This document shows positions 1 to 34,503 of a stretch of DNA of 34,503 nt, piece by piece. The notes below the pieces were generated by a model that was not told the origin of the DNA, ran no database searches, and was given only the letters and a program-made list of their open reading frames with translations. The number at the start of each line of letters is the position of its first letter. The stretch's first letter is position 1. This DNA comes from a virus, in IMG/VR virus record IMGVR_UViG_3300032180_000024, positions 1 through 34,503 of that record, one strand, 5' to 3'. A program made the translations under genes and the position numbers.

Positions 1-631
1 GATCGCCTCGCGCATGCTCGGCATCATCACCGGCACCCCCATCGCACAGACGGAGGAGTGGCTCAAGCCGGACTCACCACACCTGGCCAGGGCGGCGGAG
101 CTGCTGGCCGAGTACGACTTCCTGCGGTTCGACTTCACTCCCAACCCCACGCTCGACGACGTCTGGCTCGGGGTGTACGCCTACGGCGTCATGGAGGGTG
201 CGTGGCCGCAGCAGATCGTCATCGACATCGCCTCGGACGTGTACCTGGAGGGGCACAAGGACGAGTACGCGATGCTCAAGCAGCTCATGCGCGAGTGCAA
301 GGCCCTCGCCCGTACGACAGGTGCCGCCGTGCACCTGGTGCATCACGTGACCGACGGCTGGCACCCGACCGCGGAGCGGCCGGTGCCCTCCCGGGGGGAC
401 ATTCTGGGCAAGCTCTCAGCCTTGCCGGTCCTCATGATCAATTTCGCACCCGGTGGTGAGGGCGAGATCCTCGCCGCCTGCGTGAAGAACCGCTTCGCCA
501 AGTGCGATGCGAGCGGGAGGGACTACTTCCGTATGCGGGTCACGCCCGAGACAGGGGTGATAGGGGACTGGATCCCCGGTGCACAACGAACAACCAACTG
601 GTGGAGGAACTCTTATGCCGAAGCAGAATGA
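1..631 (+). CDS. RecA/DnaB-type replicative helicase or ATPase, C-terminal part (5' end outside window)
   Basis: The reading frame enters from the left edge (first full codon at base 2), so only the C-terminal ~209 residues are present. A hydrophobic strand ending in acid residues (QQIVIDIASD) fits the Walker B motif of a RecA-like ATPase, and the strand VHLVHHV fits the following sensor strand. The later segment LMINFAPGGEG and a basic VKNRFAKC stretch are usual in phage DnaB/RecA-like helicases. The next genes include nuclease and primase genes, so a role in replication fork unwinding fits. The Walker A part lies outside the window. A RecA/Sak4-type recombinase cannot be excluded. Confidence 0.6.
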   Translation, partial: IASRMLGIITGTPIAQTEEWLKPDSPHLARAAELLAEYDFLRFDFTPNPTLDDVWLGVYAYGVMEGAWPQQIVIDIASDVYLEGHKDEYAMLKQLMRECKALARTTGAAVHLVHHVTDGWHPTAERPVPSRGDILGKLSALPVLMINFAPGGEGEILAACVKNRFAKCDASGRDYFRMRVTPETGVIGDWIPGAQRTTNWWRNSYAEAE

Positions 632-938
632 ACGCCTGACCTGGGAGCCCCCGCCGCAGCCTGACCGGGTGAAGCGGCATCCGTGGATGCAGGGGGCTGC
701 CGCCAAGCTCAAGCGCCGCAAGGGCGAGTGGGCGCACGTGGCTACGTACGACACTCCTCAGTCGGCGGCCAGCGTGGCATACCTGATTCGAGCCGGGAGC
801 CGACACTTCGCCCCGGCTGGTGCCTTCGAGGCGAAGGCGCGCACAGTGGACGGAGAGCGCCGGGTCTATGCCCGGTACGTGGGAGAGGGAGAGATGGAGA
901 GTGAGCGATCTACACAGACTGCCCCTGGTGGGGCATGA
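615..938 (+). CDS. small basic early protein, unknown function
   Basis: A 107-residue protein starting with MPKQNERL. The ATG at 615 is chosen because GGAGGAAC lies just upstream; an in-frame ATG at 579 has no such site. It overlaps the end of the helicase gene by 17 bases, which suggests translational coupling. The first third is rich in Lys, Arg and Pro (KRHPW, KLKRRKG). The middle has a mixed alpha/beta look (VATYDTPQSAASVAYLIRAG) and then VDGERRVYARYVG. I do not recognise the family. A small nucleic-acid-binding accessory protein is possible from composition and context only. Confidence 0.7.
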   Translation: MPKQNERLTWEPPPQPDRVKRHPWMQGAAAKLKRRKGEWAHVATYDTPQSAASVAYLIRAGSRHFAPAGAFEAKARTVDGERRVYARYVGEGEMESERSTQTAPGGA

Positions 939-1095
939 CCTGCCTCCAGCGAGGTGCAAGGTGTTCACCAACAGGGCTGTCACGGGGCAGCTCTATTGGT
1001 ACTGGGAACGCCGGACGCTGTCCGGCATGGCCCACTTCGGGCCGTTCCTGACTTGCGCCGACGCGCACAAGGACATCGAAAGGAGCGTGGCGTGA
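901..1095 (+). CDS. small early protein, unknown function
   Basis: A 64-residue protein read from GTG at 901, which follows the purine-rich stretch GGGAGAGGGAGAGATGGAGA. The protein is aromatic-rich in the middle (GQLYWYWERR) and ends DAHKDIERSVA. It overlaps the end of the preceding gene by 38 bases, and the next start overlaps its stop. The frame is open further upstream, but that part has poor codon use and no better ribosome binding site. No family recognised. Confidence 0.6.
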   Translation: MSDLHRLPLVGHDLPPARCKVFTNRAVTGQLYWYWERRTLSGMAHFGPFLTCADAHKDIERSVA

Positions 1096-1157
1096 ACAAG
1101 CGAGCCAGGCTCGCCAGGCGCGTATTGCGAGCGAAGGTACCGCATGCCTACCGCTAA
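1092..1157 (+). CDS. very small basic peptide, 21 residues
   Basis: The GTG at 1092 overlaps the preceding stop in a GTGA arrangement and sits 6 bases after AAAGGAG. The peptide is MNKRARLARRVLRAKVPHAYR, strongly basic, with 8 Arg/Lys in 21 residues. It ends inside the start of the nuclease gene. It may be a real basic peptide, or a leader that keeps ribosomes moving into the nuclease frame, whose own ribosome binding site is weak. Confidence 0.4.
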   Translation: MNKRARLARRVLRAKVPHAYR

Positions 1158-1674
1158 CGCCCGCAAGGGCGCGGAGACCGAGCGCATGGTGGCGAAGTAC
1201 CTCCGCCAGGAGGCCTTCGCCGCAGCGGACCGACGGCTGCGCGAGGGCCGCGCAGACGATCAGGGGGACATCGATGGTGTCCCCCACACCACGATCCAGG
1301 TGAAGTACGTGGCGCAGCCTGCGCTCCAGTCCTGGGTTACGGACACGCTCAAGCAGCGGGACACAGCGGGCAACCCGCAGTGCATGCTGATCGTGCGCAG
1401 GAAGAACAAGCCGGTGGCCCAGTGGGATGCATACCTGCCTCCCGACAGGCCGGTCATCGGCGGCTTCGAAACCCCCGAGTCGGAGGCCTGGACATGGACC
1501 CGTATGGACCTTCGGCTCGCCGTCGCACGCCTGACCGTGATGGTCAAGATCTGGGCCTTCTCGGACTCGTACTCGCGGGCTATGGGGTCGAGACCGACCA
1601 CCATGGGCGAGATCAGGGCATGGCTCTCTGCCCCGTGCATGGAGAAGGGCACCCGTCCTTCTCCTACGACCTGA
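1144..1674 (+). CDS. Holliday-junction-resolvase-like / PD-(D/E)XK nuclease
   Basis: A 176-residue protein. The N-terminus has the layout of archaeal Hjc-type and related PD-(D/E)XK nucleases: GAETERMVAKYL (early Glu on helix 1), then GDIDG (active-site Asp), then TTIQVKYV (Q-x-K, the strand with the catalytic Lys). These families cut branched DNA during phage replication or packaging, and the place between helicase and primase fits. The last ~38 residues overlap the primase zinc-finger frame and have weaker codon use, so the functional domain probably ends near base 1560. The start ATG has only a weak AAGG upstream. Confidence 0.65.
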   Translation: MPTANARKGAETERMVAKYLRQEAFAAADRRLREGRADDQGDIDGVPHTTIQVKYVAQPALQSWVTDTLKQRDTAGNPQCMLIVRRKNKPVAQWDAYLPPDRPVIGGFETPESEAWTWTRMDLRLAVARLTVMVKIWAFSDSYSRAMGSRPTTMGEIRAWLSAPCMEKGTRPSPTT

Positions 1675-1925
1675 GCAAGGGCGTGTTCTGCTGCTTCGCC
1701 TGCGAAGCCCAGGGCACGGCCATTCATCTGATCATGGCCATGGAGAACTGCGACCGTGGAACTGCCCAGCAGCGAGCAGAGGATCTTCTTCGAGCAAGCG
1801 GCATCGAGGTACCAGACCGATCTGTCCGGCGATACGCGCGCCCAGGCGTACCTGACCAGCAGAGGGATCGGAGCCGGGATCGCCGGTACGTACCGCCTGG
1901 GCGTCGTTCGAAGCCCGCTGCCTAG
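1494..1925 (+). CDS. DNA primase, CHC2 zinc-finger part
   Basis: A 143-residue frame carrying a CHC2-type zinc finger: LCPVHGEGHPSFSYD, then GVFCCFACEAQGTAIHLI. The ligands are Cys46, His49, Cys67 and Cys70, followed by a helix as in DnaG N-termini. This finger positions the primase on the template. The ATG at 1494 lies 7 bases after GGAGG. It overlaps the nuclease by 181 bases and the TOPRIM frame by 170 bases. Residues after about 106 (arginine- and proline-rich) look like out-of-frame translation, so useful coding ends near 1810. The first ~20 residues are equally poor, so the true N-terminus is uncertain. Confidence 0.65.
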   Translation: MDPYGPSARRRTPDRDGQDLGLLGLVLAGYGVETDHHGRDQGMALCPVHGEGHPSFSYDLSKGVFCCFACEAQGTAIHLIMAMENCDRGTAQQRAEDLLRASGIEVPDRSVRRYARPGVPDQQRDRSRDRRYVPPGRRSKPAA

Positions 1926-2439
1926 CCACGAGACCTTCCGGGGCAGGCTCTGCATCCCCTATCTCACCCCTTCCGGGGTGGTGACGTTCACCTTCAGGTG
2001 CCTGGAGGACCACGTCTGCAAAGACACGGTCCTCTACGTCACCGATCAGGGCAAGCCGGTGCACTGCATGAAGTACCGGGCACCTGAAGGTATGGACCGC
2101 ACGCTGTACAACGTCGCCGACTTCAAGAAAGACGGCGACGTTGTTTACGTATGCGAAGGGGAGATCGACACGCTCACCCTGAGCGTGTGCGGCTTCGCCG
2201 CTATCGGCACGCCGGGGGTGAAGAACTGGAAACCGCAGTTCACCCGCTGCTTCGCCGATGCAGGAGAGATCGTCTGTGTCGCCGACGGCGACGAGGCGGG
2301 TCGCAAGATGGCCCGCTTCCTGGCGGCGGAGCTGAAGGCCAAAGTCATCCGGCCACCGGCCGGTGAGGACATCAACAGTCTGTACGTCAAAGGAGGAGAG
2401 GATGGAATCCGAAGGTGGCTCGCAGGAGCCCCGGGGTGA
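1756..2439 (+). CDS. DNA primase, TOPRIM catalytic part
   Basis: A 227-residue protein with a TOPRIM fold: VVYVCEGEIDTLTL (catalytic Glu134) and CVADGDEAGRKMA (Asp177 and Asp179, metal binding), then GEDINSLY. The N-terminal part (AQAYLTSRGIGAG, LCIPYLTPSGVV) matches the region before TOPRIM in phage primases. It would make RNA primers at the fork together with the zinc-finger product. The GTG start follows GGAGAA by 8 bases, so independent initiation is plausible. The frame is +1 relative to the zinc-finger frame, so a frameshift could instead make one CHC2-TOPRIM protein. Confidence 0.8.
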   Translation: MELPSSEQRIFFEQAASRYQTDLSGDTRAQAYLTSRGIGAGIAGTYRLGVVRSPLPSHETFRGRLCIPYLTPSGVVTFTFRCLEDHVCKDTVLYVTDQGKPVHCMKYRAPEGMDRTLYNVADFKKDGDVVYVCEGEIDTLTLSVCGFAAIGTPGVKNWKPQFTRCFADAGEIVCVADGDEAGRKMARFLAAELKAKVIRPPAGEDINSLYVKGGEDGIRRWLAGAPG

Positions 2440-2454
2440 GCTGAGGCGAGTGCC

Positions 2455-2664
2455 GTGAGCGCCAGAAGCGAGACCCTCGAAGGGGTCGACGAGGAAGCAC
2501 GGGCGTGGCTCGGAAGCCACCTGGACGTCTTCGCCAGGAAGTACGCCCACGAACTGGCGGAGAAGATCCGAGCGGACAAGTGCGGCAGCACTTCGCCGGA
2601 CGACGTGCTATGCCCGTGCAGTGCAGGTGCCGCCGACCTGATCGATCCGGAGGTCACGTCATGA
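2455..2664 (+). CDS. small early protein, unknown function
   Basis: A 69-residue protein from GTG at 2455 with GAGG 8 bases upstream. It starts as an acidic, mostly helical stretch (EARAWLGSHLDVFARKYAHELAEKIRADK) and ends with two Cys (CPCSAG). Its stop overlaps the next start (ATGA). No family recognised; the Cys pair and size match the other tiny early genes here. Confidence 0.65.
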   Translation: MSARSETLEGVDEEARAWLGSHLDVFARKYAHELAEKIRADKCGSTSPDDVLCPCSAGAADLIDPEVTS

Positions 2665-2819
2665 GCGGAGACGAGAAGCCTCCGCTCCCCGTACGCACCC
2701 CACTGCCCATCCATGACTACGAGTGGCAACACCTGTGGCGATGGATGCATAACCTCGGCGAGGGCCGGTTCTTCGAGCGCTGCGTGTGCGGTGCAGAGAG
2801 GGAAGGGTGGACGCTATGA
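2661..2819 (+). CDS. small early protein with one Cys pair
   Basis: A 52-residue protein. The ATG at 2661 follows GGAGG and overlaps the previous stop. It contains HDYEWQHLWRWMHNLGEG, rich in Trp and His, then RCVCGAEREGW with a CxC pair. It may bind a metal or a partner through these residues, but no family is recognised. It is coupled to the next gene by an ATGA overlap. Confidence 0.65.
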   Translation: MSGDEKPPLPVRTPLPIHDYEWQHLWRWMHNLGEGRFFERCVCGAEREGWTL

Positions 2820-2914
2820 GCAACTGCGTCCATGCGAACGCCTCCGGCTCCGAGGAGAACGGGCAGTTCGTCATTCGCTGCAACGACTGCGGTGCAGAGC
2901 TGCACCGCTCATGA
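2816..2914 (+). CDS. tiny zinc-ribbon-like protein, 32 residues
   Basis: Read from the ATG that overlaps the previous stop. Cys4 and the pair in IRCNDCGAEL (Cys22, Cys25) with His30 could hold one zinc ion. Such very short proteins are easily missed, but the chain of stop/start overlaps on both sides supports translation. Function unknown. Confidence 0.55.
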   Translation: MSNCVHANASGSEENGQFVIRCNDCGAELHRS

Positions 2915-2973
2915 ACGGCCACTGCTGGTGCGGCAGGGAATTCCCCTGCTTCGAACACAGAAGGAAGAAATGA
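2911..2973 (+). CDS. tiny Cys/His peptide, 20 residues
   Basis: The peptide begins MNGHCWCGREFPCFEH and ends in a basic run (RRKK). Three Cys and two His in 16 residues suggest one metal site. The start overlaps the preceding stop (ATGA), and its own stop overlaps the next start. It is supported by this tight packing and by high GC at third positions; no homologue is known to me. Confidence 0.45.
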   Translation: MNGHCWCGREFPCFEHRRKK

Positions 2974-3476
2974 GGCACAACCGACACCGGTTGTCGCGTC
3001 TCGTGTCGGCCCGCGTCTTCTGGACGCGGGCCGTCGCCGCATGGCGCGACCTGCTGCCCGACTGGCGTCCCAGCCTGGAAGAGCTTCGGGCCCTGGACGC
3101 CAGGCCCCTTGAGCACCAGCGCGCGGTGCGCATCCTGGCGTACGGGTGGGACAACAACGACCCCCGTTGGGACGTTCTGATGGCGCTCCTGGAGTGGGAG
3201 CGCAGAGCGGAGCGAGAGCGCCGCTTCGCGGCCGAAGAGGCGCGACTCACGCACCACGAGAACGTGGACGCGATGTTCGAGCACCTGGACAACGTGGTCT
3301 CCATGGACCAGGAGTACGAGCGCCTGCGCCACAACTGCGAGGTCACCGTGGAGACGGAGTTTCCCGAGGAGTCCAAGCGCGTTGGCGCGCTCACCCTCGT
3401 GCCCAGGCCGGGCGTGCCCCGCGCGTTCACCGTGCGCACGCTGGCCAGCATCCGAAAGGAGCAAGAGGATGAGTGA
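2970..3476 (+). CDS. helical early protein, unknown function
   Basis: A 168-residue protein from ATG at 2970, preceded by AGAAGGAAG. The N-terminus is basic (MRHNRHRLSRLVSARVFW). The centre is charged and likely a long helix or coiled coil (LLEWERRAERERRFAAEEAR), followed by an acidic segment and a C-terminal strand region. An upstream extension of the frame has no ribosome binding site and overlaps two tiny genes in another frame, so it was left out. No family recognised. Confidence 0.7.
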   Translation: MRHNRHRLSRLVSARVFWTRAVAAWRDLLPDWRPSLEELRALDARPLEHQRAVRILAYGWDNNDPRWDVLMALLEWERRAERERRFAAEEARLTHHENVDAMFEHLDNVVSMDQEYERLRHNCEVTVETEFPEESKRVGALTLVPRPGVPRAFTVRTLASIRKEQEDE

Positions 3477-3669
3477 GTGCAGCGGGGCAAACTCCTGCCC
3501 CGGCATCTACCCGATGGAGTCCGGCGACTTCATGGTGGTCGGACTCGATGCCATCGAGTCCGTGGACGCGCTTCCCGAGGCGGAGGTGAGCGAGCTGGAG
3601 TCGGCCGTCATCGTTCCTCGGGATGCCATGCAGGCCTTCGTCGCCCGATATGTGGGGTACCTGCCGTGA
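3469..3669 (+). CDS. small acidic early protein
   Basis: A 66-residue protein with an ideal ribosome binding site (AAAGGAG) before ATG at 3469. It is strongly acidic (ESVDALPEAEVSELESA), with Cys4 and Cys10 near the start. It overlaps the preceding gene by 8 bases and couples to the next by GTGA. Acidic small proteins of phages are sometimes inhibitors or DNA mimics, but nothing beyond composition points to that here. Confidence 0.7.
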   Translation: MSECSGANSCPGIYPMESGDFMVVGLDAIESVDALPEAEVSELESAVIVPRDAMQAFVARYVGYLP

Positions 3670-4169
3670 GCAACCCCATGGGGGTCATCTTCGTGACCGA
3701 GGACGGTCGGGCCTGGGAGCTGTGGCTCCCCGAGGGCTTCGCCTTCACCGTAGTACAGGGTGGCATCCTGGTCTCTCGCGAGGAGGTGGCCGTGTCCGGC
3801 ATCCTCAGCGCACGACCACTGCGAGGAGAGGGAAGCAATGCCCCTGAAGGTGACGAGCAACGACACGGGAGTGTGGGTGACGTGGGGGACCCCGGACGAG
3901 GGGATCTCCACGACGTTTCGGATCAAGAAGACGGACTCGGACGACGAGATCCTGAAGAAGCTCATCCGGCTGACCCGCTTCATCGCGAGTCAGATGGGGG
4001 AGCTGGCATCGGAGATCGAGACGCTGGAGGCGGAGATCATGGGGACGTCTGCCCCTGTCCCTGCCACTCTGTCGACACCTCAGACTGCGACGACTGCGTC
4101 ATCTCCTCCTGTGATGCCGGACCCGTCCGCACCCCGGATCCCGATGATGTCCCCGGCATCACTTTCTGA
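3666..4169 (+). CDS. small early protein with uncertain C-terminal end
   Basis: The GTG at 3666 overlaps the preceding stop. The first ~58 residues look truly coded (GVIFVTEDGRAWELWLPEGF, a beta-rich start). After base 3838 the frame has poor codon use while the overlapping frame looks coded. From about 4044 to the stop this frame again has good codon use and encodes a Cys-rich segment (VCPCPCHS, then DCDDCVISSC). The CPCH signature recurs in the 51-residue protein at 6063-6218. Either this is one 167-residue protein with a nested overlapping gene, or the Cys-rich tail belongs to the other frame through a -1 shift. Confidence 0.5.
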   Translation: MSNPMGVIFVTEDGRAWELWLPEGFAFTVVQGGILVSREEVAVSGILSARPLRGEGSNAPEGDEQRHGSVGDVGDPGRGDLHDVSDQEDGLGRRDPEEAHPADPLHRESDGGAGIGDRDAGGGDHGDVCPCPCHSVDTSDCDDCVISSCDAGPVRTPDPDDVPGITF

Positions 4170-4296
4170 CCTGCCCGCAGGCGGAGCACCTGTCTCCACC
4201 TTCGGGTGGGGCTCTATGCCGACCACGTCGGTACCGGCCCAGCTCGCTGCCCCGGAGGCGGGGGGCTGGGAGATGATCCCGCCCGAGGAGATGTGA
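3838..4296 (+). CDS. small early protein with Pro/Thr/Ser-rich linker
   Basis: A 152-residue protein starting after GGAGAGGGAAGCA. Residues 1-68 look well coded: a beta-rich start (GVWVTWGTPDEGISTTFRI) and a helix (LKKLIRLTRFIASQMGELA) followed by a Glu-rich heptad-like stretch. Residues ~69-115 are low-complexity Pro/Ser/Thr/Ala and coincide with the stretch where the other frame looks better coded. The last ~40 residues again look coded (GWEMIPPEEM). Function unknown. Confidence 0.6.
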   Translation: MPLKVTSNDTGVWVTWGTPDEGISTTFRIKKTDSDDEILKKLIRLTRFIASQMGELASEIETLEAEIMGTSAPVPATLSTPQTATTASSPPVMPDPSAPRIPMMSPASLSDLPAGGAPVSTFGWGSMPTTSVPAQLAAPEAGGWEMIPPEEM

Positions 4297-4445
4297 TGGA
4301 GTGCAACCTCTGTGCAACGCCGATCATGAACGGGCCTGAGACCTTCTGGTCTTCGGGCCCGGACTCCAGGCCGTACTGCGATGCCGAGTGCCACCGCATC
4401 GCAGTCGCTGCCGGGGTGGACAGGGAGGCGCAGTATGGCGAATGA
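4296..4445 (+). CDS. small zinc-ribbon-like protein, 49 residues
   Basis: The start ATG shares its first base with the preceding stop and follows GAGGAG. The sequence MECNLCATPI, with Cys3 and Cys6, and then YCDAECHRIA gives a four-ligand site of the CxxC...CxxxC/H type, as in FYVE- or MYND-like mini fingers and in small proteins common in actinophages. Probably a zinc-stabilised binding module; partner unknown. Confidence 0.65.
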   Translation: MECNLCATPIMNGPETFWSSGPDSRPYCDAECHRIAVAAGVDREAQYGE

Positions 4446-4626
4446 AGTGTGGTTCGAGATCGGCATGGGGGGCGGAGACCGCTACCCCAGCGCCGAGGTG
4501 GTACGACCGATAGCCACCCGCCGCGCCCGTGACACCGACGATCTCGTCGAGATCTACCGGGTCACCCGGACGCTGATCCATACGGTCCAGCGGAGCGTCT
4601 CGGTCTCAGAGACCGATGTGCCCTAA
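4435..4626 (+). CDS. small protein, last gene of the rightward early operon
   Basis: A 63-residue protein with a GGGAGG site before the ATG at 4435. It has WFEIGMGGGDRYPSAEVV and an Arg-rich helix (RRARDTDDLVEIYRV). It overlaps the previous gene by 11 bases and is followed 38 bases later by a strong hairpin terminator, so it closes the operon. No family recognised. Confidence 0.7.
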   Translation: MANEVWFEIGMGGGDRYPSAEVVRPIATRRARDTDDLVEIYRVTRTLIHTVQRSVSVSETDVP

Positions 4627-4664
4627 CCTGGGTTCCGGCCGGTAACCTTCCTCTCCTCCGGTCG

Positions 4665-4721
4665 CGTAAGTCCCCCTCGTTGAGCCGCACAGGCCTTGGG
4701 TGCGAGGGGGACTTACGTTTT
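4665..4721 (+). terminator. hairpin terminator between convergent operons
   Basis: A perfect 15-bp inverted repeat (CGTAAGTCCCCCTCG at 4665-4679, complement at 4703-4717) with a 23-base loop is followed on the plus strand by TTTTA. It lies between the last rightward early gene and the end of the leftward late operon. The T run serves plus-strand transcripts; on the minus strand no T run follows, so any action on late transcripts would be weaker. Confidence 0.85.
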
Positions 4722-4977
4722 ACTCCGACCCGTTGCGCTGGTCCAGCGCTTCGTTGACGGCCTCCTTGATCCTTTCGGTCAGCACACCATTGGTGTTGCG
4801 CTGGATCTGACTCAGCGTCCTGTCCTGGTTGGACAGGTGATTCACCACGAAGAGCGCCGACAGGATCGGCGAGAAGAGGGACACGAAGACCGAGACGTCC
4901 TTGTCCTTCAACGTCAGGGCTACGACCCCACCTGCTACCAGCGCCAGCGCCACAAGCTGGACTACTACATTCTTCAC
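4720..4977 (-). CDS. small membrane protein with two transmembrane segments, holin candidate
   Basis: An 85-residue protein from GTG at 4977, behind GAGGAGGGGAAA. Two hydrophobic segments (VVVQLVALALVAGGVVALTL and VFVSLFSPILSALFVV) are joined by a short charged loop (KDKD). The C-terminus is charged and helical (LTERIKEAVNEALDQRN). Size and shape fit class II holins or the phage r1t-like group that release endolysin to the cell wall. A longer upstream reading is arginine-rich and overlaps another gene, so it is rejected. It is the last late gene, just before the terminator. Confidence 0.65.
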   Translation of the reverse strand: MKNVVVQLVALALVAGGVVALTLKDKDVSVFVSLFSPILSALFVVNHLSNQDRTLSQIQRNTNGVLTERIKEAVNEALDQRNGSE

Positions 4978-4991
4978 TTTCCCCTCCTCGG

Positions 4992-5081
4992 TCACTTGGG
5001 CAGCACACCCAATACCTGGAGAAGGACCATAACGAAGATCCCTACGGGCAGAAGAAACGCGATCCCGCCTGTGTCTGGCAT
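4992..5081 (-). CDS. 29-residue single-span membrane peptide, lysis-cassette candidate
   Basis: The ATG at 5081 follows AGAGGAGTAGTC, a good ribosome binding site, and lies directly between the peptidoglycan-binding protein and the holin candidate. The peptide contains one hydrophobic span (IAFLLPVGIFVMVLLQVLGV) and ends LPK. Such mini membrane proteins beside holins can be antiholins or second holins. The function is inferred only from hydrophobicity and place. Confidence 0.55.
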   Translation of the reverse strand: MPDTGGIAFLLPVGIFVMVLLQVLGVLPK

Positions 5082-5083
5082 GA

Positions 5084-5323
5084 CTACTCCTCTTGTAGGC
5101 TCCACGGCCGCAGGGAGTCGATGACGACGGCGGTCGCCTCATCTAGCGTTCCCGTGACCGGGATCTTGAAAAGGCGCTGTGCGCCCCGCAGAGAGGCTTT
5201 CGTCGCTTCGTCCATCTCCCCGGTAGGGGAGAGGCGCAAAGCGCGCTGTGCGACCCGCACGGCGTCCCTCTCGGCGTCATTGGCCGGGACGATGATGTCC
5301 CGGACGAACCAGGCTGGCTTCAC
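5084..5323 (-). CDS. peptidoglycan-binding-domain-like small protein
   Basis: A 79-residue protein read from GTG at 5323, whose GTGA overlaps the previous stop. A TTG start 7 codons earlier has no ribosome binding site. The segment VRVAQRALRLSPTGEMDEAT, followed by LRGAQRLFKIPVTGTLDEAT, has the paired Q-x-x-L-x-L...G-x-D-x-A-T pattern of peptidoglycan-binding (PG_binding_1-like) domains. It sits next to the holin candidates and may help target lysis or virion activity to the wall. It has no catalytic domain of its own. Confidence 0.6.
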   Translation of the reverse strand: MKPAWFVRDIIVPANDAERDAVRVAQRALRLSPTGEMDEATKASLRGAQRLFKIPVTGTLDEATAVVIDSLRPWSLQEE

Positions 5324-5412
5324 GGGTTCAGCATCTTCCCGCAAGCGGCGCAGTAGGTCGTGCCGGGTTGGTTGGGATGCCCGCAGTGCGAGCAGTAGAT
5401 GATCCCGCTCAT
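5320..5412 (-). CDS. 30-residue zinc ribbon
   Basis: The peptide begins MSGIIYCSHCGHPN and continues GTTYCAACGKML: two CxxC pairs separated by 12 residues, a textbook rubredoxin-knuckle zinc ribbon like the N-terminal zinc_ribbon_2 domain. It is coupled by ATGA to the preceding mini-gene and by GTGA to the next one. It probably folds around one zinc; the partner is unknown. Confidence 0.65.
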   Translation of the reverse strand: MSGIIYCSHCGHPNQPGTTYCAACGKMLNP

Positions 5413-5495
5413 GGCTGCAACGTCCCGCACTTCCAGCACTTCGTGCCCGTGGCCGTGGTGTGGCAGTTGGGGCACTCCCATCCGAGTTCCCACAT
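5409..5495 (-). CDS. 28-residue zinc ribbon, neighbour of a similar one
   Basis: A ribosome binding site (GGTGGAGGGACAG) precedes the ATG at 5495. The peptide has GWECPNCHTTATGTKCWKCG, two CxxC pairs 10 residues apart, so it is a second free-standing zinc ribbon directly before the first. The two differ in sequence but share layout, which suggests duplication or a two-part module. Stop and start overlap with both neighbours. Confidence 0.65.
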   Translation of the reverse strand: MWELGWECPNCHTTATGTKCWKCGTLQP

Positions 5496-5662
5496 CACTG
5501 TCCCTCCACCTCTAGCCAGTCTTCTTTGTCGTCATCCCACACGACGAATACCTCTTCGTCGGTGTGCTTGTGTGTACCGCGCATGACGCCGCCGGTGGGT
5601 TCGTCCTCGTCCAGGTAGGCGGTCTGACGGTAGCCGTCCAGGTCCAGGTATCCGACCTTCAC
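5495..5662 (-). CDS. small acidic protein, unknown function
   Basis: A 55-residue protein from GTG at 5662, which overlaps the preceding stop and follows GGGGAGGGG. It is acidic and probably beta-rich (VKVGYLDLDGYRQTAYLDED, then EEVFVVWDDDKEDWLEVEGQ). A longer reading exists but lies inside the upstream gene. The fold could be a small SH3-like barrel; this is only an impression from strand spacing. Confidence 0.6.
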   Translation of the reverse strand: MKVGYLDLDGYRQTAYLDEDEPTGGVMRGTHKHTDEEVFVVWDDDKEDWLEVEGQ

Positions 5663-6063
5663 TGCCCCTCCCCGCACGGCCAGTGCCAGCATTCGTCGCG
5701 CTCTTTGGTCTCGTCGTGGTCGACGGTCCAGTCCTCAAACGGCTTGTGCGGCACATGGACGCGGATGGTGGCGAGATGTCCGAACGACTCCACTTCCATC
5801 ACCATGGCGGCGAAGCACGTGGCCTTCTCGCCATGCCAGAAGTGGACGATGTCCCCCACCTCGGGAGAGCGCGCCTCGCGCGCCTCGCGCTTGATGCGGG
5901 CGTAGTTCAGGAACGCGTCGTCCAGCTCCCGTGCCCGCTTGGCGGGCGTCTCGGGATCGACCGCTTCCAGATGCTGCGCCTCTTCGAGGCGCTGCATGTA
6001 CTCCTTCGACGGGCGCTTGGGTGTTCCGTCGTCGTTCCACAGGTCCGGATCCAGGATCTCCAT
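5659..6063 (-). CDS. protein with VH(Y/F)..HG...HWP domain
   Basis: A 134-residue protein from ATG at 6063, after GAGAGGAAAG. The first half is charged and helical (KEYMQRLEEAQHLEAVDPET). The second half reads GDIVHFWHGEKATCFAAMVM and then ECWHWPCGEG. The same order of motifs (LVHYVSHG, AAIVT, GSWHWPE) makes up the 82-residue protein at 28658-28906, so the two share a domain. The family name and role are unknown to me; the pattern of short strands with conserved Trp and His suggests a small beta-barrel. Confidence 0.65.
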   Translation of the reverse strand: MEILDPDLWNDDGTPKRPSKEYMQRLEEAQHLEAVDPETPAKRARELDDAFLNYARIKREAREARSPEVGDIVHFWHGEKATCFAAMVMEVESFGHLATIRVHVPHKPFEDWTVDHDETKERDECWHWPCGEGQ

Positions 6064-6218
6064 CAGCGCTTTCCTCTCCAGTGGCAGGGGCACAAGCAGT
6101 GCGCCCCGCAGAACTTACATTTTGCGGGGCGCTTCGCACCGGCCTTGCCCGTTTCGCCCTTGCAGTACCCGTGCTGTCCGTGACGGCAGCCCGTTGACCA
6201 GTACAGATGCCACTTCAT
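6063..6218 (-). CDS. 51-residue Cys/His-rich protein
   Basis: The start overlaps the stop of the upstream tail gene (ATGA) and the stop overlaps the next start (TGATG). It holds GCRHGQHGYC and then CKFCGAHCLCPCHW: seven Cys and five His in the 40 residues between them, probably two metal sites. A perfect 10-bp inverted repeat (6101-6110 with 6123-6132) lies inside the coding part between these sites. Function unknown; basic ends suggest nucleic-acid contact. Confidence 0.6.
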   Translation of the reverse strand: MKWHLYWSTGCRHGQHGYCKGETGKAGAKRPAKCKFCGAHCLCPCHWRGKR

Positions 6219-8161
6219 CAGTTCACCACGTCAGCGATCGTACGGAGCTGCACTGTGAGGTAGCCACCATAGCCATTGGCGTTCGCCGCAGGCTGGGCCA
6301 TCTGCTTGAACTCGTAGTCGTCCACGATGCAGGTCCATGACCGCATCTGGTTCAGGTCCTGGAAGGTGACCGCATCGCCCTTCTGGGCGATCATCTCGAA
6401 CGCCTCCAGGCGATCGAGAGTGCGTCCCTCATACCCGTCCCACTGGCCGTTGTTGTCGACCTCCCGGTCGAAGCACAGCAGCGGGACCACGAAGATCCGC
6501 TGCCGGATGGCACCCGGTACGGCCTTGAGCTGCCAGCCGTTGACCTCTGGCCCCAGGGACGTGGTCGAGGAGCGCGTGAAGTCCAGGCGCACCTGTACCC
6601 ACTCCACCGCCGAGGATGGCGCGGCCAAGCCAATGTCGGTGATGTACTGCGAGGAGCCCTCGGAGACCGATAGGACCGTGGTCTGGGACCCGCTCGGGTC
6701 GAACACTGAGGCCGTCAGGGTGCCGAAGTAGGTCTGCGGTGTGCGCACGGTCAGGAACTTGAAGAGCTTGGGCTCAAGCGTGTTGTACCGGATGCGGCCG
6801 GTGGTGAAGTAGCCCGTCGGCTCCAGCACCGTGGCGGACTCCAGGTACGCCCCCTGGTTCACCTGCCCGATGACCATCCGGTCGGAAGTGCCGAAGTTCG
6901 TCACGCCCGTGACGTTGCCCGTCAGGTGGGTCTGGAGATCCGTGGCGTAGGCGAAGCGCAGCGACGACGACACTCCGTTGTCGTAGATCGGCTGCGACAG
7001 GTCCACCCGGTAGATACCGCCGAAGGTGTCAACGCCACCCGTCATGGCCACGAAGAAGAACCGGTCGTACGCAGCGATCGCCTGGATTCCCACCGTTCCC
7101 GCGACCGCGTTGAACAGCAGCGGGCCGTAGACAATGTCTCCGGTGGAGTCGTCGATCTGTCCGACACGGAAGCCACGGTTGGTCCCGATGCCGATGAAGG
7201 TGCCCAGGTAGGCGTACATCGACAGGACGATCTCGCCCATGGGCATCTGGCAGGCCTGTGTACCGCCGCTCGCCAGCGTCGGCACATTGCCACTGGTGTC
7301 CAGAGTGAGCTTGTAGATGGCTCCCTGATTGCCCGCGTAGCCGGACGCGTAGATCGCATTCGTCCCCTCCGCGAAGGCGGTGAAGGTGAACGCGCTGTTG
7401 AGGTGGGTGAACTTGGGGGTGGGCAGGGCGGGGGGTGCCCCGCCCACCAGCTCGTAGATCTTGTTGTCGACCGCCCCCATGAGGCGGCCCTTGGTCCACC
7501 CGATCACCACGTTGGCGGAGCCCGTGTTCCAGATCTTGGCACCGGCACCCGTTCCGGTGCCCGACCAGATGCCGACACTGTCGGCTGCGTAGTACTTCGT
7601 GCCGTCCGTCGCCAGCGAGACGATCGTGTTGGCTCCGCCCCACGTGATGGTGGTGTTGGCGGAGCCGTCGTCCGACTTCAGGTTGGTGCTGTAGGCGGAG
7701 TAGAAGCTGTCGGTGCCGCCGTTCTTCCAGCCCTGTACGTAGTGGTTGGCACCGGTCGCATCGGCGACGCGCTGCGTGGTACTGCGCAGGAGGGTCAACT
7801 GTCCGTTGACCCACGGGTTCAGCCCTACCGAGTGGCCGAACTGGATGGTGTGCCGGTTCTGGAGGTTCGCCTGCGAGACCGTGTCCGGATCCTGGTACAG
7901 GATCCCCTCTCCGCCCACGAAGGACGACTGCGAGCGCAGCCACCAGTTGGCGAGCGACTGCTCGCCCGGCTCCTTCGTGTTGTCGAACTGGTCCTTGCGC
8001 ACCGGGGCCAGGCCCCGGCTCATGGGCCGGTTGTCGTCGATGCCCGAGATGAAGGCCTGACCGCCGATGGCAAAGTCGTAGGCGGCCGTACCGAGGGACG
8101 TGGTGGCCCCGGTGGCCACCGCTCGCCCAAGGGGGAACGGGAGCCGGGAGACGATGCTCAT
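6218..8161 (-). CDS. virion tail protein, probable beta-propeller-like tail spike or minor tail protein
   Basis: A 647-residue protein with GGAGG before the ATG. It begins LPFPLGRAVATGATT and carries many Gly/Thr/Ser-rich beta strands, such as TKYYAADSVGIW, GAIYKLTLDTSGN and GGIYRVDLSQPIYDNG, each resembling a propeller blade. The C-terminal quarter (RSWTCIVDDYEFKQMAQ) resembles a small beta domain that ends many actinophage minor tail proteins. It is next to the fibre gene, at the tail end of the late operon. Host attachment is likely. Confidence 0.7.
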   Translation of the reverse strand: MSIVSRLPFPLGRAVATGATTSLGTAAYDFAIGGQAFISGIDDNRPMSRGLAPVRKDQFDNTKEPGEQSLANWWLRSQSSFVGGEGILYQDPDTVSQANLQNRHTIQFGHSVGLNPWVNGQLTLLRSTTQRVADATGANHYVQGWKNGGTDSFYSAYSTNLKSDDGSANTTITWGGANTIVSLATDGTKYYAADSVGIWSGTGTGAGAKIWNTGSANVVIGWTKGRLMGAVDNKIYELVGGAPPALPTPKFTHLNSAFTFTAFAEGTNAIYASGYAGNQGAIYKLTLDTSGNVPTLASGGTQACQMPMGEIVLSMYAYLGTFIGIGTNRGFRVGQIDDSTGDIVYGPLLFNAVAGTVGIQAIAAYDRFFFVAMTGGVDTFGGIYRVDLSQPIYDNGVSSSLRFAYATDLQTHLTGNVTGVTNFGTSDRMVIGQVNQGAYLESATVLEPTGYFTTGRIRYNTLEPKLFKFLTVRTPQTYFGTLTASVFDPSGSQTTVLSVSEGSSQYITDIGLAAPSSAVEWVQVRLDFTRSSTTSLGPEVNGWQLKAVPGAIRQRIFVVPLLCFDREVDNNGQWDGYEGRTLDRLEAFEMIAQKGDAVTFQDLNQMRSWTCIVDDYEFKQMAQPAANANGYGGYLTVQLRTIADVVN

Positions 8162-8170
8162 GCGCCCTCC

Positions 8171-9394
8171 TTAAGAGGCGACGGCGATCCAGTCGGCGTC
8201 GATGGACAGAGTGCGGGACGTACCGCCCGTGTCGTTGACGCGGAGCGTCATGGACGACGTGGTCACGGCACTGGTGCGCACGATCAGGGCGGACGAGTTC
8301 GAGGGCAGGCCGCGCAGCGTGGCTGTCACACGGGGGGTCGACGCGAACGTGGTCGGGAAGTTGACCACCACGTCCAACGAGGACACGGCGACCATGTTGA
8401 AGTTGGTCGTGCCCACCTGGTACGGCTTGTAGACCAAGCCGCCCGTGGCTTCGGTGAGAGTGCCGCCGAAGACAAACGAGTCGTCCGTCTTCAGGGTGTC
8501 CGCGGCAGAGCGGTACAGGTTCGTGTCCTGTGCGCTGGCCCCGCCGGGGCCCCAGGACATGCCGCCGTCGGCGTCGACGTTCAGACGCGAGACCGTGTCG
8601 CCTGTGACGCGGGCCTGGAAGGCGTCTCCTGCCGCCGTAGAGCGGTAGACACGAATCGTGTCGTTGCTCGTCAGGGTGTCCGCCGCTTCACGGAACAGCT
8701 CCACATCACGGGCACCTGTGCCCGAGCCCCACTCGTGCTTGCCGTCGGCGTAGATACGGAAGCGGTCGAACGTATCGCCCGCGTTCAGAATCGACGCCAG
8801 CACCACGTTGCCCACAGCGGACTGTGTCGACTGGATCGTGCCCGTGTGCGTGGTCGTGCCCGAGTGCGAACTCGACGCAAAGGTGGGCGTGCCCGAGAAG
8901 TTCGGGTTGCCCGAGAACACCACGGCACCGGAGAAGGTCGGCGTGCCGGAGAAGGTGCCCGACAGGGACCCGCCGGAACTGTATGTACCGCTGTTGATCG
9001 TCGGCGACGTAAGCGTCTTGTTCGAGAGGGTCTGACTGTCGGTGGTTCCCACCACTGCGCCAGCAATGCCGTGTACTGCGGTGCTGGCCTGCTCATGCGT
9101 ACGGAAGTCCGTCGCGTCCTGCGCGTTGTACACGTGGCGCACCGCAGCGCCAGTGGAGTGCGACACCGCAGAGGTGCCACCGAAGGCGCGTGACATGGTC
9201 AGCGTGCCCGCAGCGTTCGCTGTGACACGGACCAGCTCCTCGTTCGAGGTGCCGAAGTCCAGGGCCACGACGTACGGGAACGACCCCGGCCAGCCGGTGG
9301 TGCTGGCCACGGTGCAGGTCGTGACCGAGTTGTTGATGTTGCCCGACAGCGTGGTCGGGACGGCGATGTTGGAGTAGAAGAACGCGTTGACCAT
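8171..9394 (-). CDS. tail fibre protein with repeat region
   Basis: A 407-residue protein from ATG at 9394, after GGGAGGCTG. The N-terminal ~110 residues are a beta-rich virion anchor (VTTCTVASTTGWPG). Then comes the tail-fibre signature QTLSNKTLTSPTINSG, followed by short repeats of the FSGTPTFSG type. Next are two copies of a module (GKHEWGSGTGARDVELFREA and GGMSWGPGGASAQDTNLYRS, each ending AADTL). The C-terminal ~90 residues look like a receptor-binding beta-sandwich. It probably forms a trimeric fibre for host recognition. Confidence 0.8.
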   Translation of the reverse strand: MVNAFFYSNIAVPTTLSGNINNSVTTCTVASTTGWPGSFPYVVALDFGTSNEELVRVTANAAGTLTMSRAFGGTSAVSHSTGAAVRHVYNAQDATDFRTHEQASTAVHGIAGAVVGTTDSQTLSNKTLTSPTINSGTYSSGGSLSGTFSGTPTFSGAVVFSGNPNFSGTPTFASSSHSGTTTHTGTIQSTQSAVGNVVLASILNAGDTFDRFRIYADGKHEWGSGTGARDVELFREAADTLTSNDTIRVYRSTAAGDAFQARVTGDTVSRLNVDADGGMSWGPGGASAQDTNLYRSAADTLKTDDSFVFGGTLTEATGGLVYKPYQVGTTNFNMVAVSSLDVVVNFPTTFASTPRVTATLRGLPSNSSALIVRTSAVTTSSMTLRVNDTGGTSRTLSIDADWIAVAS

Positions 9395-9395
9395 G

Positions 9396-10301
9396 TCAGC
9401 CTCCCTGCCAGAACGCGAAGTTCGGCGTCTCGTCCATGATCCTGTTGCGTTCCAGGTCCAGGGCCTGCTGGAACAGCGCCTCGTAGTAGGCAGCCGTCTT
9501 CGTCGCTGCCGACGCAGGCACGAGAGCGGCACGCTCGGTGCCCTCCACGGCGAGCTGCTGGAGGCGTGCCGCCTCGAAGGAGGGGATCAGGCGCGCCAGC
9601 GCGCCCCAGATGATGGTCTCCGACATACGGTCGTCGTAGCCCGACACCGTGATGGCGTCGGTCGCGTTGACGAGCTCCACTGGAGCCTTGGTGTACACGA
9701 TGCGAATCGCCCGTCCGGGCGTCACGAAGTCCAGGAGCTGGATCGACTTGCCCGAGGCGAAGTCGGACGTCGGAGCCTTCGGGTTGAACCGCCAGCGGGG
9801 CGACGGATAGTGCACCTGCGTCGGCCCCACGGTGTCCGAGACGATGTACCAGATCTCGGTGCAGTCGGCTGGCAGTGCGTATTCAAATACCGGTGCCAGC
9901 TTGGTGATCTCAGTCGTCGAGAAGATCGGGATCTTCGGGTACATCGCCATGATGGCCTGGTTGATCGCCTCGGTGAGGCGCACGCGAGGCACCGCCGGAG
10001 ACATGGTCACCAGCGCATTGGCGGAGTGCGAAGCGGCCACGGAGCCTTCCCGGCCCCGGCCGTTGATGCCGCCGATGATCGTGGCCACGTTCGTGGACAG
10101 GTCGAGGGACTGGAGCAGGATCAGCTCGTCGTCGATCTCCACCAGCCCACGGCTGATGTTCCGCGCCGTGTTGGTGTCCAGCGTCAGGCTGGTGTCGCTG
10201 GACGTGATGGGCGCGGCGAGCACCGCGACCTGCTGCTGATCACGGGTGAACCCCATGAGCTGGGACCGCACCCGCTGTCGCAGGTCTTCCAGTGTCGTCA
10301 T
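9396..10301 (-). CDS. head-to-tail adaptor-like protein
   Basis: A 301-residue protein with a strong site (AGGAGGTGACTG) before ATG. It begins TTLEDLRQRVRSQLMGFT, continues with beta-rich segments (GLVEIDDELILLQS) and then VRLTEAINQAIMAMYPKIP, typical of adaptor proteins that dock under the portal in podoviruses and some siphoviruses. The C-terminal half is helical (ETIIWGALARLIPSFEAARL) and ends near an acidic and aromatic tail. It sits between the capsid block and the tail fibre. The assignment rests on motif style and place. Confidence 0.6.
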   Translation of the reverse strand: MTTLEDLRQRVRSQLMGFTRDQQQVAVLAAPITSSDTSLTLDTNTARNISRGLVEIDDELILLQSLDLSTNVATIIGGINGRGREGSVAASHSANALVTMSPAVPRVRLTEAINQAIMAMYPKIPIFSTTEITKLAPVFEYALPADCTEIWYIVSDTVGPTQVHYPSPRWRFNPKAPTSDFASGKSIQLLDFVTPGRAIRIVYTKAPVELVNATDAITVSGYDDRMSETIIWGALARLIPSFEAARLQQLAVEGTERAALVPASAATKTAAYYEALFQQALDLERNRIMDETPNFAFWQGG

Positions 10302-10311
10302 CAGTCACCTC

Positions 10312-10680
10312 CTAGGCGAGCAGTTCTCCCACCGCCACGGCGTTGCCCGTAACGCGAGATGGCAGATTCAAGGTCAGGCTAAGGGGATTTGCACCCGCTT
10401 GGATCACTATCCTCCCCGAGGACCCAGTCCCGGATGCGGACATGCCCGTCACGGAGGCCAGGCCCACCGCTGGCAGCGCCAGCGCCACAGCCACAACGGT
10501 GTCGCCAGAGGCATAGTCCCGGGCTCCCGAGCCCGTCAGGATGACGGACGGGTGAGCTGTCGTGCTGGTGTCCCCAGCAGCTCCGGTCACAGTGGCCGAG
10601 ATGTTCACCTGGCCATGCCAGCGGGTGTTGGCCGGGATGGTCAAGATGACAGCGCCGTTGGCGCTCCCGAAGTTGGCCAT
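10312..10680 (-). CDS. small beta-rich virion protein
   Basis: A 122-residue protein, ATGA-coupled to the preceding gene. It is almost wholly Gly/Ala/Thr/Val strands (GAVILTIPANTRWHGQVNIS, VAVALALPAVGLASV) with few charges and no Cys. Such proteins are usually head decoration or tail-tip components. No family recognised. Confidence 0.6.
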   Translation of the reverse strand: MANFGSANGAVILTIPANTRWHGQVNISATVTGAAGDTSTTAHPSVILTGSGARDYASGDTVVAVALALPAVGLASVTGMSASGTGSSGRIVIQAGANPLSLTLNLPSRVTGNAVAVGELLA

Positions 10681-11267
10681 CAGAACTCAGCCCAGTTCAC
10701 GTTGATGCTCCACACCTGGTTGGTGTTGCCCGCAGCGGTGCTGAAGACAATCCCCTGACCCGGCACGCAGATGAACCCCTGCCCCGGCGGGGGCGTGCTG
10801 TAGGCCGTGGCCTCCCCTCCCGCACCGCTGGCAAGCGGAGGGGGCCAGGAGAACAACGTCGGCCCGGTCTTCGTCGCTGCGGGGTTGCCGGTACGCAGTT
10901 CCGTGACCGGGTTGCTCCACGAGGTCAGGAGCCTGTTGATGTTCGACGCAGTCACCTGAGTACCGCCGGACGCGGCGGTGATCCTGTCGACCACCAGGGA
11001 AGTGGCTGTCGAAGAAACGCCGGTGGCGTAGGAGTTGACCGTGACCGAGAAGAACGCCATGGTCTTGCCGCTGCCGCTCGGGTTGAACACCGACATGAAG
11101 TTGTTGGCTGCCACCACACCCGGCACGTCAATGATCGTGTGGAAGTAGAACTGGTAGTTCTCCGCCACCGGGTGGGTGAGAATGCCGCCGTCCGCGAAGA
11201 CCTTGAGGTAGTCACCCTCTTTGTCGGTGATCTTCGTGTCCGGGTAGTAACCGCCCCCGACGCCCAT
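10680..11267 (-). CDS. virion structural protein, unknown role
   Basis: A 195-residue protein. The N-terminus MGVGGGYYPDTKITDKEGDY is polar; the rest is beta-rich (ENYQFYFHTIIDVPGV, KTMAFFSVTVNSYATGV) with a Pro/Gly linker (PPPGQG) and ends NQVWSINVNWAEF. It lies in the run of head/tail genes between capsid and adaptor. The ribosome binding site is weak, so translation may depend on the gene before it. Function cannot be assigned beyond structural. Confidence 0.6.
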   Translation of the reverse strand: MGVGGGYYPDTKITDKEGDYLKVFADGGILTHPVAENYQFYFHTIIDVPGVVAANNFMSVFNPSGSGKTMAFFSVTVNSYATGVSSTATSLVVDRITAASGGTQVTASNINRLLTSWSNPVTELRTGNPAATKTGPTLFSWPPPLASGAGGEATAYSTPPPGQGFICVPGQGIVFSTAAGNTNQVWSINVNWAEF

Positions 11268-11270
11268 GTC

Positions 11271-11600
11271 TTAGACCACGCCCATGTTGGCCGTGCAGCT
11301 TCCGGCTCCGGAGATGCCGGACAGCGACGTCCGGTAGAACCGGAAGCCCTTGGCCGTGGAGGTGGCCGTCACCGTGGCCGCGGCCGTGAGCGCCACCGTG
11401 GTGCCAGTGGACACCCATACGGTCCCGTCCAGGGACCCCTCGATGGTCAGGGTGCCTGCCAGCGTGGCGGTACCCACGGCCACCACAGTGGCCGTGCTGC
11501 GCGGCTGGTCGCCGCCTACAGCCGTGCCGGTGGCGTTGCCTGTGACTGCGGCCAGCGTGGTCCCGCTGACCGAGTCCAGGGCGAGCTTCATCTCTGCCAC
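11271..11600 (-). CDS. small beta-sandwich virion protein, decoration candidate
   Basis: A 109-residue protein. GTG at 11600 is preferred because a G-rich stretch lies at the right distance; an ATG three codons later is the alternative. It contains TATVVAVGTATLAGTLTIEG, then SLDGTVWVSTG and GFRFYRTSL. The SLDG-x-x-W signature also occurs in the 101-residue protein at 12719-13024 (SLDGSTWFPSG), which hints that both have an immunoglobulin-like decoration fold. Confidence 0.6.
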   Translation of the reverse strand: MAEMKLALDSVSGTTLAAVTGNATGTAVGGDQPRSTATVVAVGTATLAGTLTIEGSLDGTVWVSTGTTVALTAAATVTATSTAKGFRFYRTSLSGISGAGSCTANMGVV

Positions 11601-11601
11601 G

Positions 11602-11886
11602 TCATACCCCCATCGGGTCGGCCTTCGAGAAGTCCTTCCCGTAGGCAGCACCCGCCTTGTCGCTCAAGCGGCGGGCTTCATCGATCTTCTTCTGAGTCGT
11701 CCCGTCGGGCTGCATGCCCTCCTTGCGGGCCGCCTTGTAGCTGTCCAGCTCCCGGTCCCACTTCTTCTGGGCGGTGCCGTCCTCGCCCTTGGAGACGCGG
11801 ACGAGGTACGTACCGATACCCGCGTCGAGAAGGCACTCCGCGTAGGTCGCGTGGTTCTTCGTCTTGCACCCCGTTCGGCACGCCAT
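11602..11886 (-). CDS. small charged virion-operon protein
   Basis: A 94-residue protein behind GCGGAGTCCTG. It starts with MACRTGCKTKNHATYAECLL, a Cys/His cluster with three Cys and one His, then a highly charged helical part (KKWDRELDSYKAARKEGMQ). The Cys cluster could bind zinc. Similar small proteins sit near capsid genes in actinophages, but no function is known to me. Confidence 0.6.
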   Translation of the reverse strand: MACRTGCKTKNHATYAECLLDAGIGTYLVRVSKGEDGTAQKKWDRELDSYKAARKEGMQPDGTTQKKIDEARRLSDKAGAAYGKDFSKADPMGV

Positions 11887-12095
11887 CAGGACTCCGCAAA
11901 GTTGGCTTCGCGGTAGATGCCCTGCACGTGGGAGTCGTCTTCGCCGAGGGGCGAGACGACCACGGACATCTTTTCCTGTACCGGGATGACCAGCGCTTCG
12001 TTGCCGTTGACGATGGTCTTGTCGCCGCCGTCGGTCGGGCAGGTCATATCAGTGACCGGCCCGTAGGTGGGCTGCATGCCGCCGTTGCTGGCCAT
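11886..12095 (-). CDS. small virion-operon protein
   Basis: A 69-residue protein, ATGA-coupled on both sides. It has a polar Gly-rich start, TDMTCPTDGGDKTIVNGNEA, and a beta-rich acidic second half (VIPVQEKMSVVVSPLGEDDS). No family recognised. Its position between capsid-proximal genes suggests a structural or head-completion role. Confidence 0.55.
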   Translation of the reverse strand: MASNGGMQPTYGPVTDMTCPTDGGDKTIVNGNEALVIPVQEKMSVVVSPLGEDDSHVQGIYREANFAES

Positions 12096-12418
12096 CAGTA
12101 CTTCTTCCCCTTCGCGGCACCCTTGACCTTGTTCAGGTTCGGGTTGGCCTTCTTCGCCGCAGGCGATGCCTTGCGGGCGGCGGACGCGAGGATCGCACCA
12201 GCACGATCCTTCGAGACGCCTTCCTTCTTGGCGATCTGGGCCTGGGCCGCCTTGAAGCCCATGCCCTTCTTCGCTGCTGCCTTCTTCGCTGCCACGGGCG
12301 GCTTCTCCTCACCGGCCTTCGCGTAGGCGTCGGCCTCTGATGCGAGCTTCTTCATCCCCGGCTTGCCCTTGGCCGCCTGGGCGTGGAAGTAGGCCCGCTG
12401 CTTCGCTGTGTAAGGCAT
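12095..12418 (-). CDS. Lys/Ala-rich basic protein, histone-H1-like composition
   Basis: A 107-residue protein with TAGGAGATCGAG before the ATG. The N-terminus MPYTAKQRAYFHAQAAKG is seen at the start of other small phage proteins. The rest is dominated by Lys and Ala, with repeated AAKKAAAKKG, RKASPAAKKA and KGAAKGKKY, as in histone H1 tails or Streptomyces HupS tails. It may bind packaged DNA or the scaffold. It sits among capsid genes, so it could be a virion component. Confidence 0.65.
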   Translation of the reverse strand: MPYTAKQRAYFHAQAAKGKPGMKKLASEADAYAKAGEEKPPVAAKKAAAKKGMGFKAAQAQIAKKEGVSKDRAGAILASAARKASPAAKKANPNLNKVKGAAKGKKY

Positions 12419-12427
12419 CTCGATCTC

Positions 12428-12706
12428 CTAGGAGATGAGCGTGAAGTTGGATGAGTCCACGCCTACGCCCCCGGCGATCAACGCGGCCTTGGTGGCATCG
12501 TCCACCACATACTCGTGCCCGCCCATGTACAGGGCGGGCGCAGAGGCGAACTGTTCGTCCTGGGTAGGAAAACGGACCGCCCGGTAAGTCCCGGGCGGTC
12601 CTTCCAGGATCGTGACACCACGGTTCAGCTTCACTCGGTGGAACAGCGGGTCCAGGCCTGCCGGACCCTCAGCCACCACCGGGGTCTTGAAGAGCCATGT
12701 GCTCAC
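12428..12706 (-). CDS. small virion-operon protein
   Basis: A 92-residue protein from GTG at 12706. The ribosome binding site is weak (GGGATGATGG). It is beta-rich with LEGPPGTYRAVRFPTQDEQF and ends in a small helical part, DDATKAALIAGGVGVDS, a pattern common in short head proteins that decorate or complete the capsid. No specific family recognised. Confidence 0.55.
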   Translation of the reverse strand: MSTWLFKTPVVAEGPAGLDPLFHRVKLNRGVTILEGPPGTYRAVRFPTQDEQFASAPALYMGGHEYVVDDATKAALIAGGVGVDSSNFTLIS

Positions 12707-12718
12707 GATCCATCATCC

Positions 12719-13024
12719 CTAGTCGTCTTCGTCGCTCTGGAGTGCCTGGAGGGTAATGGCCCCCGTATGCCCCTGATCGTCGTAAACGCCGCGCACGAAC
12801 CGCACCGGGGTTGCAAGCACCCCAGGGACGTTGTTCGGATTCAGGGTCACCCCGGAGGGAAACCATGTAGAGCCGTCGAGGGAAACCTCTACGGACGCTG
12901 CGCCATACCCGCCTGGCCCCGAATAGGCCCAGACGAGAGTGACTTCTCGCCCCACCAGCACCTCGAACGCGGAGCCCGAGGTGCTGGTGGTAACCGCCGT
13001 GAGCAGCGGAAGAACCGTTGCCAT
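12719..13024 (-). CDS. beta-sandwich virion protein next to the capsid gene, decoration candidate
   Basis: A 101-residue protein whose ATG overlaps the capsid stop (TAATG), so translation is probably by re-initiation; no good site of its own is visible. The sequence EVLVGREVTLVWAYSGPGG, then VEVSLDGSTWFPSG, then PVRFVRGVYDD looks like an Ig-like or discoidin-like sandwich. The position right after the capsid gene suggests a capsid decoration protein. A longer upstream reading is arginine-rich shadow and is rejected. Confidence 0.6.
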   Translation of the reverse strand: MATVLPLLTAVTTSTSGSAFEVLVGREVTLVWAYSGPGGYGAASVEVSLDGSTWFPSGVTLNPNNVPGVLATPVRFVRGVYDDQGHTGAITLQALQSDEDD

Positions 13025-13998
13025 TAGCTGAAGTCGATCGTCGACGTCGACTCGGCGCGGATGAGCGCCTCCTCGCGGTAGCGAGCCCAGCCCGCGACGC
13101 CGTACCAGCCCAGCGGACGGAACCGCATGAGCTTGTCGGTGATGGGACCGGCCACCGTGTGGAACTCGTCCGCAACGGCCTCCGCGAGGGCCTGCTGGCC
13201 CGCGTAGTAGGTGCGGAAACGACGGATGGTGTTGTCGCCGGTACCAGCGTCCACGGCGTTGAAGCAACGCGGGGACTCGATGTAGAACGCGCCTTCGTAG
13301 GCACCGATCTCACCGGCCCAGATGTTGCCCGCAGCCGAGTAGTTGTGCGGGTCGCGCCACGCGGCAGCACCGGTCTCCGAACGGAGGTCGTACGAGACCT
13401 CCGGGTGGATCGCGGCCCAGTACAGCGAGCCCTTGCGGGGCACCGCCTTGTTGGTGCGCAGCTTCACCACGGCGAGACGGGCCATGGCCGACGTGTAGGA
13501 GTCGGTGGCCGTCATGGTAGTGCCGACCGGGGTCGACACGGTGCCGTTGGTGACGTAGGTGACCGCGCCAGCCTTGCGCTGGATCACGTTCGTGCCCGAG
13601 CGGAGCACGGTCTGCACGACCGAGTCGATCGAGTCAGCCGCGTTGAACGCCACGATGTTGGCGATCGCCGGGTCCACGTCGGTGAGCGAGAACAGGTACA
13701 GCTTGCGGGTGCGGAGCACCGGGTTGCCGTACTCGTTCAGCGTGATGGTCACGGTGGTGGGGTTACCCATCGCCACCGAGTCGGGGTCGGTCGTCTCCGT
13801 GAGCGGAGTCGTCGCGACCGCCAGGTCCTGGTACCGCTCCAGCACCACAGAGCCGCCGGGGGCGGTCTGCTGCGCGGGGCGCTTGTCCGCCACCTGGCGG
13901 AACAGGGGCTGTGCACGAAGTGCGAACTCGAAGAAGCGGTCGTACGCGGTCTGCACCGTGTTCGACATCGCTGTGGTATCCGTAAAGGCGTTAGCCAT
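13024..13998 (-). CDS. major capsid protein
   Basis: A 324-residue protein. The start MANAFTDTTAMSNTVQTAYD is followed by ALRAQPLFRQVADKRPA and then VVLERYQDLAVATTPLTET. Next come TVTITLNEYGNPV and a long helix (DSIDSVVQTVLRSGTNVIQ). The LTE...LNEYG order is that of the N4-gp56-like HK97-fold capsid group, as I recall it. It is 52 bases after the scaffold gene, the normal capsid order. GGGGGTGAGAGGCC precedes the ATG. It would form the icosahedral head. Confidence 0.85.
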   Translation of the reverse strand: MANAFTDTTAMSNTVQTAYDRFFEFALRAQPLFRQVADKRPAQQTAPGGSVVLERYQDLAVATTPLTETTDPDSVAMGNPTTVTITLNEYGNPVLRTRKLYLFSLTDVDPAIANIVAFNAADSIDSVVQTVLRSGTNVIQRKAGAVTYVTNGTVSTPVGTTMTATDSYTSAMARLAVVKLRTNKAVPRKGSLYWAAIHPEVSYDLRSETGAAAWRDPHNYSAAGNIWAGEIGAYEGAFYIESPRCFNAVDAGTGDNTIRRFRTYYAGQQALAEAVADEFHTVAGPITDKLMRFRPLGWYGVAGWARYREEALIRAESTSTIDFS

Positions 13999-14050
13999 GG
14001 CCTCTCACCCCCTTCAGGGTGTCCGTAGTCGGTAGAGGCCAGGAGTCACA

Positions 14051-14599
14051 TCAGCCGTTGAAGTGGTACGGGTTCCCCTGGGACTGGAGGTACTGCATGA
14101 GCGCCTCCGGCGTCTGCGCGTTACGCATTTGCGAGATCTGCTCGGCGTCGGAACCCTGCGGGGCCGCCGCCTGACCGCCCATTCCCTGGAGCTGCTGAAG
14201 AGCTGCCTGGCCTTCGGCCGGAACGGTAGAAGCTGCTGCGCCACCCTGTCCCTGCGCCTGGCCCGCTCCCGACGTATCGGTGGGCATCTTGGCGAGGTAC
14301 TGGCCGTTGCTGTTCAGCCACTCGTCCAGCTTTGCGGGATCCCCGCCGTAGAGGGTTGCCACCCCACGGTCGTATCCCTTGGCCTGAAGTTCATCGGCGA
14401 TCCGATTCTGGCGGCGCTCGGCCGCCAGCTCGGCGTTCTGTTCCATGACCGCCTTGAGCTGCTCCTCCACCTTCTTGAGGTGGTCGCGCAGCGGGTTGCC
14501 CGACTGGGCTCCCTGCGGTGCGCCAAGAGCGCTCGGGTCGACCGGATTTCCATCCTGGTCGAAGAGATCGCCGTTGTAGTACCCCATGCCACCGCTCAT
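14051..14599 (-). CDS. capsid scaffolding protein
   Basis: A 182-residue protein from ATG at 14599, after GGGAGAAG. It is highly polar: a charged coiled-coil segment (DHLKKVEEQLKAVMEQNAEL) is followed by RRQNRIADELQAKGYDRGV, a Gln/Gly/Ala-rich linker, and a C-terminal helix (ALMQYLQSQGNPYHFNG) of the type that binds capsid. Length, composition and place just before the capsid gene fit a scaffold that is lost during maturation. A longer reading upstream overlaps the leader and lacks a binding site. Confidence 0.8.
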   Translation of the reverse strand: MSGGMGYYNGDLFDQDGNPVDPSALGAPQGAQSGNPLRDHLKKVEEQLKAVMEQNAELAAERRQNRIADELQAKGYDRGVATLYGGDPAKLDEWLNSNGQYLAKMPTDTSGAGQAQGQGGAAASTVPAEGQAALQQLQGMGGQAAAPQGSDAEQISQMRNAQTPEALMQYLQSQGNPYHFNG

Positions 14600-14728
14600 T
14601 TCGAGCTTCTCCCTTGTCGGCCAGTCCCGCCCCGGGGAGGGCGGTCGCTCCGTCCTGGACTTCAGCGAGAAGGGGCCAGGCGATCCTTCCCGAACATCGT
14701 TAAGGAATGTACCCCATTGCAAACCAAA
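14600..14728 (-). other. leader between terminator and scaffold gene
   Basis: About 130 bases with no gene. Because a terminator lies just upstream on the minus strand, a promoter for the scaffold-capsid block is expected here. TTGCAA at 14717-14722 is the only -35-like hexamer I see, and no convincing -10 follows at 16-18 bases. A phage-specific promoter or read-through of the terminator remains possible. Confidence 0.3.
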
Positions 14729-14756
14729 GGGACCCGTATCCCCCGATACGGGTCCC
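14721..14756 (-). terminator. strong hairpin terminator downstream of the tRNA
   Basis: A perfect 12-bp stem (GGGACCCGTATC, loop of four, complement at 14745-14756) followed on the minus strand by CTTTGGTTT. It lies between the tRNA and the scaffold gene and would reduce or end transcripts coming from the portal/internal-protein side, separating them from capsid expression. Confidence 0.8.
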
Positions 14757-14838
14757 GATGTCAGCGCCAGAGATCAAGATCGGCGGCGGGGTTATTTCCC
14801 AAATGAAGTACCCGCAGCCATGCGCACCTGGCTCTTCG

Positions 14839-14913
14839 TTGCGCCGACGGGATTTGAACCACGTGACCTCTGGGTTATGAGCCCAGCGAGCTACCGAGCT
14901 GCTCCACAGCGCT
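14839..14913 (-). tRNA. tRNA-Met(CAU), initiator-like
   Basis: A 75-base cloverleaf with anticodon CAU in loop CTCATAA. The D stem is GAGC/GCTC and the anticodon stem is CTGGG/CCCAG. Three features of bacterial initiator tRNA are present: an unpaired 1-72 position (A and A), A11-U24 in the D stem, and three G-C pairs (29-31 with 39-41). From memory, bases 8-48 match the Streptomyces fMet tRNA. The acceptor stem (AGCGCTG/CGGCGCA) does not, and the T stem pairs only with one bulged T (ACG-T-GG with CCCGT). No CCA is encoded. Activity is uncertain because of the bulge. Confidence 0.8.
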
Positions 14914-14930
14914 GGAACGAAGGTAGCCGA

Positions 14931-16154
14931 CTATGTCTGCTGGAAGCCAGTGGAAAGACCGCCGGGCGAGGATCCGCCGAACCCGGAGAACAGGGCTCGC
15001 TCCTGCGAGGCGAGGTACTTGCGCCGGTTGGTGGGGGCCTGGGCGAGCGCCGTCTCGTTGCCGCCAAGGGTGTTGCCCATGATCAGGTCGCGCTCCAGCT
15101 CGCTCTGGGAGAACGTCTCGCCGTAGCGAGCGGCGATGGCCTGGATGTTCGGCAGCGCCTCCGCAACGGCTTGGAAGCCCTGGCTCACGGCTGCCTGAGA
15201 CAGCCCCGAGGTCACCATGTCCTCAAGGTTCCCGGAGAGCCCCAGACCCCGCTTCAGCGCCTCACCTCCGAAGGCTGCGGCTTGCGCCTGCTTCTGAAGG
15301 ATCGGCAGCGCCGTCTTGGCGTCGATGAAGTACGCCAGCACATGGCTGTCGTCCACGCCATAGAGCTGCTTGAGCGCTTCCTTCTCGAAGGGGTTGGCCT
15401 GCATGGTCTTCTGGACCGCCAGGTCTACGCGGCCCTTGACCTCGGTCGGCGAGGTGTCACCTGCGATCCACTTCGTGAAGTCGGTGGGCGAGTCGTAGAA
15501 CCCCTTGGGCAGACCTGCGTCCTGCATGATCTGCCGATACGCCTGCTCGGTGGACAGGTACTCCGCAGGGGAGAGCACCGGCAGGCCCGCGGCAACGCGT
15601 GCCTGGTTGCCCGCGAAGCGCGTCTTGTACTCACTGGTGTCCTGAAGCATCAGCGAGATGACGTCCGCACCGTAACCCTGCTTGGCGAACTCGTAGATCT
15701 TGGGCGCGAGCGAGCCCAGCCCGTAGTTGTTGAACATGGCCTGAAGGGCCGCGTAGGCGTTGCGGCTCTCGCCGGTGAGCAGCTTTTCGTACTGCCCCGA
15801 GACCTCGTAGACCTTGTTCTGAAGGTCCCCCGTCTGCCCCTGGGCTGTGGTGATGGCCTTGTTGGCGTTCGCGAGGCCCTTCTGGGCCCCCGCGAGCTGC
15901 GCCTGGAGAGTTGCCTTCTGGGCCCAGTTCAGCTTCTTGTTCTTGAGCTGCTGCTGGTAACGCCGGATCTGGGCGTTGTAGCCCTTCACGGCATTCTGGC
16001 CACCGCTGATAGTGGCCTTGTTCTTGCCCAGCGCCGCGTTGGCAGCGTCGATGCTTCCCTGGCTCACAGAAGAGCCGGGCGGGTTGAACTGACCGGCGAA
16101 CGAGCCGGGGATGAAGTTGCCTTGGTCGTCGTAGTACCCAGCCGGGGTCGTCAT
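14931..16154 (-). CDS. internal virion protein
   Basis: A 407-residue protein with AGGAGGTGAGCTGAC before ATG. It begins MTTPAGYYDDQGNFIPGSF. A long Gln/Ala/Lys-rich helical stretch follows (IRRYQQQLKNKKLNWAQKAT), then YGLGSLAPKIYEFAKQGYG and ISLMLQDTSEYKTRFAG. The last part roughly echoes the order of elements in the repeat domain of the two neighbouring hydrolase-bearing proteins, so all three may be related ejection proteins. The C-terminus has RRKYLASQERALFSGFGG. Probably carried in the head and ejected with DNA. Confidence 0.6.
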   Translation of the reverse strand: MTTPAGYYDDQGNFIPGSFAGQFNPPGSSVSQGSIDAANAALGKNKATISGGQNAVKGYNAQIRRYQQQLKNKKLNWAQKATLQAQLAGAQKGLANANKAITTAQGQTGDLQNKVYEVSGQYEKLLTGESRNAYAALQAMFNNYGLGSLAPKIYEFAKQGYGADVISLMLQDTSEYKTRFAGNQARVAAGLPVLSPAEYLSTEQAYRQIMQDAGLPKGFYDSPTDFTKWIAGDTSPTEVKGRVDLAVQKTMQANPFEKEALKQLYGVDDSHVLAYFIDAKTALPILQKQAQAAAFGGEALKRGLGLSGNLEDMVTSGLSQAAVSQGFQAVAEALPNIQAIAARYGETFSQSELERDLIMGNTLGGNETALAQAPTNRRKYLASQERALFSGFGGSSPGGLSTGFQQT

Positions 16155-16167
16155 GTCAGCTCACCTC

Positions 16168-17448
16168 CTAAAAGCTAAGTCCGAAATCCTGTGCGACCTT
16201 GTGAGCCACAGAGAACATGCTCTCGCGAGCGTTGTTGGTCTGCTTCCACAGCGGATCCGACCGCAGGTCGTTCTCGAACTGCCACAGCGGGTACTGCGTA
16301 CCGGACGCGGTACCAGTCTGCTTCGCCGTCATGGCCTTGCTGACCCACTTGTTGCTGAGGTCGATGTCCGTGGAGGGCAACTCCAAGATGTTGGCTACCG
16401 AAGAGATGTAGGGCTGGGCCAGGTCCATGGCGTTCTGGCCCGCCTTGATCTGGTCGGCGAAGGACGAGTACTTCGCCGCCGCCTGGTTGCGGATGTACCC
16501 CTGGAGCGTCTCCAGAGATGTCTTGCCCGCCATCATCGACCGGATGTTGGACTGGAACCAGGTCTTCGCGAACGTCAGGCCGTTGTTGTAGGTGAGCTGG
16601 AAAAGCTGATCGTAGGCCTCTCCCGCCTCGCCCCACATCTGGTCACCGTGCATGCTGACCTGGCCGCCGAAGTAAGCCTTGATGCGCGCGTCGTCCCAGC
16701 CGTCGCGCATGGCGTACATGATCGCCCTGTTCAGGGCGTTGGTCGGCTTCCCGTCCTTCATGATCTGGTTGCCGAAGCCGACCGACACGGCAAGCTGGTT
16801 CAGCTTGTACATGGAGGCCGAGTACTTCTGCTTATAGGTGGCCGGGTCGCCACTCATCAGCAGAATGAACTGACGTGTCTGGTCGGGGACCGTGCGCCAC
16901 CAGTTGCTGTTCTTCAGGTGCGCTGTGAACAGCGTGGAATCCCAGCCCTCAGAGAGGGCCTGGCTCACGAGACCCTTCAGCTCTTTGTTGGACTTCAGGA
17001 GTCCCGCCGTCAGGCCGAACTGCGTGGCCAGGGTGTCCATGTCCAGCTTGGGCGTCACGGCTCCTACGGAGAACGTGCCGCCTGCACCGCTGTCAGTCAC
17101 GGACGCACCCCCAGAGCCGCCGTAGTACTGCTTGTAAGCTCCGCTCCCGTACGTGGACCACGGACCCCAGTTCTTCCCCCCGTTGGACATCTTGTACGCG
17201 ACCTTGGCGTTGGTCAGCGCGTCATAGAGGGCGTCGTTACTGGACAGTCCGTACCGAGCCCGACGTTCCGGACCCATGCCGCCCAGCATGTTGATTTGGA
17301 AGAGGCCGTACGAGTTGTCACCCGTACCCGCGTTGCCGTTGTGGGCACGGGCGTTTCCGCCCGACTCCGCCATGGCGATGGCATAGGCCATCTTCAGGCC
17401 TTCGCCCTTGAATCCGGCCTGCTGAAGGATGCTCATCAGGGACGCCAC
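16168..17448 (-). CDS. internal virion protein with lytic transglycosylase (SLT) domain
   Basis: A 426-residue protein from GTG at 17448, overlapping the preceding stop by one base. Residues 1-110 form a goose-lysozyme/SLT-like domain: AYAIAMAESGGN (catalytic Glu28) followed by SYGLFQINMLGG and AYKMSNGGKNWGPWSTYG. It would cut the glycan strands of host peptidoglycan during genome entry. From about residue 140 it carries a helical domain (EGWDSTLFTAHLKNSNWW) shared with the NlpC/P60 protein encoded just before it. The two differ only in their N-terminal enzyme. Confidence 0.8.
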   Translation of the reverse strand: MASLMSILQQAGFKGEGLKMAYAIAMAESGGNARAHNGNAGTGDNSYGLFQINMLGGMGPERRARYGLSSNDALYDALTNAKVAYKMSNGGKNWGPWSTYGSGAYKQYYGGSGGASVTDSGAGGTFSVGAVTPKLDMDTLATQFGLTAGLLKSNKELKGLVSQALSEGWDSTLFTAHLKNSNWWRTVPDQTRQFILLMSGDPATYKQKYSASMYKLNQLAVSVGFGNQIMKDGKPTNALNRAIMYAMRDGWDDARIKAYFGGQVSMHGDQMWGEAGEAYDQLFQLTYNNGLTFAKTWFQSNIRSMMAGKTSLETLQGYIRNQAAAKYSSFADQIKAGQNAMDLAQPYISSVANILELPSTDIDLSNKWVSKAMTAKQTGTASGTQYPLWQFENDLRSDPLWKQTNNARESMFSVAHKVAQDFGLSF

Positions 17449-18788
17449 TACGTCACCAGCCCCATGTCCTTGAGCACCTGCTTGCCGATGCCCATCACGG
17501 TTCCCTGCGCGTTCGTGGTGCGGCTCCAGTCCGGCGTCGATCGGAGCATGTTGGTGAAGTCGGTCAGGGTCATGGGCGACGGCTTCCCGTCCTGCCCGGC
17601 CTGGTTCAGGGCGGCTTTGATCTTCGGGTTGAACATGTCGACGTCCGTGTCCGGCACCTCAAGCGTGTCGGCATAGGCCTGGACATAGGGCTCGGCGATG
17701 TCCTTCATGGACACGCCTGCCTCGATCTGGTCGGCATAGCCGGGATACGCGCCCATGGCCAGCCCCCGGATGTTGGCCACCTCCTTCTCCATGGTGGAGA
17801 CGCCGCGCGTGACGTACGCGGCGGAGTTCTTCAGCGACTGCTCCGACATGGAGACGCCGTTGTCGTAGGCCGTGGTCTTGAGCTGCTGGTAGGCCTGGCC
17901 TGCCATGCCGCCAAGAACGTGCTTGGAGTTGAAGTCGACGTACTGCCCCAGAAAATTCTGGATCTGGGCATCCTCCCACCCCAGGTGCAGGATGTTCTTA
18001 GCCAACTTGTCCTTGGTGCCGGACGACATGATCGCGCCCATCTTGGTCGCGAGCTGGTCCACCGCCGCCCGGTTGGCTGCAAGCTGAGCCTTATAGGTGG
18101 CCGGGTCCTGTTTGGCCATGACCGACGCCTTGCGCTGCGCGTCGGACGTGGTCTGCCACCACTTGGAGTTCTTCAGGTGGGCGGTGAAAAGATCGCTGTC
18201 CCACTGCTCTGTCGTCGCCTGCGCCAGCAGCCTCTTCAGCTCGGGCACCGAGTTCATGAAGGCCACCGAGTAGCCGTAGGTCTCGGCGAGTTCGTCCTTG
18301 GACTTGCGCACCGCCTCCCCTCCACCGGAGAAGGTGGAGGGGTCAATCGCGCCGATGGCGGAAGAGGTGCCCTGGAGGCCACTGTGCGCCCCAGCCACGC
18401 CGGGGATGCGGCGGATGCCCATCAGGCGGTCGCCATAGTACGAATCAGTAAGCGAGGAGATCTGTACGGGCTTGCCCAGGGTCGGGGCGTGGATGAACTT
18501 GCCGTTGCCCAGGTAGATCCCGACATGGTCGGGTCCCTTCTTCGACCTGTCGGTGTCGAAGAAGACCAGGTCTCCCACGTTCATCTTGCTGCGGCTCACG
18601 GCCGCGCCGATACCGATCTGCTCGTAGGTGACGCGCGGCAGTTCGATTCCGAACTGCTTGAAGACCTGCTGCACCAGGCCCGAGCAGTCCACCCCGGCGA
18701 TCAGGTTGTTACCGCCCCACACATAGGGGGTCCCGAGCGCCTTCTTCGCGGCGGCGGCAATCGCGTCACCGGGGACCAGAAGTGTCAT
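17448..18788 (-). CDS. internal virion protein with NlpC/P60 peptidase domain
   Basis: A 446-residue protein, ATGA-coupled to the preceding gene. Residues 1-110 are an NlpC/P60 domain: GVDCSGLVQQVF (Cys35), DHVGIYLG (His88) and KFIHAP (His100) form the catalytic triad, with GTPYVWGG before it. It would cut peptide stems of the wall. The rest is the same helical domain as in the transglycosylase protein (EQWDSDLFTAHLKNSKWW, YADQIEAGVSMKDIAEPYV). It probably acts during DNA ejection through the thick actinobacterial wall. Confidence 0.85.
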   Translation of the reverse strand: MTLLVPGDAIAAAAKKALGTPYVWGGNNLIAGVDCSGLVQQVFKQFGIELPRVTYEQIGIGAAVSRSKMNVGDLVFFDTDRSKKGPDHVGIYLGNGKFIHAPTLGKPVQISSLTDSYYGDRLMGIRRIPGVAGAHSGLQGTSSAIGAIDPSTFSGGGEAVRKSKDELAETYGYSVAFMNSVPELKRLLAQATTEQWDSDLFTAHLKNSKWWQTTSDAQRKASVMAKQDPATYKAQLAANRAAVDQLATKMGAIMSSGTKDKLAKNILHLGWEDAQIQNFLGQYVDFNSKHVLGGMAGQAYQQLKTTAYDNGVSMSEQSLKNSAAYVTRGVSTMEKEVANIRGLAMGAYPGYADQIEAGVSMKDIAEPYVQAYADTLEVPDTDVDMFNPKIKAALNQAGQDGKPSPMTLTDFTNMLRSTPDWSRTTNAQGTVMGIGKQVLKDMGLVT

Positions 18789-19684
18789 CCGATCCCCCCG
18801 TACGGGTTGTTGAAGATGGCGCTCTCCAGGGCGTTCTGATAGGTCGTCGCCGCCTGGATCGCCCCGTACTCCTTGTTGCCCTTGATCTGCTGCGTCGCCA
18901 AGTACTGCTTGGCGTCGGCACCGAAGCCGCCAGTCGACTTGTTGGTCTGGCCGATTGCCTCGCCTGTATTCATGTCGTACTCGGTGGTCGTGTTGGTGAC
19001 CACCGGGGAGTTCTGCTCGGCATTGGTCAGGGCGCTGGCGAACTGCCCCATCTCGCCCTTGCCGGGGTCCCGGTGCATGAGCTGCTGGAACAGCGAGGTA
19101 GCAATCGCCTTGGCCGTAGTCGGGTCGGTCAGGTCGATGGTCTTGGAGTAGGTGGTCTCGAACTGCGGCCCCTGATACTTGACCTCACCGGTCTGCGAGT
19201 TCACCAGGAACTTGCGACCGCCCCGGTACTGGGTCTGCCACACGCTTCCCGAACCCGTACGTCCTGCGGCCCCCAGGGGGCCAGAGGACAGGTAACTGTC
19301 CAGCACATCCATCGGAGTCACGTTCTGCTTGGCGGCAGTGAGCCCCGCCGACGCGTCGACCAGCTTCTTCCACAGGGCCTTGGCTTCCATGAAGCCCGCG
19401 TCCTCCTGGAGCTGCCCAGCGACAATGCCCTTGTTGACGAAGTCGCGTACCTGCTTTCCCGAGAAGCCGTTGAAAAGGCTGTACGCCTCGTTTAGGCCCA
19501 TCTTGATGGGCTGCCCCGCGATGAAGCCGTGACCTTCGGCGCGCACCTGGGGAGTGCCCATGTAGACCTGTCCGGCGGCAGCGGTCCCGGTGCCGCCCCC
19601 CGCCGCAAAGCGCTGCGCTCCCGCGTCCTCGCCCGAGGAGGACGAGGACGCGGATGGCCCTGGTGTGCCTGACAGGATCGCCAT
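18785..19684 (-). CDS. virion protein, unknown role
   Basis: A 299-residue protein starting with a low-complexity Ser/Gly segment and continuing MGTPQVRAEGHGFIAGQPI. It is mainly helical (FSGKQVRDFVNKGIVAGQLQ) with Gln- and Asn-rich parts. It overlaps the end of the giant protein gene (TAATG) and is coupled to the NlpC/P60 gene. No enzymatic motif is visible. The place in the block suggests an internal virion or ejection-complex partner. Confidence 0.6.
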   Translation of the reverse strand: MAILSGTPGPSASSSSSGEDAGAQRFAAGGGTGTAAAGQVYMGTPQVRAEGHGFIAGQPIKMGLNEAYSLFNGFSGKQVRDFVNKGIVAGQLQEDAGFMEAKALWKKLVDASAGLTAAKQNVTPMDVLDSYLSSGPLGAAGRTGSGSVWQTQYRGGRKFLVNSQTGEVKYQGPQFETTYSKTIDLTDPTTAKAIATSLFQQLMHRDPGKGEMGQFASALTNAEQNSPVVTNTTTEYDMNTGEAIGQTNKSTGGFGADAKQYLATQQIKGNKEYGAIQAATTYQNALESAIFNNPYGGIG

Positions 19685-22600
19685 TACTGGTTCGCCTCCT
19701 CTTGCTGCGCCATCATCTCTTCCACGTCCACGCTCATGTCGCGACTCAGGTAGCGATGGTAGAGATCTCCGAACTTAGTGTCCGCCTCGATCAGCGAGTC
19801 AACGAATGTGGCCCACTGATTGCGCAGGTCGGTGTTGGCCTGCGCCGCCATGGTGCTCGGCAGGCCTGCGGCCTTGCGCGCGTTCAACTCGCCCACCAGG
19901 GCCTTGCGGCCACCGAGGTACTGCTGGAGCATCTTCAGATCCGAGCGGCCCGGAACGTCCGCGAGTCGCGAGTTCGCGATCGACGTCAGGGCCGGGATCA
20001 GCCGGTCGTACTTGCGCCGGTCCTGGGTGAAGAAGTCCTTCGACCACTGCTCGTTGTAGTAGGGGTTCACCGAGCCGTCCGGGTAGAGCGGCTCGGCGTA
20101 CAGCGACGTATAGGCCTTCTTCTGCGCGGCGAAGTCCTCCGCGCCAGAGTCCGAGAAGGACTTGAAACCCGCGGCCGTGAGCTGCGAGGTGAGTGTGTTC
20201 ATGCGGGCCGTGTACTTGGCCCACCCCAGACGGCGCTGGTTCTCCTCCAGCGCCTGGTCCGCCGTCAGCTTGGTGCGCTGCATCTCCGCCCCACCGGGCG
20301 TGAGCGGGTTGTTGAGCTGGTAGGCGTACGCCTCCGGAGAGAAGGGGCCGTTGCCCTCCGGACCGATGATGAGGGACGCCAGCTCCGGGTTCTGGGCCAG
20401 CTCCTTGCGGTACTTCTGGGTCAACTCCACGGCCTTGTTGGTCGGCGGAATGCCGTTGGACTGCGAGGACTCCTGGGCGAACACGAAGTAGCTCTCGCCG
20501 TACCGACTCAGAAACTGGTCGTCCGCCGTCAGCGGGTTCTGCCGACGCAGAGAGTTGTACTGGTCCCGGTAGAACTGGAACGGATCCTTGCGGGTGGTGG
20601 CCACCGGCTGAAGAAAGCTGCTGGCAGCAGAGAAGAGCCAGTAGTCCCGCGTCTTGGAGGCCGCCTTCTCCTTCATGGAGCCGATCTCGGCCATGGTCGG
20701 CTGGCGGCCGTCATGGGCCTGCGTGAAGTCGTAGATCTCGCGCTGAAGGATCTGGAGCTTGATCTGCTGGTAGCGCTGATCCGTGGTGTCGATCGCCGTC
20801 ACGGCGTTGCGAACCACAGCCGGTAGTGCCATGGTCGCGGCGCGACCGAGGGCGTTGTCACCCAGGAGCGTCCCGCCCTGGACGCCATAGGGCAGGATGC
20901 TCAACTGCCGCGCCAGCTCCGCCGCGCGCGGCTTGTCCTTGACGAACTCGTTCACCGGGATCTGAACGATCGGGCCGACGCCCGGGTTGAACCAGGGGTC
21001 GCCCTGGGTCAGCATGTTCAGCGAGTTCTGGGACAGGTTGAGCTTGCCACCGGCCTCGGTGATGTTGAAGGCCTTGCCCAGCGGAGACTCCGCGACCCAC
21101 TTGGGGACGCGGGTGACGATGTACCGCTCGGACTTGGGCACCAGGCGCTTGGTGACCGTGGGCTTCTTCGAGTAGTCCGGCGTTCCGTCCGGCTTGAGCG
21201 GGTAGGTCGGGATGTAGGTGTATCCCTCGCCGTCGATGTGGTTGCCATCCATGTCCTGCATGGAGCCCAGGTACGCCGGGGCGTTGTAGAAGTTCGCTCC
21301 GTAGCCCACGATCTGGGGCTTGTCGGCAATGACCCGGCCCCAGCGCTGGAATGCCTCCGTGGTCGCCGAGAAGAACGGCGACAGGAACCGCATGGCCGCA
21401 GCCGCGTCTGAGCGGTGCGCGATGTCGAAGACCAGCCCACGGGTGTCGCGCAGGGCGAGCTGCCGCGCCTGGTGCGCGGTGCGCTCGATCTCCTCCACCG
21501 TGAAGTTCGCCCGGTTGTTCAGCTTGCGCTGGTTGACGATCTTCTTCAGGTGCCCCTCGTAGAACTGGTTGAAGAGGGGGTGCCGGGACATGCGGTTGGC
21601 CGGGATGGTGGCCGCCGTCTTGTAGAACTTCTCGATCACCCGGTCGAGCGCGCGAGCGTGATGAAGCTGGCTCTGACCCACCCGGCCGGTGTGTACGTCC
21701 GGCCGGTCCACCATGTTCGGCGTGGCCTTCTGAAGCCACGCAGGGGTGACCCCGTCGGGCTCCATCGCCTTCATGCGGATCTCAGGCGTGTGCAGGTACT
21801 GATCCACCTCGTACTTCGCGCTCTGCGCGATGTCGTCGGTGTCTAGCATCTTGGGCAGCCGACGCCGGTAGGCAATGCCCCGGGGGTCGGTCTTCAGCCA
21901 CTTGGCTGCATCCTCCGCCGTCTTGAGTTCCCCGCTGACCAGCATCTTCTGGAGCGGGTCCTGCATGATCTGATTGTTGATCGCGTGCGCCCATGCCTGG
22001 GCGTGCTTGACCGGGTCCTGGGCAGCGGAGATGCCCTGACCGCCGTGGTCAAAGGAGCGTTCCAGGTTGCCCTGCATAAGCTGCTTGTTCGTGGCGAACA
22101 GGTTGCCCACCGACTCGTCCGCGCTGACCAGCGCGCGGTGATAGTCGCCGGACTTCCCGCCGAACGCGGCGGGGAAGATCTTGCCGTCGATGTCGATGGC
22201 CTGACTGCCCTGAATAACCTTCTTCTGCTGCTCCGCGTACTGCGTCGCCTGGTGGGTCAGCATGTCGTGGTTGCGCTGAAGAAAGTCGCGCTGGTCCTGA
22301 AGATCCTTCAGGCGCTGCGTCTTGGTGGGCGACACGCCCCCCGTGTGTGTACGGGTGGCCTGCTTGAGCTGCTGCGCACGCTGCTTGGCGAACTGCCGAG
22401 TGGCCAGCGCCTTGGGGCTCACGTCGCCAGGGGCGAGAGCGTCCGCCTTCGCCTTCGCTGCGGCGTGCAGGCGCGTGGCCTTGCGCAGAGCGCCAGCCTG
22501 CGCAGCCGCCTGCGCCTGGAGGCGACCGCTCATGGAGCGGATCTGTGGATCCAGCAGCTTCATCTCGTCGGCGGCATGCTCTACGCCTGCCAGCGCGTTC

Positions 22601-24726
22601 TGCTCCCGCGCGGCCAGCGCGGGACGCATGTAGTGCAGGGCGGCGTTGCCGAAGGCGTTGGTGATGCCGCGCCCTGCGCGGATCGCCATGGCGGCAGTAC
22701 CCGCGCGAGCCCACTGGCTCGCCAGGTCATCCCCGAGGACTCGGGGGATGTAGCCCAGGCGAAACAGGGTGGTGAACTTCCATAGGTAGTTGAGGTAGTC
22801 GGCCCCGCTCTCCACTGCGTCGCGAGCGCTGCCTGTAGCGACGCGGAGCGTCCCCAGTCGAGACCCGTGACGAGAGAGCACCTTCCCGAGCTGATCGAGA
22901 TCCTGGAAGGTGTGCCCGTTGACCAGTCGAGTCACCGTAAAGGGCGATGGAGACACTTTCCCGCCATCGCTAGAGAACTCATCAACATGCAACGGCTGTC
23001 CGGCAGCTACATCTTCCGGGGAGCGAAGCGCCGCCGAATAGCGCTTCATGTTGTCCAGCTCGCCGAGCTGAAGCTCTCGGTGCTTGTTGTACAGCGCCTC
23101 GCCTACGTCAGGGTTCACCCCGTAGCGCTCCGCCACCTTGGCCGCGCCCAGGCGGCCCACGTCCTCCAGCAGGCCGAGGCGCTCCGCCTCGGTAGTGGTC
23201 TTGAGGTACTGATTCAGGATGTCCCCTCGGGTGGACTCCTTGATGCCCGGGATGCGGGCCAGGTGGCCGCGCAGCTCGGCGATGGAGTCCTTGTCCAAGG
23301 TGTCCAGGCGCATGTACCCGTTGGGGTGCATGTTCTTCAGGGACCTGATCATGGTCAAGGGACCCGTGAAGTAGTCGCTGCCCTTGGTCCACAGGTTCGC
23401 CTTGACGTACCCACCACTGATCGGCGTGGGCTCGTACGAGGCGTTGGTCAGCACCCCTCGGCTGGGGGTGAAGCTGACCGGGCGGCCAGCGCCGCCGCGA
23501 GCGGGACCGGCACGGTAGGCGTTCTGCGCCGCCGTCTTGTCGGCGGCGCGCTCCATGGTCCAGCGCGAGACGTGAAGCTCGTCGAGGAGATGCGCGCTCT
23601 CCATGATCGAGTCATAGCGCGCCACCAGATCCGCGTCGGCGGTGATCTGGTTGTTCAGGCGGTCCATCTCCGACTTCACCAGCGCCTGCTGGTTGGGGAA
23701 CTTCGCGTAGCGCGAGTGCATCAGGTCCAGCGCCGCCAGGCGCGTGGTGTCGGACCCCATGCGCTTCGCCACCTGCGCGTTGCGCGTCGACAGCTCGTCG
23801 AACGCGCGCATGTCGCCCATGCCGGTGCGAACGAACAACGCCAGCTCCTCGGGGTCCTGGAGCTTGGACGCGATCGCGCCGAAGCGCGGCCCCATGCCTG
23901 AGTGCTGGGCCAGGGCCGTGTTGTTCAGGAGCTGAGGGTTGTCCTTGTTGGCCCAGATGCCTTCCATCATCTTGGTCATCTTGGTCTTCGCCATGATCTG
24001 GTCGATCTGCGCGTTGGACCAGCCGCCCTTGGGCATCTTCTCGACGGCAGCGAGCTGCCGCGTACGCCCGACGGCACCCAGACCCAAAGACGTGGGGTCG
24101 GCAAAGACGACCGTGGAGAAGTCGATGGCTCCGGTGCCGTACTTGTACCAAGAGCTGTTCTGCCGCAGCTTCTCCACGTAGGCGTTGCCGATCGCGGGCA
24201 TCCCCGCGTCCTTCAGAATCTTCTGCTGATCCCCGACGGGGAGATCCTTGAACCCGGGCGGAAGGTACGCCTCCGGGGGCTTGTAGTAGAGCAGTGGCGA
24301 ATTGATCGCGTGCTCCGCTTCCTCCGGACTCATGACGAATGCCTGGCCCGGAGAAATGTGGTTGGCGGCTTCCCACGACTTCGTCCACGCCGAGGTGTTG
24401 AAGTAGTCCCCACCCCAGGGGCTGTTGTTGCCGCGATTCTGCTTGCCGACCAGGGCGGCAGTGGCGATGGGCTGTGCCACGCCATTCGAGTACAGCCACC
24501 GCATCCCGGACATGGTGTCTTCCAGACTGGGGGCCAACAGGCCCTGAGTCTGGCTCTTGCCCGCTACACCAGCCGCCGTTGCGGCCCTCTCCCCTTCCGG
24601 GGTGATGGTCTGCTCTTCGTGGAAGGGGTTGATGTACCGGTCGACGACATTCAGGCCCTCAACGGTCTTATCCAGGCCGTGCTTGATGCCGTTGCCGATA
24701 TCGCCGAGAAAGCCGCCAATCCCCAC
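19684..24726 (-). CDS. giant internal virion protein, 1680 residues
   Basis: The longest gene in the window, read from GTG at 24726 after GGAGGAGAGTGACC. The start GIGGFLGDIGNGIKHGLDKT resembles amphipathic virion starts. Middle parts are Gln/Ala-rich and helical (LEYIQL-poor, many LQAQAAAQAGALRKATR-like runs). Around residue 1130 comes MRFLSPFFSATTEAFQRWGR, a signature I associate with large ejection proteins of actinophages. No transglycosylase, peptidase or polymerase motif was seen. It probably forms part of the trans-envelope channel, as gp16 does in T7, although no homology is claimed. Confidence 0.65.
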   Translation of the reverse strand: MGIGGFLGDIGNGIKHGLDKTVEGLNVVDRYINPFHEEQTITPEGERAATAAGVAGKSQTQGLLAPSLEDTMSGMRWLYSNGVAQPIATAALVGKQNRGNNSPWGGDYFNTSAWTKSWEAANHISPGQAFVMSPEEAEHAINSPLLYYKPPEAYLPPGFKDLPVGDQQKILKDAGMPAIGNAYVEKLRQNSSWYKYGTGAIDFSTVVFADPTSLGLGAVGRTRQLAAVEKMPKGGWSNAQIDQIMAKTKMTKMMEGIWANKDNPQLLNNTALAQHSGMGPRFGAIASKLQDPEELALFVRTGMGDMRAFDELSTRNAQVAKRMGSDTTRLAALDLMHSRYAKFPNQQALVKSEMDRLNNQITADADLVARYDSIMESAHLLDELHVSRWTMERAADKTAAQNAYRAGPARGGAGRPVSFTPSRGVLTNASYEPTPISGGYVKANLWTKGSDYFTGPLTMIRSLKNMHPNGYMRLDTLDKDSIAELRGHLARIPGIKESTRGDILNQYLKTTTEAERLGLLEDVGRLGAAKVAERYGVNPDVGEALYNKHRELQLGELDNMKRYSAALRSPEDVAAGQPLHVDEFSSDGGKVSPSPFTVTRLVNGHTFQDLDQLGKVLSRHGSRLGTLRVATGSARDAVESGADYLNYLWKFTTLFRLGYIPRVLGDDLASQWARAGTAAMAIRAGRGITNAFGNAALHYMRPALAAREQNALAGVEHAADEMKLLDPQIRSMSGRLQAQAAAQAGALRKATRLHAAAKAKADALAPGDVSPKALATRQFAKQRAQQLKQATRTHTGGVSPTKTQRLKDLQDQRDFLQRNHDMLTHQATQYAEQQKKVIQGSQAIDIDGKIFPAAFGGKSGDYHRALVSADESVGNLFATNKQLMQGNLERSFDHGGQGISAAQDPVKHAQAWAHAINNQIMQDPLQKMLVSGELKTAEDAAKWLKTDPRGIAYRRRLPKMLDTDDIAQSAKYEVDQYLHTPEIRMKAMEPDGVTPAWLQKATPNMVDRPDVHTGRVGQSQLHHARALDRVIEKFYKTAATIPANRMSRHPLFNQFYEGHLKKIVNQRKLNNRANFTVEEIERTAHQARQLALRDTRGLVFDIAHRSDAAAAMRFLSPFFSATTEAFQRWGRVIADKPQIVGYGANFYNAPAYLGSMQDMDGNHIDGEGYTYIPTYPLKPDGTPDYSKKPTVTKRLVPKSERYIVTRVPKWVAESPLGKAFNITEAGGKLNLSQNSLNMLTQGDPWFNPGVGPIVQIPVNEFVKDKPRAAELARQLSILPYGVQGGTLLGDNALGRAATMALPAVVRNAVTAIDTTDQRYQQIKLQILQREIYDFTQAHDGRQPTMAEIGSMKEKAASKTRDYWLFSAASSFLQPVATTRKDPFQFYRDQYNSLRRQNPLTADDQFLSRYGESYFVFAQESSQSNGIPPTNKAVELTQKYRKELAQNPELASLIIGPEGNGPFSPEAYAYQLNNPLTPGGAEMQRTKLTADQALEENQRRLGWAKYTARMNTLTSQLTAAGFKSFSDSGAEDFAAQKKAYTSLYAEPLYPDGSVNPYYNEQWSKDFFTQDRRKYDRLIPALTSIANSRLADVPGRSDLKMLQQYLGGRKALVGELNARKAAGLPSTMAAQANTDLRNQWATFVDSLIEADTKFGDLYHRYLSRDMSVDVEEMMAQQEEANQ

Positions 24727-24729
24727 GGG

Positions 24730-24921
24730 TCACTCTCCTCCGGGGGGCATCCCCTCGGTCGATGGATAGATCTCCAGCCCCATGGGGCTGTTCTGCATGT
24801 TGTACGCCAGCGAGTACTTGAACGGCGCATAGGCGGGACCACTGGTGGTCATGTCGAAAGCCAGGGCAGGCGTATCCGGCATGAATTGCAGCATGACGCC
24901 TAGATCGTCCCACCATTCCAC
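24730..24921 (-). CDS. small structural-operon protein
   Basis: A 63-residue protein from GTG at 24921 (AAGGGGATGATCTAG upstream). It is mixed hydrophobic and Met-rich (MEWWDDLGVMLQFMPDTPAL, APFKYSLAYNMQNSPMG), with no clear membrane span. It sits between the small Pro-rich protein and the giant virion protein. Function unknown. Confidence 0.55.
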   Translation of the reverse strand: MEWWDDLGVMLQFMPDTPALAFDMTTSGPAYAPFKYSLAYNMQNSPMGLEIYPSTEGMPPGGE

Positions 24922-25377
24922 CTAGATCATCCCCTTGAGGGAACGCACCAGGTTCCGGGCCGCCTTCGAGCTGCCCGGCTGGTTGGCCATGTGTTCGAGA
25001 ACCGGCAGGTACTGGACCAGGCGCTGCATGTCGTCGTCCTTCTGGGGCGTGAGCCCCAGAGCTTCGAGACCTGCGCCTGCGCCCAGATCCGCGCCATCCG
25101 TGACCGGCACGTCCGGCTGCTGCGTCGGAGCGCCGAAGTCGACGCCAGGGGGCAGCGCCGGGCCAGCAGGCTGCGCCATGTCTCCACCGGGGGAAGCGGC
25201 AAGAGGCGCAGCCTGCTGGAGCTTCTGCATCTGGGTGGCATCGCCGTACGAGCCGCCGGTCGGCACGCGTACCGGCTGCTGGTTCCCGGGGCCACCCCCG
25301 TCGGTCCGCTTGCTCAGCGCCCCCGGCCCCGAGACGGGGGCCGGGTTGCTGGGCTGGCGGTAGCCACCGCTGGCCAT
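24922..25377 (-). CDS. Pro/Gly/Gln-rich small virion protein
   Basis: A 151-residue protein from ATG at 25377, which overlaps the preceding stop (ATGA). The first 100 residues are disordered, rich in Pro, Gly and Gln (QPSNPAPVSGPGALS); the last ~50 are helical (DDDMQRLVQYLPVLEHMANQ, KAARNLVRSLKGMI). This layout fits a portal- or capsid-associated linker or a small scaffold-like protein. No family recognised. Confidence 0.55.
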   Translation of the reverse strand: MASGGYRQPSNPAPVSGPGALSKRTDGGGPGNQQPVRVPTGGSYGDATQMQKLQQAAPLAASPGGDMAQPAGPALPPGVDFGAPTQQPDVPVTDGADLGAGAGLEALGLTPQKDDDMQRLVQYLPVLEHMANQPGSSKAARNLVRSLKGMI

Positions 25378-25631
25378 CAGCTCTTGTACAGACCGGACGA
25401 GTGGATGCCGTGACTGCCACCAGTGGACGCGATGGTGGTGCTGTCCCACCCGCTGATGTCGCCCGAGGTGTCCGACGGGGATCCGGTGGCGGAGCCGGTG
25501 TTGGCCTCCTGAAGGTCAGGGGCCTGGGTGTACACACCCGAGCACCCGCCCTTGAGGCCCTGCATCGGCTTGGAGCCGCCTTCGTGACCCGGGTCGCCGG
25601 GGAACGGCCAGGGGGTAACGCTGGTGTCCAT
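25377..25631 (-). CDS. small Gly/Ser/Thr-rich protein
   Basis: An 84-residue protein with GGAAGGACTAGAAC before the ATG. It is low in complexity (GSATGSPSDTSGDISGWDST) with one Cys and no clear fold, and lies just after the portal-side zinc protein. It may be a disordered virion component. Function unknown. Confidence 0.5.
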   Translation of the reverse strand: MDTSVTPWPFPGDPGHEGGSKPMQGLKGGCSGVYTQAPDLQEANTGSATGSPSDTSGDISGWDSTTIASTGGSHGIHSSGLYKS

Positions 25632-25634
25632 GTT

Positions 25635-25943
25635 CTAGTCCTTCCGGTTCTTCGGGTCCTTGTGCCCCTCGCAGTACTTCGCCCGAGGGGAGTCGCTGTA
25701 CTTGGGATTGTCGCAGCCGTCGAAGTCGCAGATAGAAACTTCCACCTCGCCCTCGGGCACCGTGGTCATGGAGCCCTCTTTGAGGACCTCAACCACGGAC
25801 TCGGGAGTCTGCGCCTTCGCCCGGAGCGGCGCGAGCAAACCAGCCTCGCGCAGTACGTGGTCGGAGATCCCCGGGTTCGCGATGCGTGCGCATCCGAGGT
25901 GGTGACGCTTCTCTTCCTCGTGTCCGCACAGAGAACAACTCAC
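25635..25943 (-). CDS. zinc-binding protein following the portal gene
   Basis: A 102-residue protein from GTG at 25943 that overlaps the portal stop (GTGA) and follows AGGAG. It has two Cys/His clusters. The first is MSCSLCGHEEEKRHHLGC (two Cys of a CxxC, then His, His and Cys). The second is ICDFDGCDNPKYSDSPRAKY followed by CEGH. Both look like small zinc fingers, the second like those in HNH-linked modules. A role in DNA or portal binding is possible; it is not an HNH nuclease itself because no HNH core is seen. Confidence 0.65.
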   Translation of the reverse strand: MSCSLCGHEEEKRHHLGCARIANPGISDHVLREAGLLAPLRAKAQTPESVVEVLKEGSMTTVPEGEVEVSICDFDGCDNPKYSDSPRAKYCEGHKDPKNRKD

Positions 25944-27799
25944 GCGGGAACACTCCTCTTAACCGAGGCCGACATGTTCGGCCGACCGTTAGCAGATAGA
26001 CCCGCGAGCAACGACATGAGATCCGGCTTGCCGCCGGGTCCCATCTGCGCCTGTCCGGGGGCGGTGCCTCCGGGGAGGCCAGTCCCCGGGTTCATCCCGA
26101 AGGGAACTCCAGCTCCGCCCTCACCGGCCCCCTGGGGGCCGCCACCCTGAGCACCGGCAGCAGCCTGGGCTGCCGGGGTGAGCTGCGGCTGGGGCTGGAA
26201 GGCCTTCAGGATGGCCTCGTGCATCGGCACTCCCTTTTCGCGCTGATCGATGATCGTCGCTGCGCGCGAGAGTACCTGGGTGGGGTCCATGCCCTGCTGG
26301 GCCATGATTCCCGCCGACGCGAGCATGGAGAAGACGCCCTGCTTGAGCGCGTCGGTCACCTGCTCGTTGTCGATCTGCGCCTGCATCGCATTGACGTCGA
26401 TGTCCATAGGCAACTGCCGCTGGAGAAAGTCGCGGCTGATGTCCTGGTCACCGCGGAGCTGAAGCAGGAAGATCAGGGCCTGGTTCGGGTTCATCCCGGC
26501 CGCGAAGCCGTACGAGACGTTGACCGTGTGGTCGCCGTCGATGTCCTTGCGGGGCACGTAGCGCTCATTGAACGGCGTGCCGGACACCATGCCCTGGATC
26601 GACTTCTCGCGGTCCGGCCAGTACTTCTCGTCCATCTCGAAGGCCAGCGCCAGCGCCTCTTCTAGCGCATGGCCGATCTGACGCTGACCCGTCGCGATCT
26701 GCGTGTCGTATCCGCCATTGAGTGCCTCGACACCCTTGCCCGTGATGATGCTCGCCTGGACGTCGCCTGTAGCCGCCGCAGGCGTGCGGGTGCCGTTGCG
26801 GATCTCTTCCTGAAGGACAGCTTCCTGCTGGAACGCATGCGCAGGTAGATCTGTCGTGATGCGGCGGATCTTGTCCGGGTTGTTAGTACGAAGGATTGCG
26901 TCGTCGCCGAACGGAACGCGCTGGATGTCCGTCGGGATCGCAAGAGGAGCGCGAACATTCCTCTGGGTGCCCTGGAGCCCCAGGAGTGCCATCCGAGCGC
27001 GAGCAAGGTAGGGGTAGATGATGTCGTCAAACTGCCCCCGGTCCTGGTCGTCGTAGGAGGGCTTAAGGGCAATAGCGACCGGGACTTTTCCGAACGGGTT
27101 CGGCGTATCCATGAGGACGCAGTTGTTGCGTTCCGGGAGGTAGAGGACGTACGCGTCCTTGTCGCAGTACTTGACGCACTCCAGGAGCGTGTCCGGCTGA
27201 ACTTCACTCGTCGGGCCCCACTGGCGGCCCAGAATGATCTGCGCGTACTGCGGGAACTTGTCGGCAAGCCGCCAAGCCTCCTCACGCCACACCTTCGTGT
27301 AGCTGATGACCTTGCCCGCCAGGTCGAACTGCGGGTAGGACTTCATCGGGTTGTCGATGCGGATGCGCGGGGTGCCCGCCTCGAAGTCGGGCTCGACCAC
27401 GAACGGCATGGAGCCGTAGCTCAGGTACCAGTCGCACCCCTGCGTCATCCTGGACGCAAGGTTGGACGAGTCCACGTAGGAGTGGGCAATCTTCGTCCGC
27501 TTCGCCACACGCTTGCGCTGCTTCTCGGACGACACCACGCCGTTGGCGCAGTTGATGGCGGGCAGGGGGGCAAGGTTCTCCGCCATCTGCCGCGACGCAA
27601 TGTCTATCGCGTTGGCGACGATCGGCTTGGGCCAGATGTCCGGCATGGTGCCGGGCATGACATTGTCGATCTTTCCCGTGCGAACGTCGTACACGGTCAT
27701 GTGCCGCGAGTCGCGCTCCTGGTAGAAGCGCCGCAGGCCTTCGACGCGCTTCGCCACACGGGCGATGTCCGTCTGCGGCCAAATGACGGAAATGGTCAC
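25940..27799 (-). CDS. portal protein
   Basis: A 619-residue protein from GTG at 27799 behind GGGAGGGCAAG. The early part VEGLRRFYQERDSRHMTVYD, followed by ANAIDIASRQMAENLAPLP, is typical of phage portals (helical start, wing domain). Later VPFGDDAILRTNNPDKIRRI and PAAATGDVQASIITGKGVEAL match the stem and crown region of portals seen beside large terminases. The C-terminus is a Gly/Pro/Gln-rich tail. It would form the dodecameric DNA gate of the head. Confidence 0.8.
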   Translation of the reverse strand: MTISVIWPQTDIARVAKRVEGLRRFYQERDSRHMTVYDVRTGKIDNVMPGTMPDIWPKPIVANAIDIASRQMAENLAPLPAINCANGVVSSEKQRKRVAKRTKIAHSYVDSSNLASRMTQGCDWYLSYGSMPFVVEPDFEAGTPRIRIDNPMKSYPQFDLAGKVISYTKVWREEAWRLADKFPQYAQIILGRQWGPTSEVQPDTLLECVKYCDKDAYVLYLPERNNCVLMDTPNPFGKVPVAIALKPSYDDQDRGQFDDIIYPYLARARMALLGLQGTQRNVRAPLAIPTDIQRVPFGDDAILRTNNPDKIRRITTDLPAHAFQQEAVLQEEIRNGTRTPAAATGDVQASIITGKGVEALNGGYDTQIATGQRQIGHALEEALALAFEMDEKYWPDREKSIQGMVSGTPFNERYVPRKDIDGDHTVNVSYGFAAGMNPNQALIFLLQLRGDQDISRDFLQRQLPMDIDVNAMQAQIDNEQVTDALKQGVFSMLASAGIMAQQGMDPTQVLSRAATIIDQREKGVPMHEAILKAFQPQPQLTPAAQAAAGAQGGGPQGAGEGGAGVPFGMNPGTGLPGGTAPGQAQMGPGGKPDLMSLLAGLSANGRPNMSASVKRSVPA

Positions 27800-27834
27800 C
27801 TTGCCCTCCCTTCAATGTCGACTAAGCGACAAAT

Positions 27835-28665
27835 CTACTGGGCGTTGAGCTTGGCGAGGATTTCGTCCAGCTTCGCGTCGACGCCGCGCAGCACCGCGTG
27901 CATGTCGCGGTCGTCGATGTTCAGGTTCTTGTACTGCCAAGGCGCGATCTTCTGCGCGTCCTTGACAGCGTTCACCTGGGCAAGGATCTGCTCTTCGATG
28001 GTGGCCACGGGAGGCTCCTCCGGGATAGCGGTAGGCCAGGTGCCGGGAGCGGCACGCAGGCAGGTGGCGACGTCGGCGCGGAAGGTCACCATGCCGAACC
28101 CGGCAGGGTCCGACTTCCAGTCGGACCACTCCAGGTGTCCGATGACGGACTTCGAGGACCACTGGTAGTAGCGGCAGATGGCCGCCGCCGCCTTGACCAT
28201 GCACACGTACTGCACGTTGGGCCACGGATCGGACCCCGTGCCCTCGTTCTCGCACTCGAAGCCGTAGAAGACGTCGTTGCCGTCCGCGGCACCGGGAGAG
28301 CCTTCGTGGAACTTCGGGGCCGGGGGCCGGGTCATGTAGGACTCGGCGATCACAGCGTTCAGGACGTCCGGGTCTCCGCCACCGGCATGGTTCGCCCGAC
28401 CGGCGGAGCACATCTCGATCACGCCGTCCTTGCGGATGTACCCGTGGCACAGCGGGCCCGGCAGCGCCGTGGACCCGTTGTAGACGTAGTCGCCGACGTT
28501 CAGTCCTGCGGTGTGGTGGATGACCACACCATGGACGGGCCCGAAGGGCTTGCCCGTCTCGTCGTCACGCTCATGCGTGGGCCACCCGCTGTGCGGGATG
28601 GCGATCCTGCACCCTTCGGCCTTCAGGATCCGCAGCAAGGTCGCTGCGGTCATCGGTTCAGCCAT
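27835..28665 (-). CDS. endolysin, N-acetylmuramoyl-L-alanine amidase (Amidase_2/PGRP fold)
   Basis: A 276-residue protein from ATG at 28665 after GGGAGGACTCCG. The amidase core has GVVIHHTAGLN (zinc ligand His50 or His51), a later GHLEWSDWKSDPAG (His177, Asp186 and nearby Lys) and the Cys/His-rich CHGYIRKDGVIEMCSAGRAN region. It would cut the bond between muramic acid and the stem peptide at lysis. The C-terminus has a predicted coiled coil (AVLRGVDAKLDEILAKLNA) instead of a clear wall-binding domain. It is placed between terminase and portal, far from the holin candidates. Confidence 0.85.
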   Translation of the reverse strand: MAEPMTAATLLRILKAEGCRIAIPHSGWPTHERDDETGKPFGPVHGVVIHHTAGLNVGDYVYNGSTALPGPLCHGYIRKDGVIEMCSAGRANHAGGGDPDVLNAVIAESYMTRPPAPKFHEGSPGAADGNDVFYGFECENEGTGSDPWPNVQYVCMVKAAAAICRYYQWSSKSVIGHLEWSDWKSDPAGFGMVTFRADVATCLRAAPGTWPTAIPEEPPVATIEEQILAQVNAVKDAQKIAPWQYKNLNIDDRDMHAVLRGVDAKLDEILAKLNAQ

Positions 28666-28906
28666 CGGAGTCCTCCCGCTCTGGCCAGTGCCACGAACCA
28701 CCCTCGTAGCCAGTCGGCTCGTAGGGGATCGAAAGATCGAAGAACAGTCCCGTGGGACTCAGCACCGCCAGCCCTACGGACCAATAGCCCGGCTTGTACT
28801 CGCCGCCGACTTTCGTCACGATCGCAGCGCGGTGCTCCCTGTCGTACTTGCCGTCCGGCGTCCCGTGACTCACGTAGTGCACGAGACGCCCAATCGTCGG
28901 CTTCAT
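28658..28906 (-). CDS. 82-residue protein with VH(Y/F)..HG...HWP domain
   Basis: Read from ATG at 28906 after GGAGAGGAA. It has IGRLVHYVSHGTPDGKYD, then EHRAAIVTKVGG, SVGLAVLSPTGLFF and GSWHWPEREDSDG. It matches, in order and spacing, the second half of the protein at 5659-6063. Such short domains are found in many actinophages, as I recall, without known function. It overlaps the amidase start by 8 bases, so the two are coupled. Confidence 0.65.
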   Translation of the reverse strand: MKPTIGRLVHYVSHGTPDGKYDREHRAAIVTKVGGEYKPGYWSVGLAVLSPTGLFFDLSIPYEPTGYEGGSWHWPEREDSDG

Positions 28907-28914
28907 TTCCTCTC

Positions 28915-30903
28915 CTACCATCCCTGCATCCTGCCGTCCCAGGCCCCTTGATGGGTGCCCTGCATTTGCAGGGCCCAATCGATATCGACAGTCGCCTGAC
29001 CCTCAATATCGCGCTCGGACATGAACTCCGACGAGTCCACGTGGTGGTCGGTGAAGTCGGTGAACATCAGCTCCCGGCAGCGAATCTCCGCGAACCAGAG
29101 CGCCATCACCGTGTCGGTCAGGCCCTTGGTCTCCGGGAACCAGGCGCAGAGCTGTTCAATCAGGTTACGCACCGGTTCGGACTGCGTCTGCGACGGCAGC
29201 CGGATCTTGTTGCTGCCCGAGTCCCAGCCGTCGAACAGGGTCGCCATGGAGGCGACGCCGAAGTCCGGATCCCACTTGCCCGAGTCGGTGAAGTGGGGGC
29301 TGATAATGCAGCCGCGCGCATTCAGCATGTCGCGGATCAATCGGTCCTGGACGATAGAGCCCTGGTAGGCGTTCTTCTCAATCCGCCACTCGTTGATCCG
29401 GTAGCGGTCGGTCAGGCGCTCCATCTCCGCCCGCATCTCATGCGGCGGAAGGGCTCTCTTGTTGACCACTTCCAGGAGCCATCGGACTCCCGTCTGCCGA
29501 TCCAGACCCAATACGACCATCGCCGTGAACCCGGCCGCCGCTGGGTCCAGACCAGCCACCACATAGAGCCCTTCCATGCCATGAACTCGATGCCCTGGCT
29601 GACCAGGCATGAGCCGACCGGGGTAACGGGCTCGATCAACACAACCCTGGACGGCTTCCATCGAGAAAATCGAGTCATCGCTCACCTGGTCCTGCATGTA
29701 GACCATCGACCAGTTCCTGGCCGACATACCGCGCCGCTTCTTCGCCAGTGCTACGCCGTGCCACATGGGCCACCGGCCATCGCCGTCCGGCCACCCGGCC
29801 GCTTCGGCGATGCGACGGCCCTTCTGGGAGACCGGGGGCCGGTTCGTCTTGGGCCACAGCGTGACCCAGTCCTGCGGCTTGTCCGCGTACTCCAGGACGG
29901 CAGGCTGGGTCAGGTACGTCCACGGGGATTCGCCGTCCACGTAGTGGTGCGCCTTCATCAGCTCCGAGTACAGGTCCACGGACTCGATACGCGTGCCGAT
30001 GACGATGGTCTGTCCGCCCGCGTCCGCGACGCGGGTGCCGACCTGGTTCTGGATCCACGTGATCTGGGCGGGGAACTGCTGGAAGTTCGTGTGGTCCACA
30101 CAGTCGTCCAGGATGGCGAGGTCGGCACGGGTGCCGTAGATCTGCCCCCCGATACCCACGGCCTGGACCGTGTAGGCATGCTCGCCGGAGTCGGAGCCAT
30201 TGACGCGGATCGCGGTCTGCGACCACGTGTCGCCCGAGGCGAAACCGCCGGGCGGCCCGAACGCCGCCTGAAGCTTGCCGTAGGCCGGGTTGTCGTTCAG
30301 GCGCTCCTTGATGGCATGGAGGAACTTCTTCGCCATGTCCTGGGTCCGCGAAATCAGCAGGATGCGGATGTTGGGGTCCTGACAGATCCGGTAGGTCACG
30401 TAGTTGATCGTGAGCGTCGTGGACTTCGCGTGCTCCGGGGGCGTGTTGATCAGGAACTGATCCGGCTCGCCCTTCACATAGATCTGCCTCGGGTGCAGAT
30501 TCGCGGGCTCACGCCCCTCCAGCAGATCGAACCACTGGAGGTGATGCCAATTCATCTCCGTGTCCAGGTACTCCCGGCAGAAGTCCGGGAACGCGGGCAT
30601 GTCCGAGCGGCGCTCCGCGAGCGCCTCGCTGCGCTGCGCCAGCAGGACGTCGACACGATCCCGGAACTGCGGGAAGTTGTCCCGGTAGTACTGGTACGCC
30701 GACCGGGACCGCTGGGCGGCCCGGCACGCGTCGTTGATGGAGAACCCGCGCTCGATGGCCGCCAGGATCGTCTTCATGGACGCGGCGGACGTGCCGCCCG
30801 AGCGCTGGGCGTTGCTGCGCATCTGGGACACGGCCTTGGCCCCGGTCCTGCCGCCGTAGCTCGGCTGGCCGTCGTCGTCGACGGGAACCTCGATCCGGAC
30901 CAT
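28915..30903 (-). CDS. terminase large subunit with N-terminal helix-turn-helix
   Basis: A 662-residue protein with GGAGAGGAGTCC before ATG. The ATPase has an unusual Walker A (PPEHAKST, residues 155-162) as in several actinophage terminases, and Walker B LAILDD (262-267). Farther on, VAGLDPAAAGFTAMVVLGLD starts the RNase-H-like nuclease, and GLTDTVMALW marks its end. Residues ~43-90 (KTILAAIERGFSINDACRAA) look like the helix-turn-helix of a small terminase, suggesting DNA recognition is fused to the motor. No separate small-terminase gene is seen. It packages DNA through the portal. Confidence 0.85.
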   Translation of the reverse strand: MVRIEVPVDDDGQPSYGGRTGAKAVSQMRSNAQRSGGTSAASMKTILAAIERGFSINDACRAAQRSRSAYQYYRDNFPQFRDRVDVLLAQRSEALAERRSDMPAFPDFCREYLDTEMNWHHLQWFDLLEGREPANLHPRQIYVKGEPDQFLINTPPEHAKSTTLTINYVTYRICQDPNIRILLISRTQDMAKKFLHAIKERLNDNPAYGKLQAAFGPPGGFASGDTWSQTAIRVNGSDSGEHAYTVQAVGIGGQIYGTRADLAILDDCVDHTNFQQFPAQITWIQNQVGTRVADAGGQTIVIGTRIESVDLYSELMKAHHYVDGESPWTYLTQPAVLEYADKPQDWVTLWPKTNRPPVSQKGRRIAEAAGWPDGDGRWPMWHGVALAKKRRGMSARNWSMVYMQDQVSDDSIFSMEAVQGCVDRARYPGRLMPGQPGHRVHGMEGLYVVAGLDPAAAGFTAMVVLGLDRQTGVRWLLEVVNKRALPPHEMRAEMERLTDRYRINEWRIEKNAYQGSIVQDRLIRDMLNARGCIISPHFTDSGKWDPDFGVASMATLFDGWDSGSNKIRLPSQTQSEPVRNLIEQLCAWFPETKGLTDTVMALWFAEIRCRELMFTDFTDHHVDSSEFMSERDIEGQATVDIDWALQMQGTHQGAWDGRMQGW

Positions 30904-31037
30904 CAGGACTCCTCTCCGTCGTCGTAGCAGCAGCACTCGCACAGCTCGCAGGCCAGCTCGGTGCCGCAGCCGATGTGCTCCCCTGTCCGGTCCAATGGCC
31001 AGCCATTGGAGCAGGCTGCCTGAAGTCCCTCGTCCAT
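30903..31037 (-). CDS. 44-residue Cys-rich protein, first late gene
   Basis: The stop overlaps the terminase start (ATGA). It has CSNGWPLDRTGEHIGCGTE and CELCECCCYDDGEES: seven Cys and one His, probably a compact zinc site. No good ribosome binding site precedes the ATG at 31037 (the nearest AGGGG is 12 bases away), so the start is uncertain, but the in-frame region upstream overlaps a hairpin. It would be the first gene of the leftward late operon. Confidence 0.5.
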   Translation of the reverse strand: MDEGLQAACSNGWPLDRTGEHIGCGTELACELCECCCYDDGEES

Positions 31038-31065
31038 GAGCGCAGTATGCCCCTGGGGGCAGAGC

Positions 31066-31101
31066 GAAGCCCCCCGTGCTCCGAAGTGTCCGGGGGGCTT
31101 C
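31066..31101. repeat. 11-bp perfect inverted repeat between divergent genes
   Basis: GAAGCCCCCCG at 31066-31076 and its complement at 31091-31101, loop 14 bases. It lies 29 bases upstream of the first late gene and 50 bases from the divergent gene. Neither side is followed by a T run, so it is not a standard terminator. It could be an operator, an antitermination or attenuation element for late transcription, or a relic of a terminator. Confidence 0.7.
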
Positions 31102-31150
31102 CTTGCGCATCCAACGCAACCCATCCCTCGAAAGGAACAGTGATCGAACT

Positions 31151-31381
31151 ATGACACACAGCCGCTACCGCTGTCCGGCATGCCGGGTGACCGTCATGAA
31201 GGCCGACGGCCACTACTACCTGCTGGGCCCTTGGCATGTACACAACCGGTGCGCCGTCACGTGCACCTTGTGCGACAAGCCGATCAGGAAGCCGCCCTTC
31301 GGCCAGGCCTACCGTGTGGTCGCCTGGCTCGGAGAGCCGGTCCACCAGGAGTGCAAGGAGAAGGAGCAGAAGCAGCCATGA
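31151..31381 (+). CDS. 76-residue LIM-like double zinc-finger protein
   Basis: ATG at 31151; AAAGGA lies 14 bases upstream, farther than usual. The protein has RYRCPACRVTVMKADG, then HNRCAVTCTLCDKPI and PVHQECKEKE: CxxC...HxxC followed by CxxC...HxxC, the ligand layout of a LIM domain. Such modules usually join proteins. It is coupled to the membrane protein gene that follows by a four-base overlap. Confidence 0.65.
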   Translation: MTHSRYRCPACRVTVMKADGHYYLLGPWHVHNRCAVTCTLCDKPIRKPPFGQAYRVVAWLGEPVHQECKEKEQKQP

Positions 31382-31554
31382 ACATCTTCACCCCCGTCCT
31401 GATCGTCCTGTTCGGGACGCCGCTCCTGATCACCCAGTGGGCGGTCAGGAAGCTCACCGGCAAGGTGCTCACCGAGGGCCAGGCCTGGGGAGTGCTCTTC
31501 ACGGCACTCCTGGTCACCCTGTGGGTCTCGGGGTGGTGGTTGGCACCCTCGTGA
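31378..31554 (+). CDS. 58-residue membrane protein with two transmembrane segments
   Basis: AAGGAGAAGGAGCAGAAG lies before the ATG at 31378. Segment 1 is FTPVLIVLFGTPLLITQWAV and segment 2 is AWGVLFTALLVTLWVSGWWL, joined by a short basic loop (RKLTGK). The size is close to a holin, but it is outside the late operon, opposite in direction, and followed by a terminator; a superinfection-exclusion role is as likely. No family recognised. Confidence 0.65.
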   Translation: MNIFTPVLIVLFGTPLLITQWAVRKLTGKVLTEGQAWGVLFTALLVTLWVSGWWLAPS

Positions 31555-31570
31555 CCGACACAGGATCTGA

Positions 31571-31601
31571 GAGCCCCCGGCAGCCGCCAGGGGCTCCTTT
31601 G
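31571..31601 (+). terminator. terminator after the two-gene unit
   Basis: GAGCCCC (31571-31577) pairs with GGGGCTC (31590-31596) around a 12-base loop, followed by CTTTG. It lies 16 bases after the stop of the membrane protein gene and marks the left border of the long non-coding region. Confidence 0.75.
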
Positions 31602-31619
31602 TACCAACGTTTGTACCAA
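31598..31619. repeat. tandem 10-base direct repeat, operator-like
   Basis: TTTGTACCAA occurs twice, 12 bases apart start to start (31598-31607 and 31610-31619). Each copy is itself nearly palindromic (one mismatch from TTGGTACCAA), as expected for a dimeric regulator binding site. It overlaps the terminator tail and precedes a promoter-like region. Confidence 0.55.
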
Positions 31620-31624
31620 ATCCT

Positions 31625-31663
31625 GGGTTATACGTGTAACCCCCTGCCGGGGTCTGCTATTAC
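31625..31663 (+). promoter_or_regulatory. 18-base palindrome overlapping a promoter-like sequence
   Basis: GGGTTATACGTGTAACCC at 31625-31642 is a palindrome with one mismatched pair. TGTAAC (31635-31640) and TATTAC (31658-31663), 17 bases apart, could be -35 and -10 boxes; both are far from consensus. The overlap of palindrome and -35 is a classic repressor layout. The palindrome is plain to see; the promoter reading is weak. Confidence 0.35.
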
Positions 31664-31789
31664 TAGTGGTGGCGGTGGGAGCACGCTCCCCGCTCACCGG
31701 CACTGAATGCCGATGCAGGCCGTTAGAGGGCACCGCACAAACGTGCCCGGATTCGGCCGGGCACACCCCCCTGAGAGACCAGGACGACG

Positions 31790-31873
31790 ATGGCCGGAGC
31801 GCCGGGGCGTCCACGAGGGCGGCTGATGAACATGCCGCGTACCTGGCTCGTACACCGCGCTCATCTGGAGTAA
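31790..31873 (+). CDS. possible 27-residue basic peptide
   Basis: ATG at 31790 preceded by AGGACGACG. The peptide starts MAGAPGRPRGRLMNMPRTWL and contains a GRPRGR core like an AT-hook. It sits after the hairpin GTGCCCGG/CCGGGCAC (31743-31764). There is no other support, and the surrounding region looks non-coding, so this is a low-confidence call. Confidence 0.2.
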   Translation: MAGAPGRPRGRLMNMPRTWLVHRAHLE

Positions 31874-31908
31874 TGCCCAGATGTCCCCCTCACAGGGTCC
31901 CCTGTCTC

Positions 31909-32744
31909 CCCCCGCCGGTGGCGGGGGCGCGGCGCGTTCGCCGCCGCAAACGTCGCCGGTGGCGACACGGGCGACTCGCGCCCCCGCGCGACGTCGCACA
32001 TGCGGCCGGTGGCCGCCAGAGCCCCCGGTGGGGGCTGAGGAGTCTGGGCCGTATAGGGGGAGGGGTACCATCCCCTCCCCTCGGCCCTCGTTTAACACCC
32101 CCAGGTCACAGACCTGGGCGAACGAGGGCATATCGGACACGATATGGCCTCGGGGAGGCCACGGAGTGGACTCCACTCGCTACGTCTCGTGTCGCCCACT
32201 CTCGTGCTGCTCCGCAGCACACATGTCCACTACAGGTACAGCCGCCCTTGCGGCTGTACATATGTAAGTACATTCCTTGCATGCGCACGCCTACGCGTGC
32301 GCACATGCACACATACACGCGCGCGGTGCGCGCATATACGCGCGTGACACGCGCGTGACGCACGCGATGCGTGCGCGTACGTGCATGCACACGCTGCCTG
32401 CGTGTGCACGTGGGGGTGCACATCCCTATCGGGCTGTGCCTGTTGGCTTGACATGTGCACACCACTGCTGTGGTGTGCCTGCTTTGCGCATGCGTACGTG
32501 CACGCGTGAGGCGTGCACACGCACGTGAGTGCGCCCGCACTGCGGGCCTACGCTCCTTCAGCCCCGTGAAGGGGGCTGTACGCCTCTGTGAGCGTCTCTC
32601 CCCCCGCTCTGGCCCCGTTGGGCCAGCGTGCCCCTGCGGGGCCGTGAGACAGCCGCACAGCCCTTTGGGGGCGTGCGGGGTAGGGCTGGGGCTCCCAGCG
32701 CCCCGGGGGCAGTCTCTCGATCATGGTTTCCCGCTCTAAGCGGG
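31909..32744. repeat. array of at least 25 consecutive short hairpins
   Basis: Perfect or near-perfect stems follow each other almost without gaps. Examples (stem length, loop): 31909-31927 (8, GGT); 31929-31944 (6, CGTT); 31952-31966 (6, GGT); 31971-31997 (10 with a bulge); 32002-32016 (6, GGT); 32020-32036 (7, GGT); 32057-32080 (9); 32085-32128 (8, enclosing another of 8 with loop ACA); 32129-32146 (7); 32146-32160 (6); 32164-32178 (6); 32204-32220 (7, TCC); 32236-32259 (10, CCTT); 32282-32303 (9); 32319-32333 (6, GGT); 32338-32356 (8, GAC); 32359-32375 (7, GAT); 32386-32408 (9); 32457-32478 (9, TGCT); 32498-32518 (8); 32533-32547 (6); 32559-32578 (7); 32609-32626 (7); 32730-32744 (6, CTA). 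Stem sequences differ, so this is not a repeated unit but a repeated shape. Confidence 0.8.
32280..32520. repeat. alternating purine-pyrimidine tract (Z-DNA-prone)
   Basis: Long runs of strict purine-pyrimidine alternation made of CG, CA and TG steps, for example about 34 bases from 32292 to 32325, then further runs to about 32395 and again near 32490-32520. The composition (many GCGC, GCAC, GTGC) differs sharply from the coding DNA around it. Within the tract lie several of the hairpins of the array. Confidence 0.7.
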
Positions 32745-32851
32745 GACTGTCTCCGCCGCTGCGTGTCGACAAATCGATGACTTTTTCAGATTCGTGCAGC
32801 CCTCTGACCTGCGAATACGTGCATCTCCAAAAGAATCTTGGAAAACAGCTA

Positions 32852-32878
32852 TTGACAGGGCTTGCCCGTTCATAGAGG
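32852..32878 (+). promoter_or_regulatory. candidate rightward promoter
   Basis: A perfect TTGACA (32852-32857) is followed after 15 bases by TAGAGG, close to the actinobacterial -10 pattern TAGRRT. The spacer is shorter than the usual 17-18. An AT-richer patch lies just upstream, and the spacer contains the small palindrome GGGCTTGCCC. It points toward the structured leader and the gene at 33403, about 520 bases away. Confidence 0.45.
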
Positions 32879-32933
32879 TTGGGGCTCGCAACACCACAAC
32901 TCAACAGCACGACCGAGAGGCCCGGGAGGCCCG

Positions 32934-33098
32934 CCCCACTGAGTGGGGATCGCGGATCCCGATCAGGCGCAGAGGTCGCGGAGCGGGCGTCAGCCCCCGC
33001 ACTCGGGTAGGTCGGCAGGGACAGATGTGCAGGACGGGAGAAATGGCCGGATCTTCATCCGGTCCATCAAACGGACCGCGTTGCACCCCCTTCGGGGG
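32934..33098 (+). repeat. second group of short hairpins in the leader
   Basis: CCCCAC/GTGGGG with loop TGA (32934-32948) competes with GGGATC/GATCCC with loop GCG (32946-32960). Then come CCGGAT/ATCCGG with loop CTTC (33047-33062), CGGTCC/GGACCG (33060-33078) and CCCCC/GGGGG with loop TTC (33086-33098). They continue the style of the array beyond the promoter-like site. Confidence 0.65.
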
Positions 33099-33100
33099 CT

Positions 33101-33117
33101 CCTTGAGAACTCAACAG
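33101..33117 (+). promoter_or_regulatory. rRNA-leader-like motif (boxA-type antitermination candidate)
   Basis: CCTTGAGAACTCAACAG directly follows a small C5/G5 hairpin. As I recall, nearly the same string stands in Streptomyces 16S rRNA leaders, where a hairpin plus this box supports antitermination and processing. A partial copy (ACTCAACAG) occurs at 32899-32907. Function here is inferred from that resemblance only. Confidence 0.45.
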
Positions 33118-33135
33118 TGGATATGAGGCATTCGA

Positions 33136-33382
33136 ACCAGGGGTGCGCCCGTAGGGCGTCGCACCCTGTGCAGAGGCGTAGACCGTATGCGCCGGAGTCT
33201 TGCTGCACCCCTGGTATCGATCGTCGCGCCCCCTCTCTCCAATGGGGGGCGCGGTACGGGCCTGCGCCTAGTCCGGTGGGATTCTCCCCCACCGGACGCT
33301 CCGTGGCGCAGGTGCAGGGCTTGTACAGCCTGCTTCCCGTGCAGTTCTCCCGGCCCTTGGCCGGTGGGGCTGTATGGCACCG
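33136..33382 (+). other. structured 5' leader with competing stems
   Basis: A long stem ACCAGGGGTGC (33136-33146) with its complement at 33205-33215 encloses smaller hairpins. The same left strand can pair locally with GCACCC at 33161-33166, so two shapes exclude each other. Next come CGCGCCCCC/GGGGGCGCG (33225-33253), then CCTGCGCC/GGCGCAGG (33261-33312) enclosing GTCCGGTGGG/CCCACCGGAC, then CCGGCC/GGCCGG near 33352-33366. The chain ends at the start hairpin of the next gene. It may be an attenuator or riboswitch-like control region. Confidence 0.6.
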
Positions 33383-33404
33383 ATGATCTAAGGAGAGAGA
33401 TCAT
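33362..33404 (+). promoter_or_regulatory. start-site hairpin 1 (SD in loop, ATG at stem end)
   Basis: ATGATCT (33383-33389) pairs with AGATCAT (33398-33404), a perfect 7-bp stem whose 8-base loop is AAGGAGAG. The A and T of the start codon form the last two bases of the right arm. Directly before it, with no spacer, stands a second stem CGGTG/CACCG (33362-33382). The loop keeps the ribosome site open while the stem holds the start codon. Confidence 0.7.
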
Positions 33405-33699
33405 GAGCACTGACATCGCCACTCAGTACGCCTACACCCGCGCCGGAAACATCCGTGTGTCCCCTGGCACCCTCTTGGGGGAGCCGGGGGAGCAGTGGGT
33501 GTTCAAGAGCGTGAGCCGTAAGGCGTACGGCAGCTCGTCCGGCCGCGTGCTGGTGGAGCGCTTCTGCCCGGACGGCCACGCCGTTGGCCTCGGGTGGGAG
33601 TGCTCGCACTCCTGGCACGAGAACGGCATCGAGACGCGGGAGTTCTTCCCGTCCGTCTTCGACCTCTACCTCGGCACCGAGGACGGGACGGAGGCATGA
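33403..33699 (+). CDS. 98-residue protein, first rightward gene after the leader
   Basis: ATG at 33403 with AAGGAG in the loop just upstream. It begins MSTDIATQYAYTRAGNIRVS. The middle has WVFKSVSRKAYGSSSGRVLV and RFCPDGHAVGLGWECSHSWH, with two Cys and three His that might bind a metal; the end is acidic (YLGTEDGTEA). No family recognised. It has a 1.8-kb non-coding region before it, so it is probably the first gene of a rightward unit. Confidence 0.7.
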   Translation: MSTDIATQYAYTRAGNIRVSPGTLLGEPGEQWVFKSVSRKAYGSSSGRVLVERFCPDGHAVGLGWECSHSWHENGIETREFFPSVFDLYLGTEDGTEA

Positions 33700-33779
33700 A
33701 AGAGCACCTACAGGATCTGCTGATCACCTTCTGTACCGGCTGGATCCTCGTTGAGGCGTGGCACCGACTGCGCAAGTGA
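33696..33779 (+). CDS. 27-residue membrane-type peptide
   Basis: ATGA overlap with the preceding stop; GGAGG-like ACGGAGGC stands before the ATG. It contains LQDLLITFCTGWILVEAW, a short hydrophobic span, and a basic end (HRLRK). Small membrane peptides are common in phage early regions. Function unknown. Confidence 0.5.
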   Translation: MKEHLQDLLITFCTGWILVEAWHRLRK

Positions 33780-33867
33780 CCCCTCATTGCATGGGGAGCG
33801 CACGGACCTACGGGCCCGTGCGTTGCCCGGAGCAACAGGGCTCCGATGTCAGAAGGAGAGCTGACAT
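33780..33867 (+). promoter_or_regulatory. intergenic cassette 2: three hairpins ending in an SD-loop hairpin
   Basis: In order: CGCACGG/CCGTGCG; then CGGAGC (33828-33833), loop AACAGG, GCTCCG (33840-33845); then ATGTCAG (33846-33852), loop AAGGAGAG, CTGACAT (33861-33867). The last two stems abut with no spacer. The ATG starts at 33866. Flanks GAGCGC before and GCGTTG after the first stem also occur in cassette 3. Confidence 0.75.
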
Positions 33868-34279
33868 GAACCACCGCATCACGCTGGCATCCACGGGCGC
33901 GGAAATCACCCTCGGCCGGACCTGTGTCCGCGCGGTCTCAGGTCCCCACACGGGTTCCTGGTGGCGCGTGGACGAGATTCGCAGCGTCAAGGGCGTCCAC
34001 CGCGTCTACGCGTCCCGACGGACGCGTGCGGGCCGTCAGAAGCGGTTCTTCGCACCCGAGATCTTCGGCCTTCTGGTCGAGGAACTCACCACCTGGACAC
34101 GGCACGCCCTGAACGTCGCGTGCCACGTGCGCAGGAAGTTCGACGACGGGATCATCCTCGGGGCCTTGGCCTTGGTTCCGCTCGCCCTGTTCGAGGCGTT
34201 CCACGGCGGGGAGTACACCCGCCATCTGATCGAAATGCTCTTCAACTCCCGCGCCAACGGCGGCGGGGGAGAGCACTGA
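33866..34279 (+). CDS. 137-residue protein with C-terminal membrane segment
   Basis: ATG at 33866 fits the cassette. The N-terminal half is beta-rich and basic (ITLASTGAEITLGRTCVRAV, HRVYASRRTRAGRQKR). The C-terminal half has a helix (EIFGLLVEELTTWTRHALNV) and one hydrophobic span (DGIILGALALVPLALFEAF). The tail is Gly-rich. It may sit in the membrane with the basic part in the cytoplasm. No family recognised. Confidence 0.7.
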   Translation: MNHRITLASTGAEITLGRTCVRAVSGPHTGSWWRVDEIRSVKGVHRVYASRRTRAGRQKRFFAPEIFGLLVEELTTWTRHALNVACHVRRKFDDGIILGALALVPLALFEAFHGGEYTRHLIEMLFNSRANGGGGEH

Positions 34280-34366
34280 TCCGACGCAGCATGCAGAGCG
34301 CCCACCCCCAAGGGGTGGGCGTTGTGCGGAGCTGTTCGGCTCCGACGTCGTAAGGAGAGACGACAT
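34280..34366 (+). promoter_or_regulatory. intergenic cassette 3: three hairpins ending in an SD-loop hairpin
   Basis: In order: CGCCCACCCC, loop CAA, GGGGTGGGCG, flanked as in cassette 2 by GAG and TTG; then CGGAGC (34327-34332), loop TGTTCG, GCTCCG (34339-34344); then ACGTCGT (34345-34351), loop AAGGAGAG, ACGACAT (34360-34366), with one C-A mismatch. The ATG starts at 34365. The geometry is the same as in cassettes 1 and 2, base for base, from loop to start codon. Confidence 0.75.
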
Positions 34367-34503
34367 GATCATGTACGACCTGATGCAGGGTACGCAGGCC
34401 TCCGTGTCCACGGAGCCTGCTCTGTGCATCGTCACGTCCGCGCCGTACTGGGCGTCCGACTTCCCGGACCGCGACGGCCGTCTGACCGTCGCGTTCTGGA
34501 CCG
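34365..34503 (+). CDS. start of a rightward gene (cut by the window edge)
   Basis: ATG at 34365 in the cassette, then MIMYDLMQGTQASVSTEPAL and SAPYWASDFPDRDGRLTVAF. High GC at third positions supports coding. Only 46 residues are visible; no family recognised. The gene continues beyond the right edge. Confidence 0.65.
   Translation, partial: MIMYDLMQGTQASVSTEPALCIVTSAPYWASDFPDRDGRLTVAFWT

Follow-up and report, generated by a model that had tools for sequence, protein, structure and literature searches.

Hairpins with a Shine-Dalgarno loop and changing stems at early-gene starts in a largely uncultured group of soil phages with kinship to Streptomyces phages

The nearest known kind of element to the one considered here is the start-associated sequence (SAS) of the cluster K mycobacteriophages, GGGATAGGAGCCC, a 13-mer that hardly varies, has a stem of 3 bp and leaves the start codon outside (PMC3203893). 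Its consensus of 13 bp tolerates at most 2 deviations and is accompanied upstream, at about half of the sites, by inverted repeats; in the extended form (ESAS) these are inverted pairs of 17 bp that follow a common consensus, for which the authors argued against RNA pairing (PMC3203893). The element of the present phage lineage is like SAS in repeating at the starts of non-structural genes of actinophages, in one orientation, and in having the Shine-Dalgarno sequence (SD) between complementary ends (GGG ATAGGAG CCC in SAS). It is unlike SAS in that its stems comprise 5-10 bp, extend as far as the AUG and differ for almost every gene; the sites in the window, by which we mean the whole stretch of 34,503 bases analysed here, diverge from GGGATAGGAGCCC and from each other at nearly every stem position. 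The window element lacks the sequence that defines SAS and for that reason is not classed with it. A previous sequence-only reading of this DNA had set the two apart by an SD in the loop and a start codon in the stem; the start codon does lie outside SAS, but the other half of that contrast is lost, with AGGAG placed between complementary GGG/CCC ends in SAS also. In phage Pixie (L339, 28000-61000), the SAS copy at position 2520, CGGATAGGAGCCG, deviates at both ends and keeps the outer pairing, a single case hinting that SAS too may be an RNA hairpin.

The resemblances to CsrA, RegB and MS2 sites are best regarded as functional analogies. CsrA/RsmA sites present GGA in a hairpin loop over the SD, for example 5'-AAGGAU in RsmZ-2 (PMC4066749), and the current element likewise has GGA in a loop overlapping the SD. 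The A(N)GGA loop motif of CsrA is present in the window and absent in the related loci G002 (CTGGAG), L215/L217 (TTGGAG) and L238 (TTGGAG, TCGGAG); unlike CsrA sites, the loops of the relatives thus read CTGGA, TTGGA or CGGA without A(N)GGA, and there is one site per gene. The T4 RegB consensus, GGAGRAYARAA, is rich in A and has no hairpin in its definition, structure usually being protective (PMC3014915). The likeness to RegB sites consists in an early-gene GGAG SD that is unpaired (by prediction in our case), RegB requiring an unpaired GGA; among the early proteins scanned, none matched a nuclease. The MS2/levivirus coat-protein operator is a hairpin at the replicase start (PMC6071253). The window hairpins similarly lie across the start of a phage gene; the MS2 operator, by contrast, is a single site of fixed sequence in an RNA phage. 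The SD bases of the MS2 operator sit in the stem. Rfam covariance models gave no match at E <= 1 to window positions 32800-34503, and no description of the SD-display hairpin was found in the open-access literature searched, a search limited in extent.

The window is a complete IMG/VR virus record. Its minus strand carries terminase, portal, capsid and tail genes; the terminase is ~50% identical to those of the Streptomyces phages Manuel, FlowerPower and Immanuel3, members of Beephvirinae, and the 34.5 kb of the window represent a fragment of a genome that is Beephvirinae-like and thus akin to those of Streptomyces phages. Among full-length relatives, two uncultured genomes are closest, G001 (46.6 kb; 74% nucleotide identity to the window across 25 kb) and G002 (45.9 kb; 75.5% nucleotide identity). 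By synteny, the three hairpin-led genes of the window open the series of early genes that is read away from the packaging end; the contig breaks off at this point, with ~10 kb of early genes missing. Between the terminase and the first early gene lies a hairpin-rich, mostly non-coding region of ~2 kb (31120-33380), probably the genome-end region; positions 32876-32939 are conserved in G001. Early regions of further relatives were fetched with an anchor protein family (alignment A1): the G001 early gene at 25466-26377 and its relatives constitute a 300-aa family, phrog_5931, that adjoins the early block throughout the group. The search for near relatives of the window's 3' region returned no DNA match among named phages.

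The three plus-strand hairpins are read directly from the sequence, in full agreement with what had been claimed about their coordinates, common loop, 7-nt arms and pairing. SD-display hairpin 1 (33383..33404) is composed of ATGATCT (33383-33389), the loop AAGGAGAG (33390-33397) and AGATCAT (33398-33404), with 7/7 pairs. Hairpin 2 (33846..33867) has the stem ATGTCAG (33846-33852) and CTGACAT (33861-33867), again 7/7 pairs, around AAGGAGAG (33853-33860). Hairpin 3 (34345..34366) has ACGTCGT (34345-34351) and ACGACAT (34360-34366) around AAGGAGAG (34352-34359), pairing at 6/7 positions with one C-A mismatch. At all three sites the right arm ends with the AT of the ATG (33403, 33866 and 34365). 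The loop AAGGAGAG occurs in the 34.5-kb window at these three sites only, with a chance expectation of 0.78. The 22-mers of sites 1, 2 and 3 are predicted to form hairpins with a loop-borne SD at -5.7, -7.3 and -5.7 kcal/mol (site 3 as 5 bp), and only 1/200, 2/200 and 2/200 shuffles, respectively, fold equally well. The minimum-energy folds of the whole leaders (101-126 nt) retain the SD hairpin at 3/3 sites, and hairpin 1 is present in both the MFE and the centroid structure of its 101-nt leader.

The plus-strand genes behind the hairpins are taken as real because relatives encode homologues of the proteins P0001 and P0002, and because the third ORF matches a gene of the related locus L326. 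Early gene 1 (33403..33699) encodes 98 aa, with homologues in L326 (57%), L330 (58%), G003 (60%) and G007 (58%) and no Pfam/PHROG match. Early gene 2 (33866..34279) encodes 137 aa and has homologues of 33-39% in G001, G002 and L326. Early gene 3 (34365..34503) begins MIMYDL, is cut by the contig end and matches the L326 gene at 5834 with 46% identity in 46 aa. P0001 and P0002 gave no match among named phages, and peptide patterns of P0001 gave none in viral contigs. A 27-aa ORF (MKEHLQDLLITFCTGWILVEAWHRLRK; 33696-33779), possibly a small membrane protein, overlaps the stop of gene 1 with its start (ATGA) and has no hairpin of its own.

A count over all crude gene calls of whole genomes was too diluted to convince, and the test was therefore narrowed to GGAG starts of the early block and then to GGAGA starts. 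For 115 unique early GGAGA starts from 21 records, a mean of 6.0 pairs span the SD. When the left arms are swapped among these starts, the mean drops to 4.25 (sd 0.22) and none of 10,000 permutations reaches the real value; swapping within genomes gives 4.53, with 0/5,000 reaching it. The GGAG core was kept unpaired in real and swapped folds alike. Kinship among the sites and overlap between some of the relatives mean that the permutation counts should not be read as exact probabilities. Covariation was assessed on a gap-free alignment of 24 columns that holds every AAGGAGAG start of the window, G001, L326 and L330 (16 in all), taken whether paired or not and hence without selection for pairing; 4 more such starts belong to G002, a genome with a different hairpin loop, and were left out. 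Paired cells amount to 71% (41% when shuffled) and double changes occur in 38 cells (13.5 shuffled), with all 7 pairs affected. The covariation score is 0.711 compared to 0.194 for shuffled alignments (0/500), and with the 3' partner slid along it never exceeds 0.243.

Orthologous leaders extend this evidence across genomes. The gene at 33866 has the stems ATGTCAG/CTGACAT in the window, GTGACAG/CTGTCAT in L326, ATGACGT/GCGTCAT in G002 and TGATCAG/CTGATCA in G001, each with all 7 pairs when G-U is allowed. The gene at 33403 shows ATGATCT/AGATCAT (window), ATGACGG/CCGTTAT (L326) and TGAGTG/CACTCA (L330), and that at 34365 GTCGT/ACGAC (window), TGTCG/CGACA (L326) and GGTGA/TCACC (G001). The three sets comprise 10 leaders with 10 distinct stems, 10/10 of them paired (G-U allowed). 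Because pairing is kept while the stem sequences change, the RNA shape of the early-gene start hairpin is under selection. The proposal of the sequence-only reading that selection acts on the shape thus receives strong support, also across genomes, from the permutations, the covariation and the orthologous leaders. The same evidence bears on two readings that do without an RNA structure. An inverted repeat acting at the DNA level, as operator of a dimeric DNA-binding protein, would account for the fixed centre of the repeats, and ESAS of cluster K have been interpreted in that way (PMC3203893); we nevertheless deem it very improbable, given that pairing is kept though the arms differ at nearly every site and that the repeats are always gene-oriented and centred on the SD. 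That pairing is a compositional by-product, namely the palindromic GATC before ATG (GATCATG) plus chance, seems scarcely credible. The self-complementary GATC is indeed the commonest tetramer in the last 4 nt before the start (54/128 positive sites), but permutations that preserve composition fall short of the real pairing, many stems lack GATC (TGTCAG, GACGT, GGTGA, GAGTG, GGCCAA, CTGCA), and structural genes, whose spanning pairs are near the swapped-arm expectation, show no excess.

Related phages carry the same element on most of their early genes, where the stems are different and the loops vary slightly; further copies of AAGGAGAG were absent from the rest of the window. The first early genes of G001 have the same layout, on the stems GTGATGA/TCATCAT, TGATCAG/CTGATCA, TGATCTT/AAGATCA, GGTGA/TCACC, TGGTCAT/ATGATCA, ATGATCT/AGATCAT and TGATCAGT/ACTGATCA. 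The stems of G002 include ATGACGT/GCGTCAT and GATCAT/ATGATC, with the loop mostly CTGGAGAGA. Early GGAG starts with >=5 spanning pairs, counted per genome against the swapped-arm expectation, number 9/14 in G001 (3.1 expected), 7/12 in G002 (1.5), 5/8 in G004 (1.2), 7/14 in G012 (2.3) and 3/7 in G011 (0.5); G014, G005 and G010 show a weak excess or none. The hairpin element is thus confined to the early gene block. Its carriers form a group of soil phages, for the most part uncultured, that are relatives of Streptomyces phages. The spacing from GGAG to the start is mostly 7-11 nt at positive early sites, compared to a mode of 5-6 nt in structural genes, as if lengthened to fit the right arm. 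A generic GATC-stem scan of viral contigs returned the true relatives L302, L320, L324, L325, L326, L329 and L330, along with chance-like loci. A genome-contig scan yielded three distant relatives whose flanks lack the element as a class, and the three matches to a CCGAYG-flank pattern were judged chance for want of pairing and context.

The loop, said to be invariant, is so within the window; across relatives the common part is reduced to the GGAGA core, with CTGGAGAGA, TTGGAGAGG and CGGAGAG occurring besides AAGGAGAG. Loop flanks are genome-specific only modestly, their identity being 0.69 within and 0.58 between genomes (0/1000 label permutations), and a modest within-genome excess weakens loop invariance as proof of a specific reader. 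The hairpins might still serve as an operator read in trans, at which a phage or host RNA-binding protein or endoribonuclease would block or cut the SD for joint shut-off of the early genes, in the manner of RegB, CsrA or the MS2 coat protein. We consider this, the main rival to the cis-acting reading proposed below, quite possible, if on the doubtful side. It would fit with the restriction to early genes, with the many variable stems presenting the same GGAGA loop, with flanks more alike inside a genome, and with the different constant SD hairpin that sister phages have at homologous genes, as if the reader had changed; T4 RegB, which cleaves GGAG SDs in early mRNAs, offers an analogy (PMC3014915). 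Against it, CsrA was found in 0/23 phage records and 0/1 actinobacterial (Nocardiopsis) genomes, the early proteins scanned revealed no RNA-binding or nuclease domain, and outside the SD the loop shows little specificity.

Predicted accessibility shows what the left arm contributes to the start region. At 113 early sites chosen without regard to pairing, the SD is predicted to be unpaired at 0.70 with the native left arm and at 0.49 with swapped arms (p 7e-10), while the AUG is unpaired at 0.37 and 0.47, respectively (p 0.001). Structural-gene SDs have a mean predicted accessibility of 0.32; those of the three window hairpins reach 1.00, 0.99 and 0.73 at 37 C. Since the native left arm raises accessibility of the SD and lowers that of the start codon, the hairpin is understood to display the SD and to lean on the AUG. 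An RNA thermometer, one of the readers considered at the outset, could make use of the moderate stem stability; however, classical thermometers pair the SD, and with the window SDs predicted open at 37 C (0.73-1.00) such a device is most improbable. RNase III, suggested likewise, is an unlikely reader of the SD hairpin because the stem has only 7 bp.

We tentatively propose, at somewhat less than even chance, that the hairpin is a cis-acting initiation platform for early genes. The start region of early-gene mRNAs would fold into a short hairpin of about 5-10 bp (-4 to -12 kcal/mol), with the SD core GGAGA held in the loop and the 3' arm reaching or entering the start codon. The SD could thus be kept single-stranded in a GC-rich mRNA beside strong upstream hairpins, ready for immediate docking of the 30S subunit, and the AUG-side arm would act as a weak clamp to be melted by the docked ribosome. 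The outcome would be that translation of the early genes is set and coordinated. An AUG clamp should, however, slow initiation, and relatives add two further difficulties for the platform. The uncultured phages G003 and G007, close by their capsid, bury the SD at homologous early genes in a constant CTACTCCGAAYGGAG-type motif that pairs it with CTCC (CTCCGAAY/GGAG; SD predicted unpaired at 0.01-0.05). Their early starts in L232 (G003) and L227 (G007) have this constant CTACTCCGAAYGGAG(AG)-type motif, in which a predicted 4-bp hairpin buries the SD. Cultured Beephvirinae (FlowerPower, Manuel, Dennebes, Stella, Immanuel3, WRightOn and JXY1 were counted) keep the GGAGA SD but lack the hairpin (0 to 3 of 9-11 early sites each), managing without a displayed or a buried SD hairpin. 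An SD kept with its pairing lost, named beforehand as the outcome that would speak against selection on shape, is accordingly what the cultured phages present; in the window's own lineage the pairing persists. By these predictions, the relatives appear in three states: SD displayed, SD buried and neither. Simple display is therefore not required by the gene set, and a regulatory reading is favoured: the hairpin probably controls the timing or efficiency of early-gene translation. A more elaborate version, in which shape and SD loop form a code on many early genes that a phage factor would read in trans, with lineages toggling between displayed and buried SD, strikes us as rather unlikely.

Strong predicted structure also precedes the SD hairpins. 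In the window, long plus-strand hairpins are predicted 5' of SD hairpin 1 (33337..33377; region z -4.3), hairpin 2 (33781..33840; irregular, about 23 bp with internal loops, z -4.1) and hairpin 3 (34281..34339; irregular, z -7.4). Unlike ESAS, these upstream hairpins have no 17-bp arm sequence shared among the three leaders. G001 and G002 have long irregular hairpins at the same place, similar in shape and changing in sequence. RNase III processes T7 early mRNA at intergenic sites. The upstream hairpins, long, irregular and placed between early genes, are like such T7-type sites, and those of the window (about 23 bp) could qualify as an RNase III duplex, unlike the 7-bp SD hairpin, which falls short of ~20 bp. 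They could be RNase III-type processing or decay-control sites. A module of mRNA processing and stability, with the upstream hairpin cut in an RNase III-like manner and the SD hairpin left as a protective 5' cap, would be in line with the strong predicted hairpin directly 5' of the SD hairpin in most positive leaders (mean z -2.9, n=79), with the irregular stems of about 20+ bp in the window, G001 and G002, and with the lack of U-tailed terminators at the upstream hairpins, where sigma-70-like promoters were likewise not found. It leaves unexplained the exact position of the SD in the loop and the pairing up to the AUG, and we regard it as improbable. In L215 (355, 1052 and 1406) the upstream hairpins have a constant loop CTGATT[AC] on variable stems, and its relatives show other constant loops there (TGGCAC in L217, GTGCCA in L230); hairpins of the L215 type represent a second element with constant loop and variable stem.

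Lastly, the finding has importance for the start-associated repeats of actinophages, a feature recognised since 2011 that has lacked a mechanism and whose upstream repeats were doubted to pair. Because the stem varies in the present phage group, RNA structure becomes statistically demonstrable, orthologues included. Up to about 10 natural early-gene hairpin variants per genome, sister phages with displayed or buried SDs and cultured relatives that have neither provide a testable system. The element thereby bears on how ribosome sites stay open in GC-rich mRNAs.
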